Below, piece by piece: positions 1-64,000 of a DNA stretch of 64,000 nucleotides; within the stretch, counting starts at the first letter, position 1, and every line of letters begins with the position of its first letter. The DNA comes from Saccharopolyspora sp. NFXS83 (GTDB lineage Bacteria; Actinomycetota; Actinomycetes; Mycobacteriales; Pseudonocardiaceae). The stretch is from the NCBI RefSeq assembly GCF_026241095.1, contig NZ_JAPFGB010000009.1, positions 186,001 to 250,000 on the forward strand, given 5' to 3'. Below the pieces are notes generated by a model that was given only the letters and a program-made list of their open reading frames with translations, did no database searches and was not told where the DNA came from. A program made the translations under genes and the position numbers.

Positions 1-237
1 CGACAGCAGCGGCAGGCCGATCGCCACCAGCGCCAGGAACAGCAGCACCGACGCGCCGGCGCGCCGCGCACCGAGGATGCTGCCCGCGAGCAGCGGCCCC
101 ATGTTCTGCAGGACCACCGGCACCGCGGCGCCCGCGATGAACAGGCCGGGGAACAGGCCGAGCACAGCGATGAACGCCGCGAACACCACTGTCCTGGCCA
201 GGTCAGCGGCCGGTTGGGCGGTGCGTTGTCCAGGCAC
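1..237 (-). CDS. bioY: BioY-family biotin transporter substrate-binding subunit (N-terminal part)
   Basis: The 79 visible residues read as the start of a BioY protein, the membrane S component that captures biotin for an ECF-type importer. A short polar leader is followed by a hydrophobic helix starting DLARTVVFAAF, the segment AAVPVVLQNMGPLLAGSILG that matches the BioY pattern VPITLQTLGVMLAG-LLG, and a second helix. The GTG start at 237 is preceded by a GAGGAG ribosome binding site five bases upstream. The gene runs off the left edge, so its C-terminus and any bioM/bioN partners cannot be seen. It reads in the same direction as dinG but is separated from it by 429 bp holding three family A hairpins, so it probably has its own promoter. 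Confidence 0.75.
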   Translation of the reverse strand, partial: MPGQRTAQPAADLARTVVFAAFIAVLGLFPGLFIAGAAVPVVLQNMGPLLAGSILGARRAGASVLLFLALVAIGLPLLS

Positions 238-382
238 GACGACTCCTCACGCCGATCACGGGTCGGTGCGAACGTACCCGGCTCACCGGTGGGAGCAGAA
301 AAGCTCCGACCACATCGTGGACGCCCGCACCCCGGCGCGGCCCACCCGGAGACCAAGCCCACACCGGCGCCGCCCGCTTTCG

Positions 383-433
383 GAGTGAACGGACCGTTGG
401 TCCAATCCCGTTGGACGAACGGTCCGTTCACTC
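383..433. repeat. Family A palindromic hairpin repeat, copy 1
   Basis: Arms GAGTGAACGGACC / GGTCCGTTCACTC enclose a TCCAA-loop-TTGGA core. One arm change (GTTGG instead of GTTCG) is not compensated. It lies between the dinG 3' end and the bioY start. Confidence 0.9.
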
Positions 434-490
434 CGAAAAGCTCCCCGCCGATCGGCGGGCGCTGCGGTGATCGAGGAGGCGCGCGGTGAG

Positions 491-538
491 GTGAACGGAT
501 CGTTCGCCCAATGCCGTTGGACGAACGGTCCGTTCACT
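491..538. repeat. Family A palindromic hairpin repeat, copy 2
   Basis: Same architecture as copy 1, with a small mismatch in the left arm (GGATCG instead of GGACCG). It is the second of three copies in the dinG-bioY gap. Confidence 0.9.
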
Positions 539-596
539 CACATCGGAGTTCCGCGGAGGTGGGCGTTGCGGGGCTCCCCGAGGGCGGAGGGGTTGT

Positions 597-645
597 GAGT
601 GAACGGACCGTTCGCCCAGTCCCGTTGGACGAGCGGTCCGTTCAC
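597..645. repeat. Family A palindromic hairpin repeat, copy 3
   Basis: Arms GTGAACGGACCGTTCG / CGAGCGGTCCGTTCAC with a central CCAG...TTGG. It begins only about 20 bp beyond the dinG stop codon on its 3' side. Confidence 0.9.
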
Positions 646-666
646 CCGGGTACGGGAGGGGAATCG

Positions 667-2838
667 TCAGGTGGCGGCGTTGAGGCGGGTGAGGGCGCCG
701 CGGACGACCTGCGGGTCGTAGGTCGTCCAGAACGGCGGCAGCGACGCGCGCAGGAATCCGCCGTACCGGGCGGTGGCCAGCCGCGGGTCGAGCACGGCGA
801 TCACGCCGCGATCGTTCGAGGACCGCAGCAGCCGCCCGGCGCCTTGGGCGAGCAGCAGCGCGGCGTGCGTGCCCGCGACGGTGAGGAAGCCGTTGCCGCC
901 GTGCGCCGACACGGCCTTCTGCCGCGCCGAGGCCAGCGGATCGTCGGGCCGGGGGAACGGGATCCGATCCATGATCACGAGTTGCAGCGACTCGCCCGGC
1001 ACGTCCACGCCCTGCCACAGCGAGAGCGTCCCGAACAGCGAGGTCTCCGGATCGGCCGCGAACTTGCCGACGAGCTGAGCGGTGTTGTCCTCGCCTTGGC
1101 ACAGCACGGGGGTCTTGAGCCGTTCCCGCAGCTCCTCCGCGGCTTGCCGCGCGGCGCGCATCGAGGAGAACAGCCCGAGCGTGCGCCCACCGGCGGATTC
1201 GACGAGTTCGGTGAGTTCGTCGAGGTATTCGGGCGGCAGCCCGTCCCGCCCCGGCTGCGGCAGGTGCCGGGCGATGTAGAGGATGCCGCTGCGCTGGTGC
1301 TCGAACGGCGAGCCGACGTCGAGCCCGGTCCACTTCGGCCCGCCGGTGTCCGACGGGGGTTCCTTGCCGCTGGCCATGTCGGCGGCGGGAGCGGCCTTGC
1401 GCTCCGGCGGCAGCCCCCATTGCCGGGCGAGCGTGTCGAAGGAACCGCCGAGCGCCAGCGTCGCCGAGGTCAGCACCGTGGTGCGCTGCCCGAACAGCCG
1501 CTCGCGCAGCAGTCCGCCGACGCCGAGCGGCGCGACCTTCACCGTCGGCGGCCGGTTCGGTTCGCTGCTGATCCACACCACGTCGCGGCGTTGCCCTTCG
1601 GGCTCGTCGAACGCGTCGAGCAGCCGGACGGCGTTGTCGTGGAGTTCTTCGGTGAGCGCGAGGGCGAGTTTCCGGGCGCTGCTGCCTTCGGGGTCTTCCT
1701 TGCGCTCCGGACCGAGCGCGGTCATGCACGCGGCGGACGCGTCGCGCAGCGCGGTGAGCGAGCCGCCGAGCGCCTGCGGCATCTCTTCGAGCCGTTGCGG
1801 GCGGGCGTCCTGGAGGACGAGTTCGATGCCTTCGGCGGCTTCGTCGAGCCGGTCGGCGATGCTCTGGTCGATGGCCCGGCCGCAGCGCCGCGCGGCGAGT
1901 TTCGCCTGGTTCGCGGACAGTTCCCCGGTCGCGGCGGAGGTGACCCGGTCGACGAGGTCGTGCGCCTCGTCGATCATGACCACGTCGTGCTCGGGCAGCA
2001 CGGGCCGGTCGTCGAGGGCGTCGATGGCGAGCAGCGCGTGGTTGGTGACGACGACGTCGGCCCGGCCCGCTTCGCCGCGGGCGCGTTCGGCGAAGCAGTC
2101 GGTGCCGATGGGGCAGCGGTGCACGCCGAGGCATTCCTTCGCGGTCACCGACAGCTGCCGCCACGCCTGGTCGGTGACGCCGGGCACGAGCTCGTCGCGA
2201 TCCCCGGTGTCGGTCTCGGTGGACCACTCGCGGATCCGCTTGATCTGGCGTTCCAGCGCGGAGGCGGCGAACGGGTCGAACAGCGCGCCCTCTTCGGGTT
2301 CTTCGGGGGCGCCGCCGTGGATCCGGTTGAGGCACAGGTAGTTGCGGCGCCCTTTGAGGATCGCGAACGTCGGCGGGCGCCCGAGCGCCTCGGCGAGCGC
2401 CTTCGACAGCCGGGGCAGGTCGCGGTCGACGAGCTGGCGTTGCAGCGCGATGGTCGCCGTGGAGATCACGACCGTGGTCGCTTCGACGACGGCGTGCCGG
2501 ATGGCGGGCACCAGGTAGGCGAGCGATTTCCCGGTCCCGGTCCCGGCCTGCACCGCGAGGTGCTCGCCGGAGCCGATGGAGTGCTCGACGGCCGCCGCCA
2601 TCCGCGACTGCCCTTCGCGCTCGGAGCCGCCGACGGACCCCACGGCGATCCCGAGCAGCGTCGCCAGGTCGGGGATCTGCTCCGGTGGTTTCGCGGTGAT
2701 CGGCTCGTCGCGGCGGCGCTTCTTGTCGCCGGGAGCTCCCTTCAACGCCAGGTCGGCGGCGATCTCAGGTGGGAGCTCGTCGGTCTCGTCGAGCTCGAAC
2801 ACATCCGGATCGGACCACTGCGGAACAGAACCTGGCAC
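667..2838 (-). CDS. dinG: ATP-dependent DNA helicase, DinG/XPD-like superfamily 2
   Basis: A 723-residue helicase expected to unwind DNA 5' to 3' and to remove structures such as R-loops in repair. Walker A is AGTGTGKS (98-105) and the Walker B box is MIDEAH (DEAH at 290-293). Four cysteines (C169, C236, C242, C248) lie between them, placed like the iron-sulfur cluster ligands of XPD/DinG, so this is the FeS-bearing type. The C-terminal half carries the remaining helicase motifs, including WQGVDVPG and QGAGRLLRS. Length is normal for actinobacterial DinG. The neighbour upstream is pncA, about 100 bp away on the same strand; in M. tuberculosis dinG (Rv1329c) likewise adjoins pncB1. The ATG at 2838 is the first in-frame start; an internal start is possible. 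Confidence 0.9.
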   Translation of the reverse strand: MPGSVPQWSDPDVFELDETDELPPEIAADLALKGAPGDKKRRRDEPITAKPPEQIPDLATLLGIAVGSVGGSEREGQSRMAAAVEHSIGSGEHLAVQAGTGTGKSLAYLVPAIRHAVVEATTVVISTATIALQRQLVDRDLPRLSKALAEALGRPPTFAILKGRRNYLCLNRIHGGAPEEPEEGALFDPFAASALERQIKRIREWSTETDTGDRDELVPGVTDQAWRQLSVTAKECLGVHRCPIGTDCFAERARGEAGRADVVVTNHALLAIDALDDRPVLPEHDVVMIDEAHDLVDRVTSAATGELSANQAKLAARRCGRAIDQSIADRLDEAAEGIELVLQDARPQRLEEMPQALGGSLTALRDASAACMTALGPERKEDPEGSSARKLALALTEELHDNAVRLLDAFDEPEGQRRDVVWISSEPNRPPTVKVAPLGVGGLLRERLFGQRTTVLTSATLALGGSFDTLARQWGLPPERKAAPAADMASGKEPPSDTGGPKWTGLDVGSPFEHQRSGILYIARHLPQPGRDGLPPEYLDELTELVESAGGRTLGLFSSMRAARQAAEELRERLKTPVLCQGEDNTAQLVGKFAADPETSLFGTLSLWQGVDVPGESLQLVIMDRIPFPRPDDPLASARQKAVSAHGGNGFLTVAGTHAALLLAQGAGRLLRSSNDRGVIAVLDPRLATARYGGFLRASLPPFWTTYDPQVVRGALTRLNAAT

Positions 2839-2937
2839 GCCCCGGGACGCTACCGTCCACCTCTGTCAACCCCCCGCCCGCATCCCCCCGGCGGGTCCGT
2901 CCGCGACCGACGTCGCCGGGCGCGGTCGAGGGGCCGC

Positions 2938-3519
2938 TCAGACGACGATCGGCGTGCCCGTGGTCGTCACGCCCGCGGCGCGCAGGTCGGTCAGCGCCGA
3001 CTCGACCGTGGCGCGGGAGACCCCGGCCGTCAGGTCCAGCAGGACCGACGTGGTGAAACCGGCCTTCGCCGCGTCCAGCGCGGTCGCGCGCACGCAGTGG
3101 TCCATGGCGATGCCGACCACGTCGACGTCGGTGACCTCGTGCGCGTTGAGCCACTCGGTGAGGGTGCGCTCGGTGCCGTCGACGCCCTCGAAACCCGAGT
3201 AACCGTCGCTGTACTGGCCCTTGAGGAACACCTCGTGCAGCGGGCCGACCTCCAGCTGCGGGTGGAACTCCGCGCCCGCCGTGCCCGCCACGCAATGCTC
3301 CGGCCAGGTCCGGACGAAGTCCGGCTTCGAGCTGAAGTGGGCGCCCGGATCGATGTGGTGGTCGCGGGTCGCGACCACGTGCGCGTAACCGGATTCCGCC
3401 ACGTGGCGGGAGATCGCCCCCGCCACTTCGGCCCCACCGGCCACGGCCAGCGCGCCGCCCTCGCAGAAGTCGACCTGCACGTCCACGATCACCAGCGCCT
3501 TGCGCACCTCTGGGCTCAT
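2938..3519 (-). CDS. pncA: Nicotinamidase / pyrazinamidase
   Basis: Hydrolyses nicotinamide to nicotinate plus ammonia in the NAD salvage pathway and would also be expected to activate pyrazinamide. The 193-residue protein has the isochorismatase-like hydrolase fold with the catalytic triad visible: D13 in [12 protein letters not shown]100 in VFLKGQYS and C142 in AMDHCVRA. The metal-binding residues D53, H55 and H61 in [12 protein letters not shown] and H75 align with the M. tuberculosis PncA site. Its ATG overlaps the stop of pncB by four bases (ATGA), so the two salvage enzymes are translationally coupled and catalyse consecutive steps: PncA makes nicotinate and PncB uses it. Confidence 0.93.
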
Positions 3520-4826
3520 ACCGACTCCTCAGCGTGGAAGACCGTCGAAATCGCCGGTTCTCCGCTGGACAACTTCAGGCCCTCCCACGGCAGGCTCACC
3601 AGAGCGTGCCGCAGGCGCTGTCGATTGTCCTCCAACGAGGGCAGGTCATCGACCCGCTTCCCGTTGCGGACCAGTGGGATCGGCACCACCTGGTCGTGCG
3701 GGCCCGCCTTCGGTTCCACGAAACCGGGGCCGGTGCGGTGCACGACCTCCTCCAGCGCGGTGCCGGTGTCCTTGTGCCTGCGCAGCGCGGACTTGGTGCC
3801 GCCGCGGGATCCCTTGTGGGTGCTGCGCTTGGCCACCGGGCGGCCTTCCACCTCGGTGAGCTTGTAGACCATGCCCGCCGTCGGCGCCCCGGAACCCGTC
3901 ACCAGCGAGGTGCCCACGCCGTAGCCGTCCACGGGTTCCGCGCGCAGCGAGGCGATCGCGTACTCGTCCAGATCACCCGACACGACGATGCGGGTGCCGG
4001 TGGCGCCCAGCGAATCCAGCTGCTCCCGCGCCTGCCGCGCCAGCACGCCGACGTCGCCCGAGTCGATGCGCACCGCGCCCAACCCGGTGCCGGCGACCTC
4101 CACGGCCGTCGCGATGCCGCGGGAGATGTCGTAGGTGTCCACCAGCAGTGTCGTGTCCGCGCCAAGTGCGGCGATCTGCGACTCGAACGCGGCACGCTCG
4201 GAATCGTGCAGCAACGTGAACGAATGCGCCGAGGTGCCCGTGGTGGGGATGCGGTAGCGGCGGCCCGCCTCCAGGTTCGACGTCGCGGTGAAACCGGCCA
4301 GGTAGGCGGCGCGGGCCGCGGCGACGGCGGACTCCTCGTGGGTGCGCCGCGACCCCATCTCGATGATCCGGCGGCCGTTGGCGGCCGAGACCATCCGGGC
4401 CGCGGCGGCGGCGATCGCGCTGTCGTGGTTCATGATCGACAGCAGCACTGTCTCCAGCAGGACCGCTTCGGCGAACGTGCCGCGCACCGTCAGCAGCGGC
4501 GAGCCGGGGAAGTAGAGCTCACCTTCGGGGTAACCGTCCACATCGCCGCGGAACCTGTAGTCGCGCAGCCAGGCCAAGGTGGTCTCATCGACCACATGAT
4601 CCTCGGCAAGGCGCTCCAGCTCGGATTCGTCGAAGCGGAAGTTCTCGATCGCCTCCAGCACCCGCTCGGTGCCACCGACCACGCCGTAGCGGCGGCCGTC
4701 CGGCAACCGCCGGGTGAACGCCTCGAACACGCACCGGCGCTCCGCGGTCCCATCCCGCAAGGCGCTGGCCAGCATGGTCAGCTCGTAATGATCTGTGCGC
4801 AACGCGGTACTGGCGGCAGCCGTCAT
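3516..4826 (-). CDS. pncB: Nicotinate phosphoribosyltransferase
   Basis: Converts nicotinate and PRPP to nicotinate mononucleotide, the entry step of the Preiss-Handler branch of NAD synthesis. The 436-residue sequence starts with the family hallmark [15 protein letters not shown] and contains GTSAHSF (around 230), which includes the His that is phosphorylated by ATP in this family, and [13 protein letters not shown] in the PRPP-binding barrel. It is the first gene of a pncB-pncA pair with a four-base overlap. The divergent neighbour is clpS, 105 bp away, the same arrangement as M. tuberculosis pncB1 (Rv1330c) next to clpS (Rv1331). Confidence 0.93.
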
Positions 4827-4931
4827 GGATCAGAGGTTACGTGCCCGTGGCCGCCCGCCTCGCCCGCAGGTCGTGCCCGATTTGGCCGTGCGGTCGTCAC
4901 CGGCCCCGTGCCCACGTGCGAACATGGAGAC

Positions 4932-5225
4932 ATGACCTCGCCCGCTGAACTGGAGCGCGCGCAACTGGAACCGGCTGAACTCGGAGACGAGGACAAGCCG
5001 TGGGTCACCGTCGTCTGGAACGACCCGGTGAACCTGATGTCCTACGTGACCTACGTTCTGCAGAAGATCTTCGGTTACAGCCGGGACCACGCGACCAAGC
5101 TCATGCTCGACGTCCACAACAAGGGCCGGGCCGCCGTGTCCTCGGGCGCCAAGGAGAAGGTCGAGGGCGACGTCGCGAAGCTGCACGCCGCAGGCCTGTG
5201 GGCCACGATGCAGAAAGACTCGTGA
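4932..5225 (+). CDS. clpS: ATP-dependent Clp protease adaptor ClpS
   Basis: A 97-residue adaptor that binds the ClpC/ClpA N-domain and delivers substrates with N-terminal destabilising residues to the Clp protease. The core [20 protein letters not shown] and the following [23 protein letters not shown] carry the NDP-N and HxKG elements that form the degron pocket and Clp contact. The N-terminal tail of about 20 acidic and polar residues is typical. ATG 4932 has only a GGAG two bases upstream, so the start is not strongly marked; an in-frame GTG at 4908 is an alternative. It is the first gene of the clpS-DUF2017-S58-mec-cysO-cysM array. Confidence 0.93.
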
Positions 5226-5229
5226 TCAC

Positions 5230-5793
5230 GTGAACGGCTGGACTCGCAAGAACGGGCACGTGGTCGCCGAGCTGTCCCAGCAGGAAGCGGCCGTCATCCG
5301 CGGGCTCGTCGGCCAGATCAAGGACATGCTCACGGCACGCGCCGAGGAGACGCCGCAGGACGAGCTGGCCGAACTCACGGGAATCCGCACCGGGCCGTCC
5401 ACGCCGCCCGAGGACCGGGTGCTCGGGCGGCTGCTGCCGGACTTCTACCGGCGCGACCCCGACACCGGCGAGACCGACGAGGAACAGCCCGAGGCCGCCG
5501 GCGCGATGCGCTCCCTGTACGAGCCGGAGCTGCTCGACACCAAGACCGGCGTCGCCTCCGTCGTCCTCGACACCTGCCCCCGCGAAGGCGGACGGGTCGT
5601 GCTCAGCGGCGAACAGGCCGACAACTGGATGGCCGCGCTCAACGACGTCCGGCTCGCGCTGGGTACCGCGCTCGACGTGCAGGACGAGATGCCGGAGGAG
5701 CCTCCGGAGGACGACCTCCGGCGCGAGCACCTCGGCGTGTACCAGTGGCTCACCTGGGTCCAGGACAGCCTGGTGGACGCGGTTTCTTCTTGA
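5230..5793 (+). CDS. DUF2017 domain protein
   Basis: A 187-residue soluble protein that follows clpS after four bases with a GTG start, so it is very probably co-translated with it. The sequence matches the DUF2017 family by its LSQQEAAVIRGLVGQI start, the DRVLGRLLPDFYRRDP segment, the SLYEPELLDTK motif and the C-terminal YQWLTWVQDSLVDAV helix. Biochemical function is unknown to me. The tight linkage clpS-DUF2017, also seen in M. tuberculosis as Rv1331-Rv1332, suggests a role near Clp-dependent proteolysis, but this is inference. No membrane segment or signal peptide is present. A family B hairpin follows about 30 bp after the stop. Confidence 0.85.
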   Translation: MNGWTRKNGHVVAELSQQEAAVIRGLVGQIKDMLTARAEETPQDELAELTGIRTGPSTPPEDRVLGRLLPDFYRRDPDTGETDEEQPEAAGAMRSLYEPELLDTKTGVASVVLDTCPREGGRVVLSGEQADNWMAALNDVRLALGTALDVQDEMPEEPPEDDLRREHLGVYQWLTWVQDSLVDAVSS

Positions 5794-5821
5794 GGGGCTG
5801 GGCTCGTTTTTCTTTGGTGTT

Positions 5822-5927
5822 CGGGTAGCGGAACCTCAGCGGCTTCCTCGCTGCGGGATCATTTTTCCAAGTGGCTCCGCCACGAGGAAAAGTGCTGTCC
5901 TCGCGAGGAAGCCGCTGAGAACCCGCC
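5822..5927. repeat. Family B long imperfect hairpin, copy 1
   Basis: Arms CAGCGGCTTCCTCGC / GCGAGGAAGCCGCTG are perfectly complementary, framed by CGGGT / ACCCG and enclosing a second stem (TTTTTCC/GGAAAA) with a GTGGC-tcc-GCCAC tip. It lies just 3' of the DUF2017 gene. The downstream tail shared by copies 2 and 3 is absent or diverged here. The remaining bases to 6119 hold short repeats of CGGCTTCGCCG and no gene. Confidence 0.85.
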
Positions 5928-6119
5928 GGTGAGCGGCTTCTCGACGTGGGCTGTGCGCTGGCGCGCATGCGAGCACGGCCTTCGGTCGCAAAGCAGGCGG
6001 GCTTCGCCGCCCACTGCACGGCTTCGCCGCTAGCACGGCCTTTGGCTGTGAGGAGTCGGGTTCGCCGCTGACGGGGCGAAGTCGGCGAACCCTCGGTGCG
6101 TGCCGGGCAGGATGGGGAC

Positions 6120-7157
6120 ATGACTTCCGGGGCGAGGGATTCGATCGTGGACGTCGACGGGGTGCTCGTCGGGCACCACCAGCGGCTGGACGAGCAGTGG
6201 GCTAGCGGGACCAGCGTGGTGCTGGTGCCGCGCGGAGCGGTCGCCGCGGTAGACGTGCGCGGCGGCGGTCCCGGTACGCGGGAGACCGACGTGCTGGAAC
6301 CGACGCACCTGGTCTCGCAGGCGCACGGCGTGGTCCTCACCGGCGGCAGCGCCTACGGGCTCGCCGCCGCCGACGGGGCGATGCGGTGGCTGGAGGAGCG
6401 CGGGCACGGGCTCCAGGTGGGCGCCCACGCCCACGAGGTGGTGCCGGTCGTGCCCGCCGCCGTGCTGTTCGACCTGCCGATGAGCGACTGGGGAAACCGG
6501 CCCGACGCCGAGTTCGGCCGCCTCGCCTGCGAGGCCGCGACCGCGCACGACGCGCGCGAGGGCAACGTCGGCGCGGGCACCGGAGCCGTGGCCGGCGCGC
6601 TCAAGGGCGGCATCGGCACCGCGAGCGCCGTGTTCCGCAGCGCCGCGCTCGGCGTCGACGTCACCGTGGGCGCGCTGTTCGCGGTCAACTCGCTCGGTTC
6701 CGTGATCGACCCGGAGACCGGGCTGCCGTGGGATCCCGACCCCGGCCTGCGCTCCCCAGCGGGAGCGGAGATCGCCGCCGCCCGAGCTCGCCACGACCCG
6801 GATGCCGGTCGGCCCGGCCGGCACGGCACCGCGTCCCGCCCCCTGAACACCACCATCGGGGTCGTCGCCGTCGACCTCGCCCTGACCAAGGCGCACTGCC
6901 GCCGGGTCGCGGTCGCCGCCCACGACGGTCTGGCCAGGGCGATCCGCCCGGCGCACTCGATGCTCGACGGGGACACCGCGTTCGTCCTCGCCACCGGCGA
7001 CCAGGAGCCCGGTGCGCAGTGGGTTCCGGTGCTCGACGAGGTGTGCGCGGTGGCCGCGCGGGTCGTGCAGCGGGCCATCGTGCGGGCCGTGCTCGCGGCC
7101 GAACCCGTCGGCGAGGTGACGTCCTACACGCGCCTCTACCCCTCGGCGCGGGAATGA
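6120..7157 (+). CDS. P1/S58-family peptidase (DmpA-like N-terminal nucleophile hydrolase)
   Basis: A 345-residue member of the S58/P1 family, enzymes that self-cleave to expose an N-terminal nucleophile and act as aminopeptidases or amidases. It shows SIVDVDGVLVGHHQR at the N-terminus, LTGGSAYGLAAADG, the NVGAGTGAVAGALKGGIGTAS glycine-rich segment (split here for reading: NVGAGTGAVAG then ALKGGIGTAS), and LNTTIGVVAVDLALTK, where the cleavage site and nucleophile lie in relatives. It occupies the same position between DUF2017 and mec as Rv1333 in M. tuberculosis. The substrate is unknown. ATG 6120 was chosen because it gives the usual short leader; an ATG eight codons upstream is possible. Confidence 0.85.
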   Translation: MTSGARDSIVDVDGVLVGHHQRLDEQWASGTSVVLVPRGAVAAVDVRGGGPGTRETDVLEPTHLVSQAHGVVLTGGSAYGLAAADGAMRWLEERGHGLQVGAHAHEVVPVVPAAVLFDLPMSDWGNRPDAEFGRLACEAATAHDAREGNVGAGTGAVAGALKGGIGTASAVFRSAALGVDVTVGALFAVNSLGSVIDPETGLPWDPDPGLRSPAGAEIAAARARHDPDAGRPGRHGTASRPLNTTIGVVAVDLALTKAHCRRVAVAAHDGLARAIRPAHSMLDGDTAFVLATGDQEPGAQWVPVLDEVCAVAARVVQRAIVRAVLAAEPVGEVTSYTRLYPSARE

Positions 7158-7241
7158 ACCATTGTGGGCGAACGTTGATCCCGCAAACGGCACCGGACAG
7201 CGGAGTTCCGCATGTTGGACACCGGTGCCTCACATAGTAGG

Positions 7242-7706
7242 ATGGTGCCTGTGCTGGTGATTCGACGTGACCTCGTGGAGGCGATGGTCGCGCACGCTCG
7301 ACGGGACCACCCGGACGAGGCGTGCGGCGTCATTGCCGGTCCCGACGGGTCGGACCGCCCCGAACGACTCTTGGAAATGATCAACGCCGAGCGCTCGCCG
7401 ACGTTCTACCGGTTCGATTCGGCGGAGCAGCTCAAGGTGTGGCGCGGGATGGACGAGGCCGACGAAGAGCCGGTCGTCATCTACCACTCGCACACCGCTA
7501 CCGAGGCGTACCCGTCGCGGACCGATGTGGCCTACGCCTCGGAGCCCAACGCGCACTACGTTCTCGTGTCCACCAGGGACCCGGAGACCCACGAGCTGCG
7601 CTCGTACCGCATCCTCGACGGCGTCGTGACCGAGGAGCCGGTGGAGATCGTGGAGTCGTACATGTTCGCCCACACCGGCACCGACGAGGTGCCCGACCAG
7701 GGCTGA
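7242..7706 (+). CDS. mec: JAMM/Mov34 metalloprotease Mec, processes the CysO sulfur carrier
   Basis: A 154-residue zinc peptidase that cleaves the cysteine-CysO adduct to release free cysteine. The JAMM motif is complete: E26 in DEACGVIAG, H82 and H84 in YHSHTATEAY, S92 and D95 in PSRTD. Context is decisive, since cysO and cysM follow directly, as in Rv1334-Rv1335-Rv1336. The start is uncertain: ATG 7242 has AGTAGG abutting it, GTG 7251 has the better spacing, and an upstream ATG at 7212 adds a poorly conserved leader. The 84 bp gap from the S58 gene may hold a promoter. Here Mec may have a second job, trimming the CysO C-terminus (see cysO). Confidence 0.9.
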   Translation: MVPVLVIRRDLVEAMVAHARRDHPDEACGVIAGPDGSDRPERLLEMINAERSPTFYRFDSAEQLKVWRGMDEADEEPVVIYHSHTATEAYPSRTDVAYASEPNAHYVLVSTRDPETHELRSYRILDGVVTEEPVEIVESYMFAHTGTDEVPDQG

Positions 7707-7791
7707 TCCGCACCTGCCGCCCCGCACGCGGCGGGTTTCGGCGTGCGAAAGTTCCGTTCAGAAGTCCTTGTGGACAGGGAGGTTCCTCAAC

Positions 7792-8070
7792 ATGGCAATC
7801 AAGGTCTCGATCCCCACCATCCTGCGCAGCCACACCGACGGGCAGAAGTCCGTCGACGCCAGTGGCAGCACCGTCGCCGAGGTCATCAACGACCTCGACA
7901 GCAAGCACAACGGCCTCAAGGACCGCCTGGTCAAGGAAGGCTCGCTGCACCGCTTCGTCAACATCTACGTCAACGACGAGGACGTGCGCTTCTCCGGCGG
8001 CCTGGAGGCCAGCGTCGCCGATGGCGACAGCGTCACCATCCTGCCCGCCGTCGCGGGCGGCATGCGCTGA
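7792..8070 (+). CDS. cysO: Sulfur-carrier protein CysO (ThiS/MoaD/ubiquitin-like)
   Basis: A 92-residue beta-grasp protein whose C-terminal diglycine is converted to a thiocarboxylate and donates sulfur to O-phosphoserine on CysM. It starts MAIKVSIPTILR and ends with SVTILPAVAGGMR. A GGGAGG ribosome site lies nine bases before the ATG. The diglycine is not terminal: two extra residues (Met-Arg) follow. Established examples such as QbsE carry a short C-terminal cap that a JAMM peptidase removes before activation; mec upstream could do this here (inference). No activating MoeZ-type enzyme is encoded in the window. Confidence 0.93.
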   Translation: MAIKVSIPTILRSHTDGQKSVDASGSTVAEVINDLDSKHNGLKDRLVKEGSLHRFVNIYVNDEDVRFSGGLEASVADGDSVTILPAVAGGMR

Positions 8071-8084
8071 GTCCGACCGGCTGA

Positions 8085-9050
<966 letters not shown>

Positions 9051-9081
9051 GCCCGGCCAGTGGCTCGTCCTGCGTGGCGGG

Positions 9082-9244
9082 GCGGGTAGCGGAACCTCAG
9101 CGTTCTTCTCGCTGCGGGATCTTTTTCCCAAGTGGCTCTGCCACGAGGGAAAAAGCTGTCCTCGCGAGAAGAACGCTGAGAACCCGCCGGTGGTCGGCTT
9201 GCTCTAGCTGGTCGCTGCTCAGCGGCTTCGCCGCTGACAAGATG
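9082..9244. repeat. Family B long hairpin, copy 2, with conserved 3' tail
   Basis: The core (9082-9188) has arms CAGCGTTCTTCTCGC / GCGAGAAGAACGCTG. These differ from copies 1 and 3 at several positions but are still perfectly complementary. The inner stem TTTTTCCC/GGGAAAAA and tip GTGGC-tct-GCCAC are kept. The tail to 9244 contains a second small hairpin CAGCGGC-ttc-GCCGCTG. It lies between the convergent cysM and response-regulator genes. Confidence 0.87.
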
Positions 9245-9269
9245 TAGATCAAGCGCGAACGGCCGCGAC

Positions 9270-9929
9270 CTAGCGGTGGGTGAGGCCCGCTTCGTAGGCG
9301 ATCAGGCCTGCCTGGACGCGGTTGGTGCAGTCGAGCTTGACCAGGGTCCGGGAGACGTAGCCCTTGATCGTGGCCTCCGACAGGTAGAGGCGTTCCCCGA
9401 TCTGCGCGTTGGACAGGCCCTCGCCGATGCCGGTGAGCACTTCCCGCTCGCGTTCGGTGAGCTCGCGGATCGAGGCCAGCGCGCGCTGCCTGCCGGTCTG
9501 CTGCCCGGAGGACGCGGTGATCAGCCGCTTCGCCGCCTCCGGCGACAGCACCGTGTGCCCGTCCGCGGCGACCCGCACCAGCCCGATCAGATCTTCCGGC
9601 GGCGTCGACTTCACCAGGAACCCGGAAGCCCCGGCGCGCAACGCTCGCAGCACGTACTGGTCGGCGTCGAACGTCGTCAACGCGACCACCGCGGGCGGGT
9701 TCGGCAGCGCGCTGATCCGCTCCGTCGCGGTCAGCCCGTCCACTCCCGGCATCCGCAGGTCCATCAGCACCACGTGCGGCCGGTGCCGGACCACCGCCTC
9801 CACGGCCGCCGCGCCGTCCTGGGCGTCGTCGACGACCTCGATGTCCGGCGCCGAACCGAGGATGGTGCGCAGGTGCGCGCACACCATCGGCTCGTCGTCG
9901 ACCAGCACGACGCGGATCGGTTCGCTCAC
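9270..9929 (-). CDS. NarL/LuxR-family response regulator
   Basis: A 219-residue two-domain regulator. The receiver domain begins IRVVLVDDEP, with D57 in LMDLRMPG as the phosphoacceptor, T in LTTFDADQ and K in GFLVKSTPPE. The DNA-binding domain has the LuxR pattern LTEREREVLTGIGEGLSNAQIGERLYLSEATIKGYVSRTL (split: LTEREREVLTGIGEGLSN, AQIGERLYLSEATIKGYV). The GTG at 9929 directly precedes the conserved receiver strand, whereas the longer open frame upstream is low-complexity and overlaps the kinase gene. It is 25 bp downstream of its partner histidine kinase on the same strand, so the pair is one operon. The target genes are not evident. Confidence 0.92.
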   Translation of the reverse strand: MSEPIRVVLVDDEPMVCAHLRTILGSAPDIEVVDDAQDGAAAVEAVVRHRPHVVLMDLRMPGVDGLTATERISALPNPPAVVALTTFDADQYVLRALRAGASGFLVKSTPPEDLIGLVRVAADGHTVLSPEAAKRLITASSGQQTGRQRALASIRELTEREREVLTGIGEGLSNAQIGERLYLSEATIKGYVSRTLVKLDCTNRVQAGLIAYEAGLTHR

Positions 9930-9954
9930 CCCAGAGTCCCCGTTCGGCAAGGCA

Positions 9955-11205
9955 CTAGCCGGAAACGGCTTCGGCCGTGGGCACGTACCCCGGAAGTATC
10001 GCACCCACCTCGAACCCGCCATCGCCGGTCGGGCCGGAGTGGAAGGTGCCACCGACGAGTTCCACCCGCTGCCGCAGCCCGAGCAGCCCCGCCCCCGCAC
10101 CGTGCCTGGCGAGCTCCCCGGCCGAGTCCGGTCGCGTGTTGCGCACCGCCAGCCGCACCCGGTCCGGGCCGTACTCCACGTGCACCTCGACGGAGCTGCC
10201 GGGCGCGTGCTTGTGCACGTTCGTCAACGCCTCCTGCACCACGCGGTAGGCGGCGCGGCCCACCGACGGCGAGACCTCGGTGGTGCTGCCGAGCTCGGTG
10301 AGCCGGATCGGGACGCCCACCGCTTCCGTCTCGGCGACCAGCCCGGAGAGGTCCGGAGCCGAGGTGGTCGCGGTCCGGTCCATCCGCTCGTCCCCGGAGC
10401 GCAGCACGCCGAGGAAATCGCGCAGCTCGTCCAACGCCTGGCAGCCGCCGGAGCGCAGTTCCTCGGCGGCGGTCCGGGTGGCGGTGTCCGGCGCGGTCAC
10501 GCCCAGCGCGCCCGCCTGCAGCACCATCAGGCTCACCCGGTGGGTCACCACGTCGTGCATCTCGGTGGCCATCTTCGCCCGCTCGTCCGCGCGGGCCTGC
10601 TCGGCCAGCAGCTGCTGCTCCCGCTCCGCCCGGTCGGCCCGGTCCCGCAGCGCCGCGACGAGCCGCCGCCGCTCGCCGATCCACAACCCGAGCACCGCGG
10701 GGAACGCGGTGACCCAGAAGGCGTTGCCGAGGGCTTCGCCGTCCGGATGCGTCCACGGCCGCAGCGCGGTGCACACCCCGACGGCGACCAGGATCCAGCC
10801 CGCGACGCGCGGCCGTGGCCGCGTCTCGTAGGCGGCGAACGCGTAGATGACGAACACCAGATCGGGCGGCATCCACGGGTCGGCCCGCTTGTTCATCGGC
10901 AGGAACGCCCCGACGCCCGTCGAGTACGTGAGCACGTGCAGGAGCATCGCCGCCACCCCGATGGCCAGCAGCACCGCGGAAAAGCGGCGGCGCACCAGCA
11001 ACCCCAGCGTGAACAGGTTCATCAGGACGGTCGAGACCCACTGGCCGCCCATCCAGCCGTAGTCCTGCGGCGGCAGGTCCGGCGGGTTCAGCGAGGCGAG
11101 GATCGGGCCGAGCGGCAGCAGGACGGCGACCAGCACCACGTCGAACACCGCGGCCCGCGGCGTGTCCCACAGGTGTCGCCATAGCGGGCGTTGCACAACG
11201 CACAC
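9955..11205 (-). CDS. DesK/NarX-type sensor histidine kinase
   Basis: A 416-residue kinase with about five hydrophobic segments in the first 180 residues, then a coiled dimerisation region rich in Arg and Glu (180-215). The phosphoacceptor is H217 in MHDVVTHRV, characteristic of the HisKA_3 family. The ATP-binding domain shows VVQEALTNVHKHAP and a final GLLGLRQRVELVGG. It signals to the NarL-type regulator encoded 25 bp downstream. The sensed stimulus is unknown; the sensor part is entirely membrane-embedded with short loops, which usually means sensing of membrane state or a cell-envelope stress (family knowledge, not shown here). Confidence 0.88.
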   Translation of the reverse strand: MCVVQRPLWRHLWDTPRAAVFDVVLVAVLLPLGPILASLNPPDLPPQDYGWMGGQWVSTVLMNLFTLGLLVRRRFSAVLLAIGVAAMLLHVLTYSTGVGAFLPMNKRADPWMPPDLVFVIYAFAAYETRPRPRVAGWILVAVGVCTALRPWTHPDGEALGNAFWVTAFPAVLGLWIGERRRLVAALRDRADRAEREQQLLAEQARADERAKMATEMHDVVTHRVSLMVLQAGALGVTAPDTATRTAAEELRSGGCQALDELRDFLGVLRSGDERMDRTATTSAPDLSGLVAETEAVGVPIRLTELGSTTEVSPSVGRAAYRVVQEALTNVHKHAPGSSVEVHVEYGPDRVRLAVRNTRPDSAGELARHGAGAGLLGLRQRVELVGGTFHSGPTGDGGFEVGAILPGYVPTAEAVSG

Positions 11206-11381
11206 GGTAGCCGCGCCGCGGGACCGTTCGGTCCGGATGCGCGCCGGTCGGCGGCCATGAACCTACGAAAGTCGCACGGTGGGACGACTTCGGTGCGGCC
11301 GGAACCAGACCGAACGCCGTCGCGATGATCCCCGCCGTCGCCGTGGAATGGACACCGTCCACGGAAGTCCTGGGGGAGAAC

Positions 11382-12866
11382 ATGCACACAGCGGTGCCCA
11401 CCACCACGAGCCCACCGTCCAGAACCGAGTCCCCGCCGGCGTTCGCGAACAGGCCGCTCCTGCTCATCGCCGCGGTGTTCACGGCGGTCCACCTGAGCGC
11501 GAGCGCGTTCGGCGGGTACTGGATCGACGAGGTCTACATGCTGGCCATCGGCCGGTACCACCCGGACTGGGGGTACGTGGACCAGCCGCCGCTGGCGCCG
11601 CTGCTGGCCGGGGCGATGGAGTGGCTCGCGCCGAACTCCATGTTGCTGCTGCGGTTGCCCGCCACGCTGATCTCGGCGAGCGGGATCTTCCTCGCCGGGT
11701 TGCTGGCGAAGGAGCTCGGTGGCGACCGGCGCAGCCAGGTGATCACGGGGCTCGCGTTCGCGACCGGGGTGTGGACGTCGCTGATCGCGCACTGGATCAC
11801 CCCGTACACGCTGGAAGTGCCGCTGTGGATGCTGCTGTGCTGGCTGCTGGTGCGCTGGTGCCGGCAGCACGCGGAAGGTCGCGCCGACGACCGGTCGCTG
11901 CTCGCGCTCGGCGTAGTCATCGGCGTGGCGATGCAAACGAAGGTCCACGTCGCCGTGCTGTGCGCGGCGTTGCTGGGCTGCCTGCTGGTGTTCGGTCCGC
12001 GTGACCTGCTGCGGCGCCCGATGTTCTGGGGGTGCGCCGGGATCGCGCTGGTCATCGCGGCACCGACGTTGATCTGGCAGGCGGCGCACGGGTGGCCGCA
12101 GCTCGCGATGGCCGAGGTGGTCATGGCGGAAACGCCGACGCTCAGCGACGGCAGGGCGGGAGCGGCGCTCTCGTTCTCGTACGCGGGAGTGCTCGGAGCC
12201 TGCTTGTGCCTGTACGGCACCGCACGGCTGCTGTTCGCCGCGGAGTTCCGGACGTACCGGTTCATCGGAGCTGCGGCCCTCGTGCAGTACGCGTTCTACA
12301 TCGCCACCAGCGGGCGGCCGTACTACGTCATCGGCATGTACGGCGTGCTGATGGCGGCGGGCGCGGTGGCCTTCCAGCGCAGGCGCGAAGCGCGGGCCGC
12401 GACCGGGCGGCGCGGCCTGAACTGGGCGATCTGGCCCGCCGCCGCGCTGTCGGTGCTCGCGGCGGGCGGCGTGGTCTGGCTGTCGACGTTGCTGACCTCG
12501 GCGTTCGGGGTGCCCGCGGACCGGTCGCTCGCGCAGGACGTCTCGGCGGCCTACCGGCAGTTGCCCGCCGGCACCCGCGAGCACACCGCTGTGGTCGGGG
12601 AGAGTTACATCCTGGCGGCGATGCTCGACGCGCGGTCCGACGAGTACGGGCTGCCGCTGGCGCACAGCCCGCACCGCGGCTACGGGTACTTCGGCCCGCC
12701 GGACCCGTCCGCCGAGAACGTGCTGATCGCCGGCAACGATCCGGCGAGGTGGCGGCCGTACTTCGCGGAGGTGCGGCAGGTCGGCCACGGCGGTATCCCG
12801 GTGTGGCTGCTCACCGATCGGCAGGAACCGTGGCCGCAGCTGTGGGAACAGGTCCGCGAGCTGTAG
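11382..12866 (+). CDS. ArnT/GT39-like polytopic glycosyltransferase
   Basis: A 494-residue membrane enzyme that should transfer a sugar from a polyprenyl-phosphate donor on the outer face of the membrane. After the first helix it has YWIDEVYMLAIGRYHPDWG, with the acidic pair D49-E50 typical of the GT39/GT83 superfamily active site, and then VDQPPLAPLLAG. About ten hydrophobic helices follow, with a soluble C-terminal domain of roughly 120 residues. The acceptor is unknown. ATG 11382 is preceded by GGGGGAG; an ATG 57 bases further upstream is in frame. No sugar-synthesis genes are adjacent, so it appears to be a stand-alone gene divergent from the kinase operon. Confidence 0.8.
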   Translation: MHTAVPTTTSPPSRTESPPAFANRPLLLIAAVFTAVHLSASAFGGYWIDEVYMLAIGRYHPDWGYVDQPPLAPLLAGAMEWLAPNSMLLLRLPATLISASGIFLAGLLAKELGGDRRSQVITGLAFATGVWTSLIAHWITPYTLEVPLWMLLCWLLVRWCRQHAEGRADDRSLLALGVVIGVAMQTKVHVAVLCAALLGCLLVFGPRDLLRRPMFWGCAGIALVIAAPTLIWQAAHGWPQLAMAEVVMAETPTLSDGRAGAALSFSYAGVLGACLCLYGTARLLFAAEFRTYRFIGAAALVQYAFYIATSGRPYYVIGMYGVLMAAGAVAFQRRREARAATGRRGLNWAIWPAAALSVLAAGGVVWLSTLLTSAFGVPADRSLAQDVSAAYRQLPAGTREHTAVVGESYILAAMLDARSDEYGLPLAHSPHRGYGYFGPPDPSAENVLIAGNDPARWRPYFAEVRQVGHGGIPVWLLTDRQEPWPQLWEQVREL

Positions 12867-12998
12867 TGGGACCGTTCCTCCCGTGCTCGGGGCGCTCGGC
12901 GACGATTCGCCTGCCGACGACCGGGAAGCCGACCGGCCGGTGCGCGGGAGCTGACACCATGGCCATCACCACCTCACCAGCGGATCGGAGACCGCGAA

Positions 12999-13514
12999 GT
13001 GTCCACAGCAGACAGTCCGGCGAGCTCGGCGGTGCGGTTGCGCCCACCTCGCCACCGCATCGAACGCAGAGCCATCGGCTGGTGGTCCGTGCAGGCCGCG
13101 ACGCTGGTCTTACCGCCGCTGATCGCCCTCGCGGTGCTCGCCGCGCTGATCGAACCCGCCCGCCCCTGGCTGTTGCTGGGACTGGCCGCGGTGGCAGTGC
13201 TCGGCGTGCCCTACCTGGTCGTGATGCCGCAATGGCGCTACCGGGTGCACCGCTGGGAGAACACCGACGACGCCGTCTACACGGCCGCGGGCTGGTTGCG
13301 GCAGGAGTGGCGGGTGGCGCCGATGTCGCGGATCCAGACCGTGGACACCGTGCGCGGCCCGCTGCAGCGGATGTTCGGGCTCTCCAGCGTCACCGTCACC
13401 ACCGCTTCCGCGGCCGGGCCGCTGCGCATCGACGGCCTCGACCACCGGGTGGCCGCCGAGCTCGTCGACGTGCTCACCGCCACCACGCAGGCCGCGCGCG
13501 GGGACGCGACGTGA
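12999..13514 (+). CDS. PH-domain membrane protein (bPH2, YdbS-like)
   Basis: A 171-residue protein with two hydrophobic helices (about 31-72) followed by a bacterial PH domain that begins RYRVHRWENTDDAVYTAAGWL and contains the family signature VAPMSRIQTVDTVRGPLQRMFGL (split: VAPMSRIQTVDT, VRGPLQRMFGL). This is the YdbS layout. It is followed with a four-base GTGA overlap by a larger PH-domain protein, a conserved YdbS-YdbT-type pair. Function is not established; in Bacillus the pair affects resistance to certain bacteriocins (family knowledge). The GTG start has CGGAG upstream. Confidence 0.82.
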   Translation: MSTADSPASSAVRLRPPRHRIERRAIGWWSVQAATLVLPPLIALAVLAALIEPARPWLLLGLAAVAVLGVPYLVVMPQWRYRVHRWENTDDAVYTAAGWLRQEWRVAPMSRIQTVDTVRGPLQRMFGLSSVTVTTASAAGPLRIDGLDHRVAAELVDVLTATTQAARGDAT

Positions 13515-14989
13515 GCGCGGCGGCCGACTGGCGGCGGCTCGACGCGAAGGTCGTGCTGGTGCTGCTGATCCTGGTGCTGGCACCGCTGATCCCGACCGCG
13601 GGCGTGATGCTCATCGCGGGGGCGAACCCGGTCGTGGTCGCCTCGATGTCCGGGATCTGGGCGGGCGCCGCCGTCGTGCTCACCGGGATCGCCGCGCTGG
13701 ACTGGTGGTTCACCACCTACCGGATCAGCGACGAGCGGGTGGAGCTGCGCAAGGGGGCGCTCTCGCGCAGCCACCGGTCGCTGCCCCGCGACCGCGTCCG
13801 CAGCGTCGACCTCACCGCCGACCCGGTGCACCGGCTGCTCGGGCTGTCCGTCGTGAAGATCGGCACCGGGGCACAGGCGGACGGCGAGCTCAAGCTCGAC
13901 GGCGTCGCCCGGCCGGACGCGGAGCGGATCCGGGCGGCCCTGCTGCTCCGCGAGTCCACCTCGGACTCGGAAGTGGCGGACGGGGCGCTGGCCCGGCTGC
14001 GCCCGGTGTGGCTGCTCTACTCCGGCGTGACGATGTCGTTGATCCTGGCCGTGTGGGGCGCGATCGCCTCGGCGTTCGGCTCGTTCTCCGAGCTGTTCGC
14101 GAAGTTCGGCCTGTACCGGGCGATCGGGGAGGAGTTCCGGTCGGTGCCGCTGTGGCTGGGCATCGGCGTTCCCGCGCTGGGGGCGGTGCTGATCGGGGTC
14201 CTCGGGTCGTTCCTGCTGTCGCTGGAGCTGTGGTGGAACTTCACCCTCACCCGGGAGTCCTCCGGGACGCTGCGGGTGCGGCGAGGGCTGCTCACCAAGC
14301 GGTCGATCTCCTTGGAGGAGAAGCGGCTTCGCGGTGTCGAGGTGTCCGAGCCGCTGCTGCTGCGCTGGACCCGAGGTGCTCGCACCAACGCGGTCGCCAC
14401 CGGCCTCAGCGACGACAAGGACGGCAGCCAGCCGGACGCGAAGACGCTGCTGCCGCCCGCGCCGCGCGCCGAAGCTCGGCGGGTCGCCGCCGAGGCCCTG
14501 GGGGAGGACCGGTTCCCCGCCGACGGGTTCACCGGACACCCGGCCGCCGCGCTGCGCAGGCGGATCACCTGGGCGCTGCTGTCGGCGCTGCCGTTCGCGG
14601 CGGCGGCGATCGTGTGCGCGGTGCTCGGCTGGATCCCGACCGGCCTCGCCGTGGGGGTGGTGGTGCTCAGCGCGCTGATCGCGGTCGCGTTCGGCGTCGA
14701 CGCCTACCGGAACCTGGGGCACCGGCTGCACGAGGGGTACCTGCTCAGCAGGCGCGGTACGGCGGTGCGGCGGACCGTCGCGTTGCAGCGCGCCGGGATC
14801 ATCGGCTGGCGGTTCGAGCAGTCGGTGTTCCAGCGCCGGTCCGGGCTGGTGGACGTCGTCGCCACCACCGCCGCGGGTTCGGGGCGCTACGCGGTGCCGG
14901 ACGTGCGCACCGGGGACGGTCTCGCGTTCGCCGACGAAGCGGTGCCGGAGCTGCTCGCGCCATTCCTCGAACCGATCCCTGACGATTAA
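13511..14989 (+). CDS. Large PH-domain membrane protein (bPH2 repeats, YdbT-like)
   Basis: A 492-residue membrane protein made of repeated two-helix plus bPH2 units. The first unit has DWWFTTYRISDERVELRKGAL and LPRDRVRSVDL; the second has WWNFTLTRESSGTLRVRRGLL and SLEEKRLRGVEV; the third has GHRLHEGYLLSRRGTAVRRTV and LQRAGIIGWRFEQSVFQRRSG. This three-unit arrangement is that of YdbT. It overlaps the preceding YdbS-like gene by four bases, so both are co-translated and probably form a complex in the membrane. The biochemical role is unknown. A strong convergent terminator hairpin lies downstream at 15102-15156. Confidence 0.82.
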   Translation: MSAAADWRRLDAKVVLVLLILVLAPLIPTAGVMLIAGANPVVVASMSGIWAGAAVVLTGIAALDWWFTTYRISDERVELRKGALSRSHRSLPRDRVRSVDLTADPVHRLLGLSVVKIGTGAQADGELKLDGVARPDAERIRAALLLRESTSDSEVADGALARLRPVWLLYSGVTMSLILAVWGAIASAFGSFSELFAKFGLYRAIGEEFRSVPLWLGIGVPALGAVLIGVLGSFLLSLELWWNFTLTRESSGTLRVRRGLLTKRSISLEEKRLRGVEVSEPLLLRWTRGARTNAVATGLSDDKDGSQPDAKTLLPPAPRAEARRVAAEALGEDRFPADGFTGHPAAALRRRITWALLSALPFAAAAIVCAVLGWIPTGLAVGVVVLSALIAVAFGVDAYRNLGHRLHEGYLLSRRGTAVRRTVALQRAGIIGWRFEQSVFQRRSGLVDVVATTAAGSGRYAVPDVRTGDGLAFADEAVPELLAPFLEPIPDD

Positions 14990-15101
14990 TACCGACGGCA
15001 GATAGGGCCATTCGGGTGAGATGCGTTTCGCATTGAAGCGGAACCAGCCAGGAGGCAGGCGGAAAACGGCACGATCTGGAGATCAACTACAGGATTAATC
15101 C

Positions 15102-15156
15102 GACTTGAAGAATCGGAGCCGAGCGGGTGCGGATCGTGCCACCCGCTCGGTTCTTC
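15102..15156. terminator. Bidirectional terminator hairpin
   Basis: Stem CCGAGCGGGTG (15119-15129) pairs perfectly with CACCCGCTCGG (15140-15150), with outer GAAGAA / TTCTTC pairing beyond a bulge. It lies between the convergent YdbT-like and DUF397 genes, so it can serve both. Confidence 0.7.
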
Positions 15157-15209
15157 AGTTGGTTCCCGCGACGCGGCCGGTGCGGCCGGAGGGCGCGGTC
15201 AATCCAGGG

Positions 15210-15401
15210 TCAGCGGTCGAACTCGCCGCGCTTGAGGACTCCGAGAAAGTCCTCCCACCGCGCGGGCTCGACGGCGAAGTAGCCACCCGGTCGGTCCTTC
15301 GTATCGCGCACGCCGATGCGCCCGACCCCGAAGCCGACCTCCACGCATTGCCCTTGGTGCGTGCTACGGGTGCTGGTCCGCCAACCCGTGAGGTATTCCA
15401 T
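15210..15401 (-). CDS. DUF397 domain protein
   Basis: A 63-residue protein with the DUF397 pattern: GWRTSTRSTHQGQCVEVGFG followed by VRDTKDRPGGYFAVEPARWEDFLGVLKRGEFD (split: VRDTKDRPGGYFA, VEPARWEDFLGVLKRGEFD). It begins with ATG immediately after the TAG stop of the upstream XRE gene (TAGATG), so the two are translationally coupled. Such pairs (whiJ-like regulator plus small DUF397 protein) are abundant in filamentous actinomycetes, where they influence development and antibiotic production. The DUF397 partner is thought to modulate the DNA-binding partner; this is family knowledge, not evident from the sequence. Confidence 0.9.
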   Translation of the reverse strand: MEYLTGWRTSTRSTHQGQCVEVGFGVGRIGVRDTKDRPGGYFAVEPARWEDFLGVLKRGEFDR

Positions 15402-16250
15402 CTACAGCTCTCCTATGCGCTCGTGAATCACTTGAATAGACCCTTCCGGGTCGATCGCGTGTGCGCGTAGATGGTCCATCATCGTCACGTATTTGGACAG
15501 CTCGTTATCTCGTTCGAGGTATAACCCGCCCACGTGGGTTTCCAGATAGACGACATCCGGATCCACGTGATTGGAGTAGCGCAGGATGACGAATGGACCT
15601 GCCTGCGCGGGATGTGCGCCCGCGTCCAGCGGCATGACCTGCAGCGTCACGTTCGGCAGTTCCGCCAAAGTGAGCAAGTGCTCCAACTGGCGGCGCAATA
15701 CGGCCGAACCGCCCACTCCGCGTCGCAACGCCGTTTCGCCGATTACGGCCCACAGGTCCAAGGGCTGAGAACCGGTGATCCGGTCCTGGCGCTGCATCCG
15801 CAGCTCCACGCGGCGCCCGATCTCCGGTTCGTTGGCCCGGATCAAAGTGGATCTGGTGATGGCGTAGGCGTACTCCGCGGTCTGCAGCAGCCCGGGGACG
15901 GCTTCCGACTCCCAGGTGTGCATGGACGAGGCCTCGGCCTCCAGACCGACGTACGTCTCGTACCACTCGGGCAGCACGTCGCTGTAGGAGTGCCACCAGC
16001 CGCGCTTGCGCGCGTCTCTGGCCAGGTTGATCAACTGCTCGCGTTCGGCGCCGTTGACGGCGTAGAAGTCCAGCAGAGCGCTGACGTCTCCGATGGAGGG
16101 CGAGCGCTTCGCCGTTTCGAATCTGCCTATTTTCGCCTGGGTGCAACCGAGGTGGGTGGCGGCCTGCTGCTGCGTGACCTCCGCCAGCCCTCGAAGCCTG
16201 CGCAGCTCCGCGGCGAGGCGGCGACGGCGCACCGTGGGACTCACTGTCAT
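15402..16250 (-). CDS. XRE-family regulator with DUF5753 domain (WhiJ-type)
   Basis: A 282-residue regulator. The N-terminal helix-turn-helix is RRLAAELRRLRGLAEVTQQQ followed by AATHLGCTQAKIGRFETAKRS (split as shown), residues about 10-60. The rest is the DUF5753 domain, marked by WWHSYSDVLPEWYETYVGLE, VPGLLQTAEYAYAI and the C-terminal GPFVILRY. It is paired with the DUF397 gene directly downstream. The ligand is unknown. A 333 bp non-coding stretch precedes its start. Confidence 0.9.
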   Translation of the reverse strand: MTVSPTVRRRRLAAELRRLRGLAEVTQQQAATHLGCTQAKIGRFETAKRSPSIGDVSALLDFYAVNGAEREQLINLARDARKRGWWHSYSDVLPEWYETYVGLEAEASSMHTWESEAVPGLLQTAEYAYAITRSTLIRANEPEIGRRVELRMQRQDRITGSQPLDLWAVIGETALRRGVGGSAVLRRQLEHLLTLAELPNVTLQVMPLDAGAHPAQAGPFVILRYSNHVDPDVVYLETHVGGLYLERDNELSKYVTMMDHLRAHAIDPEGSIQVIHERIGEL

Positions 16251-16583
16251 GGAGATCAGTGTCCACCCTGCGAACCGAGCGTCACCATCGTGTCACCCAA
16301 CCGACATCCGCCCGGCCGGATTCGAGGCGTGCCCCCAGGCCCGAATCGGCCCTCCGAACGCCCGGCGAGCGTTCCAGCGGCCGGCCCCGGCGGCGGTCCC
16401 GCGCGGTCTCGGTCCTGGTGCGGGACCTGGGTTTCCCGGCCGAGTCCTGCTCAGATGCCAGACCGAGTCGACATGGGGGGATCGATCCGCAAGATCGCGG
16501 AAAGCGCTCACTCAGAGCGACGAACCGGGGCGAGCGTGCGGGGACCGCCCTCCTGAGACGAGTGACGCCCGCCCCGCCGCCGG
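16251..16583. other. Non-coding gap upstream of the XRE/DUF397 pair
   Basis: This 333 bp stretch separates the start of the XRE gene from the 3' end of the pyruvate oxidase gene, both minus strand. Frames through it are interrupted or of Arg/Pro-rich shadow composition. I see no gene, tRNA or clear hairpin; it probably holds the XRE promoter. Confidence 0.5.
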
Positions 16584-18317
16584 TCATGGCCGGGGAACGT
16601 TGCGCAGGTTGCTGCGCGCCAGCTGCACCATCTTTCCCACCCCGCCGGAGAGCACCGTCCGGCTCACCGCCAGCGCGAAACCCTTCACCTGGGTACCGGT
16701 GATCCGCGGCGGAATGGACAGCGCGTTCGGGTCGGTGACCACGTCGACGAGCGCGGGCCCCGGATGCGCCAGCGCCCCCGCCAGCGCATCGCGCACCTGA
16801 GCGGGCTTGTCCACCCGCACCGAATGGATCCCCGCCGCGGCGGCCACGGCCGCGAAGTCGATCGAATCGTGGTCGGTGCCGAAATCCGGCATCCCGTCCA
16901 CCAGCATCTCCAGCTTCACCATGCCCAGCGAGGAGTTGTTGAACACCACCAGCTTCACCGGCAGCCGATGCGTGCGGAGGCTGAACAGGTCTCCCAGCAG
17001 CATGGACAACCCGCCGTCACCCGACATCGAGATGACCTGCCTGCCCCGGTCGACGACCTGCGCGCCGATCGCCTGCGGCAGGGCGTTGGCCATCGACCCG
17101 TGCACGAACGAGCCCAGCACCCGCCGGTGCGCGTTCGGGCTGACGTACCGGGCCGCCCACACGTTGCACATCCCGGTGTCCACGGTGAACACGGCGTCCT
17201 CGGCGGCCAGGTCGTCGAGCACGTCGGCGACGTACTCCGGGTGGATCGGGACCTGGTTCTCCACGTTCGTGGTGTAGGACTCGACGACCTGCTCCAACTG
17301 GTCCGCGTGCTCGCGCAGCATCCGGTCCAGGAAGCTCCGGTCGGTCTTCTGCCGCAGCTTCGGCAGCACCGCCCGGATCGTCTCCCGCACGTCGCCCTGC
17401 ACCGCCAGGTCCAGCACCGTGCGCCTTCCCAGGTGCGTCGGGTCGATGTCGACCTGGACGGTGTTGGCCTGCGGCAGGAAGTTGTCGTACGGGAAGTCGG
17501 TGCCCAGCAGCACCACCCGGTCCGCCTTCTGCATCGCCTGCTGGCAGGCGCCGTAGCCGAGCAGACCGCTCATGCCCACGTCGTAGGGGTTGTCGTACTG
17601 GATCCACTCCTTGCCGCGCAGCGCGTGCCCGACCGGGGAGTGCAGCGCGCCCGCCAGCTCCATCACCTCGTGGTGCGCGCCGCGGGTTCCCGCGCCGCAG
17701 AACAACATCACCCGCTCCGCCGAGTTCAGCGACTCGGCGAGCTTGTCCACCTGCGTGGGCGAGGGCACCACCGTCGGCGGCTCGGAGTGCACCGTGCCGC
17801 TGCCGGTGGGGCGAGCGGCCGACTTGTGCGCGACGTCGCCCGGCAGCACCAGCACCGACACCCCGCGGTGCCCGACGGCGGTCTGCATCGCGCTGCGCAG
17901 CAGCCGCGGCATCTGCTCCGGCTGGGAGAGCAGTTCGCAGAAGTGGCTGCACTCGTTGAACAGCTCCTCCGGGTGGGTTTCCTGGAAGAAGCCGGTGCCG
18001 ATCTGCTCCGACGGGATATGGGAGGCCAGTGCGAGCACCGGTGCACTGCTGCGATGCGCGTCGTAGAGCCCGTTGATCAAGTGCAGGTTGCCCGGCCCGC
18101 AACTTCCCGCGCAGACCGCCAGACGCCCGGTGAGCTGGGCTTCGGCGCTGGCCGCGAACGCCGCCGCCTCCTCGTGCCGGACGTGAACCCACTCGATGCC
18201 CTCGGTGCGGCGGACCGCGTCCACCACCGGGTTGAGGCTGTCCCCGACGATCCCGTAGATCCGTTGTACTCCTGCTTGCACGAGCACTTCGATGAACTGG
18301 TCGGCCACGGTCGGCAT
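16584..18317 (-). CDS. poxB: Pyruvate oxidase / pyruvate:quinone dehydrogenase (PoxB type)
   Basis: A 577-residue thiamine-diphosphate and FAD enzyme that oxidises pyruvate to acetate and CO2, passing electrons to membrane quinones. The catalytic glutamate is E50 in HVRHEEAAAFAASAEAQLTG, and the central domain begins around residue 190. The ThDP motif is GDGGLSMLLGDLFSLRTHRL ending in VVFNNSSLGM. Full length and these motifs favour PoxB over acetolactate synthase, because the N-terminus lacks the usual large-subunit leader and no small subunit gene (ilvN) is adjacent. The C-terminus lacks an obvious amphipathic membrane-binding peptide, so quinone coupling is inferred from the family. It stands alone on the minus strand. 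Confidence 0.85.
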   Translation of the reverse strand: MPTVADQFIEVLVQAGVQRIYGIVGDSLNPVVDAVRRTEGIEWVHVRHEEAAAFAASAEAQLTGRLAVCAGSCGPGNLHLINGLYDAHRSSAPVLALASHIPSEQIGTGFFQETHPEELFNECSHFCELLSQPEQMPRLLRSAMQTAVGHRGVSVLVLPGDVAHKSAARPTGSGTVHSEPPTVVPSPTQVDKLAESLNSAERVMLFCGAGTRGAHHEVMELAGALHSPVGHALRGKEWIQYDNPYDVGMSGLLGYGACQQAMQKADRVVLLGTDFPYDNFLPQANTVQVDIDPTHLGRRTVLDLAVQGDVRETIRAVLPKLRQKTDRSFLDRMLREHADQLEQVVESYTTNVENQVPIHPEYVADVLDDLAAEDAVFTVDTGMCNVWAARYVSPNAHRRVLGSFVHGSMANALPQAIGAQVVDRGRQVISMSGDGGLSMLLGDLFSLRTHRLPVKLVVFNNSSLGMVKLEMLVDGMPDFGTDHDSIDFAAVAAAAGIHSVRVDKPAQVRDALAGALAHPGPALVDVVTDPNALSIPPRITGTQVKGFALAVSRTVLSGGVGKMVQLARSNLRNVPRP

Positions 18318-18592
18318 GCGCTCTCCCGGTACGTCGGGTTGCTGGTTCCTCCCGTCTACGCGGGGCGGTGCGAGCCCGCAACTTCACCGCTGCCGGCGGC
18401 TCGGCGTGCGTGGCGGGCCGACCCATGGCGGTTCCGGCGCGGACGACCGCCGTGTCGAAGACGAGTGCGGGCCGTAGCACGACGTTCACCGCCCGTTCGG
18501 GGGAAAGGGGTAACGTCTCCCCCTCAGCCGACGATCACCCTGTAGTCGACGTCGACGAGTTCCTCGAAAACCCCAGCAGGGAAGGAAAAACG

Positions 18593-18754
18593 GTGAGCCT
18601 GCGCCTTTACACCGTTTGCGCGCTGTCCGTGACCGCCTCGGCATTGGCCGGGCTGTTGTTCGGTGGGTTCATCGCCTCGGACGATCAGGAAGAGGCCGTT
18701 TCCGTGAACACCGTCTCGCAGACGGTGCCGGAGAGCACGCCTCGACTGCCCTGA
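18593..18754 (+). CDS. Small single-span membrane protein
   Basis: A 53-residue hypothetical protein with one hydrophobic helix (residues 5-28, LYTVCALSVTASALAGLLFG) and a polar, acidic tail. The GTG start has a strong GGGAAGG ribosome site 6-8 bases upstream, which is the main reason to believe it. It resembles in design the 68-residue protein encoded at 20353-20559 on the other strand. It lies 70 bp before bcp and may be co-transcribed. No function can be assigned. Confidence 0.6.
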   Translation: MSLRLYTVCALSVTASALAGLLFGGFIASDDQEEAVSVNTVSQTVPESTPRLP

Positions 18755-18824
18755 TCCCGCGCGGCCTGGGCGGTCGGTGGCCGCCCAGGCGAACGGGGTC
18801 CTCCGCGTGGACTAACGTCGAGCC

Positions 18825-19298
18825 ATGAGCGAACAGCAGCGACTCTCACCGGGCGACGCCGCGCCCGACTTCTCCCTGCCGGACGCCGACGGCAAGACCG
18901 TGGCGCTGGCCGACTACCGGGGCCGGTCCCTGGTCGTCTACTTCTACCCCGCGGCGAGCACTCCGGGCTGCACCAAGGAGGCCTGCGACTTCCGGGACAG
19001 CCTGGCGGAGCTCGACGACGCCGGATTCGACGTCGTCGGCATCTCACCCGACAAGCCGGAGAAGCTCGCGAAGTTCCGCGACGCCGAAGGCCTCACCTTC
19101 CCGCTGCTGTCCGATGTGGACAAATCGGTGATGACCGCGTGGGGTGCGTTCGGGGAGAAGAAGAACTACGGCAAGGTCGTGCAGGGCGTGATCCGCTCGA
19201 CCTTCGTCGTCGGCCCCGAAGGCGAGATCGACAAGGCGCTGTACAACGTCAAGGCCACCGGCCACGTCGAACGCCTCCGCAAAGACCTCAACGTCTGA
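18825..19298 (+). CDS. bcp: Thiol peroxidase Bcp, peroxiredoxin Q type
   Basis: A 157-residue peroxiredoxin that reduces hydrogen and organic peroxides using thioredoxin. The peroxidatic cysteine is C49 in YPAASTPGCTKEACDFRD and the resolving cysteine is C54, the intramolecular pair typical of the Q class. The LSDVDKSVMTAWGAFGEKK segment is also diagnostic. Length is normal. A perfect-stem intrinsic terminator follows at once, then two family A repeats in the gap with the convergent TauE/SafE gene. Confidence 0.93.
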   Translation: MSEQQRLSPGDAAPDFSLPDADGKTVALADYRGRSLVVYFYPAASTPGCTKEACDFRDSLAELDDAGFDVVGISPDKPEKLAKFRDAEGLTFPLLSDVDKSVMTAWGAFGEKKNYGKVVQGVIRSTFVVGPEGEIDKALYNVKATGHVERLRKDLNV

Positions 19299-19305
19299 CC
19301 CCCGC

Positions 19306-19343
19306 GAAAAGGGGACGCCTCCGCCCGGAGACGTCCCCTTTTC
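19306..19343 (+). terminator. Intrinsic terminator of bcp
   Basis: The 12-bp perfect stem GAAAAGGGGACG / CGTCCCCTTTTC ends in a T run on the plus strand (and on the minus strand, by symmetry of the A run). It begins eight bases after the bcp stop. Confidence 0.88.
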
Positions 19344-19357
19344 TCATGCCCGCTCCA

Positions 19358-19406
19358 AGTGAACGGACCCTTCGCCCAATCCCGTTGGACGAAGGGTCCG
19401 TTCACT
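19358..19406. repeat. Family A palindromic hairpin repeat, copy 4
   Basis: The arms carry GGACCCTTCG / CGAAGGGTCC instead of the common GGACCGTTCG / CGAACGGTCC, so the change is compensated and the long stem stays perfect. It lies in the convergent bcp/TauE gap. Confidence 0.92.
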
Positions 19407-19458
19407 CGATCCTGCTGGCCGGTGTGGCCGCATCGCACCGGGAGGGAAGGTTTCCGGG

Positions 19459-19505
19459 GTGAACGGACCGCTTGTCCGATCTCGTTGGACGAAGGGTCCG
19501 TTCAC
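19459..19505. repeat. Family A palindromic hairpin repeat, copy 5
   Basis: Outer arms GTGAACGGACC / GGTCCGTTCAC are intact, while the inner part GCTTGTCC / GGACGAAGG has uncompensated mismatches. It ends 10 bp before the TauE/SafE stop codon on its 3' side. Confidence 0.88.
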
Positions 19506-19515
19506 TCCGAGTGGG

Positions 19516-20274
19516 TCAGTCGAGGGTCATGTAGACGGCTACTCCGGCGGCGATGACCACTACCAGGTAGCGCAGCAGGGTCGCGGGGAGCCGTTGGGCG
19601 ATCTTGCCGCCGACGAAGCCGCCGAGCACCGTCGTCGGCACCAGCATCAGCACCGCGGTCCAGTCGACCGGCGCGATCAGCGCGTACACCACGAACGTCA
19701 CGGCGCTGCCGATCAGCCCGAGCCAGCTCTTGAGCGCGTTGAGCCGCCGCATGGAGTCGTTCACCGCGAGCACCAGGATCGCGATGAGGATGACGCTGCG
19801 AGCTCCGCCGAAGTAGCCGCCGTAGATCGAAGCGAAGAAGATCCCGACGGTGAGCCACACCGTCCGGTCCGGTTCGCCCTCGTCCGGGTGCCCGAGCCAT
19901 CGCTTGATCGTGTTCTGGAACGCCATCAGCACCGCGGACAGCCCGACCAGCGCGGGAACGACGGCGTCGAACACTTCGCCCGGCAGCACGAGCAGCAGCA
20001 CGCAGCCGATCACGGAGCCGGCGCCCGCCGCGAGCGACGTCCACAGCAGCCGTCGCGGGGTGCCCTTCAGGTCGTCGCGTTGGCTGACGGCGGCGCCGAC
20101 GAACCCCGGCCCCTGCGCCACCGAGTTCGTGACGTTCGCGACCAGTGGCGGCATGCCGGTGGCGAGCAGCGCCGGGAACACCAGCAGCGAGCCGCCGCCG
20201 GCGACGGCGTTGATCGCGCCGGACAGGAATCCGACGACGACCAGCACCACCAGCTCTATCCATTCGCTGAACAC
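19516..20274 (-). CDS. TauE/SafE-family membrane exporter
   Basis: A 252-residue integral membrane protein with about eight hydrophobic helices. The first repeat has GFLSGAINAVAGGGSLLVFPALLATGM (split: GFLSGAINAVAGGGS, LLVFPALLATGM), the signature of the TauE/SafE (DUF81) family. The second repeat has GGYFGGARSVILIAIL and GGFVGGKIAQRL. Family members export sulfite, sulfoacetate or other small organic anions; the substrate here is unknown. The gene is transcribed toward bcp, and both stop in a gap containing three hairpins. The start at 20274 has no strong ribosome site visible. Confidence 0.85.
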   Translation of the reverse strand: MFSEWIELVVLVVVGFLSGAINAVAGGGSLLVFPALLATGMPPLVANVTNSVAQGPGFVGAAVSQRDDLKGTPRRLLWTSLAAGAGSVIGCVLLLVLPGEVFDAVVPALVGLSAVLMAFQNTIKRWLGHPDEGEPDRTVWLTVGIFFASIYGGYFGGARSVILIAILVLAVNDSMRRLNALKSWLGLIGSAVTFVVYALIAPVDWTAVLMLVPTTVLGGFVGGKIAQRLPATLLRYLVVVIAAGVAVYMTLD

Positions 20275-20352
20275 CAGCGGAACCTAACCGCCACCGGTCG
20301 CTCTCCGGCGCTCGGGGCGACCGCCATCACAAGAGGATCTTGCTCGCCGGCG

Positions 20353-20559
20353 TCAGCTGTGCGCGACGAGCGCCGGGCAGGCGCCCGCCGACTCCGCTAG
20401 GTGCGGCACCTCTTCACCGATGTCCACCGGATCACCGGCCGCCGCGCGGCGCGGTGCGGGCGCGCCGAGCGAGTTCGCGGCGTGCAGCACGGTGAGGACG
20501 CTGAAGGTGACGGCGGCGGAGGCGATGCCGACGGACGCGTACACGAGCCAGGGCTTCAT
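20353..20559 (-). CDS. Small single-span membrane protein
   Basis: A 68-residue hypothetical protein beginning MKPWLVYASVGIASAAVTFS, with one hydrophobic helix (4-28) and then an Ala/Pro-rich and acidic tail ending GACPALVAHS. The ATG at 20559 has a GGAGA ribosome site seven bases upstream. It lies upstream of, and in the same direction as, the TauE/SafE gene (78 bp apart), and may share its transcript. No function can be assigned. Confidence 0.55.
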   Translation of the reverse strand: MKPWLVYASVGIASAAVTFSVLTVLHAANSLGAPAPRRAAAGDPVDIGEEVPHLAESAGACPALVAHS

Positions 20560-21215
20560 CAAGGGTCTCCTGCGACGAGAGCAACGGATGGCCGAGCGGA
20601 CCACGGGGTGCGGTGATCCGCCCGGTGGGGCCCGGCCGCTGGTGTGCTCGCGGCCCGGCGTCGTCCCCACCGGCCGGGACCGCGCGGGGCCGTCGGGAAG
20701 TGCGGCCGGTTCGCGGCTCGCGTTCCCGGAGGAGCGGGGTCGAGCATCATCCCGCCCTGCTTGCGAGGTGTTCAGGCCTGGTTCCGATCGCCGGGCCCAC
20801 TCGGCACTTCGCCCGCTCACGCAGGGTCGTTACGACTTTCCAGGAGCAAGTTCTCCGCAGGTCATCGACGTCACACCCCGCTGCCGCCGCACCTCTCGGC
20901 GAAGCTGGTGCGGATCGGCGCCGCACGATTCCCCCGGCTCGCCGCCAGCACTACCCGAAGCCGCCGAACGACTCCGCCATCCGCATGACGCCGACACCGA
21001 TTCACCCGGCGGGGGGGCGACTGCGCGGCGAACAGGATCAGGGGCCGGCGAACCGGTTCGGAAGGCCTCGCGGAGCGCGCCGGAGCATCCGCTGGAGGCG
21101 CAGGACGAGCGGCTCGATGCGACGTCGTCCCACGGCTCGGAGGAAGGCGCGTGAACCGAGGTGCGTGACCGCATCGCTGGGAGACGGTGCGGTCCTGGTG
21201 CGAGATCGCCTACCG
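20560..21215. other. Long non-coding stretch
   Basis: These 656 bp between the small membrane gene and the rdgB stop contain only frames with shadow-like Arg/Pro/Ser composition and no convincing start signals. I see no tRNA, strong hairpin or repeat of either dispersed family. Confidence 0.5.
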
Positions 21216-21824
21216 CTACTGGCCCGCCAGGTCTCGCAGCGTCGGCAGCAGGAGCCGCAGGGCCCGACCCCGGTGCGAGTCAGCGTCCTTCTCCTCCGCC
21301 GACAGCTCCGCCGCCGTTCGGGTCTCGCCTTCGGGGACGAAGATCGGGTCGTAGCCGAAGCCGTTGGTGCCGCGTTCGGCGCGGGCCACGGTGCCGGGCC
21401 ATTCGCCGCGCACCACGGTTTCCGTGCCGTCCGGCAGCACCAGGGCCGCCGCCGACACGAACGCGCCGCCGCGCCGCTCGTCGGGGACGTCGTGGATCTG
21501 GCCGAGCAGCAGGTCCAGGTTGGCCTGGTCGTCGCCGTGCTTGCCGGACCAGCGGGCGGAGAGCACTCCGGGCATGCCGTTGAGCGCGTCCACGCTCAGG
21601 CCGGAGTCGTCGGCGACCGCGGGGAGCCCGGTGGCGCGGGCCGCGTCGGCGGCCTTCGCGAGGGCGTTGTCCTCGAACGTCGCGCCCGTCTCGGGGGCCT
21701 CGGGGAACTCCGGTACCGCGTCGAGGCCGATGACCTCCACGCCGGTGACGCCCTCGGCTTCGAGGATCCGCCGCAGCTCGACGAGCTTCTTCGCGTTGCG
21801 GGTCGCGAGCAGGACCCGGCTCAC
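21216..21824 (-). CDS. rdgB: XTP/dITP diphosphatase (RdgB/HAM1)
   Basis: A 202-residue house-cleaning enzyme that hydrolyses non-canonical purine triphosphates (ITP, XTP, dITP) to monophosphates. It shows the family start [19 protein letters not shown], the catalytic [20 protein letters not shown] and [19 protein letters not shown], and ends with the conserved ALRLLLPTL. The GTG start overlaps the rph stop by four bases (GTGA), so it is the last gene of a co-translated unit. In M. tuberculosis the order rphA (Rv1340)-Rv1341 is the same. Confidence 0.93.
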
Positions 21825-22576
21825 TTGGCGCCGCCGGGCAGTTCGCCGGGGTAGGGCGCGGCCAGCGCCTCGGTCTGCTTGCGGGCCAGCTCGGCGCAAC
21901 CGTTCAACGCGAAGTCGATCATCGTGTCGAGCGTGGAGCGGGTGAACGTGGCGCCTTCGCCGGTGCCCTGCACTTCGACGAGGGTGCCGTGGTCGGTGGC
22001 GACCACGTTCATGTCGACCTCGGCGCGCGAATCCTCCTCGTAGGGCAGGTCCAGCCGCACGCGGCCGTCCACCACGCCGACGCTGACGGCGGCGATGGAG
22101 CAGGACAGCGGCTTCGGGTCGGACAGCTTGCCCGCCGAGCTCAGCCAGGTGATGGCGTCGGCGAGGGCCACGTACGCGCCGGTGATCGCCGCGGTGCGGG
22201 TGCCGCCGTCGGCCTGGATGACGTCGCAGTCCAGGGCGATGGTGTTCTCGCCCAGCGCCGCCAGGTCGATGCAGGCGCGCAGCGAACGGCCGATGAGCCT
22301 GCTGATCTCGTGGGTGCGCCCCCCGATGCGGCCCTTCACGGACTCGCGCACCCCGCGGGTGTTCGTCGCGGAAGGCAGCATCGCGTACTCGGCGGTGACC
22401 CAGCCGAGGCCGGACCCGGAGCGCCAGCGCGGCACCCCGTCCTGCACGCTCGCCGCGCACAACACGCGTGTCCGCCCGAACTCCACCAGGACCGACCCGG
22501 CGGGCCAATCCTGATAGCCACGGGTGATTCGCACTTCCCGGAGCGCGTCGTCGCTCCGCCCGTCCGCTCTCGCCAC
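21821..22576 (-). CDS. rph: Ribonuclease PH
   Basis: A 251-residue phosphorolytic 3'-5' exoribonuclease that trims tRNA 3' ends. It begins [20 protein letters not shown], the universal RNase PH start, and contains [24 protein letters not shown] and [20 protein letters not shown]. The catalytic [19 protein letters not shown] block is complete. GTG 22576 was chosen because it gives the usual N-terminus; a GTG three codons upstream is possible. It overlaps rdgB by four bases and is separated from the MBL gene of the same strand by the Imm1-like gene, an interruption of an otherwise conserved order. Confidence 0.93.
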
Positions 22577-22700
22577 GCGGCCCACCCTAACGAGTCCGTT
22601 CGCGGCGAGTCGCGCGGCGGGTCCCGGCGGCCTCCGCGCCGCGCCGCTCGGCGGTGCCGCCGCGATTTCCGGCGTGGTCCGCCTGAGCAGGCGGGCAGCG

Positions 22701-23120
22701 CTACCAGTCGACCGTGCGCCAGTCGACGACCTTCGGGCGCCGCCCCGTCTCCAGGAAGTCCCGCAGCGCCGCCGCGAGCACCGCGGGATCGACTCCGCTG
22801 CCCGCCGGGAATTCGGCGTCCTCACCGGACAAGCCGGGGGAGGACGGGTCGCCGTCGAGCACGGCGTAGTCGTGGTCGACGTCGAAGTGGCTCAGGTAGC
22901 CGAAGCCTCCGGACACGGCGGCGACCACGTCGTGGTCGAGCATGCCGGTGGCCGAGTCGGCCAGCTCCCTGCCCTCGTGCCAGATCGTCGCCGGGCCCGC
23001 GTTCGGCTCCGCCAGCCGCCGGATCAGGTCGTCGACCTCGCCCGGCTCGGTGATGCTGAGCCCGTCGCCCGCGTTCACGTCCGCCGTCGACGCGATCGAC
23101 CACACCGCAGTGATCGTCAT
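22701..23120 (-). CDS. Imm1-family immunity protein (orphan)
   Basis: A 139-residue protein that looks like Imm1, an immunity protein to secreted nuclease or deaminase toxins of polymorphic systems. Supporting features are the MTITAVW start, the [11 protein letters not shown] segment, the central [16 protein letters not shown] and the C-terminal [16 protein letters not shown], which matches the FL-TG-RP--V-W pattern of the family. GAAGGGGAAACG supplies a ribosome site for ATG 23120. No toxin, ESX substrate or secretion gene is adjacent. It sits between the MBL and rph genes on the same strand, where other actinobacteria have none, so it was probably inserted. Confidence 0.75.
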
Positions 23121-23154
23121 CGTTTCCCCTTCCACCGCGAACGCCGCCGCTCGT

Positions 23155-23922
23155 TCAGATCGAATGGCTCTGACCGGCCTCGACGATCTCCACCGGCCCG
23201 TCGAACTCCTCGGTCGCCTCCCGAAGGATCTCCTGCCGGTCCGTCCACGGTTGCAGGTGGGTCAGCAGCAGTTGCCGCACCCCGGCTCGCTTCGCGACGC
23301 GGGCGGCCTGCCTGCCCGACAAGTGCACCCCGTCGGGGCGATCCGGGGAGTCGGTCCAGGACGCCTCCGCAAGCAGCACGTCCGCGCGGCGGGCCAGCTC
23401 CTCCAACGCCGCGCACGGCCCGGTGTCACCGGTGTAGGCGAGCACGCGGTCCGCGGTCCGCACCCGGAAACCCCAGGCCGGGCAGAGGTGGTCCACCGGG
23501 AGCGCCGTCACCCGGAACGGTCCCACTTCGGCGGGTTCGTCGAAACCCTCGAAGTCGTACACGTCGGCGAGGTCGGTGTCCGCGAGCTCCGCGGCGTTGG
23601 GCGCGTACAGCCGGGTCAGCCGATCCTGCGTCTCCGGCGGGCCGAACACCCGCAGCCGGTGCGCCGCCGGGTCGTACGGCGGGTTCGGGCGGTAGCGGCG
23701 CAGCACCGTGAGCGCCCCGAAGTCCGAGCAGTGGTCCGGATGAAGGTGGCTCAGGAACAGACCGTTCAGGTCGAACGGGTCCAGGTGGCGCTGCAACGCG
23801 CCGACCGTGCCGTTGCCGAGGTCGAGTGCGATCCGCGTCCCCTCGGCTTCGACGAGGTAACCGGAGGCGGGTGAGTCCGGACGGGGCAGGCTGCCCGAGC
23901 ACCCCAGAATCGTCAGCTTCAC
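23155..23922 (-). CDS. MBL-fold metallo-hydrolase, Rv1339-like
   Basis: A 255-residue metallo-beta-lactamase-fold enzyme. The metal motif is [10 protein letters not shown] (H59, H61, D63, H64), later ligands are in LPVDH and YTGDTGP, and a final His is in LLTHLQPW. Position between murI and rph corresponds to Rv1339 of M. tuberculosis, reported as an atypical cyclic-nucleotide phosphodiesterase (family knowledge; activity here is inference). Its ATG overlaps the murI stop by four bases (ATGA). No signal peptide is present. Confidence 0.87.
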
Positions 23923-24734
23923 ACCGATGAGCCTGACATGGCGAAGGGCTTCACGGACTCGGTTATGGAGATCGGACCACCCAAGAAGCGCGACGCCAGT
24001 TTCGCGAAACGCTCCGGCTCACCCGTTGCGCTGAATTCGTGCGTCGGATCGGGTTGCCCGCTGAACAAGTCCTGTTCGGTGAGTACCCGGACCACGTCTT
24101 TCGCCGTTTCCTCCGCGCTGGACACCAGCGTCACCTGATCGCCCATCGCGATCTGCAGCACCCCGGTGAGCATCGGGTAGTGCGTGCAGCCCAGCACCAG
24201 CGTGTCCACGTCCGCCTGCTGCAGCGGATCCAGGTAGCCCTGCGCCAAGCCGAGGACCTGGCGACCGCTGGTGATGCCGCGCTCCACGAAGTCCGCGAAC
24301 CGGGGGCAGGCGGCCGTGGTCAGCCGCACCTGGGGCGCGGCGGTGAACGCGTCGTCGTAGGCGCGGGAGCGGATGGTCGCCTGGGTGCCGATCACCCCGA
24401 CCCGGTTGTTGCGGGTGGTGGCGACGGCGCGGCGCACCGCGGGCAGCACCACTTCCACGACCGGGACGTCGTAGCGCTCGCGGGCATCGCGCAAGCACGC
24501 CGCCGACGCGGTGTTGCACGCGATGACCAGTGCTTTCACCCCGTCCTCGACGAGCGAGTCGGTGATGGCGAGGGTGCGGGCGCGGATCTCGGCCAGCGGC
24601 ATCGGACCGTACGGCGCGTTCGCGGTGTCCCCCACGTAGCGGATCGCTTCGCCCGGCAACTGGTCCAGCACGGCCCTGGCGACGGTCAGCCCGCCGACCC
24701 CGGAGTCGAAGATCCCGATCGGCGCGTTCGTCAC
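23919..24734 (-). CDS. murI: Glutamate racemase
   Basis: Interconverts L- and D-glutamate, supplying D-Glu for peptidoglycan. The 271-residue sequence has the substrate-binding [18 protein letters not shown], both catalytic cysteines (C73 in VIACNTASA and C183 in [11 protein letters not shown]), and [10 protein letters not shown]. It overlaps both neighbours by four bases (rhomboid upstream, MBL downstream), giving a tightly coupled rhomboid-murI-MBL unit as in Rv1337-Rv1338-Rv1339. Confidence 0.94.
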
Positions 24735-25357
24735 GCCGACAGTGTGCCAGGCGCGGCCTTCTCAGCCCCGCGACGAGTGCTGCGCGCCACCAGCCACGCC
24801 GCGAGCAGCCCGCCCAGCGCACCGCACAAGTGTCCCTGCCAGGAGATCTGCGGCTGGGTGGGCAGCACGCCCCACAACATCCCGCCCCAGTAGAAGAACA
24901 GCACCACGGCCACCAGGATCTGCGCGAAGCTGCGCACGAAGAAGCCGCGTACCAGCAGGAACACCATCCAGCCGAAGGCCACGCCGGACGCGCCGACGTG
25001 CGTCCCGCCATCGGCGATCAGCCAGGTGCCGAGACCGGCGACGATCCACACCGTCGCCGTCACCGCGACGAACTGGCGCGCCCCGTTGGCCAGCAGCAAC
25101 CAGCCCAGCACCAGCAGCGGGATCGTGTTCGACATCAGGTGCGGGAGACCGGCGTGCAGCAGCGGAGCCCACAGGACTCCGTCCAGCCCGTCGATGCGGT
25201 GCGGCTCGATGCCGTACTGGTCCAGCCGTTCCCCGTTCAGCTGGTCCCAGAGCTCAAGAGCCCAGAGCACCGCCACCATGAACGTCATCTGCACCGCCGC
25301 GCGCAACGGCTTCCGCGGGAGGACGCGCGGTCGCTGCCGTTCTGGCTGATTCGTCAC
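24731..25357 (-). CDS. Rhomboid-family intramembrane serine protease
   Basis: A 208-residue membrane protein with about six helices. The catalytic serine is S124 in GASGVAFGW and the catalytic histidine H176 in [13 protein letters not shown], a complete rhomboid dyad. The [16 protein letters not shown] helix carries the conserved N-terminal HxxxN. It is the first gene of the rhomboid-murI-MBL unit and overlaps murI by four bases. Substrates are unknown. Confidence 0.92.
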
Positions 25358-25472
25358 CTTTTCGAGATTACGCGGATCGGGTCAGCGGTGACTCGGGGAT
25401 GACCCCGAACCGCCAATCGCGCCAGATAGGCTCCCGCACCGTCGCCGAAGCTGATCCCTGGAGGTATGAGCG

Positions 25473-26321
25473 GTGCACACCACCGCACGGGCCGAGCAGG
25501 CCGTGCAAGCCGAAGCGCTGTTCGGGCACGGGCCCACCTGGGACGCCGGGACCGCGAGCCTGCTGTGGACCGACCTCCGGTCCCGCACCGTGCACCGCTA
25601 CGCGCCCGACGACACCGACCACTCCATGGAGGTGCCGCAGCAGGTCAGCGCCGCAAAACCGCGGTCGCGCGGCGGGCTGCTGCTGCACTTCGACGAGGGC
25701 ATCGCGCTCTACGACTCCGACGGGGAACGCCGCACCTGGCTCACCTTCTGGGCCCGCGACGGGTTCCGCGGCGGTGAGACCACCGTCGACGCGTGCGGTC
25801 GGGCGTGGGCCAACACCGTGCCGGAGGGCGAGCACGGCGACGGCTGGCTCGTGCGGGTCGACGCCGGAGGCGCGGCGCACGTGGTGCTCAACGGGATCTC
25901 CGCGGGCAACGGGCTGGCCTGGAGTCCCGACGACACCGTCCTGTACTTCGTCGACGGCGCGACCCGGCGCGTCGACGCGCTCACCGTCGACCCCGTGACC
26001 GGCGCGGCCTCCGAGCGGCGCCCGGCGTTCGAGGTGGACGGCGAACCCGCCGGGCTGTGCACCGACGTCGAGGGCGGCGTGTGGGTCGCCGTGCAGGACC
26101 GCGGCGAGGTGCGCCGCTACGCGCCGGACGGGCGCCTGGACCGGACGGTGCCGCTGCCGTCGCAGCGGCCGACGGGGTGCTGCTTCGGCGGCGAGGACCT
26201 CACCGACCTGTACATCACCACCGCCCGCGAGGGCGTCACCGATCCCGCCCCGGCGGACGGCTCGGTGCTGGTCCTGCCCGACGCCGGAACCGGCCTCCGC
26301 TCCCACACCTTCGCCGGCTGA
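25473..26321 (+). CDS. SMP-30/gluconolactonase-like beta-propeller protein
   Basis: A 282-residue six-bladed propeller of the SMP-30/LRE family, whose members hydrolyse sugar lactones. The second metal ligand is in the GNGLAWSPDDTVLYFVD motif and a downstream Asp in AGLCTDVEGGVWVA. The usual first ligand, Glu in the EGPxW motif, is replaced by His (H19 in GHGPTW), so metal binding or specificity may differ. The GTG start has GGAGG about ten bases upstream. It lies next to the inverted murI operon and upstream of three family A hairpins. Its substrate is not evident. Confidence 0.8.
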   Translation: MHTTARAEQAVQAEALFGHGPTWDAGTASLLWTDLRSRTVHRYAPDDTDHSMEVPQQVSAAKPRSRGGLLLHFDEGIALYDSDGERRTWLTFWARDGFRGGETTVDACGRAWANTVPEGEHGDGWLVRVDAGGAAHVVLNGISAGNGLAWSPDDTVLYFVDGATRRVDALTVDPVTGAASERRPAFEVDGEPAGLCTDVEGGVWVAVQDRGEVRRYAPDGRLDRTVPLPSQRPTGCCFGGEDLTDLYITTAREGVTDPAPADGSVLVLPDAGTGLRSHTFAG

Positions 26322-26361
26322 CCCCCATCCCACCGACCCGCCCGGTCGCGTCCGCGGAGCG

Positions 26362-26410
26362 GAGTGAACGGACCGTTCGTCCAATCCCGTTGGACGAACG
26401 GTCCGTTCAC
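26362..26410. repeat. Family A palindromic hairpin repeat, copy 6
   Basis: The cleanest copy: arms of 21 bases (GTGAACGGACC... / ...GGTCCGTTCAC) pair without mismatch around a five-base TCCCG loop. It starts 40 bp after the SMP-30 stop. Confidence 0.95.
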
Positions 26411-26464
26411 CCACTCCCATCGCCCCGGCGAACGCGAAGGGGCCCGCCCGCAGTGCTTGGGATG

Positions 26465-26514
26465 GAGTGAACGGACCGTTCATCCAATCTCGTTGGACGA
26501 ACGGTCCGTTCACT
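26465..26514. repeat. Family A palindromic hairpin repeat, copy 7
   Basis: As copy 6 with CATCC instead of CGTCC in the left arm and loop TCTCG. It is the middle copy in the convergent SMP-30/TauD gap. Confidence 0.93.
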
Positions 26515-26572
26515 TCTTCAGAACCCCTGGTCGACCACGGCGTGGCCGGAAGCGGAGAGCGCCGGACGGGTT

Positions 26573-26623
26573 GAGTGAACGGACCGTTCGCCCAGTCCGG
26601 TTGGACGAACGGTCCGTTCACTC
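26573..26623. repeat. Family A palindromic hairpin repeat, copy 8
   Basis: Arms GAGTGAACGGACCGTTCG / CGAACGGTCCGTTCACTC with core CCCAG-tccgg-TTGGA. It ends 10 bp from the TauD stop codon. Confidence 0.93.
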
Positions 26624-26632
26624 GAATCCGGG

Positions 26633-27493
26633 TCAGGATCGGGCGCGGAGGGTGGTGGCTGCGGAGTGGGCGCCGTCGTGGTGGGGCCAGCGGGGGGTAT
26701 CACCGGTGGGGGTGTCGCCGAGGATGGTGACGCGCTGGCCCACGCGTCGCTCCGCGTAGTCGTTGATCGCGTAGTGCTGGGTGGCGCGGTTGTCCCACAT
26801 GGCGATGGCCCCGGTCGTCCAGCGGAAGCGGCACACGTGGCTCGGGTGCTCGACGAGGGTGTAGAGGTGCCGCAGCAGCAGGTCGCTCTCGGTCGCGTCG
26901 AGCTGCGGGATGCGGCGGGTGAACATGCGGTTGACGTACAGCGAGCGCCGGCCCGTCTCGGGGTGCACCCGAACCACGGGGTGTTCGGCTTCGCTGCGGA
27001 ACGAGCCGTTGGGGTGCTCGAATACGTGGATCGCGGTGAGGCCGTCCAGCATTTCCCGCAGTGGTTCCGAGACCGCTTCGTAGGCGAGGTACTGGTTGCT
27101 CCACATCGTGTCGCCGCCGAACGGGGGGCATTGCACGATTTGCAGGATGGAGGCCACGGGCGGGGTGGGGCTGAAGGTGACGTCGGTGTGCCAGACGTCG
27201 GCCTTGGCTCCTTGCGCGGAATCGAGCACGACGATTTCGTCGTGCCCGTCCAGCTTCGGCAGGAAGGGGTGCACTTCGAGTTCGCCGAGGCGCTTGCCGA
27301 AGTCGATGTGCGCTTGCGGGCTGAGCCCGGCCGCCTCGGGGAAGAACAGCACGAGGTGTTCGAGCAGCAGCTCGTGGACCTGCTGGAAGGCCTGGTCGGA
27401 GAGGTCGTTCAGGTCGATGCCGCGGACCTCGGCGCCGAGTGCGCCGCTGATGGGGCGGACCTCCAGGTCGGTGTCCTGAATGGGAGCAACCAT
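26633..27493 (-). CDS. TauD/TfdA-family Fe(II)/2-oxoglutarate dioxygenase
   Basis: A 286-residue non-heme iron oxygenase. The iron facial triad is H102 and D104 in VWHTDVTFSPTPP and H240 in DNRATQHYAIND, with the 2-oxoglutarate-binding arginine in AERRVGQRV (about 250-254). It fits the TauD fold and length. Relatives cleave sulfonates such as taurine or modify natural products. It is divergent from the O-methyltransferase gene across a 239 bp shared upstream region and lies beside a terpenoid-like cluster, so a tailoring role is possible. No sulfonate ABC transporter is nearby, which weakens a taurine role. Confidence 0.88.
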   Translation of the reverse strand: MVAPIQDTDLEVRPISGALGAEVRGIDLNDLSDQAFQQVHELLLEHLVLFFPEAAGLSPQAHIDFGKRLGELEVHPFLPKLDGHDEIVVLDSAQGAKADVWHTDVTFSPTPPVASILQIVQCPPFGGDTMWSNQYLAYEAVSEPLREMLDGLTAIHVFEHPNGSFRSEAEHPVVRVHPETGRRSLYVNRMFTRRIPQLDATESDLLLRHLYTLVEHPSHVCRFRWTTGAIAMWDNRATQHYAINDYAERRVGQRVTILGDTPTGDTPRWPHHDGAHSAATTLRARS

Positions 27494-27732
27494 GATGACG
27501 ACCCTTTCTCGGTGGAACTGAGAACAATGCGCGTGCGGAATGGCGGATCAGCGATTCGAGTGCGCGCTGCCCGTGGTGGCGAAAATTCTTGACCCGCAAT
27601 GGAATGCGGTGCGATGCTCGCGGTGCCGGAATCGGTTTCCGGCGGCGATTTCCCCCTTGCTCTGAGTTCGCGCGGCGACGGCGCCCGCGGCATGAGCGCA
27701 CGCATTCGCAGCAGGAACAGGAGTGCACCAGT

Positions 27733-28743
27733 ATGGCTTCGGAGACCACGGATCCCGGCGCGCGGTTGGCGGCGCTGACCGATCTCGCCACCCCGTTCGC
27801 GGTGCGCGCGGCGGTGACGCTCGGCGTGCCGGACCGGATCGCGGAGGGCACCACGGGGCTCGCCGAACTCGCCGCGGCCACCGGGACGGACGCCGATTCG
27901 CTGGCGAGGTTGCTGCGGCACCTGGTGGCGATCGGGTTCATCGCCGAGCAGGGCGGCGGCTTCGCGCTCACCGACGTCTCCCGGCACCTGCTGGGGGAGG
28001 AGAGCGCCTGGCAGAAGAAGTGGCTGGCCCTGGACGGTCCGGGCGCGAAGATGGACCTGGCCTACGCGGGCATGGCGCATTCGGTGCGCACCGGCCGGTC
28101 CGGTTACGAGCCGGTGCACGGCGTGCCGTTCTGGGACGACTACCAGCGCGACGACGCCCTGCGAGGCTTCTTCGGCGCGATCATGGCCGCGCACGCCTGG
28201 CAGACCGGTCCGCTGCTGGCCGCCGAGTACGACTGGGCGCCGGTCAAGAACGTGATCGACATCGGTGGCGGGGTGGGGGCGCTGCTGGTCGAGGTGCTGC
28301 GCGGGCAGCAGCACCTGGAGGGTGCGGTGCTGGACCTGCCGCCGGTGGCCGCCGAGGCCGCGGAGGCGCTCGACGGGTCCGGGGTGCGCGACCGCGCCGA
28401 GTTCGTGCCGGGCAGCTTCTTCGACGAGCTGCCCGCGGGCTACGACAGGTACATCGTGTCGCGGGTGCTCACCGACTGGCCGGACGCCGACGCGGTGCGC
28501 ATCCTGCGCCGCTGCGCCGAGGCCGCCGGCAGCGGTGGCCGCGTCCTCGTGGTGGAGGTGCTGGCCGGGGAGGAGCACGCGAAGAACAACTCCTCGTTCG
28601 ACCTCCAGTCGTTGTCGCTGCTCGGCGGTCGCGAGCGGTCCGTGCGGGACTTCGAGGTGCTGGCCGCCGAAGCGGGCCTCGCGGTGCGCGGCAGCAGCAG
28701 CTGGGACGGCGGGCTGGTGCTCGTGGAGTGCGAAGCCGCCTAG
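27733..28743 (+). CDS. SAM-dependent O-methyltransferase (acetylserotonin/DnrK type)
   Basis: A 336-residue class I methyltransferase with an N-terminal winged-helix dimerisation domain (about 10-95: LTDLATPFAVRAAVTLGVPD, LARLLRHLVAIGF) and a SAM-binding domain with VIDIGGGVGALLVEVL (174-189). The segments RYIVSRVLTDWPDADAVRIL and the C-terminal helices match small-molecule O-methyltransferases of actinomycete pathways such as DnrK. ATG 27733 was preferred to an upstream in-frame start because it has CAGGAG nearby and gives the family N-terminus. It is divergent from the TauD gene and convergent with the FAD monooxygenase, 26 bp apart. Confidence 0.87.
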   Translation: MASETTDPGARLAALTDLATPFAVRAAVTLGVPDRIAEGTTGLAELAAATGTDADSLARLLRHLVAIGFIAEQGGGFALTDVSRHLLGEESAWQKKWLALDGPGAKMDLAYAGMAHSVRTGRSGYEPVHGVPFWDDYQRDDALRGFFGAIMAAHAWQTGPLLAAEYDWAPVKNVIDIGGGVGALLVEVLRGQQHLEGAVLDLPPVAAEAAEALDGSGVRDRAEFVPGSFFDELPAGYDRYIVSRVLTDWPDADAVRILRRCAEAAGSGGRVLVVEVLAGEEHAKNNSSFDLQSLSLLGGRERSVRDFEVLAAEAGLAVRGSSSWDGGLVLVECEAA

Positions 28744-28769
28744 CGGACCGCTCCCGGCCTGGGCGGCGC

Positions 28770-30029
28770 TCATGCCCAGGCCGGGAGCCGCCGGGCCCGC
28801 GGGTCGGGCAGCACTCCCACCTGGTGCAGCCGGTCGAGCAACGACAGCTGGTGCTGTCCGAGCCCGGCCATGTTGTGCATGACGGTGTAGCGCAGCCGGT
28901 CGTTGCCGCCGGTGAACCGCAGGGCGCGTCGCCCCACGACCCGTCCCGCCCAGGACAGGTCCGTGATCATCCGCGCCGCGTTGTGGCTCGTCTGCCCGAT
29001 GTGGACCAGCTCGGGGAGTCGTTCGGCCTGGTACGAGCGGATTCCCGCGTCCACCGAGGCGGCGGTGAGCTCGCCGGTGCCGAGGTGCCCGGCGAGGCTC
29101 TCGGCGTCGGTGATGGAGGTGTTCATGCCCTGCGCCGCCATCGGGTGCACCGCGTGGCCCGTCTCGCCGACCAGCGCCAGCCCCGGAATTCCCAGGCTGG
29201 GCGCGAGGAATCGGGACACCGGCAGCACCTGCCGGTTCGCCGCGCTCGCCCGCAGCGCATCGGCGAGCGGTTGCAGCGCGGGCGTGCCGAGCACCAGCCG
29301 CTCGATCCAGCGGGCCATGCCGTCCTCGTCGAGCCCGCGCAGCTCATCGGGCCGGACCTGCACGTAGAGGCGGACGCGCCCGCCGGGAAGCGGGTAGCGC
29401 AGCCGCAGCCCGAGTTCGCTCACGTACGCCGAGAAGTCCTGTTCGACCTGCGGCGCGTCGGCGATGTCGAACGCGGCCAGCCGGTGCGGGTACTCGTCGC
29501 GCTGCACGGCGATCCCGGCGGCCTTGCGCAGCCGCGACGAGAGGCCGTCGGCGGCGACGACGAGCTTCGCGTGCACGTCGCGCTCCTGCCCGCCTTCGCT
29601 GATCCGCACCCCGTCGACGCGGCCGGTGTCGTCGCGCAGCAGATCGCGCACGAGCACGCCGCGGCGGAACTCCACGGAGCCGTCGAGCCGGTCCGCCAGC
29701 GCCTCCAAGATCACGGGGTAGTCGTGGGCGAGCAGCCACCGCTCCTCGTCGCGCAGCCGCTCGTAGTCCAGCGCCATCAGCGGTGCCCCGCCCGAATCGC
29801 GCGCCACCAACCGCGCCAGCCGCAGCCCGCCGCGCAGTTCGAGCCGCTGCGCCACGTTCCAGTCCCGCAGCACCCGCAGCGCACCGGGTTGCAGCACCTC
29901 GCCCTTCGCCACCCGGGTCGGTTCGGCCTGCTTCTCCAGCAGCAGCACCCGGAAACCGCGAGTGCTCAGCGCGCAGGCCGCGGCGAGCCCGCCGACCCCG
30001 GCACCGCACACCACCACGTCGGCGTCCAT
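28770..30029 (-). CDS. FAD-dependent aromatic-ring monooxygenase (UbiH/PHBH type)
   Basis: A 419-residue flavoprotein hydroxylase or epoxidase. The FAD-binding motif is VVVCGAGVGGLAAACALSTR (GxGxxG at 9-14) followed by a conserved E in LLLEKQAEP. The second FAD motif near 280 is LALVGETGHAVHPMAAQGMN, with the usual Asp replaced by Glu. A VVAADGLSSRLRKAAG block gives the DG motif. Its ATG is one base into the stop of the preceding cyclase-like gene (TGATG) and has GGGAGGG upstream. It is the last gene of the five-gene operon; it could hydroxylate an aromatic head group or epoxidise a prenyl chain. Confidence 0.88.
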   Translation of the reverse strand: MDADVVVCGAGVGGLAAACALSTRGFRVLLLEKQAEPTRVAKGEVLQPGALRVLRDWNVAQRLELRGGLRLARLVARDSGGAPLMALDYERLRDEERWLLAHDYPVILEALADRLDGSVEFRRGVLVRDLLRDDTGRVDGVRISEGGQERDVHAKLVVAADGLSSRLRKAAGIAVQRDEYPHRLAAFDIADAPQVEQDFSAYVSELGLRLRYPLPGGRVRLYVQVRPDELRGLDEDGMARWIERLVLGTPALQPLADALRASAANRQVLPVSRFLAPSLGIPGLALVGETGHAVHPMAAQGMNTSITDAESLAGHLGTGELTAASVDAGIRSYQAERLPELVHIGQTSHNAARMITDLSWAGRVVGRRALRFTGGNDRLRYTVMHNMAGLGQHQLSLLDRLHQVGVLPDPRARRLPAWA

Positions 30030-31699
30030 CAGTCCCTCCCAGCGCGGTCGCGGTAGCGGGCGAGCGCGCGCAGCGCCAACCCGTTGGCCAGTGCCCGGTT
30101 CGAGTAGCGGGACACGTGGCGCACGTACTCGTTGACGGGGCCGGCCGGCCAGGAACCGTCGGCGCGGCGGGCGTCGACGAGCCAGCGCACGCCGCGCCGG
30201 ACCTCGGCGTTCTCGGTGCCCGAGCCCGCCACCAGCAGCGCGCCGACGGCCCAGGCCGTCTCCTCGACGGTGCCGGGCTCGTCGCCGCCGGTTCCCCAGG
30301 AGCCGTCGGAGAGTTGGGCGCGCACCAGCCAGTCCCGCGCCCCGCGCGCGGCTTCGGAGTCGCCCGCACCGGCGCGCACCAGCGTCTGCAGCACCGCCGA
30401 GGTGCCCGCCGTGTGCATCCGGTACCAGACGGATTCGTAGCTGCCGTCCGGTCGCTGCGCGCTCTGCAACCAGGTCACGGCCTTCTGGACGCGCGGATCG
30501 CTCGCGGGCACCCCGGAGTCCAGCAGTCCGTCCAGCGACTGCACCGTCATGTGCGGGCAGGGGCCGCTGTTGGCGACCTTCGTGTTCCGCACGCACAACC
30601 CCCACGAGCCGCGGGTGTCCTGCTGCGCGAGCAGCCAGGCCGCCCCGGCGTCCACGGCGGGCCGGTGCCGGTCGCCGGGGTAGCGCACCAGCGCGGACAT
30701 GATCTCGCCGGTCTCCAGCGAGGCGGGCCAGCCGCGAGCACCCGACCAGCCCCAGAAGCCCGGCGGGCAGCCGAACGCGGTGAACGGCCGGTCCTGCTGG
30801 TCGCGCAGGAAGATCTCGCGGGTCGCCAGCAGCCGCTCGTCGGTCGCGTACCCGGCCTCCAGCAGGCCGCCCGCCGCGTACATCGACCAGGTCAGCTCCA
30901 GCGGCCCGCTGTTCCACGAACCGTCGGCGTTGGCCTGCTCCCGGAACCAGCGCACCGCGCCCGCGACCATGTCCTCGCCGAGCCCGGCGCGCGCCAGGCC
31001 ACCGCAGATCAGGCCCGTCACCCAGGCGTCCTCGCACCAGCCGCCGGTGCTGCCCTCGTGCTCGTAGACCTGCCGGATGATCGACAGCGCGCGCGGGGTG
31101 CCCGCCTTCGCCAGCAGCCGGGTCAGCGGCGTCTGCTTGCGGTGCGCCGCCTGCGCCAGGCCGAGCGCGCACACCATCGGCGCCCGCAGGTCGAATAGCC
31201 GCTGGAACGGCCCGCGCAGCAAGGTCAGCTCCAACGGGAAGCGCCGCATCTCGTCGATTTCGAGCCAGCCGACGAACGAGTAGAACTGGCGGCACCACGC
31301 GGTCACCTCGGGATGCGGGATCGCCTCCAGCCCGCCGAACTCCCGCATCCAGCGCAGGCCCGCCGCGACCGCGTCCGCCGCGTCGTCCGGAGCGACCAGG
31401 TGCAGCGTCGCGGCGGCCACCGCCGTCGGGCCCGGCTCGTCCGGCTCACCGGGGATCATGCTCCAGCCGCCGCCGGGGGACTGCCGCTCGCGCAGCCACG
31501 CCACGCCCCGCTCGATCAGGTCCGCCGAACCGTGCGGATCGGCGAAGTGCAGCGCGCTGACCGCGCCCACCGTGCTCAACGTGGACGTCAGGCCGTCGCC
31601 GCCGTAGTCGAACACGCCGTCCGGCCGCTGCACGGCGAACACCGCCTCCGCCGCGGCGCCGATCACGCGGGAGATCTCCTCGGCCTGCAGGGTCGTCAT
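30029..31699 (-). CDS. Prenyltransferase/squalene-cyclase-fold protein lacking the DXDD motif
   Basis: A 556-residue alpha-toroid protein with about six QW-like repeats, such as SPGGGWSMIPG (75-85), ANADGSWNS (256-264), QDTRGSWGL (360-368), QRPDGSY (415-421), QLSDGSWGT (462-470) and RRADGSW (511-517). This is the two-barrel plan of squalene-hopene and class II terpene cyclases. By hand alignment, the catalytic PDVDDTAEVL segment of those enzymes corresponds to ASLETGEIMSAL (326-337), so the acid-bearing DXDD is absent. It may cyclise an epoxide through another acid, act as an unusual cyclase, or be non-catalytic. Its ATG overlaps the UbiA stop by four bases. Confidence 0.82.
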   Translation of the reverse strand: MTTLQAEEISRVIGAAAEAVFAVQRPDGVFDYGGDGLTSTLSTVGAVSALHFADPHGSADLIERGVAWLRERQSPGGGWSMIPGEPDEPGPTAVAAATLHLVAPDDAADAVAAGLRWMREFGGLEAIPHPEVTAWCRQFYSFVGWLEIDEMRRFPLELTLLRGPFQRLFDLRAPMVCALGLAQAAHRKQTPLTRLLAKAGTPRALSIIRQVYEHEGSTGGWCEDAWVTGLICGGLARAGLGEDMVAGAVRWFREQANADGSWNSGPLELTWSMYAAGGLLEAGYATDERLLATREIFLRDQQDRPFTAFGCPPGFWGWSGARGWPASLETGEIMSALVRYPGDRHRPAVDAGAAWLLAQQDTRGSWGLCVRNTKVANSGPCPHMTVQSLDGLLDSGVPASDPRVQKAVTWLQSAQRPDGSYESVWYRMHTAGTSAVLQTLVRAGAGDSEAARGARDWLVRAQLSDGSWGTGGDEPGTVEETAWAVGALLVAGSGTENAEVRRGVRWLVDARRADGSWPAGPVNEYVRHVSRYSNRALANGLALRALARYRDRAGRD

Positions 31700-32688
31700 G
31701 GCAGCGTCGCCTTCCGTTGTTCCATCGGGGGCGGGAACTCGTGGCCGGTGCGCAGCGCGGCCTGGGTGCTGAGGCTGAACACCAGCGCGGGCACCAGCAC
31801 CGCCAGCGCGATCCACGCGCCGGCGCCTCCCGCGATCAGCGCGGCCGTGAGGACCAGCCGCTCCGCGACGAGGATCTTGTGCGCCTGCAGCGCCTTCCGC
31901 GGCGGCAAATCGTCGACGTGCTCGAACAGCAGCGAGAACGCGGCCGTACCGGCGCAGGCCGCCAGCGCCGCCAGCAGGTAGTAGCCGGTCGGGTCCGGCA
32001 CGAAGTCCGCGGCTCCCAGCACGATCAGCATCGCCGCGGCGTACAGCCCGAACGACATCCGCACGGCGGTCCGGATCCCGCTGCGGACCGGCACCGACCG
32101 GTAGCCGCCCGCCCGGTCCCCTTCGACGTCGCGCATCGTGCCGACCAAGTTCGAGGCCGCGTCGTGCAGCAGGAGGACCAGCGCGAACACGGCGATCGTC
32201 CACGGCAACCGATCCGCAGCGAGCAGCGCGCCGACGGCCAGCGCCAGCGCGGTCAACGCGCCGCGCACCAGGTTCCCCGACAGGCCGCGCGCCTTGCAGA
32301 ACCTGCTGTAGGCGACGATGCCGCCGGTCGCGACCACCACCAGGACCAGCGCGTGCCAGTTCACCAGCAGCGTGAGCACCGTCGCCGCCACCGCGCACGC
32401 CACTCCGCAGACCACCGCGGTGCGCGCGGACAACCGGCCGGAGGGGATGGGGCGCTGCGACTTGTCGATGGCGTCCAGCTCGCGGTCGAAGTAGTCGCCC
32501 AGGTAGTGCCCGGACAGCCACCCCAAGGTCGGCACCACCACGGCCGCGATCACCTGCACGCCCCAGGTGCCACCGGCCAGCGCCGCGCCCGCCGAACCGA
32601 TCATGGCGGGATAGCAGGTCGTGTACGGCCGCCACGTCTCCACGTGCGCCCGGATTCCGCGGCGCAGCGCGGATGTCGACGCCGCCAC
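31696..32688 (-). CDS. UbiA-family membrane prenyltransferase
   Basis: A 330-residue polytopic protein (about nine helices) that should transfer a prenyl chain to an aromatic or other acceptor. The first Asp-rich motif is GHYLGDYFDRELDAIDKSQRP (read as D65, D68, D72) and the second is MRDVEGDRAGGYRSVPV (D187, D191), both intact for Mg-diphosphate binding. The acceptor cannot be deduced; short sequence features do not identify it as MenA, UbiA or a chlorophyll synthase type. Its GTG start is two bases after the polyprenyl synthase stop, and it overlaps the downstream cyclase-like gene by four bases. Confidence 0.86.
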   Translation of the reverse strand: MAASTSALRRGIRAHVETWRPYTTCYPAMIGSAGAALAGGTWGVQVIAAVVVPTLGWLSGHYLGDYFDRELDAIDKSQRPIPSGRLSARTAVVCGVACAVAATVLTLLVNWHALVLVVVATGGIVAYSRFCKARGLSGNLVRGALTALALAVGALLAADRLPWTIAVFALVLLLHDAASNLVGTMRDVEGDRAGGYRSVPVRSGIRTAVRMSFGLYAAAMLIVLGAADFVPDPTGYYLLAALAACAGTAAFSLLFEHVDDLPPRKALQAHKILVAERLVLTAALIAGGAGAWIALAVLVPALVFSLSTQAALRTGHEFPPPMEQRKATLP

Positions 32689-32690
32689 GG

Positions 32691-33716
32691 CTAGCGGTCC
32701 CGGTGGATCGCGAGGTCCGCCACCGCCGCGAGCAGCCGGGTGCCCTCCGCTCCGGGCAGCGCGCCGAGCTCGTCGTGCGCCCGGCGGATCTCGTCCTCGG
32801 CCTGCTCCGCGGCGTGCTCGACGGCGCCGAGGCGATCCAGGACTTCCCGCAGCAGCGCGAAGGACTCCGCGGGCGACCGGGTGCCGCTGAGCGCGTCGAC
32901 GAGGACCGCGCGGTCCCGGGGCCCCGCCATCCGGTGGCCCACGATCACCGGGAAGGTGGGGCGCATGTTGCCCGCGTCGCTGTCGGCGGACTTGCCTGTG
33001 ACGCTGCTGTCGGCCAGGTAGGGCAGCAGGTCGTCGCGCATCTGGAAGGCCGCGCCTACCCGCTCGGCGAACCGGGTGGCGGCCTCGACCTGCTCCGCGG
33101 TGCCGCCGCCGAGGAGCGCGCCCGATCGGCACGCCGCCCGGAACAGCGCGCCGGTCTTCAGCGCCGCCATCCGCCGGTACCGCTCCGGCGGGCATGCCGG
33201 ATCTCGCAAGAGTTCGGCTTCCAGCGCTTGTCCGCGGCAGAGGTCGACGCCCGCGACGGCGACCGCGCGCACCGCGCCCAGCACCGCCTCGGCGGGCAGC
33301 CCGCATTCGGCGAGAGTGTCGAACAGGCCCAGGATCAGCGCGTCGCCGGTGACGATGGCGTCGGCGACGCCGAACTTCGCGGGCACCGACGGTCGGCCGC
33401 GGCGCAGTTCGTCGCCGTCGATGATGTCGTCGTGCACGAGCGAAGCCACGTGCAGGTACTCGACGGACAGCGCCGCGGGCAGCACCGCCGCGCGGTCGCC
33501 GCCGACGGATTCCGCGGTGGCCACCAGCATCAGCGGGCGCAGCATCTTGCCCGGCGCGAGCAGCGCGTAGCGCGCGATGTCCCCGATGTGGTCGGTGCCG
33601 GCGGCCCAGCGGCGTTCCAGTTCGGCGCGGAGCTCGGCGGCGATGGGGGAGGCGGCGATGACGGCCTCGGGACCGGCGGCCAGGTCGTCGGCGGCGTCGG
33701 TGATCCGCGCGGTCAT
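32691..33716 (-). CDS. Trans-polyprenyl diphosphate synthase (GGPP-like)
   Basis: A 341-residue isoprenyl diphosphate synthase. The first Asp-rich motif is VHDDIIDGD (D96, D97, D100), and the residues four and five positions before it are small (S92, A91), which in this family allows chains of C20 or longer. The second motif is MRDDLLPYL (228-234), with Pro instead of the last Asp of DDxxD, as seen in some actinobacterial enzymes. KMLRPLMLVA is the substrate-binding start. The ATG overlaps the stop of the upstream aminotransferase by four bases. It presumably makes the chain used by the adjacent UbiA enzyme. Confidence 0.88.
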   Translation of the reverse strand: MTARITDAADDLAAGPEAVIAASPIAAELRAELERRWAAGTDHIGDIARYALLAPGKMLRPLMLVATAESVGGDRAAVLPAALSVEYLHVASLVHDDIIDGDELRRGRPSVPAKFGVADAIVTGDALILGLFDTLAECGLPAEAVLGAVRAVAVAGVDLCRGQALEAELLRDPACPPERYRRMAALKTGALFRAACRSGALLGGGTAEQVEAATRFAERVGAAFQMRDDLLPYLADSSVTGKSADSDAGNMRPTFPVIVGHRMAGPRDRAVLVDALSGTRSPAESFALLREVLDRLGAVEHAAEQAEDEIRRAHDELGALPGAEGTRLLAAVADLAIHRDR

Positions 33717-34726
33717 CGGGTCGGCTCGCTCTGCTCGGCCGCGAATTCGGCGGCGACCTTGAGCACCAGGTCGTTGACCTCCGCGGTGCCGACGGTCAGG
33801 CGCACCCCGGCCTCGGCGGTCACCCGCAGGACGATGTCGTGGGCGGCGCACAGGTGGACGAACCGGGAGCTCTCCGCGCCCAGCGGCAGCCACAGGAAGT
33901 TCCCGCCGCTGGCCGGAACGGCGAATCCGCAGGCCAGCAGCCCGTCGCGGAGCCGGTCGCGTTCGGTGGCGACTTCCGCGCACTGGCGGCGCATCACCTC
34001 GGTCGCGTCGAGCGCGGCCACCGCCGCGGCCTGCGCGGGGGCGCTGACGCGGAAGAACAGGGCGCTCGGTTTCAACGCCGCGAGAATCGATTCGGGGGCG
34101 AGCAGGTATCCGACGCGCAACGCCAGCAACCCGTAGGACTTGGAAAAGGTCCGGGCGACCGTCACCCGCTCGTCCGTTCGGGCTAGTTCGAGCCCGTCGG
34201 CAATCGAACCGGTCTCGGTGAAGTCGATGTAGGCCTCATCGATCACGATGTGCACGTCCTGCGGAACCCGGTCGAGGAATCGCGTGATCTCGCCGGCGCT
34301 GAGCACCGTTCCGGTCGGATTGTTCGGATTGCACAGCAGCACCACCCGAGTCCGTTCGGTGATCGCGGCGGCCATCGCGTCCAGGTCGTGGGCGGCGTCG
34401 CGCAGCGGCACGCCGACCGCGGTCGCACCGGCGTTGCCGATCATCAGCGGGTACATCTCGAACGACGGCCACGGGTGCACCACTTCGGCGCCCGGACCGG
34501 CGTGGACCTGGAGGAACTGCTGCAGCAGCGCGCCGGAGCCGACACCGGCCAGCACCTGCCCGGCGGGCACGCCGTGGTGCTCGGCGATCCGCCGGACCAG
34601 TCCGGTGGAGAACGGGTCCGGGGTGAGGTTGAGTTCTCCGAGGGTCGCTTCGGCGGCTTCTCTGACGCCAGGCAGCGGGGGAGCGAAATTCTCGTTCAGA
34701 GAGAGCTGGTGCGCAATTGAGGTCAC
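33713..34726 (-). CDS. HisC-like PLP-dependent aminotransferase
   Basis: A 337-residue class I/II aminotransferase of the histidinol-phosphate type. The N-terminal LSLNENFAPPLPGV matches the LNENP-G-P motif of HisC, LLCNPNNPTGT binds substrate and PLP, VIDEAYIDF follows, and K196 in RTFSKSYGLLALRVGY forms the Schiff base. It lacks his-operon neighbours and is the first gene of the terpenoid-like operon, so it may act on an aromatic keto acid or an amine substrate of that pathway rather than in histidine synthesis (inference). The GTG at 34726 gives the family N-terminus; the longer frame upstream is low-complexity. Confidence 0.85.
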   Translation of the reverse strand: MTSIAHQLSLNENFAPPLPGVREAAEATLGELNLTPDPFSTGLVRRIAEHHGVPAGQVLAGVGSGALLQQFLQVHAGPGAEVVHPWPSFEMYPLMIGNAGATAVGVPLRDAAHDLDAMAAAITERTRVVLLCNPNNPTGTVLSAGEITRFLDRVPQDVHIVIDEAYIDFTETGSIADGLELARTDERVTVARTFSKSYGLLALRVGYLLAPESILAALKPSALFFRVSAPAQAAAVAALDATEVMRRQCAEVATERDRLRDGLLACGFAVPASGGNFLWLPLGAESSRFVHLCAAHDIVLRVTAEAGVRLTVGTAEVNDLVLKVAAEFAAEQSEPTR

Positions 34727-35644
34727 AGTGCCATTCCCGTTCTGGCCGCTGGATGTTATGCCCCCGCGCGGTGCCCGCCGGTTTCGGGCCGACCCGCTCG
34801 TGATGCTCGTCGAATACTGAGTTCCGCGTGCGTGCGGTGTCAAGGACGCGTTCAGCTCGGAACGTAATCATCGTGTTTCGCATTGATTCCGGTCGTTTTT
34901 TGAGGGAATTCCCTGAACGTTCTGTGGCAGTGCGCTGCGGGGCGTCGGACGGGGTGGCCTGTGCTACCCCGCGCCGCGCGGTGCGAGGTGCGTTCCGGCG
35001 CCCGCGCGCGTGCGGGGCGCGCGGCGGCCGGCTGAGAGGGGGTCGCGCCGCGGGTTGCAACTGATCTGTGATCTCGGCTGATGTCGCTGGTCAGCGCCGC
35101 TCTAGCCCGAGTAGTTCAACGCGCTTCGAGGCAGGCTCCCCCGAACGGCTCTGGAATATTCCATCGGTCGTTCGGTACACCGGAACCCAGCGCGCTCGCC
35201 GCAGCGGCAGTCGGGGTCGGGTGGGCGCGCTTGCCACGGTCCGGGGACCGGTGGTTGAGCCGCGGCCGGCGGGAGTACTGGTCGCGGTCGGTCCGCGGCC
35301 TCGGTGCGTTCGGGGCGTGCCGGGGCCGCGGACCGGTTTCCCCGTTCTTCCCAGTGGGGCTCCTCCCGTATTCGTTCCATTCCGCGCGCCGCCACATCCG
35401 CGGAAAACCGCCGACCGGGCGAATCGTGGATTGTCGAACAATCACTGTGAAAACGGCAAATACCGGCACTTTTGGGTCGAATGTCGTTCCGCTTATGGTG
35501 CGAACAGTTTCCTCTTGGCAGCGGGGCGGGCACCGGCCCGTTTCGTGGAGGAGCCGGGACCGAATCGGCGCGCTCCGGTTCACCCGACAACCGACGACGT
35601 CCGGGCCGCCCCATCGCCCCGGACTCGAGATCGAGGAGATCAAG
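34727..35644. other. Long divergent intergenic region
   Basis: This 918 bp gap separates the aminotransferase start from the trypsin start. It is less GC-rich than the genes around it, with AT-rich patches near 34855-34910 and 35425-35470 that suit promoters. A perfect dyad GATTGT-cga-ACAATC lies at 35429-35443. Open frames through the gap have no family resemblance or start signals. It probably carries the promoters of the terpenoid operon and the protease. Confidence 0.5.
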
Positions 35645-36439
35645 ATGGTCGCTGCCCCCCGTCGCCTGGCCCGGCTCGCCGGAGTGGTCGCGGTCGCCCT
35701 CTCGGCCGCCGCCACCGTGTCCGTCTCGGCCGCGCAGGCCGAACCGGCCGACGTCACCCCGTACATCGTCGGCGGCCAGGACGCCGACATCGCCGACAAC
35801 CCGTTCGTCGTCGCCCTCCTGACGCCGGACGGCCAGCAGTTCTGCGGCGGCTCCCTGGTCTCCGAGACCAAGGTCGTCACCGCCGCGCACTGCACCACCG
35901 GCTCGCAGCCCAGCGAGATCAACGTCCTCAGCGGGCAGACGAACATCAGCGGCACCGGAGGCACCGTCTCCGAGGTCAGCAACGTGTGGGTGCACCCCGA
36001 GTACACCGACGCCACCCAAGGCTTCGACGTCTCCGTGCTGACCCTGGCCGCCCCGGTGCAGGAAGCGCCGGTCGAGCTCGCCACCGCCGACGACGCCGGC
36101 TACGCCCCCGGCACCGACGCCACCATCCTCGGCTGGGGGACCACCAGCGAAGGCGGGTCCACCTCCGACAACCTCAAGCAGGCGACCGTGCCGGTGAGCT
36201 CCGACGCGGACTGCTCGGCGGGCTACGCCGAGTACAGCCCCGACTCGATGGTCTGCGCCGGCCTGCCCGAGGGCGGCGTCGACGCTTGCCAGGGCGACTC
36301 CGGCGGCCCGATCGTGGCCGACGGCCGCCTCATCGGCGTCACCTCCTGGGGCGAAGGCTGCGCCCGTCCCGGCAAGCCCGGCGTGTACGCCCGGGTCGGC
36401 GCCTACAACGACGTCCTCACCGAGCAGATCAACAGCTGA
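35645..36439 (+). CDS. Secreted trypsin-like serine protease (S1)
   Basis: A 264-residue preproenzyme. A Sec signal peptide (KR-type start then hydrophobic 11-30) is followed by a short propeptide and the mature N-terminus IVGG at 41. The catalytic triad is H82 (TAAHC), D128 (FDVSVL) and S219 (GDSGGP). D213 in DACQGDS is the S1 pocket aspartate, so it should cleave after Arg or Lys. Six cysteines sit at the positions of three conserved disulfides. GAGGAG stands nine bases before ATG 35645. Streptomyces-type trypsins are the nearest comparison. A family B hairpin follows the stop. Confidence 0.93.
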
Positions 36440-36467
36440 GCGAATTCCGTGCTCGCTCTGAATCGCG

Positions 36468-36629
36468 GGCGGGTGGCGGAACCTCAGCGGCTTCCTCGCT
36501 GCGGGATCTTCTTCCCGAGTGGCTCCGCCACGAGGGAAAAAGCCGTCCTCGCGAGGAAGCCGCTGAGAACCCGCCGGTGGTCGTCTTGCTCTGGTGGGCG
36601 CTGCTCAGCGGCTTCGCCGCTGACAAGAC
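36468..36629. repeat. Family B long hairpin, copy 3, with conserved 3' tail
   Basis: The core (36468-36575) has arms CAGCGGCTTCCTCGC / GCGAGGAAGCCGCTG and tip GTGGC-tcc-GCCAC. The tail carries the CAGCGGC-ttc-GCCGCTG mini-hairpin (36606-36622) shared with copy 2. It lies between the convergent trypsin and XRE genes. Confidence 0.88.
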
Positions 36630-36728
36630 ACTGATTCAAGACAACTGCCGACGACAAGTGCTTTTTGCGGGGAGTTCGTGGGGTGGGGTGGTCCTTCGGG
36701 GCCGCCCCGCTTCGCGTTGTGCCGGGGG

Positions 36729-37583
36729 TCAAGTGGGTTGGCGGAGGGAGCGGTCTTCGAACTTCGCCGCGTAGCCGACGATGAGGGCTCGGGATTCGGT
36801 CGCGCCGAGGGCCACTCGGTCCAGGTCGTCGACCGAGTCGCGGAACGACGCGACCCGCTCGGGGCCGTCCAGCAGCAGGCCGCACTCCTGGCTCTCCAGC
36901 AGCACGGTCGCGATGCCGTGGCTGAACTCGATGAACGTGAACGGGCCGCCGAGGCCCGCGTGCACCCCGAGATCCGTGGGCAGCACCCGCACGGTGATGT
37001 TCGGCGCCTCCGCGCAGCGCAGCAGGTGCCGCAGCTGCCCACCGGTGACGGCGGGGCCGCCGACCGGGCGGGTCAGCACCGATTCGTCGAGGTAGGCGGT
37101 GAGCTCGACCGGGGTGGCCTTGTGCAGGATCCCTTGGCGCACCTGGCGAACGTTGACCCGCTCGTCGATTTCCCCGGTGCTGCCACCGGAAGCCGCGCAG
37201 ACCGCCGTGGCGTAGCCGCGGGTCTGCAGCAGGACGGGCACGTAGCCGAGGCTGAGCTCGGTGAGCCGGGTCGCGCGCTGCTCCGCGTCGATGCAGGCGC
37301 GGGTGTGCGCGGAGAGCCCGGCCATCGCCTCCCACCAGGACGGCCGGCCCAGTTCCTCCGCCATCGTCAGCAGCTGCTCGCGGCGTTTGCCGCGCACTCT
37401 CAGCGCCGCCAGCACCGCCGCGAGGTCCGGGCCACCGATGCCGCGCTGCGCGGTTTCGATGCGGCTGATCTTCGCGATGCTCCAGCCGAGTTGTTCGGCG
37501 AGCACTCCCTGGGACATCCCTTTGTCTTTGCGCACCTTGCGGACCTCGGCCGCTAACGCTCGGGCACGGGGAGAGTTCGACAT
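36729..37583 (-). CDS. XRE-family regulator with DUF5753 domain
   Basis: A 284-residue regulator similar in plan to the one at 15402-16250. The helix-turn-helix covers ARALAAEVRKVRKDKGMSQG to LAEQLGWSIAKISRIETAQR (about 8-45), and the DUF5753 domain shows PSWWEAMAGLSAHTRACIDAE, YVPVLLQTRGYATAV and GPFTFIEFSHG. Unlike the first copy it has no DUF397 gene directly downstream, so it is an orphan of the pair. ATG 37583 immediately precedes the conserved region, and the longer upstream frame has no support. It is divergent from the LysR gene. Confidence 0.87.
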   Translation of the reverse strand: MSNSPRARALAAEVRKVRKDKGMSQGVLAEQLGWSIAKISRIETAQRGIGGPDLAAVLAALRVRGKRREQLLTMAEELGRPSWWEAMAGLSAHTRACIDAEQRATRLTELSLGYVPVLLQTRGYATAVCAASGGSTGEIDERVNVRQVRQGILHKATPVELTAYLDESVLTRPVGGPAVTGGQLRHLLRCAEAPNITVRVLPTDLGVHAGLGGPFTFIEFSHGIATVLLESQECGLLLDGPERVASFRDSVDDLDRVALGATESRALIVGYAAKFEDRSLRQPT

Positions 37584-38013
37584 GAACGTCAGAATATGGT
37601 GCTGGGGCGGAAAAATCGTCGCTCGATCAGGTATTGGTGAACCACCCGAACACCGCTGCACTCCCGACATCGCGTGCACTCGCGAGCGGTCCGGACAACC
37701 CGCGCGGAGCAGGCGGCACTGCGCCGATCCGGTGAATGATGTTGCGGGGACCCGGAATCCGGGCCCCCGCTTCCCCCAGGTCATCCGACCCCCCGGATGC
37801 CTCGCGGCGTTCCCCCGCGCCGCTGTGATCAGGTTGGCACGACCGGCCGACCCGTTTCCAGCGAAACGGCGAACAATCCCGAGGAACATGTGGCGTGCAG
37901 TCGAGATCAGTTCCCGGGGATAGACTCCCCTCGGGGAGGGCCGTCAGTCGCCCAGCGCGCGCACCGGTCGAATCACGCCGTGAGCGGGCGACACCGCACC
38001 TGTGGAAGGACGC
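37584..38013. other. Divergent intergenic region between XRE and LysR genes
   Basis: These 430 bp contain the start regions of two divergent regulators. An AT-richer patch lies at about 37585-37640 next to the XRE start. I see no gene, tRNA or clear inverted repeat. Confidence 0.45.
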
Positions 38014-39084
38014 ATGCCGTTACCCGGATCCTCCGAGATCGCAGTGGCCGAAGGCGAGCAGCGGCGGGCGCTGGCTCCGCAACCGCTGCTGGACACCACG
38101 CTGGACCAGCTGCGGACGCTGGTGGTGGTGCACGAGGCGGGCACCGCGCTGGCCGCGGCCCGGTTGCTCGGGCGCGAGCAGTCCAGCGTGCAGAAGCAGC
38201 TGGACACCCTCAACCGCAACTTCCGGGAGCTGTGCGGGGAAGCGCTCGTGCTCAAGCAGGGCAGGGGCAAGGACGCGCTGTTCACCGCGACCGGTGAGGC
38301 GCTGGTCGAACGGGCACGGGACACCCTGGACGACTGGCTGGAGGTCGTCACCGATTCCCGGCGGCGCGTCGGCGGCTCGCTGCGGGTGGGCACCACCCGG
38401 TTCACGCTCGGCTTCCTGACGCCCGCGGTGGAGCAGGTCGCGGCGGACTTCCGCGCCGACGGCGTGGACCTGAAGGTGGTGCACCTGCGGACCCGGAACC
38501 TGCTGGAAGCGTTGCGCGCCAACGAGGTCGACCTGGTCTGCGGCAGCACGCTCACCCACGTCGGCGCCGACCCGGACGGGCTCGACGTGCTGGAGTGGCG
38601 CCGCAGCGGGCTCACCCTGGTCACGAACCTCGACCGGCGGCTGGTGGCCGGGCCGGCGGTGCGGGCGGCGGCGCTGCCGCGGCTGCCGCTGGTCATCGCG
38701 GGTAGCGGGCTCGTCGCGGAGTTCCTGCGCGGGTGGTTCGGCGCGGATTACCGCGGCGCGTTGAACGTGGCAGGCGAGGTGGACGACGTGCGCTACGGCT
38801 TCGAACTGCTCAGCTCCGGGCTGCTGCACGGCTGCATGCTGGTCACCCGAGGTGTCGCGGAGGCGGCGATGGACGGGCGGCTGCCCGACGGTCGCGGCCT
38901 GCGCACGCTGGACGTGCTCGGCGATCTGGAGCCGAAGCTGGAGGTGCTGGTCGGCGCCTTCGCCCGGGGCGGCGAGCGCGAGCAGCACGACGGCGCGCAC
39001 CCGCTGAACCGCTTGTGGGAAGCACTGGCCCGGCAGCACTCCCAGTGGAACGAGAACCGGGCTACGCGCTCCACTGTGTACTGA
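38014..39084 (+). CDS. LysR-like transcriptional regulator
   Basis: A 356-residue protein with an N-terminal winged helix (about 30-90: LDQLRTLVVVHEAGTALAAARLLGREQSSVQKQLDTLNRNF, read as TLVVVHEAGTALAAA and EQSSVQKQLDTLNR) in the LysR pattern, a linker helix, and a periplasmic-binding-like effector domain starting LRVGTTRFTLGFLTP. GGAAGGA three bases before ATG 38014 supports the start. The leader of about 30 residues before the DNA-binding domain is longer than in most LysR proteins. Target and ligand are unknown; the SGNH hydrolase gene follows after about 100 bp. Confidence 0.8.
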   Translation: MPLPGSSEIAVAEGEQRRALAPQPLLDTTLDQLRTLVVVHEAGTALAAARLLGREQSSVQKQLDTLNRNFRELCGEALVLKQGRGKDALFTATGEALVERARDTLDDWLEVVTDSRRRVGGSLRVGTTRFTLGFLTPAVEQVAADFRADGVDLKVVHLRTRNLLEALRANEVDLVCGSTLTHVGADPDGLDVLEWRRSGLTLVTNLDRRLVAGPAVRAAALPRLPLVIAGSGLVAEFLRGWFGADYRGALNVAGEVDDVRYGFELLSSGLLHGCMLVTRGVAEAAMDGRLPDGRGLRTLDVLGDLEPKLEVLVGAFARGGEREQHDGAHPLNRLWEALARQHSQWNENRATRSTVY

Positions 39085-39190
39085 CGGCCGCGCCGCGCCC
39101 GCCGGGGTGGCCGAGGAGTTCGCCGAGTCGTCTCCGGGTGGCCACCGGTTCCTCACCGCGGGTGAGCTCGCGGCGGTGAAGGTGATGCGC

Positions 39191-40069
39191 GTGAGCGAGC
39201 GGAGAACGGGATCCGCGACCGGGCGGCCGGTGCGCGGCCTGGTCGCGCTGGGCGATTCGACGACCCTCGGCATGGGTGATCGCCTGCCGGGCGGCGGGTG
39301 GCGCGGCTTCGCCCGGCTGCTCGCGGACGCGCTGGGCGGGCCCGGCCGGATCCGGTACGCGAACCTCGCCACCTCCGGCGCGCGGGTGCGCGACGTGCAC
39401 GACGTGCAGCTGCCCGCCGCGCTGCGGTTGCGGCCCGACGCCGCCGTGCTGGTGGTCGGCATGAACGACACGCTGCGCTCCGACTTCGACCCGGTGCTGC
39501 TGCGGCGGCGGCTGGACGTGGTGATCGGTGAGCTGACCGCGGCGGGAGCGGTCGTGGTGACCGCGCGGTACCACGACCACGGGCGGGTGTTCCGGTTGCC
39601 CGCGCCGCTGCGCCGCGCGCTGCGCAAGCGGATCGACCAGGTGAACGCGGTGCTCGACGAGGTGGTCGCCCGCTACGGCGCGCAGTGCGTGGACCTGGAC
39701 GCGCTGCCCGGGGCGTACGAGCTCGGCACCTGGTCGGTGGACCGGCTGCACCCCTCGGAACTCGGGCATCGGCGGCTGGCGCGGGCGATGGCGCAGCGGC
39801 TGCTCGCCGCCGGGTGCCGGGTGCCGGAACCGGTGAGCCTGCGGTGTTCCGGCGGCGCCCGGATCACGCCGTGGCACCACCTGGCTTGGCTGGTGTTCCG
39901 GGGTGTGCCGTGGCTGGTGCGGCGCGGATCCGACCTGTTGCCGCACGGGGTGGCGGTGATGGCGCGGGAGGTCGTCGAGTCGCGGCGGGAACGCCGGGCT
40001 CGGCGCGGACTGCGGCTGGTCGAGCCGGTGCGGCCCGAGGACGTGGTCGTGCGACCGGATGCCGGATAG
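39191..40069 (+). CDS. SGNH/GDSL hydrolase
   Basis: A 292-residue esterase-like protein. Block I is VALGDSTTLGMGD with nucleophile S23, block III is VVGMNDTLR and block V is DRLHPSELGH with the catalytic Asp-His. The C-terminal 80 residues (WHHLAWLVFRGVPWLVRRG and an Arg-rich tail) are not part of the domain. GTG 39191 is spaced eight bases from AAGG; an ATG at 39185 and a GTG at 39107 are alternatives. It probably acts in the cytoplasm, since no signal peptide is visible. The substrate is unknown. Confidence 0.8.
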   Translation: MSERRTGSATGRPVRGLVALGDSTTLGMGDRLPGGGWRGFARLLADALGGPGRIRYANLATSGARVRDVHDVQLPAALRLRPDAAVLVVGMNDTLRSDFDPVLLRRRLDVVIGELTAAGAVVVTARYHDHGRVFRLPAPLRRALRKRIDQVNAVLDEVVARYGAQCVDLDALPGAYELGTWSVDRLHPSELGHRRLARAMAQRLLAAGCRVPEPVSLRCSGGARITPWHHLAWLVFRGVPWLVRRGSDLLPHGVAVMAREVVESRRERRARRGLRLVEPVRPEDVVVRPDAG

Positions 40070-40234
40070 CCGGGGCGCTGTCGCGTCCCGCGTTCGTTTG
40101 TCACGCACGTGAGCATTCGGGGTTCTCGCTTCACTCGGACGGCCCAACCTGGAGCTCCGAAGAACGTGAATTGATTTCATTTTTGCTGGTCTTCGATTAG
40201 CGTCCGGCGTCGACGACGACGAGAGGACTCGCAG

Positions 40235-43144
40235 ATGGCCGGGCAGCGAATCGTGGCGGCGCTCAGCGTCGGCGCCGTCCTCGGCGCCTTGATCGTGACC
40301 CCCTCCGCCGCCGCGGCCCCCGAGCCGCCCGCCGCGGGCTCCGAACAGGCCGCGTCCGCGCCGGACGTGCCGCAGGTGCCGGACCACTGCGGCGGGCAGT
40401 GCCACCACATCCTGCCGCCGGGCCAGAACGGCAACGCCACGCTGGCCGAGCTCGCCGGACACCTGCTGCTCGGCACGAAGCCGCCGCACTCCGCCGACCA
40501 GACCGCGCCCTACGACGAGCTGGCCTCGGGGTACTCGAAGCTCACCACCGGCACCATCGACGAGTTCTTCAACGACAACTCCTTCGGCGTCCGCCCCGAC
40601 GACGTCGAGCGCACCTACCACCCGCGCGAAGACGTCACCGTGGTCCGGGACAAGACCGCGGGCATCCCGCACGTCTACGGCGACACCCGCGACGGCACCA
40701 CCTTCGGCGCCGGCTACACGACGGCCGAGGACAAGCTGTTCCTGATGGACGTGCTGCGCCGGGCCGGTCGCGGCGAGGTCAGCTCCTTCGCGGGCGGCGC
40801 CCCCGCGAACCGCGAGCTGGAACAGGGCTTCTTCGCCACCTCGCCCTACACGGAGCACGAGCTGGAGCAGCAGATCGAGTCCGCCCGCAGCGCGGGGCCG
40901 CGCGGAGAGCAGGCGCTCGCCGACGCGAAGTCCTACGTGGACGGCATCAACACCTACATCCGCGAAGCGCACGACGGCCGCTACTTCCCCGGCGAGTACG
41001 TGGCGACCGGGCACGTGGACCCGATCACCAACGCCGGGGAGATCGAGCCGTTCGAGCTCACCGACCTCGTCGTGCTCGCCTCGCTGGTCGGGGCGCAGTT
41101 CGGTGGTGGCGGCGGCAACGAAGTGCAGCAGGCCGTGGCGCGGATGTCGCTGCACGAGCGCTTCGGCCCCGAGCGCGGCGAGCAGGTGTGGCGCACCTTC
41201 CGCGCCGAGAACGACCCCGAGTCGATCTCCACCGTCCACGACGGATCGTTCCCGTACGCGGTCTCCCCGGAGAACCCGCAGGGCGCGGCGATGCCCGATC
41301 CGGGATCGGTGACCGAGCAGCAGCTCGTGTTCGACCCCACCGGCTCCGCCGCCGAACCCGAAGACCGCGATCAGCGCCAGACCCCGGTCGCGCGGCCGGA
41401 AGGCGTCCCCGACCAGAACGACCGGGCCGCCCAAGCGGAAGCGCTGCGCGGCATGTTCGACGACGGCGTAGTCCCCGCTGACATGGCCGAGCCGCGCGGC
41501 ATGTCCAACGCGCTGCTCGTGTCCGGCGAGCACACCGACAGCGGCAACCCGATCGCCGTGTTCGGCCCGCAGACCGGCTACTTCGCCCCGCAGCTGCTGA
41601 CCCTGCAGGAACTCCAAGGGCCGGGGATCTCGTCGAAGGGCGCCTCGTTCGCCGGCCTGAGCTTCTACACGCTGCTCGGCCGCGGCCAGGACTACTCGTG
41701 GAGCGCCACCACGGCCGCGCAGGACATCATCGACACCTACGCCGTCGAGCTGTGCGCGCCCGACGGCGGGCCCGTCACCAAGGACTCCGACCACTACCTG
41801 TTCCGCGGCGAATGCCTGCCGATGCAGCAGGTCGAGCGGCAGAACTCCTGGGAACCCAACCTGGGCGACGACACCCCCGCCGGGTCGTACCGGCTGGTCT
41901 CGTTCCGCACCCGCTACGGGCCGGTGACGCACCGCGCCACCATCGACGGCAAACCCGTCGCCTACAGCACCGTGCGCTCGACCTTCCAGCACGAGGTCGA
42001 CTCGATCATCGGCTTCCAGCGCTTCAACGACCCCGCCGAGATCACCTCTCCGGAGGCGTTCCAGCGCGCCGCGGAGGACGTGAACTACACGTTCAACTGG
42101 TTCTACGCCGACTCCGAGCACATCGCGCACTTCAACTCGGGCGACAACGTGGTCCGCAACCCCGAGGTGGACCCGGCGATGCCCGTCGTGTCCGACCCCG
42201 AATTCGAGTGGCAGGGCTGGAACCCGGACGGGAACACGGCGGACTACGCGCCGTTCGAGGAGCACCCGCGCGCCATCGACCAGGACTACCTCGTCAGCTG
42301 GAACAACAAGCAGGCTCCCGGCACCAGCGGCGCCGACTGGAGCAAGGGCGCCGTGCAGCGCGGTGACCTGCTCGACTCCCGAGTCCGCGGGCTCGTGGCC
42401 GAAGGCGGCGTGGACCGGGCCGGGCTCACCCAGGCGATGGAGGAGGCCGGGCTGGCCGACCTGCGCGCCGAGCGGGTGCTCCCGGACCTGCTGAAGGTGC
42501 TCGACAGCGCCCCGAGCGACGATCCCGAGCTCACCGCGCGGATCGGCTCGCTGCGCGACTGGCTCAACGACGGCGGGCTGCGCACCGAGACCGAACCGGG
42601 CAGCCGCGAGTACGCCCACGCTGAGGCGATCGAGCTCATGGACGCCTGGTGGCCGCTGCTGGTGCGCGGCACCTTCGAGCCCGCGGTCGGTGCGGACGCG
42701 TACCAGGCGCTGACCGCTGCCGAGCACATCAACGAGTCGCCGTCCGGGTGGCAGAACGAGGAACCCGGCGAGCACGTCGGGCAGGCCCACCAGGGATCCG
42801 CGTTCCTGACCGGCTGGTACGGGCAGGTGTCGAAGAACCTGCGCGGCGCGCTCGGCGAGGACGTTCCCGGCGGATTCGGGCAGGGTGCTCCGGGGCCGGG
42901 GAACTCGTTGTGCGGCGACGGGAGCCTCGACGCCTGCCGCCAAGCGCTCGTCGACAGCCTCGCGGCGGCCGGCGCGACACCGGCCGAGCAGACCTATCCG
43001 GGTGACGCGGACTGCGAGCCCGGCGACCAGTGGTGCGCCGACGCGATCATCCAGAACAAGATCGGCGGCATCGCCCACGACCCGATCAGCTGGCAGAACC
43101 GCCCCACCTACCAGCAGGTCGTCGAATTCCCCTCCCACCGCTGA
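40235..43144 (+). CDS. Secreted penicillin acylase family (Ntn hydrolase) protein
   Basis: A 969-residue precursor of the S45 family, which self-cleaves into alpha and beta chains and hydrolyses amide bonds (penicillins, acyl-homoserine lactones, lipopeptide side chains). A signal peptide covers about 1-28 (ending PSAAAA). The alpha chain has VVRDKTAGIPHVYGDTRDG, GYTTAEDKLFLMDVLRRAGRG. The beta-chain nucleophile is predicted at S424 in RGMSNALLVSG, followed by GPQTGYFAPQLL. A later NNKQAPG motif is conserved in the family. The protein is longer than typical because of extra segments around 330-410. Four family A repeats follow. Confidence 0.9.
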   Translation: MAGQRIVAALSVGAVLGALIVTPSAAAAPEPPAAGSEQAASAPDVPQVPDHCGGQCHHILPPGQNGNATLAELAGHLLLGTKPPHSADQTAPYDELASGYSKLTTGTIDEFFNDNSFGVRPDDVERTYHPREDVTVVRDKTAGIPHVYGDTRDGTTFGAGYTTAEDKLFLMDVLRRAGRGEVSSFAGGAPANRELEQGFFATSPYTEHELEQQIESARSAGPRGEQALADAKSYVDGINTYIREAHDGRYFPGEYVATGHVDPITNAGEIEPFELTDLVVLASLVGAQFGGGGGNEVQQAVARMSLHERFGPERGEQVWRTFRAENDPESISTVHDGSFPYAVSPENPQGAAMPDPGSVTEQQLVFDPTGSAAEPEDRDQRQTPVARPEGVPDQNDRAAQAEALRGMFDDGVVPADMAEPRGMSNALLVSGEHTDSGNPIAVFGPQTGYFAPQLLTLQELQGPGISSKGASFAGLSFYTLLGRGQDYSWSATTAAQDIIDTYAVELCAPDGGPVTKDSDHYLFRGECLPMQQVERQNSWEPNLGDDTPAGSYRLVSFRTRYGPVTHRATIDGKPVAYSTVRSTFQHEVDSIIGFQRFNDPAEITSPEAFQRAAEDVNYTFNWFYADSEHIAHFNSGDNVVRNPEVDPAMPVVSDPEFEWQGWNPDGNTADYAPFEEHPRAIDQDYLVSWNNKQAPGTSGADWSKGAVQRGDLLDSRVRGLVAEGGVDRAGLTQAMEEAGLADLRAERVLPDLLKVLDSAPSDDPELTARIGSLRDWLNDGGLRTETEPGSREYAHAEAIELMDAWWPLLVRGTFEPAVGADAYQALTAAEHINESPSGWQNEEPGEHVGQAHQGSAFLTGWYGQVSKNLRGALGEDVPGGFGQGAPGPGNSLCGDGSLDACRQALVDSLAAAGATPAEQTYPGDADCEPGDQWCADAIIQNKIGGIAHDPISWQNRPTYQQVVEFPSHR

Positions 43145-43162
43145 CCCCTCGCGCCACGACCG

Positions 43163-43213
43163 GAGTGAGCGGACCGTTCGTCCAAGGGGATTGGTCGAAG
43201 GGTCCGTTGACTC
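43163..43213. repeat. Family A repeat, copy 9 (variant GTGAGC type)
   Basis: Left arm GAGTGAGCGGACCGTTCG, core TCCAA-gggga-TTGGT, right arm CGAAGGGTCCGTTGACTC. The arms have several mismatches. It lies 18 bp after the acylase stop. Confidence 0.85.
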
Positions 43214-43254
43214 GGATCCGCAGTGGGGTCGAGTGGTGCGGATGGCGGGTTGGG

Positions 43255-43301
43255 GTGAGCGGATCGTTCGTCCAACCGGATTGGTCGAAGGGTCCGTTCA
43301 C
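43255..43301. repeat. Family A repeat, copy 10 (variant GTGAGC type)
   Basis: Core TCCAA-ccgga-TTGGT with arms GTGAGCGGATCG / GGGTCCGTTCAC. It is part of the four-copy array. Confidence 0.85.
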
Positions 43302-43348
43302 TCGTTCCGGAGGTGGGCCGTGCGTGTGAAGGAGGAGTGTGGGTTGGG

Positions 43349-43396
43349 GTGAGCGGACCGTTCGTCCAACCGGATTGGTCGAAGGGTCCGTTGACT
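43349..43396. repeat. Family A repeat, copy 11 (variant GTGAGC type)
   Basis: Core TCCAA-ccgga-TTGGT with arms GTGAGCGGACCG / GGGTCCGTTGAC. It is part of the four-copy array. Confidence 0.85.
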
Positions 43397-43437
43397 CGGA
43401 TCGCAGTGGGGTCGAGTGGTGCGGATCGTGGGTTGGG

Positions 43438-43484
43438 GTGAGCGGACCGTTCGTCCAAGGGGATTGGTCGAACGGTCCGTTCAC
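43438..43484. repeat. Family A repeat, copy 12 (variant GTGAGC type)
   Basis: Core TCCAA-gggga-TTGGT with right arm CGAACGGTCCGTTCAC. It is the last of the four-copy array and followed by 160 bp without a feature. Confidence 0.85.
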
Positions 43485-43647
43485 TCCGACAGCGATGTGG
43501 GCGGGCTCGGGGTGATTGCGCGGAGTGTCGGAAAAGCCGTTCGTGGCAAGGCATTCGGCGCAGCCGGATCATGCGGTCGTGGTGTTCCCGGCCGGTGTTC
43601 GCGTGCACTAGTCTCGCGGCGGCACAATCGACGACCTTGGGGGCACC

Positions 43648-44040
43648 TTGGCCACGTGGGACGACATTGCCGCATTTGTCCGATCCGAATACCGGGTCAT
43701 CGAGGACACCGGTGACGAGATCCGAATCCTCATCGAATACGAGGACGAGCGGAGCCAGGTCATCATGGTCTGCCGCGAAGTGCTGGACAAGCAGGAGGAT
43801 TGGGTCCAGGTCGCCTCGGTGTGCGGACTCGTCGCCGACGTCGACCTGCAGCTGCTGCTCAAGGAGATCGGCGAGACCTCCGTGGTGTGCGGCGCCGTGA
43901 TCATGGGCGAGCACGTGGTGCTGCGGCATTCGCTGCCGTTGCTGAACCTGGACATCAACGAGTTCCTCGACCCGCTGCAGTTGGTCGCCGACACCGCCGA
44001 CCACCTGGAGGAGACCTTCTTCGGCGGCGACGGCTACTGA
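43648..44040 (+). CDS. YbjN-like small acidic protein
   Basis: A 130-residue acidic soluble protein. The alternation of short strands and helices (DEIRILIEYEDERSQVIMVC, then DWVQVASVCGLVADVDLQLL, then VVCGAVIMGEHVVLRHSLPL) and the final helix LDPLQLVADTADHLEETFFG resemble YbjN and type III chaperone-like proteins. The TTG start at 43648 follows GGGGG at suitable spacing. Function is unknown; relatives are thought to be regulatory or chaperone-like. It lies between the acylase and sulfatase genes on the same strand. Confidence 0.65.
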   Translation: MATWDDIAAFVRSEYRVIEDTGDEIRILIEYEDERSQVIMVCREVLDKQEDWVQVASVCGLVADVDLQLLLKEIGETSVVCGAVIMGEHVVLRHSLPLLNLDINEFLDPLQLVADTADHLEETFFGGDGY

Positions 44041-44183
44041 TTCTCCCGGTCGCGCGTTCAACGGCGAACGCGCCGAGCCGGATCGATTCAACGACGCAGG
44101 ACTACCCGATGAGATGCGCCTGATCGTGTTCTGGTCCGGCCGGAATCTTGACTTCTCCGTCGCATTCCGTGGAAAACGAGAGC

Positions 44184-45854
44184 ATGGCCCGATTCCGCTC
44201 CCTTTCCGGATCGTCTCGCGCGCCGCTGGCATTGCTGCTGATCGTCGGAGCGGTGCTGGCCGGGTGCACCGCCACGCGCCCCGCCGCGCAACCCCGGGTG
44301 CAGGCGGGCAAGCCGAACGTCGTCATGGTGATGACCGACGACCAGTGGCTCGACAGCATGCGGTTCATGCCGAACGTGCAGCGGATCCTCGGGCTCGGCG
44401 GGGTCACGTTCGACCAGTACTACGCGTCGTTCCCGCTGTGCTGCCCGTCCCGCTCGACATTCCTCAGCGGACAGTTGGCGCACAACAACGGGGTGCGGCA
44501 CAACGCGGCCCCGCTCGGCGGCTACGACATGCTCGACGAGGCGAACACGCTGCCCGTCTGGATGCAGCGCGCCGGCTACGTCACCTCGCACATCGGCAAG
44601 TACCCCAACGGCTACGGCAAGACCGAGGAGACGCACGTACCGCCGGGTTGGGACGAGTGGCGCGGATCGGTGGACCCGACCACCTACGACATGTACGGCT
44701 ACCGGCTCAACGAGAACGGGACGATGCGCACCTACGGCGACCCGTGGGTGCAGGACCCGGAGCTGTACCAGACCGACGTGTACCGGGACAAAGGGATCGA
44801 TTTCATCAACCGGCGGTCGGCGGCAGGTGAGCCGTTCTTCCTCAGCCTGGCCTTCCTCGCCCCGCACGGGGAGAACGTGCACGGCGCGCCGACCAACGGC
44901 GACTTCTTCCGCGTGGGCCGCGGGCCGCGCCCGGCGTTGCGGCACCAGGGCGCGTTCTCCGAGGAGCAGGTGCCGAACGACCCGTCCTACGGCGAGGCGG
45001 ACATGAGCGACAAGCCGCGCTTCCTGCGGGACTACCCGTCGATCGCGGTGAACACCGACACCGAGATCACCGAGAGCTACCGGCTCCGGCTGGAGTCGTT
45101 GCTCGCGGTGGACGAGGCGGTGCAGCGGCTCGTCGACGCGCTGCGCGCGAACGGGCAGCTGGAGAACACCTACCTGCTGTTCGCCTCGGACAACGGTTTC
45201 TTCTTCGGCCAGCACCGGGTGCCGACGGGCAAGTTCCTGCCGCACGAGGCCGCCGCGCACGTGCCGCTGCTGATCCGGGGCCCTGGCCTCGCGGCCGGCA
45301 CGCACGCGCGGGAGCTGAGCACGAACACCGACCTCACCGCGACCATCGCCGACATCGGGCAGGCGGAACCGACGCTCGCGCTGGACGGGCGATCCCTGCT
45401 GCCGTTCGCGCAGGATCCGCGGCTGCGCACCGGCAGGCCGCTGCTGCACGAGGCCGGGGAGGGCGCGTTCCACACCCCGGTGCGGCCGGGTGGGCCGGGG
45501 AGTTCCGGTGCACCGGCGGAGGACGTGTCCGTCGGGCTCGCGGCGGGAGCGGGCGACCTGGACCAGGACGGCACCGCCTCACCCCGGCCGGGCAAGCCGC
45601 GCGACGACCACAGCCAGGTGCTCGACGCGGCCTACGAGGCGATCCGCACCGAGCGCTACCTCTACGTCCGCTACGTCAGCGGCGCCCACGAGCTCTACGA
45701 CCTGGCGATCGACCCGCACGAACTGGCGTCGAAGCACAACGACGCCCGCTACGCCGAAGTGCGCGCGTTCCTCGACGCCCGGCTCGACGAGCTCCAGGAC
45801 TGCCGGGGCGCGGCTTGCGGCGAGGACGTCCCGCCCGCCCCGCAACCGAGCTGA
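44184..45854 (+). CDS. Lipoprotein sulfatase with formylglycine motif
   Basis: A 556-residue sulfatase. The signal peptide ends in a lipobox with C28 (LAGC), so it is a membrane-anchored exported lipoprotein. The metal-binding VMVMTDDQ (about 48-54) and the modification motif C86-C-P-S-R-S-T (first Cys converted to formylglycine by FGE) are complete, and IGKYPNGYGK gives a further active-site Lys. Aspartate and Asn ligands sit in LLFASDNGFFFGQH. An insertion rich in Gly and Pro occurs near 440-480. No FGE gene is in the window. ATG 44184 has GGAAAACGAG upstream. Confidence 0.9.
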   Translation: MARFRSLSGSSRAPLALLLIVGAVLAGCTATRPAAQPRVQAGKPNVVMVMTDDQWLDSMRFMPNVQRILGLGGVTFDQYYASFPLCCPSRSTFLSGQLAHNNGVRHNAAPLGGYDMLDEANTLPVWMQRAGYVTSHIGKYPNGYGKTEETHVPPGWDEWRGSVDPTTYDMYGYRLNENGTMRTYGDPWVQDPELYQTDVYRDKGIDFINRRSAAGEPFFLSLAFLAPHGENVHGAPTNGDFFRVGRGPRPALRHQGAFSEEQVPNDPSYGEADMSDKPRFLRDYPSIAVNTDTEITESYRLRLESLLAVDEAVQRLVDALRANGQLENTYLLFASDNGFFFGQHRVPTGKFLPHEAAAHVPLLIRGPGLAAGTHARELSTNTDLTATIADIGQAEPTLALDGRSLLPFAQDPRLRTGRPLLHEAGEGAFHTPVRPGGPGSSGAPAEDVSVGLAAGAGDLDQDGTASPRPGKPRDDHSQVLDAAYEAIRTERYLYVRYVSGAHELYDLAIDPHELASKHNDARYAEVRAFLDARLDELQDCRGAACGEDVPPAPQPS

Positions 45855-46299
45855 CGGGCCCGCGCGTCCGGGTTGCTCACCGCCCGCCCCGCGACGCCGT
45901 GCGCACAGCCGCAGCGTCCGGCGCCGGTCGGTTCGGAGCGAACATCGCGAGCAGGGTGCCCCGGATTCCCGTTGCGGGAACTGCGGCGCCTTCCGGTCGT
46001 TGATGCCGACCCCGCCGATGACCGAAATCGAGCGCGCGCAAGGGAATTCCTCGTCCAGTCGCATGGACTCGGCCGTCGATGCGGGCCGGACGCAGCGGAA
46101 TTCGTGCCCCTCAGAAGTCAGCGTCGGCACGGCCGTCAAGTCCCTGCGGACTCGGCCGCCGCGGTCCGCGCTGCCGACTCCCGCCGTGCCGTGGTTCGCG
46201 TTTCTCGCGAGCGGCTTCCGCCGAGTTCTCCATCCCCGTTGGAATTGTGTGTCTTAGGAAACCCCCTGCGCTAGCACTTGCTCGGTTAGGCTTCCGCGC
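45855..46299. other. Non-coding stretch between sulfatase and DUF218 genes
   Basis: These 445 bp have no credible gene. Frames through the region are Arg/Pro/Ala-rich shadows, and I see no family A or B repeat or strong terminator. A promoter for the DUF218 gene is likely in the less GC-rich final 60 bp. Confidence 0.45.
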
Positions 46300-47295
46300 G
46301 TGCTTTTCCTCATTCCCGCCGTTGTCCTGTTCGCGGTGTTCGCCGTCAGCTTCGCGTACGACCGGCGGCTGGTCCGCAACGGTGTCTACCTGTTCCTCGG
46401 CTGCCTTCTCCTGGTCGGCGGTGCGCTGATGTGGCTGGCCTCGTATTCGGAAGCAGCCGCGGGGATCGCGTTGCTGGTGCTGGTGCTGTTGATCCCGCTG
46501 ACCACTCTGGTGCTCGCGGTCTTCCTGATCACCAACGGCGTGACGATGTTGCGGCGGGAGGGGAAACGGCCGGGGAACCTGCTGTCGCTGGCCGCCGGTG
46601 CCGGGATCGTCGTGTTCCTGGTGTTGCGGACGGTCGCCAACGGCACCAGGTGGCTCCCGCTGGAAATCGTGATGGACGCGGCGGGCAAGGTGCTCGGATA
46701 CGTGTCGGTGCTGTTCGTCTGCTTCCTGCTCTACTCGCTCGTCTACGGCTTGCTGCCGCATCGCCACGAGGTCGATTTCATCGTGGTGCTCGGTTCGGGG
46801 CTGCTCGGTTCACGGGTGCCGCCGTTGCTCGCGAGCCGGCTCGACAAGGGCTTGGCCGCTTTCCACCAGGAACGTGAGAAGGGCCGCGACCCGATTCTGG
46901 TGACCTCCGGCGGGCAGGGGCCGGGTGAGGACGTCCCCGAGGCGCGCGCCATGGCCGACCACCTCATCGCCAACGGTGCGCCGGAAGACCGGATCCTGGT
47001 CGAGGACCGGTCGCGCAGCACGGAGGAGAACTTGCGGTTCAGCGAGGTCATCATGCGGGAGCACCGGCCGGAGCACCGGGTCTTGGTGGTGACGAACAAC
47101 TTCCACGTGATGCGGGCGGCCCGGATCGCCCGCAAGGAGAAGGTGGAAGCGCACGTGATCGGATCGCCGACCGCGAGCTACTTCTGGCCGAGCGCGACGA
47201 TCCGCGAGTTCGTGGCGATCTTCCTGGATCACCGGGTGGTGAACCTCGGCGTGTGCGCGTTGCTGATCGCCAACTCCGTGCTCGTCGCGCTCTGA
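46300..47295 (+). CDS. DUF218/YdcF-ElyC-SanA family membrane protein
   Basis: A 331-residue protein with about five hydrophobic helices in the first 150 residues, then a cytoplasmic or extracellular DUF218 domain beginning FIVVLGSGLLGSRVPPLLASR, with DPILVTSGGQGPGEDVPEARAMADHL, the RSRSTEENLRFSEVI helix and VLVVTNNFHVMRAARIA. This matches the ElyC/SanA/YdcF superfamily, linked to cell-envelope maintenance. A single hydrophobic helix closes the protein. GTG 46300 is the first in-frame start. The ligand is unknown, although the family binds a nucleotide- or sugar-phosphate-like molecule in the domain cleft. Confidence 0.8.
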   Translation: MLFLIPAVVLFAVFAVSFAYDRRLVRNGVYLFLGCLLLVGGALMWLASYSEAAAGIALLVLVLLIPLTTLVLAVFLITNGVTMLRREGKRPGNLLSLAAGAGIVVFLVLRTVANGTRWLPLEIVMDAAGKVLGYVSVLFVCFLLYSLVYGLLPHRHEVDFIVVLGSGLLGSRVPPLLASRLDKGLAAFHQEREKGRDPILVTSGGQGPGEDVPEARAMADHLIANGAPEDRILVEDRSRSTEENLRFSEVIMREHRPEHRVLVVTNNFHVMRAARIARKEKVEAHVIGSPTASYFWPSATIREFVAIFLDHRVVNLGVCALLIANSVLVAL

Positions 47296-47398
47296 GCCCT
47301 CTTCGCCGCCGGCGCCCCGGGGCTGGCTCGTTGGCCATCCCCGAGCGGTTCCAGCAGGACGCGTTGACAAGTGCTGTCTCGAAGGAAGGAAGACGATA

Positions 47399-48568
47399 GT
47401 GAGTACCCGGCTGTTGCCGGCGTTCATGGGGATCTTGATCGGCTTGCTGCTGGCCGCGGTGCTGTTCGTCCCTTACATCGCTCGGCAATACCGCAGACGT
47501 GGCGAGCTCGGCATGGGCAATCTCGCGTTAGCGCTCGCCGCTGTGGTGTACGGCGTTTCGCTGGTCGCCTACGTCCTCCTGCCCTTCCCGCAGCTCACTC
47601 CTGATTTCTGCGCCACGTCGGGAATGGGCGGGCCGCAGTGGGTTCCGTTCAACTTCCTCAACGACATGAAGAAGGAAGCCACCGGCAGCAGCGTGCTGGC
47701 GACCTTGCGCAATCCGGCGTTGACGCAGGTAGTGCTGAACGTGGGCTTGTTCGTCCCGCTGGGCATGTTCGTCCGGCACCTGTTCGGCCGCGGCGTGCTG
47801 GCCACCACGGCGATCGGGCTGGGCGTCTCGCTGCTGATCGAGATCACGCAGGGGACCGGTATCTGGTTCGCGTACCCGTGCGCCTACCGGCTGTTCGACC
47901 TCGACGACCTGATCATGAACACGGCGGGGGCGTCGGTGGGGGCCTGGGCGGCACCGGTGTTGCGGGCCGTGCCCGGTCAGCGGATCACCGCCCTGCCGGG
48001 GGTGCCCCGCCCGGTCACCAGGTCCAGGCGGCTGCTGGCGTCGTTGTGCGACATGACCGCTTACACGATGCTGAGCGCCCTGGGCAGCTCCGGCGGCCTG
48101 CTCGTGCTGATGGCGGCGCAGGGAATGCTGTTCCAGGGCAACGCCCCGCGCACCGAGGACATACCGGGCTCCTGGGCGGCGGGGTTGCTCGGCGTCTGGC
48201 TGCCGTGGTTCGTCCTCGCGGTCGTGCTACCGGTGGCGGGTAGTTCGACCAGCCTCGGGCAGCGGATCGTGCAGTTGCGGGCGACGACCGTCGACGGAGG
48301 TGCACCCGGTACCGGGCCGCGCTTGCTGCGCAGCTTGACCGGCACCGGTGGCTACTTCTTGCTGGCGCAGCTCGGTGACGCGTCCGCCGACGTGCCCGCC
48401 CTGGGACCGTTCTCCGGCTTGGCGCAACTGCTGGCGCTGGTCTCCTTGATCGGCCTGTTCGCCACGGCGGGGCACCGCGGCCTGTCCTACAAGTTCGCCG
48501 GATTGCGGATCGTCGACGCTCGAACGGCCCCGGAGCAGGCCGGAGTCGCCCGCGTCCCGCAGCGCTGA
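47399..48568 (+). CDS. VanZ-like and RDD domain fusion membrane protein
   Basis: A 389-residue protein joining two membrane domains. Residues about 5-185 form a VanZ-like domain (VYGVSLVAYVLLPFP, WVPFNFLND, NVGLFVPLGMFVRHLF, GVSLLIEITQ, LFDLDDLIMNTAGASVG). Residues about 210-375 form an RDD domain with ALGSS, SLGQRIVQLRATTVDGG and GHRGLSYKFAGLRIVD. VanZ members confer teicoplanin resistance in some strains; the function of the fusion is unknown. Codon 44 is TTA (47528-47530), a codon that is rare in high-GC actinomycetes and read by bldA tRNA. GTG 47399 is the likely start, but the region before it lacks a strong ribosome site. Confidence 0.8.
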   Translation: MSTRLLPAFMGILIGLLLAAVLFVPYIARQYRRRGELGMGNLALALAAVVYGVSLVAYVLLPFPQLTPDFCATSGMGGPQWVPFNFLNDMKKEATGSSVLATLRNPALTQVVLNVGLFVPLGMFVRHLFGRGVLATTAIGLGVSLLIEITQGTGIWFAYPCAYRLFDLDDLIMNTAGASVGAWAAPVLRAVPGQRITALPGVPRPVTRSRRLLASLCDMTAYTMLSALGSSGGLLVLMAAQGMLFQGNAPRTEDIPGSWAAGLLGVWLPWFVLAVVLPVAGSSTSLGQRIVQLRATTVDGGAPGTGPRLLRSLTGTGGYFLLAQLGDASADVPALGPFSGLAQLLALVSLIGLFATAGHRGLSYKFAGLRIVDARTAPEQAGVARVPQR

Positions 48569-48617
48569 GTCGCCGTCGGGCCGGTCACTTCCGCCGGCCC
48601 GGCAGGCGGGCCGCACT

Positions 48618-48665
48618 CCGCGGCGAGGCGAGGCGGCGGGAACCGCGCGCACCGCCTCGCCGCGG
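48618..48665. terminator. Bidirectional terminator between VanZ-RDD and lysS
   Basis: The 13-bp perfect stem CCGCGGCGAGGCG (48618-48630) pairs with CGCCTCGCCGCGG (48653-48665) across a 22-base loop. It lies nine bases before the lysS stop and 50 bp after the VanZ-RDD stop, between convergent genes. It has no T run, as is common in high-GC actinomycetes. Confidence 0.6.
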
Positions 48666-48673
48666 ACGGCCGG

Positions 48674-50173
48674 TCAGTTCGGCTTGACCATCGGGAACAG
48701 GATGGTGTCCCGGATGCCCCTGCCGGTGAAGGCCATCAGCATCCGGTCGATCCCGATGCCCACGCCGCCGGTGGGCGGCATGCCGTATTCGAGGGCGCGC
48801 AGGAAGTCCTCGTCGAGCTGCATGGCCTCGGCGTCGCCGCCCGCGGCCATCAACGACTGCTCGGTGAGCCTGCGCCGCTGCTCCACCGGGTCGACGAGCT
48901 CGGAGAACCCGGTGCCGAGCTCCATGCCGAACCCGATCAGGTCCCACTTCTCGGTCAGCAGCGGGTCGTCCCGGTGCTGCCGGGTGAGCGGGCTGGTCTC
49001 CAGCGGGAAGTCCCGGACGAACGTGGGGACCACCAGCGTGTGCTCGACGAGCTCCTCGAACAGGTGCTCCACCAGCTTGCCCGGACCCCACGACGGGTCC
49101 CAGGCGATCTCCTTCGCGTCGGCCAGCTCGCGCAGCGCCTCGACGGGCGTGCGCGGGGTGATCTCGGTGCCGAGCGCTTCGCCGACGGAGCCGTAGAGGG
49201 TGATCGACGGCCACTCGCCGCCCAGGTCGATGTCTCCGTGCTCGGGGTGGCGCACCACGAAGTCGCCGAACACGGCCTTGGCGGCCTGCCGGATGAGTTC
49301 CGCGGTGAGCTCGGCGGCCGTGTCGTAGTCGCCGTAGGCCTCGTAGAACTCCAGCATCGTGAACTCGGGGTTGTGCGTGGAGTCCGCGCCCTCGTTGCGG
49401 AAGTTGCGGTTGATCTCGAAGACCTTCTCCACGCCGCCGACGACGAGCCGCTTCAGGTACAGCTCGGGCGCGATGCGCAGGTACAGGTCGAGGTCGTAGG
49501 CGTTGATGTGGGTGGTGAACGGCCGGGCCGTGGCGCCGCCGTGCACCTGCTGCAGCATCGGGGTCTCGACTTCGAGGTAGTCGCGGTCCAGCAGCACCGA
49601 GCGCAGCGCCTGCACCGCCTTGCCGCGCTGCTGCACCAGCTGCCGCGCCTCGGGGTTGACGATCAGGTCGACGTAGCGCTGCCGCACCCGCGCCTCGGGG
49701 TCGGTGAGCCCCTTGTGCTTCTCCGGCAGCGGGCGCAGGCACTTCGAGGTCAACGCCCACTCGTCGGCCATGATCGAGAGCTCGCCGCGCTTGGAGGTGA
49801 TCACCTCGCCGGTGATGCCCACGTGGTCGCCGAGGTCGATCTCGGCCTTCCACGCGTCCAGCGACTCGGCGCCGACCTTGTCCAGCGCCAGCATGATCTG
49901 GATGGAGCCGCTGTCGTCGCGGATGGTGGCGAAGCACAGCTTGCCGCCGGTGCGGTACAGCATCACCCGGCCGGTGACCGACACCCGGTCCCCGGTGGCC
50001 ACGTCGGGTTCGAGCCCGTCGTGTTTCTCGCGGACGGGACCGATCGAGGTGGTGCGCGGATAGCCGACCGGATAGGGGTCGACTCCGTTCTCCCGCAGCC
50101 GGTCCAGCTTCTCCCGCCGGATGCGCATCTGCTCCGGGAGGTCCTCGTGATTCTCGTCCACCGCTTCACTCAC
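48674..50173 (-). CDS. lysS: Lysine-tRNA ligase, class II
   Basis: A 499-residue class II synthetase that charges tRNA-Lys. An OB-fold anticodon-binding domain (about 50-150: VSVTGRVMLYRTGGKLCFAT) is followed by the catalytic domain with motif 2 around FRNEGADSTHNPEFTMLEFY and motif 3 at GVGIGIDRMLMAFTGRGIRD, ending TILFPMVKPN. Length is normal. The protein begins MSEAVDENHEDLPEQMRIRREK, giving a usual N-terminal extension. It is the only essential translation gene in the window. The stop is next to a bidirectional terminator. Confidence 0.95.
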   Translation of the reverse strand: MSEAVDENHEDLPEQMRIRREKLDRLRENGVDPYPVGYPRTTSIGPVREKHDGLEPDVATGDRVSVTGRVMLYRTGGKLCFATIRDDSGSIQIMLALDKVGAESLDAWKAEIDLGDHVGITGEVITSKRGELSIMADEWALTSKCLRPLPEKHKGLTDPEARVRQRYVDLIVNPEARQLVQQRGKAVQALRSVLLDRDYLEVETPMLQQVHGGATARPFTTHINAYDLDLYLRIAPELYLKRLVVGGVEKVFEINRNFRNEGADSTHNPEFTMLEFYEAYGDYDTAAELTAELIRQAAKAVFGDFVVRHPEHGDIDLGGEWPSITLYGSVGEALGTEITPRTPVEALRELADAKEIAWDPSWGPGKLVEHLFEELVEHTLVVPTFVRDFPLETSPLTRQHRDDPLLTEKWDLIGFGMELGTGFSELVDPVEQRRRLTEQSLMAAGGDAEAMQLDEDFLRALEYGMPPTGGVGIGIDRMLMAFTGRGIRDTILFPMVKPN

Positions 50174-50296
50174 CCGGCCATGGTATCGGCCCAGCTCATC
50201 AGCCTGGCCGGGGTGTCGGTCCCGCGTCGGCGGCGCTGCTCGGGCCGGTTCGGGGCGCGTCGGCGACGCCTCGCGCCGACACGCCGCCCCGGCCGC

Positions 50297-51163
50297 TCAG
50301 GGCTTCCGGGCGATGCCGCCGAACTCCCAGATCTTGCCCTCCAACTCCGGGCGGGACGGGATCGCGTGGTCGAACGGCGCGTGCACCGGCTGCTGTTCGG
50401 GCTCGGGCCGCCACCGGGTGATGTCGACCAGTCCGGGCTCCACGACGTCGAGCCCGTCGAAGTGGGCGGTGACCTCCGCCTCGCTGCGGACGCGGCCCCA
50501 CGCGGTCTGCTCGGTCATGAAGCGGGTGAGGAACTCCGCGGCGTCCGCGTCGTCGCTGACCAGGTGCGACATCATCAGGTGGCTGCCGCCGGGGACCGCG
50601 TCGAGCATGGCGGCGACGGCCCGGTCCGGGCGCGCCTCGTCGGGCAGGCAGTGCAGCACCGACACGTAGAGCACCGCCACCGGTTCGTCGAAGTCGATGA
50701 GCCGGCGCGTCGCCGGGTCCTCCAGCACCGCGCCGGGCTGCGCCATGTCGGCCTGGATGACCGTGGTCCGCTGGTCCTCCGACAGCAGCGCCCGGCCGTG
50801 CGCGAGCACCACGGGATCGTTGTCGACGTAGACGACCCGGCATTCCGGGTTCTCCCGCTGCGCCACCTGGTGCACGTTGAGCTGCGTCGGCAGACCGCTG
50901 CCGAAGTCGATGAACTGCCGGATCCCCGCCTCGCAGGCCAGGTACCGGACCCCGCGACCGAGGAAGGCCCGGTTGGCGCGCGCCGTGGCGACGATGTCCG
51001 GCACCCCGTCGAGCATCGCGTGCGTCGCCTCGCGGTCGACGCGGAAGTTGTCCTTGCCGCCGACCGCGTAGTCGTAGATCCGGGCCACGCTGGGCACCGA
51101 GGTGTCGACCTCGGGCGAAACGGTCCGGTAGCCCGCCGGGCCGGGGAGCTGATCGTCGGTCAT
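50297..51163 (-). CDS. SAM-dependent methyltransferase, Methyltransf_19 (DUF574) family
   Basis: A 288-residue methyltransferase-like protein typical of actinomycetes. It opens with SVARIYDYAVGGKDNFRVDREA, has FIDFGSGLPTQLNVHQVAQ as the SAM-binding strand, VVYVDNDPVVLAHGRALL and LLYVSVLHCLPDEARP-like segments, and ends TRWRPEPEQ. Such proteins occur in many copies per genome and their substrates are unknown. ATG 51163 gives the conserved N-terminus; upstream in-frame sequence is poorly conserved. It is 134 bp from lysS on the same strand. Confidence 0.82.
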   Translation of the reverse strand: MTDDQLPGPAGYRTVSPEVDTSVPSVARIYDYAVGGKDNFRVDREATHAMLDGVPDIVATARANRAFLGRGVRYLACEAGIRQFIDFGSGLPTQLNVHQVAQRENPECRVVYVDNDPVVLAHGRALLSEDQRTTVIQADMAQPGAVLEDPATRRLIDFDEPVAVLYVSVLHCLPDEARPDRAVAAMLDAVPGGSHLMMSHLVSDDADAAEFLTRFMTEQTAWGRVRSEAEVTAHFDGLDVVEPGLVDITRWRPEPEQQPVHAPFDHAIPSRPELEGKIWEFGGIARKP

Positions 51164-51366
51164 GTTCGGCGTGGCTCCTCGTGGCGGCGCGAGCTCGATG
51201 ATCTTGGGCGAGCCTAGTGCCGCCAGTCGTCGCGGGACGAGCGTTCCGGCGCCGCGAGCGGCGAAATCGGCCACCGGGCGCAGCGCCGGCTCGTCACCCG
51301 GCTGATCGCCGCTGCGATATCCGGCTCAGCACCGGGCATCCCCGAGCGGCACCGCCGAGCCGAGAG

Positions 51367-51415
51367 GAGTGAACGGACCGTTCGCCCAATCCGATTGGAC
51401 GAACGGTCCGTTCAC
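51367..51415. repeat. Family A palindromic hairpin repeat, copy 13
   Basis: Arms GAGTGAACGGACCGTTCG / CGAACGGTCCGTTCAC with core CCCAA-tccga-TTGGA. It is directly 3' of the CPBP protease stop codon (5 bp away). Confidence 0.93.
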
Positions 51416-51420
51416 CCACC

Positions 51421-52317
51421 TCAGGCGCCTCGGTAGCCGAGCTTGCCGCGCGTCGCCACGATCAGCACCAGCCCCACGAGCGACCAGGCGATCAGCTGGA
51501 CGTGCGTCGAGTCCTGGCCGGGATCGACCCCGGGGAACATCTCCGTCCACGCCACGGAGAAGAAGTTGTTCACCCCGACGTGCAAGATCATGGCCAGCGG
51601 CAGGCTCTCGCCGGTGCGGTTGAACACCCAGGTCATCACGAAGCTGAACACGACGGCCGCCAGCACGAACTCGACCGGCTGCGTCCAGTGCACGTTCGGA
51701 TACCCGGCCCAGTCGGTGAGGAACAGCGGCAGGTGCCACGCGCCCCACAGCACCCCGAGGATCAAGGTGCCCAGCAGCGGGCCGAACCGCGGCTGCATGC
51801 GGGGCAGCGCGAAGTCCCGCCAGCCCGGCTCCTCGGCCAGACCGGTCGTGATCAGCTGGAACACCAGGGCGGGCAGGTACGCCGCGAGCATCCACATCGG
51901 CGGTGCCTGGATCTGCCAGCCGGCGAACGGCAGGCTCACCGCGCTCAGCAGCAGCGGCACCCCGACGATGAGCGAGACGTACCAGCGCCAGCTCACGTTC
52001 CACCGGAACAACCGGCCCACCCAGCGGCGCACGCCGTCCCGGCCATCGCTGAGGGCGGTGACGAGGAACGCCCCCGCGATCGGACCCAGGTAGGCGCCGG
52101 GCAGCAGCGCCAGCAGCTGCGGGGTCCCGAGGAGTTCGGGGAAGCGGAAACCGATCAACCCCATGCCCTGCTCGGACAGGACGTAGGGGATCCACGCGAC
52201 CCAGCTGAGCCCGAAGGCGAGGACGAAGAAGCCGACCAGCGGGTTCCGCGCGATGAGGCCGCGGACGCCCGGGCGGGCGCGGCGTTGCTCGTCGTTCGCC
52301 GGGATGTGGATGACCAC
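51421..52317 (-). CDS. CPBP-family intramembrane metalloprotease (CAAX-like)
   Basis: A 298-residue integral membrane protein with about eight helices. The three catalytic motifs of the CPBP/Abi family are present: EEPGWRDFALPR (EExxxR), WGAWHLPLFL (FxxxH-type) and ILHVGVNNFF (HxxxN). The GTG at 52317 has AAAGGA seven bases upstream and was chosen over upstream starts in a low-complexity frame. Members process prenylated peptides or confer bacteriocin self-immunity; the role here is unknown. It is divergent from a histidine kinase gene. Confidence 0.85.
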   Translation of the reverse strand: MVIHIPANDEQRRARPGVRGLIARNPLVGFFVLAFGLSWVAWIPYVLSEQGMGLIGFRFPELLGTPQLLALLPGAYLGPIAGAFLVTALSDGRDGVRRWVGRLFRWNVSWRWYVSLIVGVPLLLSAVSLPFAGWQIQAPPMWMLAAYLPALVFQLITTGLAEEPGWRDFALPRMQPRFGPLLGTLILGVLWGAWHLPLFLTDWAGYPNVHWTQPVEFVLAAVVFSFVMTWVFNRTGESLPLAMILHVGVNNFFSVAWTEMFPGVDPGQDSTHVQLIAWSLVGLVLIVATRGKLGYRGA

Positions 52318-52521
52318 GACGGTTCCTTTCTGCGAGGGGTGCGTCGCCCCGGACCGGGACGAGAGGTGTCCATTGCGGACCGCGATCGTGCTTCGGCGCG
52401 GGAGGACGTCGCGCCGGGCGGTGAGGGAATCCCCGGCCGCGTGCAATCCCCGGCCGGTCCGACGAATTCGAGGTTAGGAAGATTTTCGTTGCGGCACAGC
52501 GGATCCCGCTCCCCGAACCGA

Positions 52522-52539
52522 GGTGTAGCCAGCTACACC
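52522..52539. promoter_or_regulatory. Perfect 8-bp dyad GGTGTAGC-ca-GCTACACC
   Basis: A palindrome with a two-base centre lies 69 bp before the ATG of the kinase-regulator operon, in the 290 bp divergent gap with the CPBP gene. Position and symmetry suit a dimeric regulator binding site, possibly for the downstream NarL-type regulator (inference). Confidence 0.5.
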
Positions 52540-52607
52540 ACGGCAGGGGCGCCGAGTAGAGTTCCGCGGTGTCGTCGCACGTCACGACGGCCGCACTCGG
52601 GGGCAGG

Positions 52608-53819
52608 ATGACAACGGCGATCACGCGCAGCGGGCGGGCCACCGCGGTACTGCTCGACGGACTGCGCACGGCGCTGCCCGCGGCGTTCGGCGCACCGCTG
52701 GTGCCGTTGCTGCTGCTCCTGCTGCCGCTGGCCCCGGAAGTCGTGCGACCGGTGCGCGCCCTGGCAGGACTGGAGCGCGAGCGGGTCGGCCGAGTGCTCG
52801 GACACCGGATCCCGGCGCCGTACCAGGTGCCGCGAGGCGGTCGGTGGCGCCGATCCCGGATCGTGGCGCGCGATCCGGCGACGTGGCGGGACTTGGTGTG
52901 GCTGGTCCTCTACGGCGCGCTCGGCGCTCTCGTCGCCGTGTTCGTGATCGCGCTGCCGCCCGCCGTCGGGTACAGCTTGACGATGCCCGCGTGGTGGTGG
53001 CTGCTGCCACCGGGCGCCGTCACCGCGTTCGTCGAAGTGCGGACGTGGCCGCAGGCGTTGACGCTGCCGTTCCTGCAAGCCGCCGGCTACGCCGCGTTGC
53101 AGCTCTGGGGAATGCCGCTGGCGGTGCGCGGCCTCACCCGGCTGTCCGGCTCGCTGCTGCGACCCACCGCTCGGGCCCGGCTCGCCGCACGGGTCGAACG
53201 GCTCACCGAGACCCGCAGCGACGCCGTCGAATCGCACGGCGCCGAGCTGCGCCGCATCGAACGGGACCTGCACGACGGCGTTCAAGCCCAGCTGGTGTCC
53301 GTCTCCGTCCGGCTCGGCCTGGCCGAACGCGCCTTCACCGCCGACCCGGACGCGGCGCGCGCGATGCTGCGGGAGGCGCGGGAAGGCATCGAGGATTCGC
53401 TGGGCGGGCTGCGCGGGCTCATCCGCGGCATCTACCCGCCGATCCTCGCCGACCGCGGGCTCGGCGGCGCCGTGCACGCGCTCGCCGGTGGCCGCAGCGT
53501 CCCGGTGGCGGTCCGCGTGCCCGACGGCCTGCCGCGGCCACCGGCTCCGGTCGAAGCCGCCGCGTACTTCGTCGTCGCCGAATCGCTCACCAACATGACC
53601 AAGCACAGCACCGCCCGGCACGCCGAAGTGACCATCGACGGGGACGGCGGCAGCCTGCGGGTGGTGGTGCGCGACGACGGCCGCGGCGGCGCCGACCCGG
53701 ACGGCGGCACCGGCCTGCTCGGCATCCGCCGCCGAGTGGCCGCGCTCGACGGCACCGCCCGCATCGACAGCCCGGCAGGCGGCGGGACCACGATCGAGGT
53801 GCGGCTGCCGTGCGCGTAG
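52608..53819 (+). CDS. DesK/NarX-type sensor histidine kinase
   Basis: A 403-residue kinase with several hydrophobic segments in the first 170 residues (including PAFGAPLVPLLLLLLPLAP and LVWLVLYGALGALVAVFVIAL, split for reading), then H222 in ERDLHDGVQAQLVSVSVRL as HisKA_3 phosphoacceptor. The ATP domain has VVAESLTNMTKHS and GLLGIRRRVAALDG. It overlaps the next gene by ten bases, so the pair is co-translated. ATG 52608 has AGG just upstream; a GTG at 52569 is an alternative. The signal is unknown. Confidence 0.87.
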   Translation: MTTAITRSGRATAVLLDGLRTALPAAFGAPLVPLLLLLLPLAPEVVRPVRALAGLERERVGRVLGHRIPAPYQVPRGGRWRRSRIVARDPATWRDLVWLVLYGALGALVAVFVIALPPAVGYSLTMPAWWWLLPPGAVTAFVEVRTWPQALTLPFLQAAGYAALQLWGMPLAVRGLTRLSGSLLRPTARARLAARVERLTETRSDAVESHGAELRRIERDLHDGVQAQLVSVSVRLGLAERAFTADPDAARAMLREAREGIEDSLGGLRGLIRGIYPPILADRGLGGAVHALAGGRSVPVAVRVPDGLPRPPAPVEAAAYFVVAESLTNMTKHSTARHAEVTIDGDGGSLRVVVRDDGRGGADPDGGTGLLGIRRRVAALDGTARIDSPAGGGTTIEVRLPCA

Positions 53820-54445
53820 TGATCGCCGAGGACAACGCGCTGCTGCGCGAAGGCATCGGCCTCCTGCTGAGATCCGCCGGCCACGAGATCGTCGGCACCG
53901 CCACCAGCGGCCCCGAGATCGTGCCGACCCTGCTAGAGCACCGCCCCGACATCGCCGTGCTCGACGTGCGGATGCCGCCGGACTTCCAGGACGAGGGCCT
54001 GCGCGCCGCCATCGCGGTGCGCGAACAGCTGCCCCGGCTGCCGGTGCTGGTGCTCTCGCAATACGTGGAGCGCGCCTACGCGGCCGAACTGCTCGGTTCC
54101 GGCGCGGGCGGCATCGGCTACCTGCTCAAAGATCGGGTGGGGCGCGTCGAGGAGTTCCTCGACGCGCTCCACCGGGTCGCAGCCGGGGGCACCGCGCTCG
54201 ACCCGGAAGTGGTCTCGCAGCTGATGAACCGGCGTTCCCCGCTGGACGTGCTCACCGCCCGCGAACGCGAGGTGCTGCACCTGATGGCGCAAGGCCACGA
54301 CAACCTCACCATCGCCGCTTCGCTGGTGGTGACCGAACGCGCCGTGACGAAGCACATCGGCAACATCTTCCGCAAACTCGGCCTCCCCGCCGGCGACAGC
54401 GGCCACCGACGAGTCCTGGCGGTCCTGACCTACGTCCACGCGTGA
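53810..54445 (+). CDS. NarL/LuxR-family response regulator
   Basis: A 211-residue regulator. Receiver: VRVVIAEDNALLREGIG with phosphoacceptor D52 in AVLDVRMPPDF and Lys in GYLLKDRVG. The LuxR DNA-binding domain has LTAREREVLHLMAQGHDNLTIA and VTERAVTKHIGNIFRKLGL (split for reading). The GTG start lies ten bases inside the kinase gene, so translation is coupled. The pair resembles LiaR-like regulators, but targets are not evident. The dyad at 52522-52539 could be its binding site. Confidence 0.9.
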   Translation: MRVVIAEDNALLREGIGLLLRSAGHEIVGTATSGPEIVPTLLEHRPDIAVLDVRMPPDFQDEGLRAAIAVREQLPRLPVLVLSQYVERAYAAELLGSGAGGIGYLLKDRVGRVEEFLDALHRVAAGGTALDPEVVSQLMNRRSPLDVLTAREREVLHLMAQGHDNLTIAASLVVTERAVTKHIGNIFRKLGLPAGDSGHRRVLAVLTYVHA

Positions 54446-54508
54446 CCTCCACCTCGGCGCGAGGTCTCACCGTGCTCAACGCCCGAATCGAGCAGGGGCT
54501 CGGTGCGC

Positions 54509-54556
54509 TTCCAGATCTTATCCAGATGAGGTAAGTTTTATTCATCCAGATAAAAT
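54509..54556. promoter_or_regulatory. Triple CCAGAT direct repeats upstream of tetR
   Basis: TTCCAGAT, ATCCAGAT and ATCCAGAT occur at about 54509, 54520 and 54543 just before the TetR gene, in an AT-rich stretch including TTTTATtcatccagATAAAA (arms TTTTAT/ATAAAA). Such a cluster suits an autoregulatory operator and promoter (inference). Confidence 0.5.
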
Positions 54557-54568
54557 GGGGGTGGACCG

Positions 54569-55165
54569 GTGGCGCGATCGGTCACGAACGAGGCTCGGCG
54601 AGAGCAGATCGTGCGGGCGGCGATCGACACGATCGCGGAGCTGGGCTACGCCCAGGCGTCGTTCGCGCGGATCACCGAGCGGGCCGGGCTGAGCAGTCCG
54701 CGGATGATCTCGTACCACTTCGCGGGCAAGGACGACCTGATCCGTCAGATCGTGCACGACGTGTTCCAGGCCGGAGCCAGGGTCATCCACGAGCGCACCG
54801 AACGGGAGAGCACCGCCGCCGGACGGCTGCGGGCCTACCTGGAGGCCAACCTGCGGTTCCTGCGGGACCATCCGCGAGACCTGCTGGCGCTGACCGAGAT
54901 CGGGCCGCACCTGCGCACCGAGTCCGGCGAGCGCTACACCGCGACCGGCGCGCAGGAGCTCAGCGTGCGCGGGCTCGAAGCGGTCCTCGCAGCCGGAATC
55001 CGGTCCGGGGAGTTCCGCGAGTTCGAGCCGCGCGCGATGGCGGTGCTCATCCGCAGCGCCGTGGACGCCGCGGCGCAACGGCTCCGCGACGAGCCCGAAT
55101 TCGACTTCGACGGCTACACCCGCGAAGTCGTCACCGCCTTCGACCGCGCGACCAGACGAGAGTGA
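54569..55165 (+). CDS. TetR/AcrR-family transcriptional regulator
   Basis: A 198-residue repressor-type protein. The helix-turn-helix is in the first 50 residues: RREQIVRAAIDTIAELGYAQASFARITERAGLSSPRMISYHFAGKDDLI (read as IVRAAIDTIAELGYAQ, ASFARITERAGLSS and MISYHFAGKDDL). The remaining helical domain binds an unknown ligand. GGGGGTGG before the GTG is a suitable ribosome site. It is followed after 22 bp by a membrane protein gene, so the pair probably forms an operon controlled by this regulator. Confidence 0.9.
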   Translation: MARSVTNEARREQIVRAAIDTIAELGYAQASFARITERAGLSSPRMISYHFAGKDDLIRQIVHDVFQAGARVIHERTERESTAAGRLRAYLEANLRFLRDHPRDLLALTEIGPHLRTESGERYTATGAQELSVRGLEAVLAAGIRSGEFREFEPRAMAVLIRSAVDAAAQRLRDEPEFDFDGYTREVVTAFDRATRRE

Positions 55166-55187
55166 CGTGCTCATGGGGGAGAACGCG

Positions 55188-55844
55188 ATGCGGCGACGAC
55201 CGTGGACCCGCTTGCTGACCGGCGCGATGCTGTACGAACTCATCGGTCCGCTGATCGTCTTCTACGGAGCCCGTGCGCTCGGCGTCGACCAAGTGGTGGC
55301 GTTGCTGCTCGGCTCGGCGCTCTCCCTGGTGGGGGCCGCTCAGCAGATCCGTGCCGAGCGGCGCATCAGCGGAGTGACGATCTTCGTGCTCGCCACGATG
55401 CTGCTGACCGTGCTCATGTCGTTCGTGGCGGGCAGCCCCCGGGTGCTGCTGGTGCGCGATGCCTGGGGCACGGCGGCGCTCGGCCTGTGGCTGCTGGCCA
55501 CCTTGTTCCTGCGGCGGCCGTTCCTCTACGAAGGCACCCGGCTCGTGTCCGATGCCGACCAGCGCGAGACCTGGGAGGCGAGCTGGGAACGCTCCGCGCC
55601 GCTGCGCCGGCTGCTGCGCGTGGGCACCGCGGTGTGCGGATGCGCGTTCCTCGCCGACGCGGCGCTGCGCGTGCTGATGGCGCTCTACCTGCCGATCGAC
55701 GTGGTGCCGCTGCTCGACGACGTGCTGCTGGTCGTCACGCTGCTGGCGCTGGCCGTGGCGATGCGCCGAGGCGGGCGCGCCTACCTGCGCGGACGCGGCC
55801 TCCGGCTCCAAGGGACAGCACTCCACCCGCACCCGCCCACCTGA
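55188..55844 (+). CDS. VC0807-family polytopic membrane protein
   Basis: A 218-residue membrane protein with six hydrophobic stretches (for example GAMLYELIGPLIVFYGA, VTIFVLATMLLTVLMSFVAG, DAWGTAALGLWLLATLFLRRP). The pattern with helices around PRVLLVRDAWGTAALG and RPFLYEGTRLVSDADQ resembles the VC0807 family of unknown function. GGGGGAG 6-8 bases before ATG 55188 supports this start; two upstream starts are in frame. It is co-directional with the TetR gene and may be its target. Three family A repeats follow. Confidence 0.7.
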   Translation: MRRRPWTRLLTGAMLYELIGPLIVFYGARALGVDQVVALLLGSALSLVGAAQQIRAERRISGVTIFVLATMLLTVLMSFVAGSPRVLLVRDAWGTAALGLWLLATLFLRRPFLYEGTRLVSDADQRETWEASWERSAPLRRLLRVGTAVCGCAFLADAALRVLMALYLPIDVVPLLDDVLLVVTLLALAVAMRRGGRAYLRGRGLRLQGTALHPHPPT

Positions 55845-55861
55845 CGCGGTCGCCACGTTGA

Positions 55862-55910
55862 AGTGAGCGGACCGTTCGTCCAAGGGGATGGGATGAACGG
55901 TCCGTTCACT
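55862..55910. repeat. Family A repeat, copy 14 (GGGGATGGGA core)
   Basis: Arms AGTGAGCGGACCGTTCGTCC / GGTCCGTTCACT surround a core CAAGGGGATGGGATGAA. It is the first of three copies in the convergent gap before the DUF2871 gene. Confidence 0.88.
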
Positions 55911-55948
55911 CGTGATCGCCGCGCCGTGCGCTGCTCGCAGGGGGTTGT

Positions 55949-55999
55949 GAGTGAACGGACCGTTTGCCCAACGGGATGGGACGAACGGTCCGTTCACTC
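55949..55999. repeat. Family A repeat, copy 15 (GGGATGGGA core)
   Basis: Left arm GAGTGAACGGACCGTTTG, core CCCAACGGGATGGGACGAACG, shown as CCCAACGGGATGGG then ACGAACG. Right arm GGTCCGTTCACTC. It is the middle copy. Confidence 0.88.
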
Positions 56000-56046
56000 C
56001 GGTAGCAGTGCTGCGAAGTGCGCGGCTCGGGACAGGTGCGTTTTGT

Positions 56047-56097
56047 GAGTGAACGGACCGCTTGTCCAAGGGGATGGGATGAACGGTCCGTTCACTC
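56047..56097. repeat. Family A repeat, copy 16 (GGGGATGGGA core)
   Basis: Left arm GAGTGAACGGACCGCTTG, core TCCAAGGGGATGGGATGAAC, right arm GGTCCGTTCACTC. It ends 17 bp before the DUF2871 stop. Confidence 0.88.
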
Positions 56098-56113
56098 CGG
56101 TAGCGGTGCTGGC

Positions 56114-56536
56114 TCAGCGCCGTTGGGGGTGTCCCGGTGCGAGCAGGGTGCGGTGGATCGCCGTGAACAGGCACACCAGGCCGACGGTCAGCAGGATGTG
56201 GCCGAGCCCCGAGATGCCGGCGAGCGCGGCACCGGTCGGCTCGCCCAGCACGGTCATGGTGCCGTTCACCGCCATGCCGCCGACGGTGACCAGCATCCCG
56301 GCGTTGTAGGTCCAGAAGAACCAGCCGAACCACCTGCTCCGGGACAGCCCGGCGACCCGCTCGAACAGCAGCACCAGCAGGAACACCAGCGTTCCGAGCA
56401 CCAGCAGGTGGGTGTGCAGCACCGACAGCTGCGTGTCGCCGGCGAATTCCTGAGCCTTGGTCAGCTCGCGGAAGTACACCCCGGCCAGCAGGCCGAGCAC
56501 CGCGTAGATCACCGCGGAGAAGTAGCTCTTCCTCAT
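56114..56536 (-). CDS. DUF2871 membrane protein
   Basis: A 140-residue protein with four hydrophobic helices. The sequence has the DUF2871 features YSAVIYA-like start (SYFSAVIYAVLGLLAGVYFRE), LHTHLLVLGTLVFLLVLLFE and GISGLGHILLTVGLVCLFTA. HTHLL and GHILL contain histidines spaced as in heme- or metal-binding helices, although no cofactor is established. It begins 12 bp after the ABC ATPase stop on the same strand, so it is the last gene of that operon. Function is unknown. Confidence 0.82.
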   Translation of the reverse strand: MRKSYFSAVIYAVLGLLAGVYFRELTKAQEFAGDTQLSVLHTHLLVLGTLVFLLVLLFERVAGLSRSRWFGWFFWTYNAGMLVTVGGMAVNGTMTVLGEPTGAALAGISGLGHILLTVGLVCLFTAIHRTLLAPGHPQRR

Positions 56537-56548
56537 GATCGCGTCCCG

Positions 56549-57229
56549 TCAGCTCGCCGCGGGAACGCGGACCCGGCCGTCGAGGACCTCGGCGACCTGG
56601 TCGACCCCGCTGAGGTGGGTGGTGTCGTGGGTGACCAGCACGGTCGCGGTGGCGCGGCGATGGGTCAGGGTGGTGATCAGGTCGATCACGGCGGCCCCGC
56701 GCTCGTGGTCGAGCGCGCTGGTCGGTTCGTCGACGAGCAGCACCGCCGGGTCGTTCATGAGCGCGCGGGCGATGTTGATGCGCTGCCGCTGCCCGCCGGA
56801 GAGCTGGTGCGGCCTGCGGTCCTTCTTGTCCGACAGGCCCACCGCGTCCAGCAGCTCCACCGCGCGGTCCCGCGCGTCCCGCGCCGAACGACCGTCGAGG
56901 TGCGCCATGACCTGCAACTGCTCGGCCGCGGTCAGCGACGCGATCAGGTTCGGCTGCTGGAAGATGATGCCGATCTTCTCCCGCCGCACCGCCGTCATCT
57001 GCGCCTGGTTCATGCCGGTGACGGTGGTGCCGTCCACGACGACCCGGCCGGAGTCGGGGGTGACCAGCGCGGCGGCGACGGCGAGCAGGCTGGACTTGCC
57101 CGAACCGGACGGGCCGATCACGGCCGTCACCGAACCGGCGGGCACGTCCAGGTTCGCCCGGTCCACGGCGGTGAGCCGGGAATCGCCGTCGGGGTAGGTG
57201 AGGGTGATGTCGCGCAACTGCAAACTCAT
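56549..57229 (-). CDS. ABC transporter ATP-binding protein (MacB/LolD type)
   Basis: A 226-residue ATPase. Walker A is GPSGSGKSS (39-47), the Q-loop is IIFQQPNL, the signature is LSGGQRQRINIARAL, Walker B is AVLLVDEPTSALD and the H-switch is VLVTHD. The DRRPHQLSGGQ context places it with the MacB/LolD/FtsE-like group that pairs with FtsX-type permeases. The permease gene lies 23 bp upstream on the same strand. The operon is divergent from a two-component system, a common arrangement for antimicrobial-peptide or lipid export modules (inference). Confidence 0.92.
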   Translation of the reverse strand: MSLQLRDITLTYPDGDSRLTAVDRANLDVPAGSVTAVIGPSGSGKSSLLAVAAALVTPDSGRVVVDGTTVTGMNQAQMTAVRREKIGIIFQQPNLIASLTAAEQLQVMAHLDGRSARDARDRAVELLDAVGLSDKKDRRPHQLSGGQRQRINIARALMNDPAVLLVDEPTSALDHERGAAVIDLITTLTHRRATATVLVTHDTTHLSGVDQVAEVLDGRVRVPAAS

Positions 57230-57252
57230 GACTGGCTCCTGACTCGGGGTGA

Positions 57253-58323
57253 TCAGCGGGTGGACAGGGCGGTCAGCGGATCGACCGCGGTGATGCGCCG
57301 GACCGACAGCGCCGCGCCGAGCGCGCCGAGCACGATCATCACGGCGGCGGGCAGCAGCACGGTGCCGACTTCCAGCACGAACGGGACGGTGCCCACGGCG
57401 ACCGCGCCGATCGCGGCGGCGATGCCGGTGCCGATGGCGGTGCCGCCGACGAGCAGCACCACGGCCTGCCCGAGCGCGTCGCGCAGCAGGTAGCGGGTGG
57501 TGGCGCCGAGCGCCTTGAGCACCGCGATGTCCCCGCTGCGCTGGATGGTCCACACGGTGAAGAAGGCGCCGATGACCAGCGCGGAGATCGCGAACAGGAA
57601 CGCCTGCATCAGTTGCAGCGACCCGTTCTCCGAGCTGTACGAGCTGATCGCTGACAGGGCGCCGGAGGTGGTGGCGGTGCTGGTGTGCAGCTGCGCGTCG
57701 GCCGCCGCGAGGTCGGCGCCGTCGTCGCTGTGGAGCGCGATCACGGTCGCCTTCTGCTCGGTTCCGGGCGACAACCGCTGCCAGTCGGCGAGGCTCGTCC
57801 ACACGACCGGGTTGTGGCTGTAGGAGGCGTCGCCGGACACGGCGGTCACGCGCATTTCCTGGCCCGACACGGTGATGGAGTCCCCGCCGCCGACGTTGAG
57901 GTCTTCGGCGGCCCCTTCGGAGAGCACGACCTCCCCGGGGCCGACGTTCCCGCCTTCGGGCACCAGCGCGGAGCCCCGCTCGACGCCGAAGGTGGCCAGC
58001 GCGGTGCTGTTCGTGCCGGACTGCGCCTTGGCGGTGGCGATGCCCAGCGGGTCCGCGCCGTGCACGCCGGGGACGTCGCGCCACTGCTGCCACTGCTGCC
58101 GGTCCACTTCGGATTCGGTGAAGGTCGGTTCCTGGCCCTCCGACGGCGCGGAGAACACCACGTGGTCGGCGGGCAGGTCGGTGATGGCCGAGGTGCTCTC
58201 CCGGCCCAGGCCCGCGGTCAGGCCGGACAGCAACCCGACGAGCAGGGTCATCAGGATGATGACGGTCCCCATCAGGGCGAACCGCCCCTTCGCGAACCGG
58301 AGGTCTCTGGTGGCGACGAACAC
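57253..58323 (-). CDS. FtsX-like ABC transporter permease
   Basis: A 356-residue MacB/FtsX-type permease. A first helix (GTVIILMTLLVGLLSGLTA) is followed by a large extracytoplasmic domain of about 180 residues and then three helices at the C-terminus with FLFAISALVIGAFFTVWTIQ and RSGDIAVLKALGAT, the conserved FtsX motif (here ALGATTRYLLRDALGQAV). The GTG start at 58323 places the first helix properly; upstream in-frame sequence is low-complexity. It pairs with the ATPase gene 23 bp downstream. Substrate is unknown. Confidence 0.85.
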   Translation of the reverse strand: MFVATRDLRFAKGRFALMGTVIILMTLLVGLLSGLTAGLGRESTSAITDLPADHVVFSAPSEGQEPTFTESEVDRQQWQQWRDVPGVHGADPLGIATAKAQSGTNSTALATFGVERGSALVPEGGNVGPGEVVLSEGAAEDLNVGGGDSITVSGQEMRVTAVSGDASYSHNPVVWTSLADWQRLSPGTEQKATVIALHSDDGADLAAADAQLHTSTATTSGALSAISSYSSENGSLQLMQAFLFAISALVIGAFFTVWTIQRSGDIAVLKALGATTRYLLRDALGQAVVLLVGGTAIGTGIAAAIGAVAVGTVPFVLEVGTVLLPAAVMIVLGALGAALSVRRITAVDPLTALSTR

Positions 58324-58432
58324 GGTCGAGTGCCTTTCTCTGGACGTTCCGGCCGGGTTCCTGCCCGGCACGGCATCAACCCTCGTCCGGAGAGCGCCTC
58401 GGAACATCGCGCCGCGGGTCGGCTTCGCGGTG

Positions 58433-58464
58433 TCGAAAGGTGCGGGCGCGAATCAACCTTTCGA
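58433..58464. promoter_or_regulatory. Inverted repeat TCGAAAGGT-N14-ACCTTTCGA
   Basis: Two nine-base arms pair perfectly around a 14-base centre, located between the divergent ABC permease and kinase genes (41 bp before the kinase start). It is a good candidate for the binding site of the response regulator encoded next, controlling the ABC operon and itself (inference). Confidence 0.55.
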
Positions 58465-58504
58465 TCGATGCACCGCCCTGACCAGGACGTAGCCTGGAAA
58501 AACC

Positions 58505-59707
58505 GTGGACCCCCTGACGCTCACCCGACCGCTGCGCGCGTTGCGCCTGTGCCTGCATCTGCTGATGGCGGGCCTGCTCGTGCTGGCCGCCGTGCACGCC
58601 GTCACCAACGAACTGCCGCGCCCCGCCGCGGTGATCGCCGCCGCCACCGCGCTGGCCGCCGTGTACGCCGCGGGCCCGCTGCTGCCCCGGGTGAGCCGCT
58701 CGAGGTGGGCCGCGGCGGCGTGGCTGGGCCTGCTCGGCGCGGTGTGGCTGGTGCTGCTGTGGCTCACTCCGGACGGCGTGTGGCTGGCGTTCCCGCTGTT
58801 CTTCCTGCAGCTGCACCTGCTGCCGGATCGCTCGGGACTGCCGGTGGTGCTGCTCACGACGGTGTTCGCGATCGCCGGATTCGCCTGGCACCAGGGCGGG
58901 TTCACCCCGGCGGCGGCCCTCGGGCCCGCGCTCGGCGCGGCCGTCGCGGTGGCCGTCGTGCTCGGCTACCAGGCCCTGTACCGGGAGAGCGAGCAGCGCC
59001 GCGAGCTGATCGAGGAGCTCACCGCGGCACGGCACGACCTCGCCGTGGCCGAGCGCTCCGCGGGCGTGCTCGCGGAGCGGGAGCGGCTGGCCAAGGAGAT
59101 CCACGACACCCTCGCGCAAGGCCTCTCCAGCATCCAGCTGCTCCTGCGCGCCGCCGAACGCGCCCTGCCCGACCAGCCCGAACTGGCCGCGGAGCACGTG
59201 CTGCGGGCGCGCGGGGAGGCGCAGGACAACTTGGCGGAGGCCCGGCGCTTCGTGCACGCCCTGACGCCGCCCGACCTGGAAGGCGGGTCGCTCCCGGCTG
59301 CGCTGGAACGGTTGTGCGCCACCACCTCGGCGCATTCCGGGGCCGCGGTCCGGTTCCACCTGGACGGCGAACCGGCCGCGATCCCCACTCCGTTCGAGGT
59401 GGCGCTGCTGCGGATCGCGCAGTCCGCGCTGGCCAACACCGTCCGCCACGCGCGGGCGGAGGCGGCGGAGATGACGCTGACCTACATGGACACCCGCGTC
59501 GCGCTCGATTTGGTGGACGACGGGATCGGATTCGACCCGGCGGCGGAGTCCGGCGCCGGGCGCATCGACGGCGGATTCGGGCTGGCCGCGATGCGGGCGC
59601 GGGCCCGCGCGCTCGGTGGCACGTTGAGCGTGGAGTCCGCGCCGGGGCAGGGCACCGCGCTCGCGGTGAGCTTCCCGCGCAGGCCCGCGACGGAAGGGGA
59701 CGCGTGA
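58505..59707 (+). CDS. DesK/NarX-type sensor histidine kinase
   Basis: A 400-residue kinase with about five hydrophobic segments in the first 155 residues, a coiled region (158-195) and H200 in KEIHDTLAQGLSSIQLLLRA as the HisKA_3 phosphoacceptor. The ATP-binding domain has ALLRIAQSALANTVRHARA and GGFGLAAMRARARALGG. It is divergent from the ABC exporter operon and overlaps the downstream response regulator gene by one base. This arrangement suggests sensing of the molecule exported by the transporter, or of the damage it causes (inference). The GTG at 58505 lies 41 bp after an inverted repeat. Confidence 0.87.
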   Translation: MDPLTLTRPLRALRLCLHLLMAGLLVLAAVHAVTNELPRPAAVIAAATALAAVYAAGPLLPRVSRSRWAAAAWLGLLGAVWLVLLWLTPDGVWLAFPLFFLQLHLLPDRSGLPVVLLTTVFAIAGFAWHQGGFTPAAALGPALGAAVAVAVVLGYQALYRESEQRRELIEELTAARHDLAVAERSAGVLAERERLAKEIHDTLAQGLSSIQLLLRAAERALPDQPELAAEHVLRARGEAQDNLAEARRFVHALTPPDLEGGSLPAALERLCATTSAHSGAAVRFHLDGEPAAIPTPFEVALLRIAQSALANTVRHARAEAAEMTLTYMDTRVALDLVDDGIGFDPAAESGAGRIDGGFGLAAMRARARALGGTLSVESAPGQGTALAVSFPRRPATEGDA

Positions 59708-60339
59708 TGAGCGGGATCATCCGGTTGCTGCTCGCCGACGATCACCCGGTGGTGCGCACCGGCCTGCGCGCCGTGCTCGACACCGAACCGGACTTCGAGG
59801 TGGTCGCCGAGGCCGTCAGCGCCGAACGCGCCGTCGAACTCGCCGCCACCGAACAGGTCGACGTGGTGCTGATGGACCTCCAGTTCGGCGCGGGCATGCA
59901 CGGCTCGGACGCGACCGCCGCCATCACCGCGCTGCCGGACGCGCCCCGCGTGCTGGTGCTGACCACCTATGACACCGACGCCGACATCCTCGCCGCGGTC
60001 GAAGCCGGGGCCACCGGCTACCTGCTCAAGGACGCGCCCCCGGAGGAGCTGGCCGCGGCCGTGCGCACCGCCGCCGCGGGCCAGTCCGCGCTGGCGCCGA
60101 CCATCGCGCACCGCCTGATGGACCGGATGCGCACTCCCGGCACCGTGCTGAGCCGACGCGAGACGGAGGTGCTGGAACTCGTCGCGGACGGCCTGTCGAA
60201 CCAGCGGATCAGCAAGCAGCTGTTCCTCAGCCAGGCCACGGTGAAGTCCCACCTGGTGCACATCTACGGCAAGCTCGGCGTGGACTCCCGCACCGCGGCG
60301 GTGGCCGTGGCCGTCGACCGCGGCCTCATCCGCCGCTAG
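59707..60339 (+). CDS. NarL/LuxR-family response regulator
   Basis: A 210-residue regulator. The receiver begins IRLLLADDHPVVRTGLRAVL, with phosphoacceptor D57 in VVLMDLQFG and Lys in GYLLKDAPPEE. The LuxR domain is LSRRETEVLELVADGLSNQRISKQLFLSQATVKSHL (read as LSRRETEVLELVADGLSN and QRISKQLFLSQATVKSHL). The ATG overlaps the kinase stop by one base, or a GTG at 59704 by four. It is the kinase partner and probable regulator of the divergent ABC operon. Confidence 0.92.
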   Translation: MSGIIRLLLADDHPVVRTGLRAVLDTEPDFEVVAEAVSAERAVELAATEQVDVVLMDLQFGAGMHGSDATAAITALPDAPRVLVLTTYDTDADILAAVEAGATGYLLKDAPPEELAAAVRTAAAGQSALAPTIAHRLMDRMRTPGTVLSRRETEVLELVADGLSNQRISKQLFLSQATVKSHLVHIYGKLGVDSRTAAVAVAVDRGLIRR

Positions 60340-60358
60340 CGCTCGGCGGGACGCCGCG

Positions 60359-60694
60359 TCAAGACGTGGGCGCGACGACGGTCAGCAGCACGACGGCGTC
60401 GCTGACCGCGGTCAGGCCGTGCCGTTCGCGCGGCAGGGCGAGGTGATCACCTTCCACTGCCGCGAGCGAATCGGACTCGGTGGTGAGCCGGACCGAACCC
60501 TGCAGCACCTGCAACGTGGCTTCGCCGGGACTTTCGTGATCGGCGAGCGCGCTGCCCGCGGTGAGCGCGAGCAGCACCTGCCGCAACGCGTGCTCCGATC
60601 CACCGTGGACGGTGCTGGTGGCCCGCCCGGCGCGGGACCGCCGGGCGGCCGAGAGCCGTTCGGCGGCGAGTTCGGTGAGCGAGGTCGTTGCCAA
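60359..60694 (-). CDS. Small cupin-fold protein
   Basis: A 111-residue single-domain cupin. It has a hydrophobic strand pattern with QVLLALTAGSALADHESPGEATLQVLQGSVRLTTESD (read as LLALTAGSALADHES and LQVLQGSVRLT), in which the DHES carries one metal-ligand-like His, and the second cupin motif GDHLALPRERHGLTAV. The TTG start at 60694 has AAGGAG seven bases upstream, the main support for a start that is not ATG. It lies 11 bp after a membrane protein gene of the same strand. Such cupins may protect against oxidative or metal stress; function is unproven. Confidence 0.65.
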   Translation of the reverse strand: MATTSLTELAAERLSAARRSRAGRATSTVHGGSEHALRQVLLALTAGSALADHESPGEATLQVLQGSVRLTTESDSLAAVEGDHLALPRERHGLTAVSDAVVLLTVVAPTS

Positions 60695-60705
60695 CGGTTT
60701 CTCCT

Positions 60706-61128
60706 TCAGGACGTGAGCAGCAGGACGCCGCCGATCAGCAGCGCGACCAGCTTGCCGAACTCCAGGGCGACGTAGCCGAGGTGGGCGGGCGAGCGCGGCG
60801 GGTCCTGCCCGGCGAGCACGGCGTGCGTGCGCCGGGCCAGCACCGGCCGCAGCAGCAGCAACTGCGCCGCCAGCGCCGCCACGGCGAGTCCCGCCGCGAC
60901 GCCGGCGGCGACCGGCGGTGTCCGCGAGGCGAGGCAGCTGAGCAGGACCAGCGCGAACATCAGCTCGACGGCGTTGAGCGCGCGGAACACCAGCCGCCCG
61001 ATGCCCAGCCCGATCGGCACCGTCACGCCGGGCGCGCGGAACTTCAGCGGAGCCTCCACGAACGAGATCGCGAGCACCATGCCGAGCCAGGTGAAGGTCA
61101 CGGCCACCGCGACCGCCCACGCGATCAA
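60706..61128 (-). CDS. Four-helix membrane protein of unknown function
   Basis: A 140-residue membrane protein with four hydrophobic stretches. TTG 61128 overlaps the HTH stop by four bases, which couples translation. The segment AWAVAVAVTFTWLGMVLAISFVEAPLKFRAPGV (read as TFTWLGMVLAISFVEAP and LKFRAPGV) has conserved-looking charges after the second helix. I cannot assign a family. It lies between the HTH regulator and the cupin gene and belongs to the same transcript. Confidence 0.6.
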   Translation of the reverse strand: MIAWAVAVAVTFTWLGMVLAISFVEAPLKFRAPGVTVPIGLGIGRLVFRALNAVELMFALVLLSCLASRTPPVAAGVAAGLAVAALAAQLLLLRPVLARRTHAVLAGQDPPRSPAHLGYVALEFGKLVALLIGGVLLLTS

Positions 61129-61775
61129 CCCCGGTCCTCGGGGGAGAGGTGCGCGACGCACAGGTCGGGTTCCACGAACGCGTCGAGCCGGTCGACGGTC
61201 ACGGGGGCGCCCATCGCCGTCGTGACGCCCTGCATGAGCCCGAGGTGCACGTGGCACACGACCTGCCGCTGCTCCTCGGCGAGTTCGAGGAAGGGGCAGT
61301 GCCGCAGCCCGATCTCCGCGCCCTGCGCGCGCGGCTCGGGCCGGAACCCGAGCTCGTCGAGCAGCCCGGTCAGGTGGCCCACGGCGTCCGGGCGGGTGGG
61401 GCGAGGGGTGTCACCGGCGAGCCGCGCGCCCCAGCGCCGTCCGGCCTCGCCCGCGCTGCGCACCGGGTCCGGGGCCTGCGCGACCTCGTCGACGAGGATG
61501 CCCGCGAGCAGCCGGTACTCGCGCGGCCCGGCCGGGTCCATGCCCGGCTTGGCGCGGAACAGCAGCGGCGGCCGACCGGGACCGGAGCGCCGCGCGTCGA
61601 CGCGCTCGACCTGTCCGGCGCCGACCAGGGCATCCAGGTGGAACCGGACCGTGTTCGGGTGCACCGCGAGCCGGCGCGCGATCGCGTTGATGTCCCACGT
61701 CGTGCGGGATTCCCGGAGCAGCGCCAGCACTTCCTGCCGCCGCCCGGGCGTTCCCGGAGTCGGGTTCCCGCCCAT
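61125..61775 (-). CDS. ArsR/SufR-like winged-helix regulator with C-terminal cysteines
   Basis: A 216-residue regulator. The winged helix (about 12-75) has VLALLRESRTTWDINAIARRLAVHPNTVRFHLDALVGAGQVER (read as LLRESRTTWDINAIARRLAV and HPNTVRFHLDALVG), an ArsR-like domain. The C-terminal domain carries C160, C174 and C206 plus nearby His residues (HCPFLE, VVCHVH, DLCVAHL). The cysteine spacing resembles SufR-type iron-sulfur or metal-sensing regulators, so ligand binding to these residues is plausible but not shown. It is divergent from the DUF2249-cupin gene, and the short dyad between them is a likely operator. Confidence 0.72.
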   Translation of the reverse strand: MGGNPTPGTPGRRQEVLALLRESRTTWDINAIARRLAVHPNTVRFHLDALVGAGQVERVDARRSGPGRPPLLFRAKPGMDPAGPREYRLLAGILVDEVAQAPDPVRSAGEAGRRWGARLAGDTPRPTRPDAVGHLTGLLDELGFRPEPRAQGAEIGLRHCPFLELAEEQRQVVCHVHLGLMQGVTTAMGAPVTVDRLDAFVEPDLCVAHLSPEDRG

Positions 61776-61849
61776 GACGATCTCCTCGCTCGGTGGACGT
61801 GAGCGCGGGCCGGGGAGGCGCCCTGGTTCCGCTGTCGGTCCTGGCCGTA

Positions 61850-61876
61850 GAGTTTATACAATTGATCGTTGTGGAA
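61850..61876. promoter_or_regulatory. AT-rich dyad in the divergent regulator/DUF2249 gap
   Basis: The 119 bp gap contains TTTATACAATTGATCGTTGT, with imperfect arms ACAA/TTGT, in an otherwise GC-rich stretch. It is the obvious promoter and operator candidate for the SufR-like regulator. Confidence 0.4.
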
Positions 61877-61894
61877 ACAGGTCCAGGAGGCCTC

Positions 61895-62491
61895 ATGTCC
61901 GAGCAGGAGCTCGACGTCCGCGCGCTGCCGAAGCCGCAGAAGCACCCCGCGATCTTCGGCGCCTTCACCGCGCTCGCCCCCGGCGAGACGTTCGTCCTGG
62001 TCAACGACCACGACCCGAAGCCCCTTCGCGGTGAGTTCGAAGCGGACTTCCCCGGCGGCTTCAGCTGGGAGTACGTGGCCGAAGGCCCGCAGCAGTGGCG
62101 CGTCCGCATCGGCAGGCTGCACTCGACGCCGCTGCCCCGGATCCTCTGCGACACCGGCGAACTGGGCGGCGACCCCGACGCGGCGGGGGCGGTGTGGGCG
62201 TTGCCGGTCCGCGAGCGAGACCTGGACTCCAACGTCATCCAGCTGCCCGCGGGCGAGAAGATCGACGCGCACGCGGGGCCGGACCTGGACGTGCTGATCC
62301 ACGTGCTGCACGGAACGGGAACGCTGCGCACCGAAGGCGGCGACGTCGACCTCGCCCCCGGCGTGCTGCTCTGGCTGCCGAAGCGCTCGCGCCGCGAGTT
62401 CCTCGCCGGGGAGTCCGGGCTCCGCTACCTGACGGTCCACCAGCGCCGCAAAGCCCTCACCATCGAAGGGCTCACCCACTCCGACCGCTGA
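61895..62491 (+). CDS. DUF2249-cupin fusion protein
   Basis: A 198-residue soluble protein. The N-terminal half is DUF2249-like, with LDVRALPKPQKHPAIFGAFTALAPGETFVLVNDHDPKPLRGEFE (read as LDVRALPKPQKHPAIF and FVLVNDHDPKPL) and GGFSWEYVAEGPQQWRVRIG. The C-terminal part is a cupin with HVLHGTGTLRTEGGDVDLAPGVLLWLPKRSRREFLA (read as HVLHGTGTLRTEGGD and LLWLPKRSRREF). CAGGAGG four bases before ATG 61895 supports the start. DUF2249 proteins often accompany nitrosative or anaerobic stress functions, but the role here is unknown. Confidence 0.82.
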   Translation: MSEQELDVRALPKPQKHPAIFGAFTALAPGETFVLVNDHDPKPLRGEFEADFPGGFSWEYVAEGPQQWRVRIGRLHSTPLPRILCDTGELGGDPDAAGAVWALPVRERDLDSNVIQLPAGEKIDAHAGPDLDVLIHVLHGTGTLRTEGGDVDLAPGVLLWLPKRSRREFLAGESGLRYLTVHQRRKALTIEGLTHSDR

Positions 62492-62617
62492 TCCGGGCGC
62501 GGTCCGTCGGTGAGCGCAGGAGTGGTCGACCTCGGATCAACGGCGAACAAGAAGTGAGAACCACCCGCGTTCAACGGTGCGGGAGCGGAACGCGGCGACG
62601 CCGAGCGTCGAAATCGG

Positions 62618-62691
62618 TGAGGCCGGCGGGACTCGAACCCGCACTGGCTAGGACCTAAACCTAGTGCCTCTGCCAATTGGGCTACGGCCCC
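62618..62691 (-). tRNA. tRNA with UAG anticodon (Leu codon CUA), short variable loop
   Basis: The 74-nt cloverleaf reads on the minus strand. Acceptor GGGGCCG pairs with CGGCCTC (one G-U pair), D stem GCC/GGC with a GG in the D loop, anticodon stem CTAGG/CCTAG with loop TTTAGGT, variable loop CCAGT of five bases, T stem GCGGG/CCCGC with TTCGAGT, then discriminator A. The anticodon is UAG at 62657-62655. CCA is not encoded. Bacterial leucine tRNAs normally have a long variable arm, so this class I body is unusual. Confidence 0.85.
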
Positions 62692-62849
62692 CAGTGCGGA
62701 CCAGCCTAACGGGTGGTGATGTCCGTTGTGTCCCCGGCCGGGTGGTTCGGTGCGCGGTGCCGTGCCTCGACTCAGGTAATGGTCGGTGGGTCCGAGCGGA
62801 GCGTGTGATCTACGGTGTCACCAGCCAGGTGAACATGGAGGAGGACGGC

Positions 62850-63071
62850 GTGGCTCGTGATCCGGACGCCATTCAGCGCGACATCGAGAAGGCTCGTGAC
62901 TCGCTGGCCGTGACACTGGACGAGTTGAGCATCAAGGCGGACCCGAAGCGGTTCGTGGAGTCCGGTAAGGCCAGCGTGCAGGACAAGTTGAACGACCCGA
63001 GGGTGCGCTACGCGATGATCGGTGTCGGCGCGCTGGTCGCCGTCATCGTGGTGCGCAAGATCTTCCGCTGA
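62850..63071 (+). CDS. DUF3618 membrane-associated protein
   Basis: A 73-residue protein beginning VARDPDAIQRDIEKARDSLAVTLDELSIKADP (read as DPDAIQRDIEKARDSLAVTL), the DUF3618 pattern, and ending in a hydrophobic helix (about 50-68: RYAMIGVGALVAVIVV) with a basic RKIFR tail. GGAGGAG stands six bases before the GTG. DUF3618 proteins are usual in actinobacteria and are thought to be membrane-anchored. Function is unknown. Confidence 0.82.
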   Translation: MARDPDAIQRDIEKARDSLAVTLDELSIKADPKRFVESGKASVQDKLNDPRVRYAMIGVGALVAVIVVRKIFR

Positions 63072-63095
63072 GCCGCGCGGCGTGCGTCCGCGGGG

Positions 63096-63827
63096 TCATG
63101 ACCCTGCTGGGCGCACGACCGCGGCTTCGCCGCGTCGAGCGGTGCCGCCCCGAGTGACGCGCATGATGGTGCCGAACTCGTTGTCGTACCGTTCGATCAG
63201 CCGGCTCTGCAGTTCCTTCCAACGCGTCCGGCCACCGGCGTCCCAGCTGGGCACGGCGCAGCGCACGCAGGCCCCCGAGTTCGGCCCGACGATCTCCAGC
63301 GTCAAGTCCCCGGCGGTGATGGTCGTCCCCGGCGCCCAGCCGAGTTCGGCGAACGGCGCCACGTCCAGATCCAGGTGCACGTTCGGCCGGAACCGCAGCA
63401 GGTCGACCCGTTCCCCCATGTCCGCGCTCAACGCGTCCACCGTGGTCTGCAACGTGACGAGCACCGTCGGGCCGCGGTCCTGGTTCCCGTCCTCGCTGCG
63501 CAGGCTCAGCGGGACGCCCAGCGACTCGGCGAGCGCTCCCGGCAGCTCCGGGTCGTCCCACTTCCACGTCGAGCCGTCCGGCCCGTGCAACGCCGGATCC
63601 CCCGCCGGATCGCTGATGTCGGCGCCGTAGTGCCCGGACCAGTGCAGCAGCGCCGGGTTCTGCCGCACGGTGAGCACCGATCCGGCGCGCTTCGCCCGCT
63701 CGTCGACGAGCACGTGCGCGCGATCCCCCACCATCCCGCGATCGTCGAACCGGGCGGCGGCGACCGCTTCACCGCGCAGCGACTTCACCGGCCACCGGTA
63801 CAGCTCGGCGATGGTTCCTCGCACCAC
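63096..63827 (-). CDS. MOSC domain-containing protein
   Basis: A 243-residue protein with an N-terminal MOSC beta-barrel half (GTIAELYRWPVKSLRGEAVAAARFD, read as IAELYRWPVKSLRGE) and a C-terminal MOSC domain with FRPNVHLDLDVAPFAE, WAPGTTITAGDLTLEIVGPN and the conserved cysteine in GACVRCAVPSWD. MOSC proteins bind the molybdenum cofactor and, as in YiiM or mARC-type enzymes, reduce N-hydroxylated compounds or carry sulfur to Moco. Which reaction occurs here is not shown. The ATG start is at 63827. Confidence 0.88.
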   Translation of the reverse strand: MVRGTIAELYRWPVKSLRGEAVAAARFDDRGMVGDRAHVLVDERAKRAGSVLTVRQNPALLHWSGHYGADISDPAGDPALHGPDGSTWKWDDPELPGALAESLGVPLSLRSEDGNQDRGPTVLVTLQTTVDALSADMGERVDLLRFRPNVHLDLDVAPFAELGWAPGTTITAGDLTLEIVGPNSGACVRCAVPSWDAGGRTRWKELQSRLIERYDNEFGTIMRVTRGGTARRGEAAVVRPAGS

Positions 63828-63925
63828 GGCGACCTCCGCTCGGTCCGATCACGGGACGTGTTCAGGATATCGCGCTGCGCGAGCGATCCTCGCCGCCGTC
63901 ATCGCGAGGTCGGAGGCGGGCGCGG

Positions 63926-64000
63926 TCACCCGTCGCGGCGCAGCAGCGGGAGGAGCGCGTCCTGCAGCAGGCGGTCCACGAACCGGTCGTCCAGCGGTTC
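63926..64000 (-). CDS. C-terminal fragment of an unidentified protein
   Basis: The last 24 residues (EPLDDRFVDRLLQDALLPLL then RRDG) and stop codon of a gene that continues beyond the right edge. The short Leu-rich amphipathic helix is like the C-terminal end of many TetR regulators, but nothing more can be said; the family assignment is a guess. Confidence 0.3.
   Translation of the reverse strand, partial: EPLDDRFVDRLLQDALLPLLRRDG

Follow-up and report, generated by a model that had tools for sequence, protein, structure and literature searches.

A block of seven genes in the window (the whole 64 kb stretch of DNA analysed here) quite likely encodes the core of a diterpenoid pathway of the brasilicardin/phenalinolactone type, namely the brasilicardin form, which has an aminotransferase, without the decorating genes. 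The expected compound is probably a tricyclic terpene linked to an amino acid. The sequence-only reading that preceded this work had regarded the set as undescribed and the combination of genes as no known pathway. That view has had to be given up: the UbiA, cyclase, monooxygenase and dioxygenase genes are collinear with the phenalinolactone block, and the whole set (aminotransferase, polyprenyl synthase, UbiA, cyclase and monooxygenase, plus dioxygenase and O-methyltransferase) fits the published outline of brasilicardin. The window set is probably a further case of an already known brasilicardin/phenalinolactone-type pathway, and not the source of an unknown kind of compound.

Gene content and layout

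The features, with the abbreviations used below, are as follows; all seven family assignments are above the Pfam cut-off.

26415–35043, no strand: block absent from the same-genus genome G002 (blastn of L170)
26633–27493, minus strand: TauD, Fe(II)/alpha-ketoglutarate dioxygenase, PlaO1/Bra0-like (Pfam TauD, 1.4e-61)
27733–28743, plus strand: OMT, DnrK-like O-methyltransferase (Pfam Methyltransf_2, 9.9e-37; Dimerisation)
28770–30029, minus strand: FMO, UbiH/squalene-epoxidase-like FAD monooxygenase (Pfam FAD_binding_3, 4.3e-32; SE)
30029–31699, minus strand: CYC, squalene-cyclase-type class II cyclase (Pfam SQHop_cyclase_C, 1.9e-27; SQHop_cyclase_N)
31696–32688, minus strand: UbiA-family prenyltransferase, GTG start (Pfam UbiA, 1.1e-35)
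32691–33716, minus strand: PPS, polyprenyl diphosphate synthase (Pfam polyprenyl_synt, 1.9e-54)
33713–34726, minus strand: AT, PLP aminotransferase of the HisC2/phenylalanine-aminotransferase (Rv3772) type (Pfam Aminotran_1_2, 3.7e-50)

The frames of all seven genes are open. AT and PPS overlap by 4 bp, PPS and UbiA are separated by 2 bp, UbiA and CYC overlap by 4 bp and CYC and FMO by 1 bp, which bears out the five-gene, coupled minus-strand operon from AT to FMO drawn from the sequence before. OMT and FMO are convergent with 26 bp between them, and TauD and OMT are divergent with 239 bp between them; these orientations, as well as the families of the five operon genes, OMT and TauD, had been read correctly. 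The conserved unit is nevertheless one of seven genes, the AT-PPS-UbiA-CYC-FMO operon with the convergent OMT and TauD, and not of five.

Recurrence, phylogeny and genomic site

When genomes were scanned with the cyclase as query, all seven genes were present in 15/15 loci, and their linkage is therefore not accidental. The recurrence that the sequence-only reading had proposed to look for was thus found, and the outcome that it had named against itself, accidental linkage of genes that occur in unrelated contexts, did not come about, as the genes travel together. One of these loci, L051, was counted as having CYC despite a broken frame, its match being split in two by a stop. The same locus carries the label of a Melainabacteria MAG, which is probably wrong. 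Over 36 loci, each of the 21 gene pairs co-varies (r 0.87–0.96, 0/999 permutations for every pair), values that are uncorrected for relatedness. Loci with identical CYC sequences (duplicates) and proteins of less than 80% of the query length or with an in-frame stop were dropped from comparisons; the gene maps of relatives were made by ORF calling and give orientation only, with approximate starts and gene boundaries.

A tree of UbiA, CYC and FMO from 55 loci contains a clade of 48 (support 1.00) that includes the window, the brasilicardin-like Nocardia locus L164 and every AT-bearing locus in the tree, apart from the phenalinolactone type; the four PlaO1-type loci form a separate clade without AT. 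AT was found in 47 of the clade's 48 loci, and in the 48th it is cut by a contig end. Two loci with partial AT at contig ends (L063 and L108) were tallied as AT-less in the locus survey, and L157 begins at a contig end.

The block is absent from the same-genus genome G002, in which 270 bp stand in its place and the flanks of the corresponding locus, L170, match the window by blastn up to 26414 (88.7%) and from 35044 on (88.6%). Since G001 and the more distant G003 both carry the block at this site, this absence reads as one clean loss. None of 72,556 plasmid records matched at E<=1e-30 when a plasmid location of the relatives was looked for.

Predicted functions and proposed pathway

AT exceeds the NCBIfam cut-off for PRK03321 (375.7 bits, cut-off 374), the sole cut-off passed by the seven proteins among the matches shown, and its closest PDB match is the putative phenylalanine aminotransferase 4r2n (246 bits; next 124). 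Residue K196, which from the motif we take to be the PLP lysine, is kept in 47/47 aligned sequences. A role in primary histidine biosynthesis was considered and rejected, as the score against the hisC equivalog is 234.7 bits, below the cut-off of 276.55, and a 34% HisC-like match and a 45% relative are found elsewhere in the genome. In PPS, DDIID retains its three Asp and the second motif its DD in 62/62 aligned sequences, and there are S and A at positions −4 and −5 of the first motif; small residues there fit chains of C20 or longer, the chain length expected from the earlier inspection, and we propose that PPS is a GGPP (C20) synthase. For UbiA, the best curated models, PRK12884 and archaeal-type GGGP geranylgeranyltransferase, both score below the NCBIfam cut-off, and every Asp of GDYFDRELD and RDVEGDR is kept in 66/66 aligned sequences.

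CYC contains squalene-cyclase sequence domains (SQHop_cyclase_C, 1.9e-27; PDB SHC, 4e-17) but has WPASLETGE in place of DXDD. Its L328 aligns to residue 376 of squalene-hopene cyclase 3sqc, and Glu 329 and Glu 332 are present in 49/49 AT-bearing loci. Without correction for relatedness, FMO is present in 56/59 aligned loci that lack the DXDD middle acid, as against 1/10 of those with that acid. CYC, a class II cyclase in which the DXDD acid is missing, is proposed to open epoxides, in keeping with this co-occurrence; a role in squalene or hopanoid cyclisation was discounted, DXDD being absent and the best PDB match to SHC reaching only 65 bits. FMO, which is 48% identical to the FMO adjoining PlaO1, is a candidate terminal-alkene epoxidase. 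The best PDB match of OMT is the O-methyltransferase 3i53 (268 bits), and by analogy with Bra11 it may methylate a beta-hydroxyl. That of TauD is PlaO1 (7qtd, 355 bits; next 218); its HxD is kept in 50/50 aligned sequences, and like PlaO1 and Bra0 it may hydroxylate the C3 unit.

The gene content, homology, order, co-variation, motifs and clade are observed; from them we infer the following route, in which all substrates, the sequence of steps, the rings formed and the end product are predictions. PPS would make GGPP, and UbiA would transfer its geranylgeranyl group to a C3 acceptor of the pyruvate type, suggested by analogy (pyruvate is reportedly the precursor of the phenalinolactone lactone), to give a C23 alpha-keto acid. 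The terminal double bond would be epoxidised by FMO, and CYC, its DXDD acid lost, would open the epoxide and close a hydroxylated perhydrophenanthrene. TauD would hydroxylate the C3 unit at its beta carbon, OMT would methylate the hydroxyl, and AT would convert the keto acid to the alpha-amino acid. The outcome would be a diterpenyl amino acid of the brasilicardin type that carries no sugar or acyl group and no P450 modification. To our knowledge, the brasilicardins and their aglycones are the only diterpenyl beta-methoxy-alpha-amino acids known. The logic of chain synthesis, transfer by UbiA, oxidation and cyclisation, which the sequence-only reading had already recognized, fits the order given in the title of a phenalinolactone paper, ‘sequential prenylation, epoxidation, and cyclization’. 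A review, however, has the phenalinolactone epoxidase acting directly on GGPP, so that the steps would follow another order (PMC5618424).

Relationship to the brasilicardin and phenalinolactone clusters

The brasilicardin cluster (bra0–bra12 of Nocardia terpenica, BGC0000632), judged by its published layout and by L164 as a proxy, has in common with the window the dioxygenase, the core genes and the methyltransferase. According to excerpts of two papers (PMC7837296, PMC12185567), bra0 encodes the dioxygenase and is divergent from bra1–bra11, bra0, at C16, and bra11 are responsible for the methoxy group of brasilicardin, and genes for transfer of the acyl group (3-hydroxybenzoate) and of rhamnose are part of the complete brasilicardin A pathway. 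The order in L164 is TauD (divergent)-AT-PPS-UbiA-CYC-FMO-P450-PapA-type acyltransferase-GT2-like-OMT, in broad agreement with bra0–bra11 as published, and its genes are 43–61% identical to those of the window, gene by gene. AT, PPS, UbiA, the class II cyclase and the FAD monooxygenase are encoded together in the window as in L164 and, going by the layout and by the published description of bra, would correspond to bra1–5; counterparts of bra0 and bra11, with roles taken from the bra papers, are both present. The arrangements differ in that TauD lies next to AT in L164, whereas OMT and TauD are downstream of FMO in the window; moreover, three genes lie between FMO and OMT in L164, whereas by the published numbering bra should have five. 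Relatives have P450, acyltransferase and glycosyltransferase genes, kinds that the window lacks: neither the P450, PapA-type and GT2-like proteins of L164 nor the P450 and glycosyltransferase groups of other relatives had a tblastn match (E<=1e-4) in the whole window, and the same L164 queries found their own genes in L164. Judged by these searches, the window is not a complete brasilicardin A pathway, as the acyl- and rhamnose-transfer and P450 genes are unmatched. Related sets have been reported elsewhere, namely 9/13 bra genes in a Nocardia species, neither rearranged nor inverted (excerpts of PMC12153302), and brasilicardin A predicted for Lentzea fradiae CGMCC 4.3506 (excerpts of PMC9120177); the latter prediction, given without coordinates, presumably refers to L047, the seven-gene locus from that strain.

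The phenalinolactone (pla) comparison was made with a Streptomyces locus that encodes PlaO1 (99%; PDB 7qtd). UbiA (48% identical to the window), CYC (39%), FMO (48%) and TauD (56%) are contiguous there and collinear with the window, so that the order of the phenalinolactone-type block is matched, and its CYC likewise lacks the DXDD middle acid, with FLDSA in the cyclase motif as against LETGE in the window. The window differs, however, in having AT and in belonging to a separate clade: no match to AT or OMT was found in the 40 kb read around PlaO1, and the PPS match (35%) stands apart from the block.

Alternative explanations

An aromatic meroterpenoid made by the logic of zigralone is unlikely. 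AT would then convert an amino acid to indole-, phenyl- or hydroxyphenylpyruvate, whose ring UbiA would prenylate; FMO and CYC would epoxidise and cyclise, and OMT would methylate a phenol or the beta carbon. The zig cluster of Micromonospora zingiberis, compared by description, has an aminotransferase, a polyprenyl synthase and a UbiA (ZigA–C), which are proposed to build prenylated indolepyruvate from L-tryptophan, and epoxidation is followed by cyclisation; a transaminase of the host is reported to have stood in for ZigA. The closeness of AT to an aromatic aminotransferase, which counts against our best reading, would also fit an aryl-pyruvate acceptor of this kind. However, zig differs in its Pyr4-like membrane cyclase, P450 epoxidase, TPP enzyme and indole head group, and neither a TPP enzyme nor DUF6875 appeared when the seven genes and eight ORFs that flank them were scanned with Pfam. 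Nine weaker UbiA hits (26–30%) were obtained in 160 genomes of the genus of G133, and around the eight of them that were read there was no adjoining AT or PPS match and no zig-type cluster. Moreover, the same AT also belongs to the brasilicardin-like arrangement, the product of which includes an amino acid. The earlier guess about AT is thereby divided: modification of a nitrogenous head group comes close to the best reading, but an aromatic head group is not supported by the two nearest characterized pathways, the zigralone precedent remaining as the exception.

We regard as decidedly improbable a phenalinolactone-like gamma-butyrolactone diterpenoid, in which TauD would start the lactone on the C3 unit and AT would have a side role or supply a different keto acid. 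The shared UbiA-CYC-FMO-TauD order and the TauD identity, 56% over 271 residues, point this way; against it, AT is present in the window's clade and in 0/4 PlaO1-type loci (33–40 kb read around each). That the genes are chance neighbours or a decaying cluster is hardly credible: the lack of the whole block in the close relative G002 would suit it, but the seven frames are open with catalytic residues kept, the genes co-vary and occur together in all the scanned loci, and the shared site in G001 and G003 makes a single clean loss of the G002 block the better account.

Implications

If the brasilicardin-type reading is true, the block offers a seven-gene route to a brasilicardin-like core, brasilicardin being an immunosuppressant lead that, in the excerpted text of PMC12185567, is now reached by semisynthesis. 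It would also be a small system in which to study two things: terpene attachment to a non-aromatic unit by one clade of UbiA enzymes, and epoxide opening by a cyclase that has lost the DXDD acid. The comparison suggests a rule for reading such clusters, based on only two characterized pathways, by which AT present indicates an amino acid and AT absent a lactone. More tentatively, the block may be a free-standing, vertically kept cassette for an undecorated diterpenyl beta-methoxy-alpha-amino acid, with gain of AT having split the UbiA/cyclase family into amino-acid and lactone branches.

Atolypene and tiancilactone are also bacterial terpenoids; an identity of the window genes with either was considered but not taken up. 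Mining for atypical type II diterpene synthases led to the tiancilactones, which the review literature calls close analogues of the phenalinolactones.

Conservation of the seven-gene set

The conserved unit consists of seven genes, namely those of the five-gene operon, encoding an aminotransferase (AT), a polyprenyl diphosphate synthase (PPS), a UbiA prenyltransferase, a squalene-cyclase-fold cyclase (CYC) and an FAD monooxygenase (FMO), together with those for an O-methyltransferase (OMT) and an Fe(II)/alpha-ketoglutarate dioxygenase (TauD). A cyclase scan of one genome per species (84,980 species), which detects close relatives only, gave 15 loci from Nocardia, Streptomyces, Saccharopolyspora, Amycolatopsis, Lentzea, Pseudonocardia, Crossiella, one unclassified actinobacterium and one MAG titled Melainabacteria. 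All seven genes were present in 15/15, the CYC frame being broken in the MAG, so the five genes recur together, a point on which the sequence-only reading had sought a check, and do so with OMT and TauD. A search of 200 relatives lists 29 genomes with a cyclase match at E<=1e-100, one of them the window's own. Gene order is variable, with CYC-AT lying apart from PPS-UbiA-FMO in some loci and AT last in others, and still the set stays together. Across 36 distinct loci with all seven genes full-length, each of the 21 possible gene pairs shows correlated distance matrices (r 0.87–0.96; 0/999 permutations reached the observed value), to which shared species ancestry may contribute.

The genes, strands and coordinates read earlier from the sequence were correct on checking, the domain assignments were borne out by a Pfam scan, and OMT does converge on FMO, with TauD divergent from it. 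The AT/PPS overlap measures 4 bp, a 2 bp gap separates PPS from UbiA, and the UbiA/CYC and CYC/FMO overlaps are 4 and 1 bp (-4, 2, -4 and -1 bp in gene order); the translational coupling that had been claimed for the five genes is therefore plausible. Residues of the presumed functional motifs are conserved in the alignments: both UbiA motifs keep every Asp in 66/66 rows and the two PPS motifs keep their Asp (first motif) and DD (second motif) in 62/62, as do K196 of AT in 47/47, HxD of TauD in 50/50 and G9, G11 and G14 of FMO in 57/57. The window AT is a separate copy, since the genome holds one relative at 45% and one HisC-like match at 34% elsewhere.

Several loci depart from the window's layout. 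L057–L060 each fall into two parts, CYC-AT and PPS-UbiA-FMO-OMT-TauD; L058–L060 carry two full-length ATs, one per part, and L057 has next to CYC only a fragment of AT. L120 (G085:C1:3451036-3452644) lies in a genome that holds another, full-length cyclase; this second copy gives two matches (query 12–209 and 213–553), adjoins a 57% OMT and is possibly broken. Five Streptomyces loci (L150–L153 and L158) have AT-PPS-UbiA-CYC-FMO-TauD on a single strand, followed by largely the same unrelated-looking genes; no OMT match was found within 19 kb, which would predict an unmethylated product.

Relationship to the brasilicardin and phenalinolactone clusters

Brasilicardin, according to two reports (PMC7837296, PMC12185567), is a tricyclic diterpene bearing an amino acid side chain. 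In these reports bra0, divergent from bra1–bra11, encodes the dioxygenase responsible for methoxylation at C16, bra1–bra6 build the core, bra0 and bra11 act in methoxylation, and 3-hydroxybenzoate and rhamnose are attributed to bra7–9 (presumably) and bra10, respectively. A UbiA match at E<=1e-15 occurred in 4/150 Nocardia genomes. One of the four, G1201, holds the bra-like Nocardia locus L164, our proxy for bra, which reads TauD (divergent)-AT-PPS-UbiA-CYC-FMO-P450-PapA-type acyltransferase-GT2-like-OMT, the GT2-like gene lying below the Pfam cut-off. This is the bra outline but with two genes fewer from FMO to OMT. Identities to the window are 61% (TauD), 48% (AT), 53% (PPS), 48% (UbiA), 43% (CYC), 50% (FMO) and 50% (OMT). 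L164 may be the bra-like locus of a Nocardia arthritidis strain described as keeping 9/13 bra genes without rearrangement (PMC12153302). Other reports name brasilicardin A as a prediction for Lentzea fradiae CGMCC 4.3506, coordinates not stated (PMC9120177), and mention a terpene cluster weakly similar to brasilicardin in ant-associated Pseudonocardia (PMC5183585) and a brasilicardin hit of 30% in two 'Sps.' species (PMC12187853). The same Lentzea strain holds seven-gene locus L047.

The closest PDB chain to the window TauD was the phenalinolactone dioxygenase PlaO1 (7qtd; 355 bits, the next chain scoring 218). With PlaO1 as query, 16 of 392 Streptomyces genomes had a match at E<=1e-60; identity was 99% in one, 82–88% in three and 57–61% in twelve. 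The 99% locus has UbiA (48%), CYC (39%), FMO (48%) and TauD (56%) contiguous and in the window's order, and its PPS match (35%) sits further off. No AT was found in any of the four PlaO1-type loci (33–40 kb read around each); of the 57–61% matches, 11/12 were read around and 10/11 had an AT, whereas in the eleventh the contig starts immediately ahead of CYC. According to a review, the phenalinolactone cluster encodes a squalene-monooxygenase homologue believed to be the terminal-olefin epoxidase, the substrate named there being GGPP (PMC5618424).

In a UbiA+CYC+FMO tree of 55 loci, one clade of 48 (support 1.00) contains every AT-bearing locus of the tree, including the window and L164; 47 ATs were called by script and the 48th (L063) is a partial AT at a contig end. 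The four PlaO1-type loci group apart from it in a clade of their own (support 1.00), to which L070, lacking both AT and TauD, is joined. AT thus coincides with the branch of the bra-like locus, of amino-acid product type, phenalinolactone falling in the branch without AT, the anchors being only two characterised products.

Across the 64 kb window, tblastn found no match to P450, glycosyltransferase or acyltransferase of the relatives' kinds, although the same queries recover L164's own. Judged from sequence, the window cluster is therefore a minimal version of an already known cluster kind. P450 matches occur in 29/38 distinct seven-gene loci and are missing from the window locus, L039, L040, L041, L043, L053, L054, L055 and L109, in stretches of ~12–22 kb except for the window, so that a more distant P450 would escape. 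No publication on the seven-gene set as such was found in the literature searched, whose coverage excludes key papers, making this weak evidence of absence.

Cyclase motif and proposed pathway

Window CYC L328 (motif WPASLETGE) falls at the position that in squalene-hopene cyclase is residue 376, the central acid of DXDD. In the AT-bearing loci (49/49) Glu stands at 329 and 332, with Leu, Met or Val at 328; PlaO1-type loci have FLDSA there, and an acid is retained in L072 (ETEDTA), L111–L114 and L116–L119 (ESEDTA). An FMO adjoins 56/59 aligned cyclases without acid at 328 vs 1/10 with it (Fisher p 3.7e-8, relatedness uncorrected), a pairing that fits a putative switch from alkene protonation to epoxide opening. 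Of the three acid-less exceptions, L108 stops at a contig end, and L065 and L066 have no FMO match. These last two, of bra type, carry the epoxide-type motif LESAE and 613–630 aa ORFs of the P450 group, a possible epoxidase replacement. The related cyclases L115 and L166 (NSGNTG, no acid at aligned 328 or 329) lie beside FMOs at 41 and 38%, respectively.

In the pathway we propose, GGPP would be made first, UbiA would transfer the chain onto a pyruvate-type C3 unit, and FMO epoxidation would precede cyclisation by CYC; TauD beta-hydroxylation and OMT methylation, suggested by the roles of bra0 and bra11, and amination by AT, suggested because the amino-acid branch has this gene and the lactone branch lacks it, would complete the product. 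Durr et al. in 2006 reportedly gave pyruvate as precursor of the phenalinolactone lactone, and a phenylalanine-type AT would suit an alpha-keto acid whose beta substituent is large and hydrophobic. Zigralone, from Micromonospora zingiberis, offers the main rival logic, in which the corresponding three enzymes (AT, PPS and UbiA) are proposed to build on indolepyruvate; eight of the nine weak UbiA matches, those read around, among 160 genomes of the genus of genome G133, yielded no zigralone-type cluster for comparison.

Genomic site and palindromes

The block is flanked by an SMP-30-like and a trypsin-like gene, both found in 5/5 same-genus genomes searched. G001 and G003 carry it at the same site. 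In G002 the flank genes are <1 kb apart, the DNA matching the window up to 26414 and resuming at 35044 with 270 bp in between. Flank-gene identities are 79 and 92% for G003 vs 88 and 94% for G002, G003 being the more distant in both; because the block is present in G001 and in the more distant G003, a single loss in G002 is the most parsimonious explanation. G004 and G005 have no close cyclase match, and their two flank genes are ~21 kb apart. No integrase was found among the ORFs scanned at the block and flanks.

Three copies of a ~47 bp palindrome with GTGAACGGACCGTTC half-sites lie in the interval separating the SMP-30 gene from TauD (26364-26410, 26467-26513 and 26575-26621), with further copies elsewhere in the window. 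The block's left edge (26414) lies just past one copy, and one copy remains at the empty site. With <=1 mismatch, the window holds 27 half-sites vs a shuffled mean of 0.00; genome-wide there are 312 vs 0 for a reversed control, and five other genomes of the genus hold 166 to 381.
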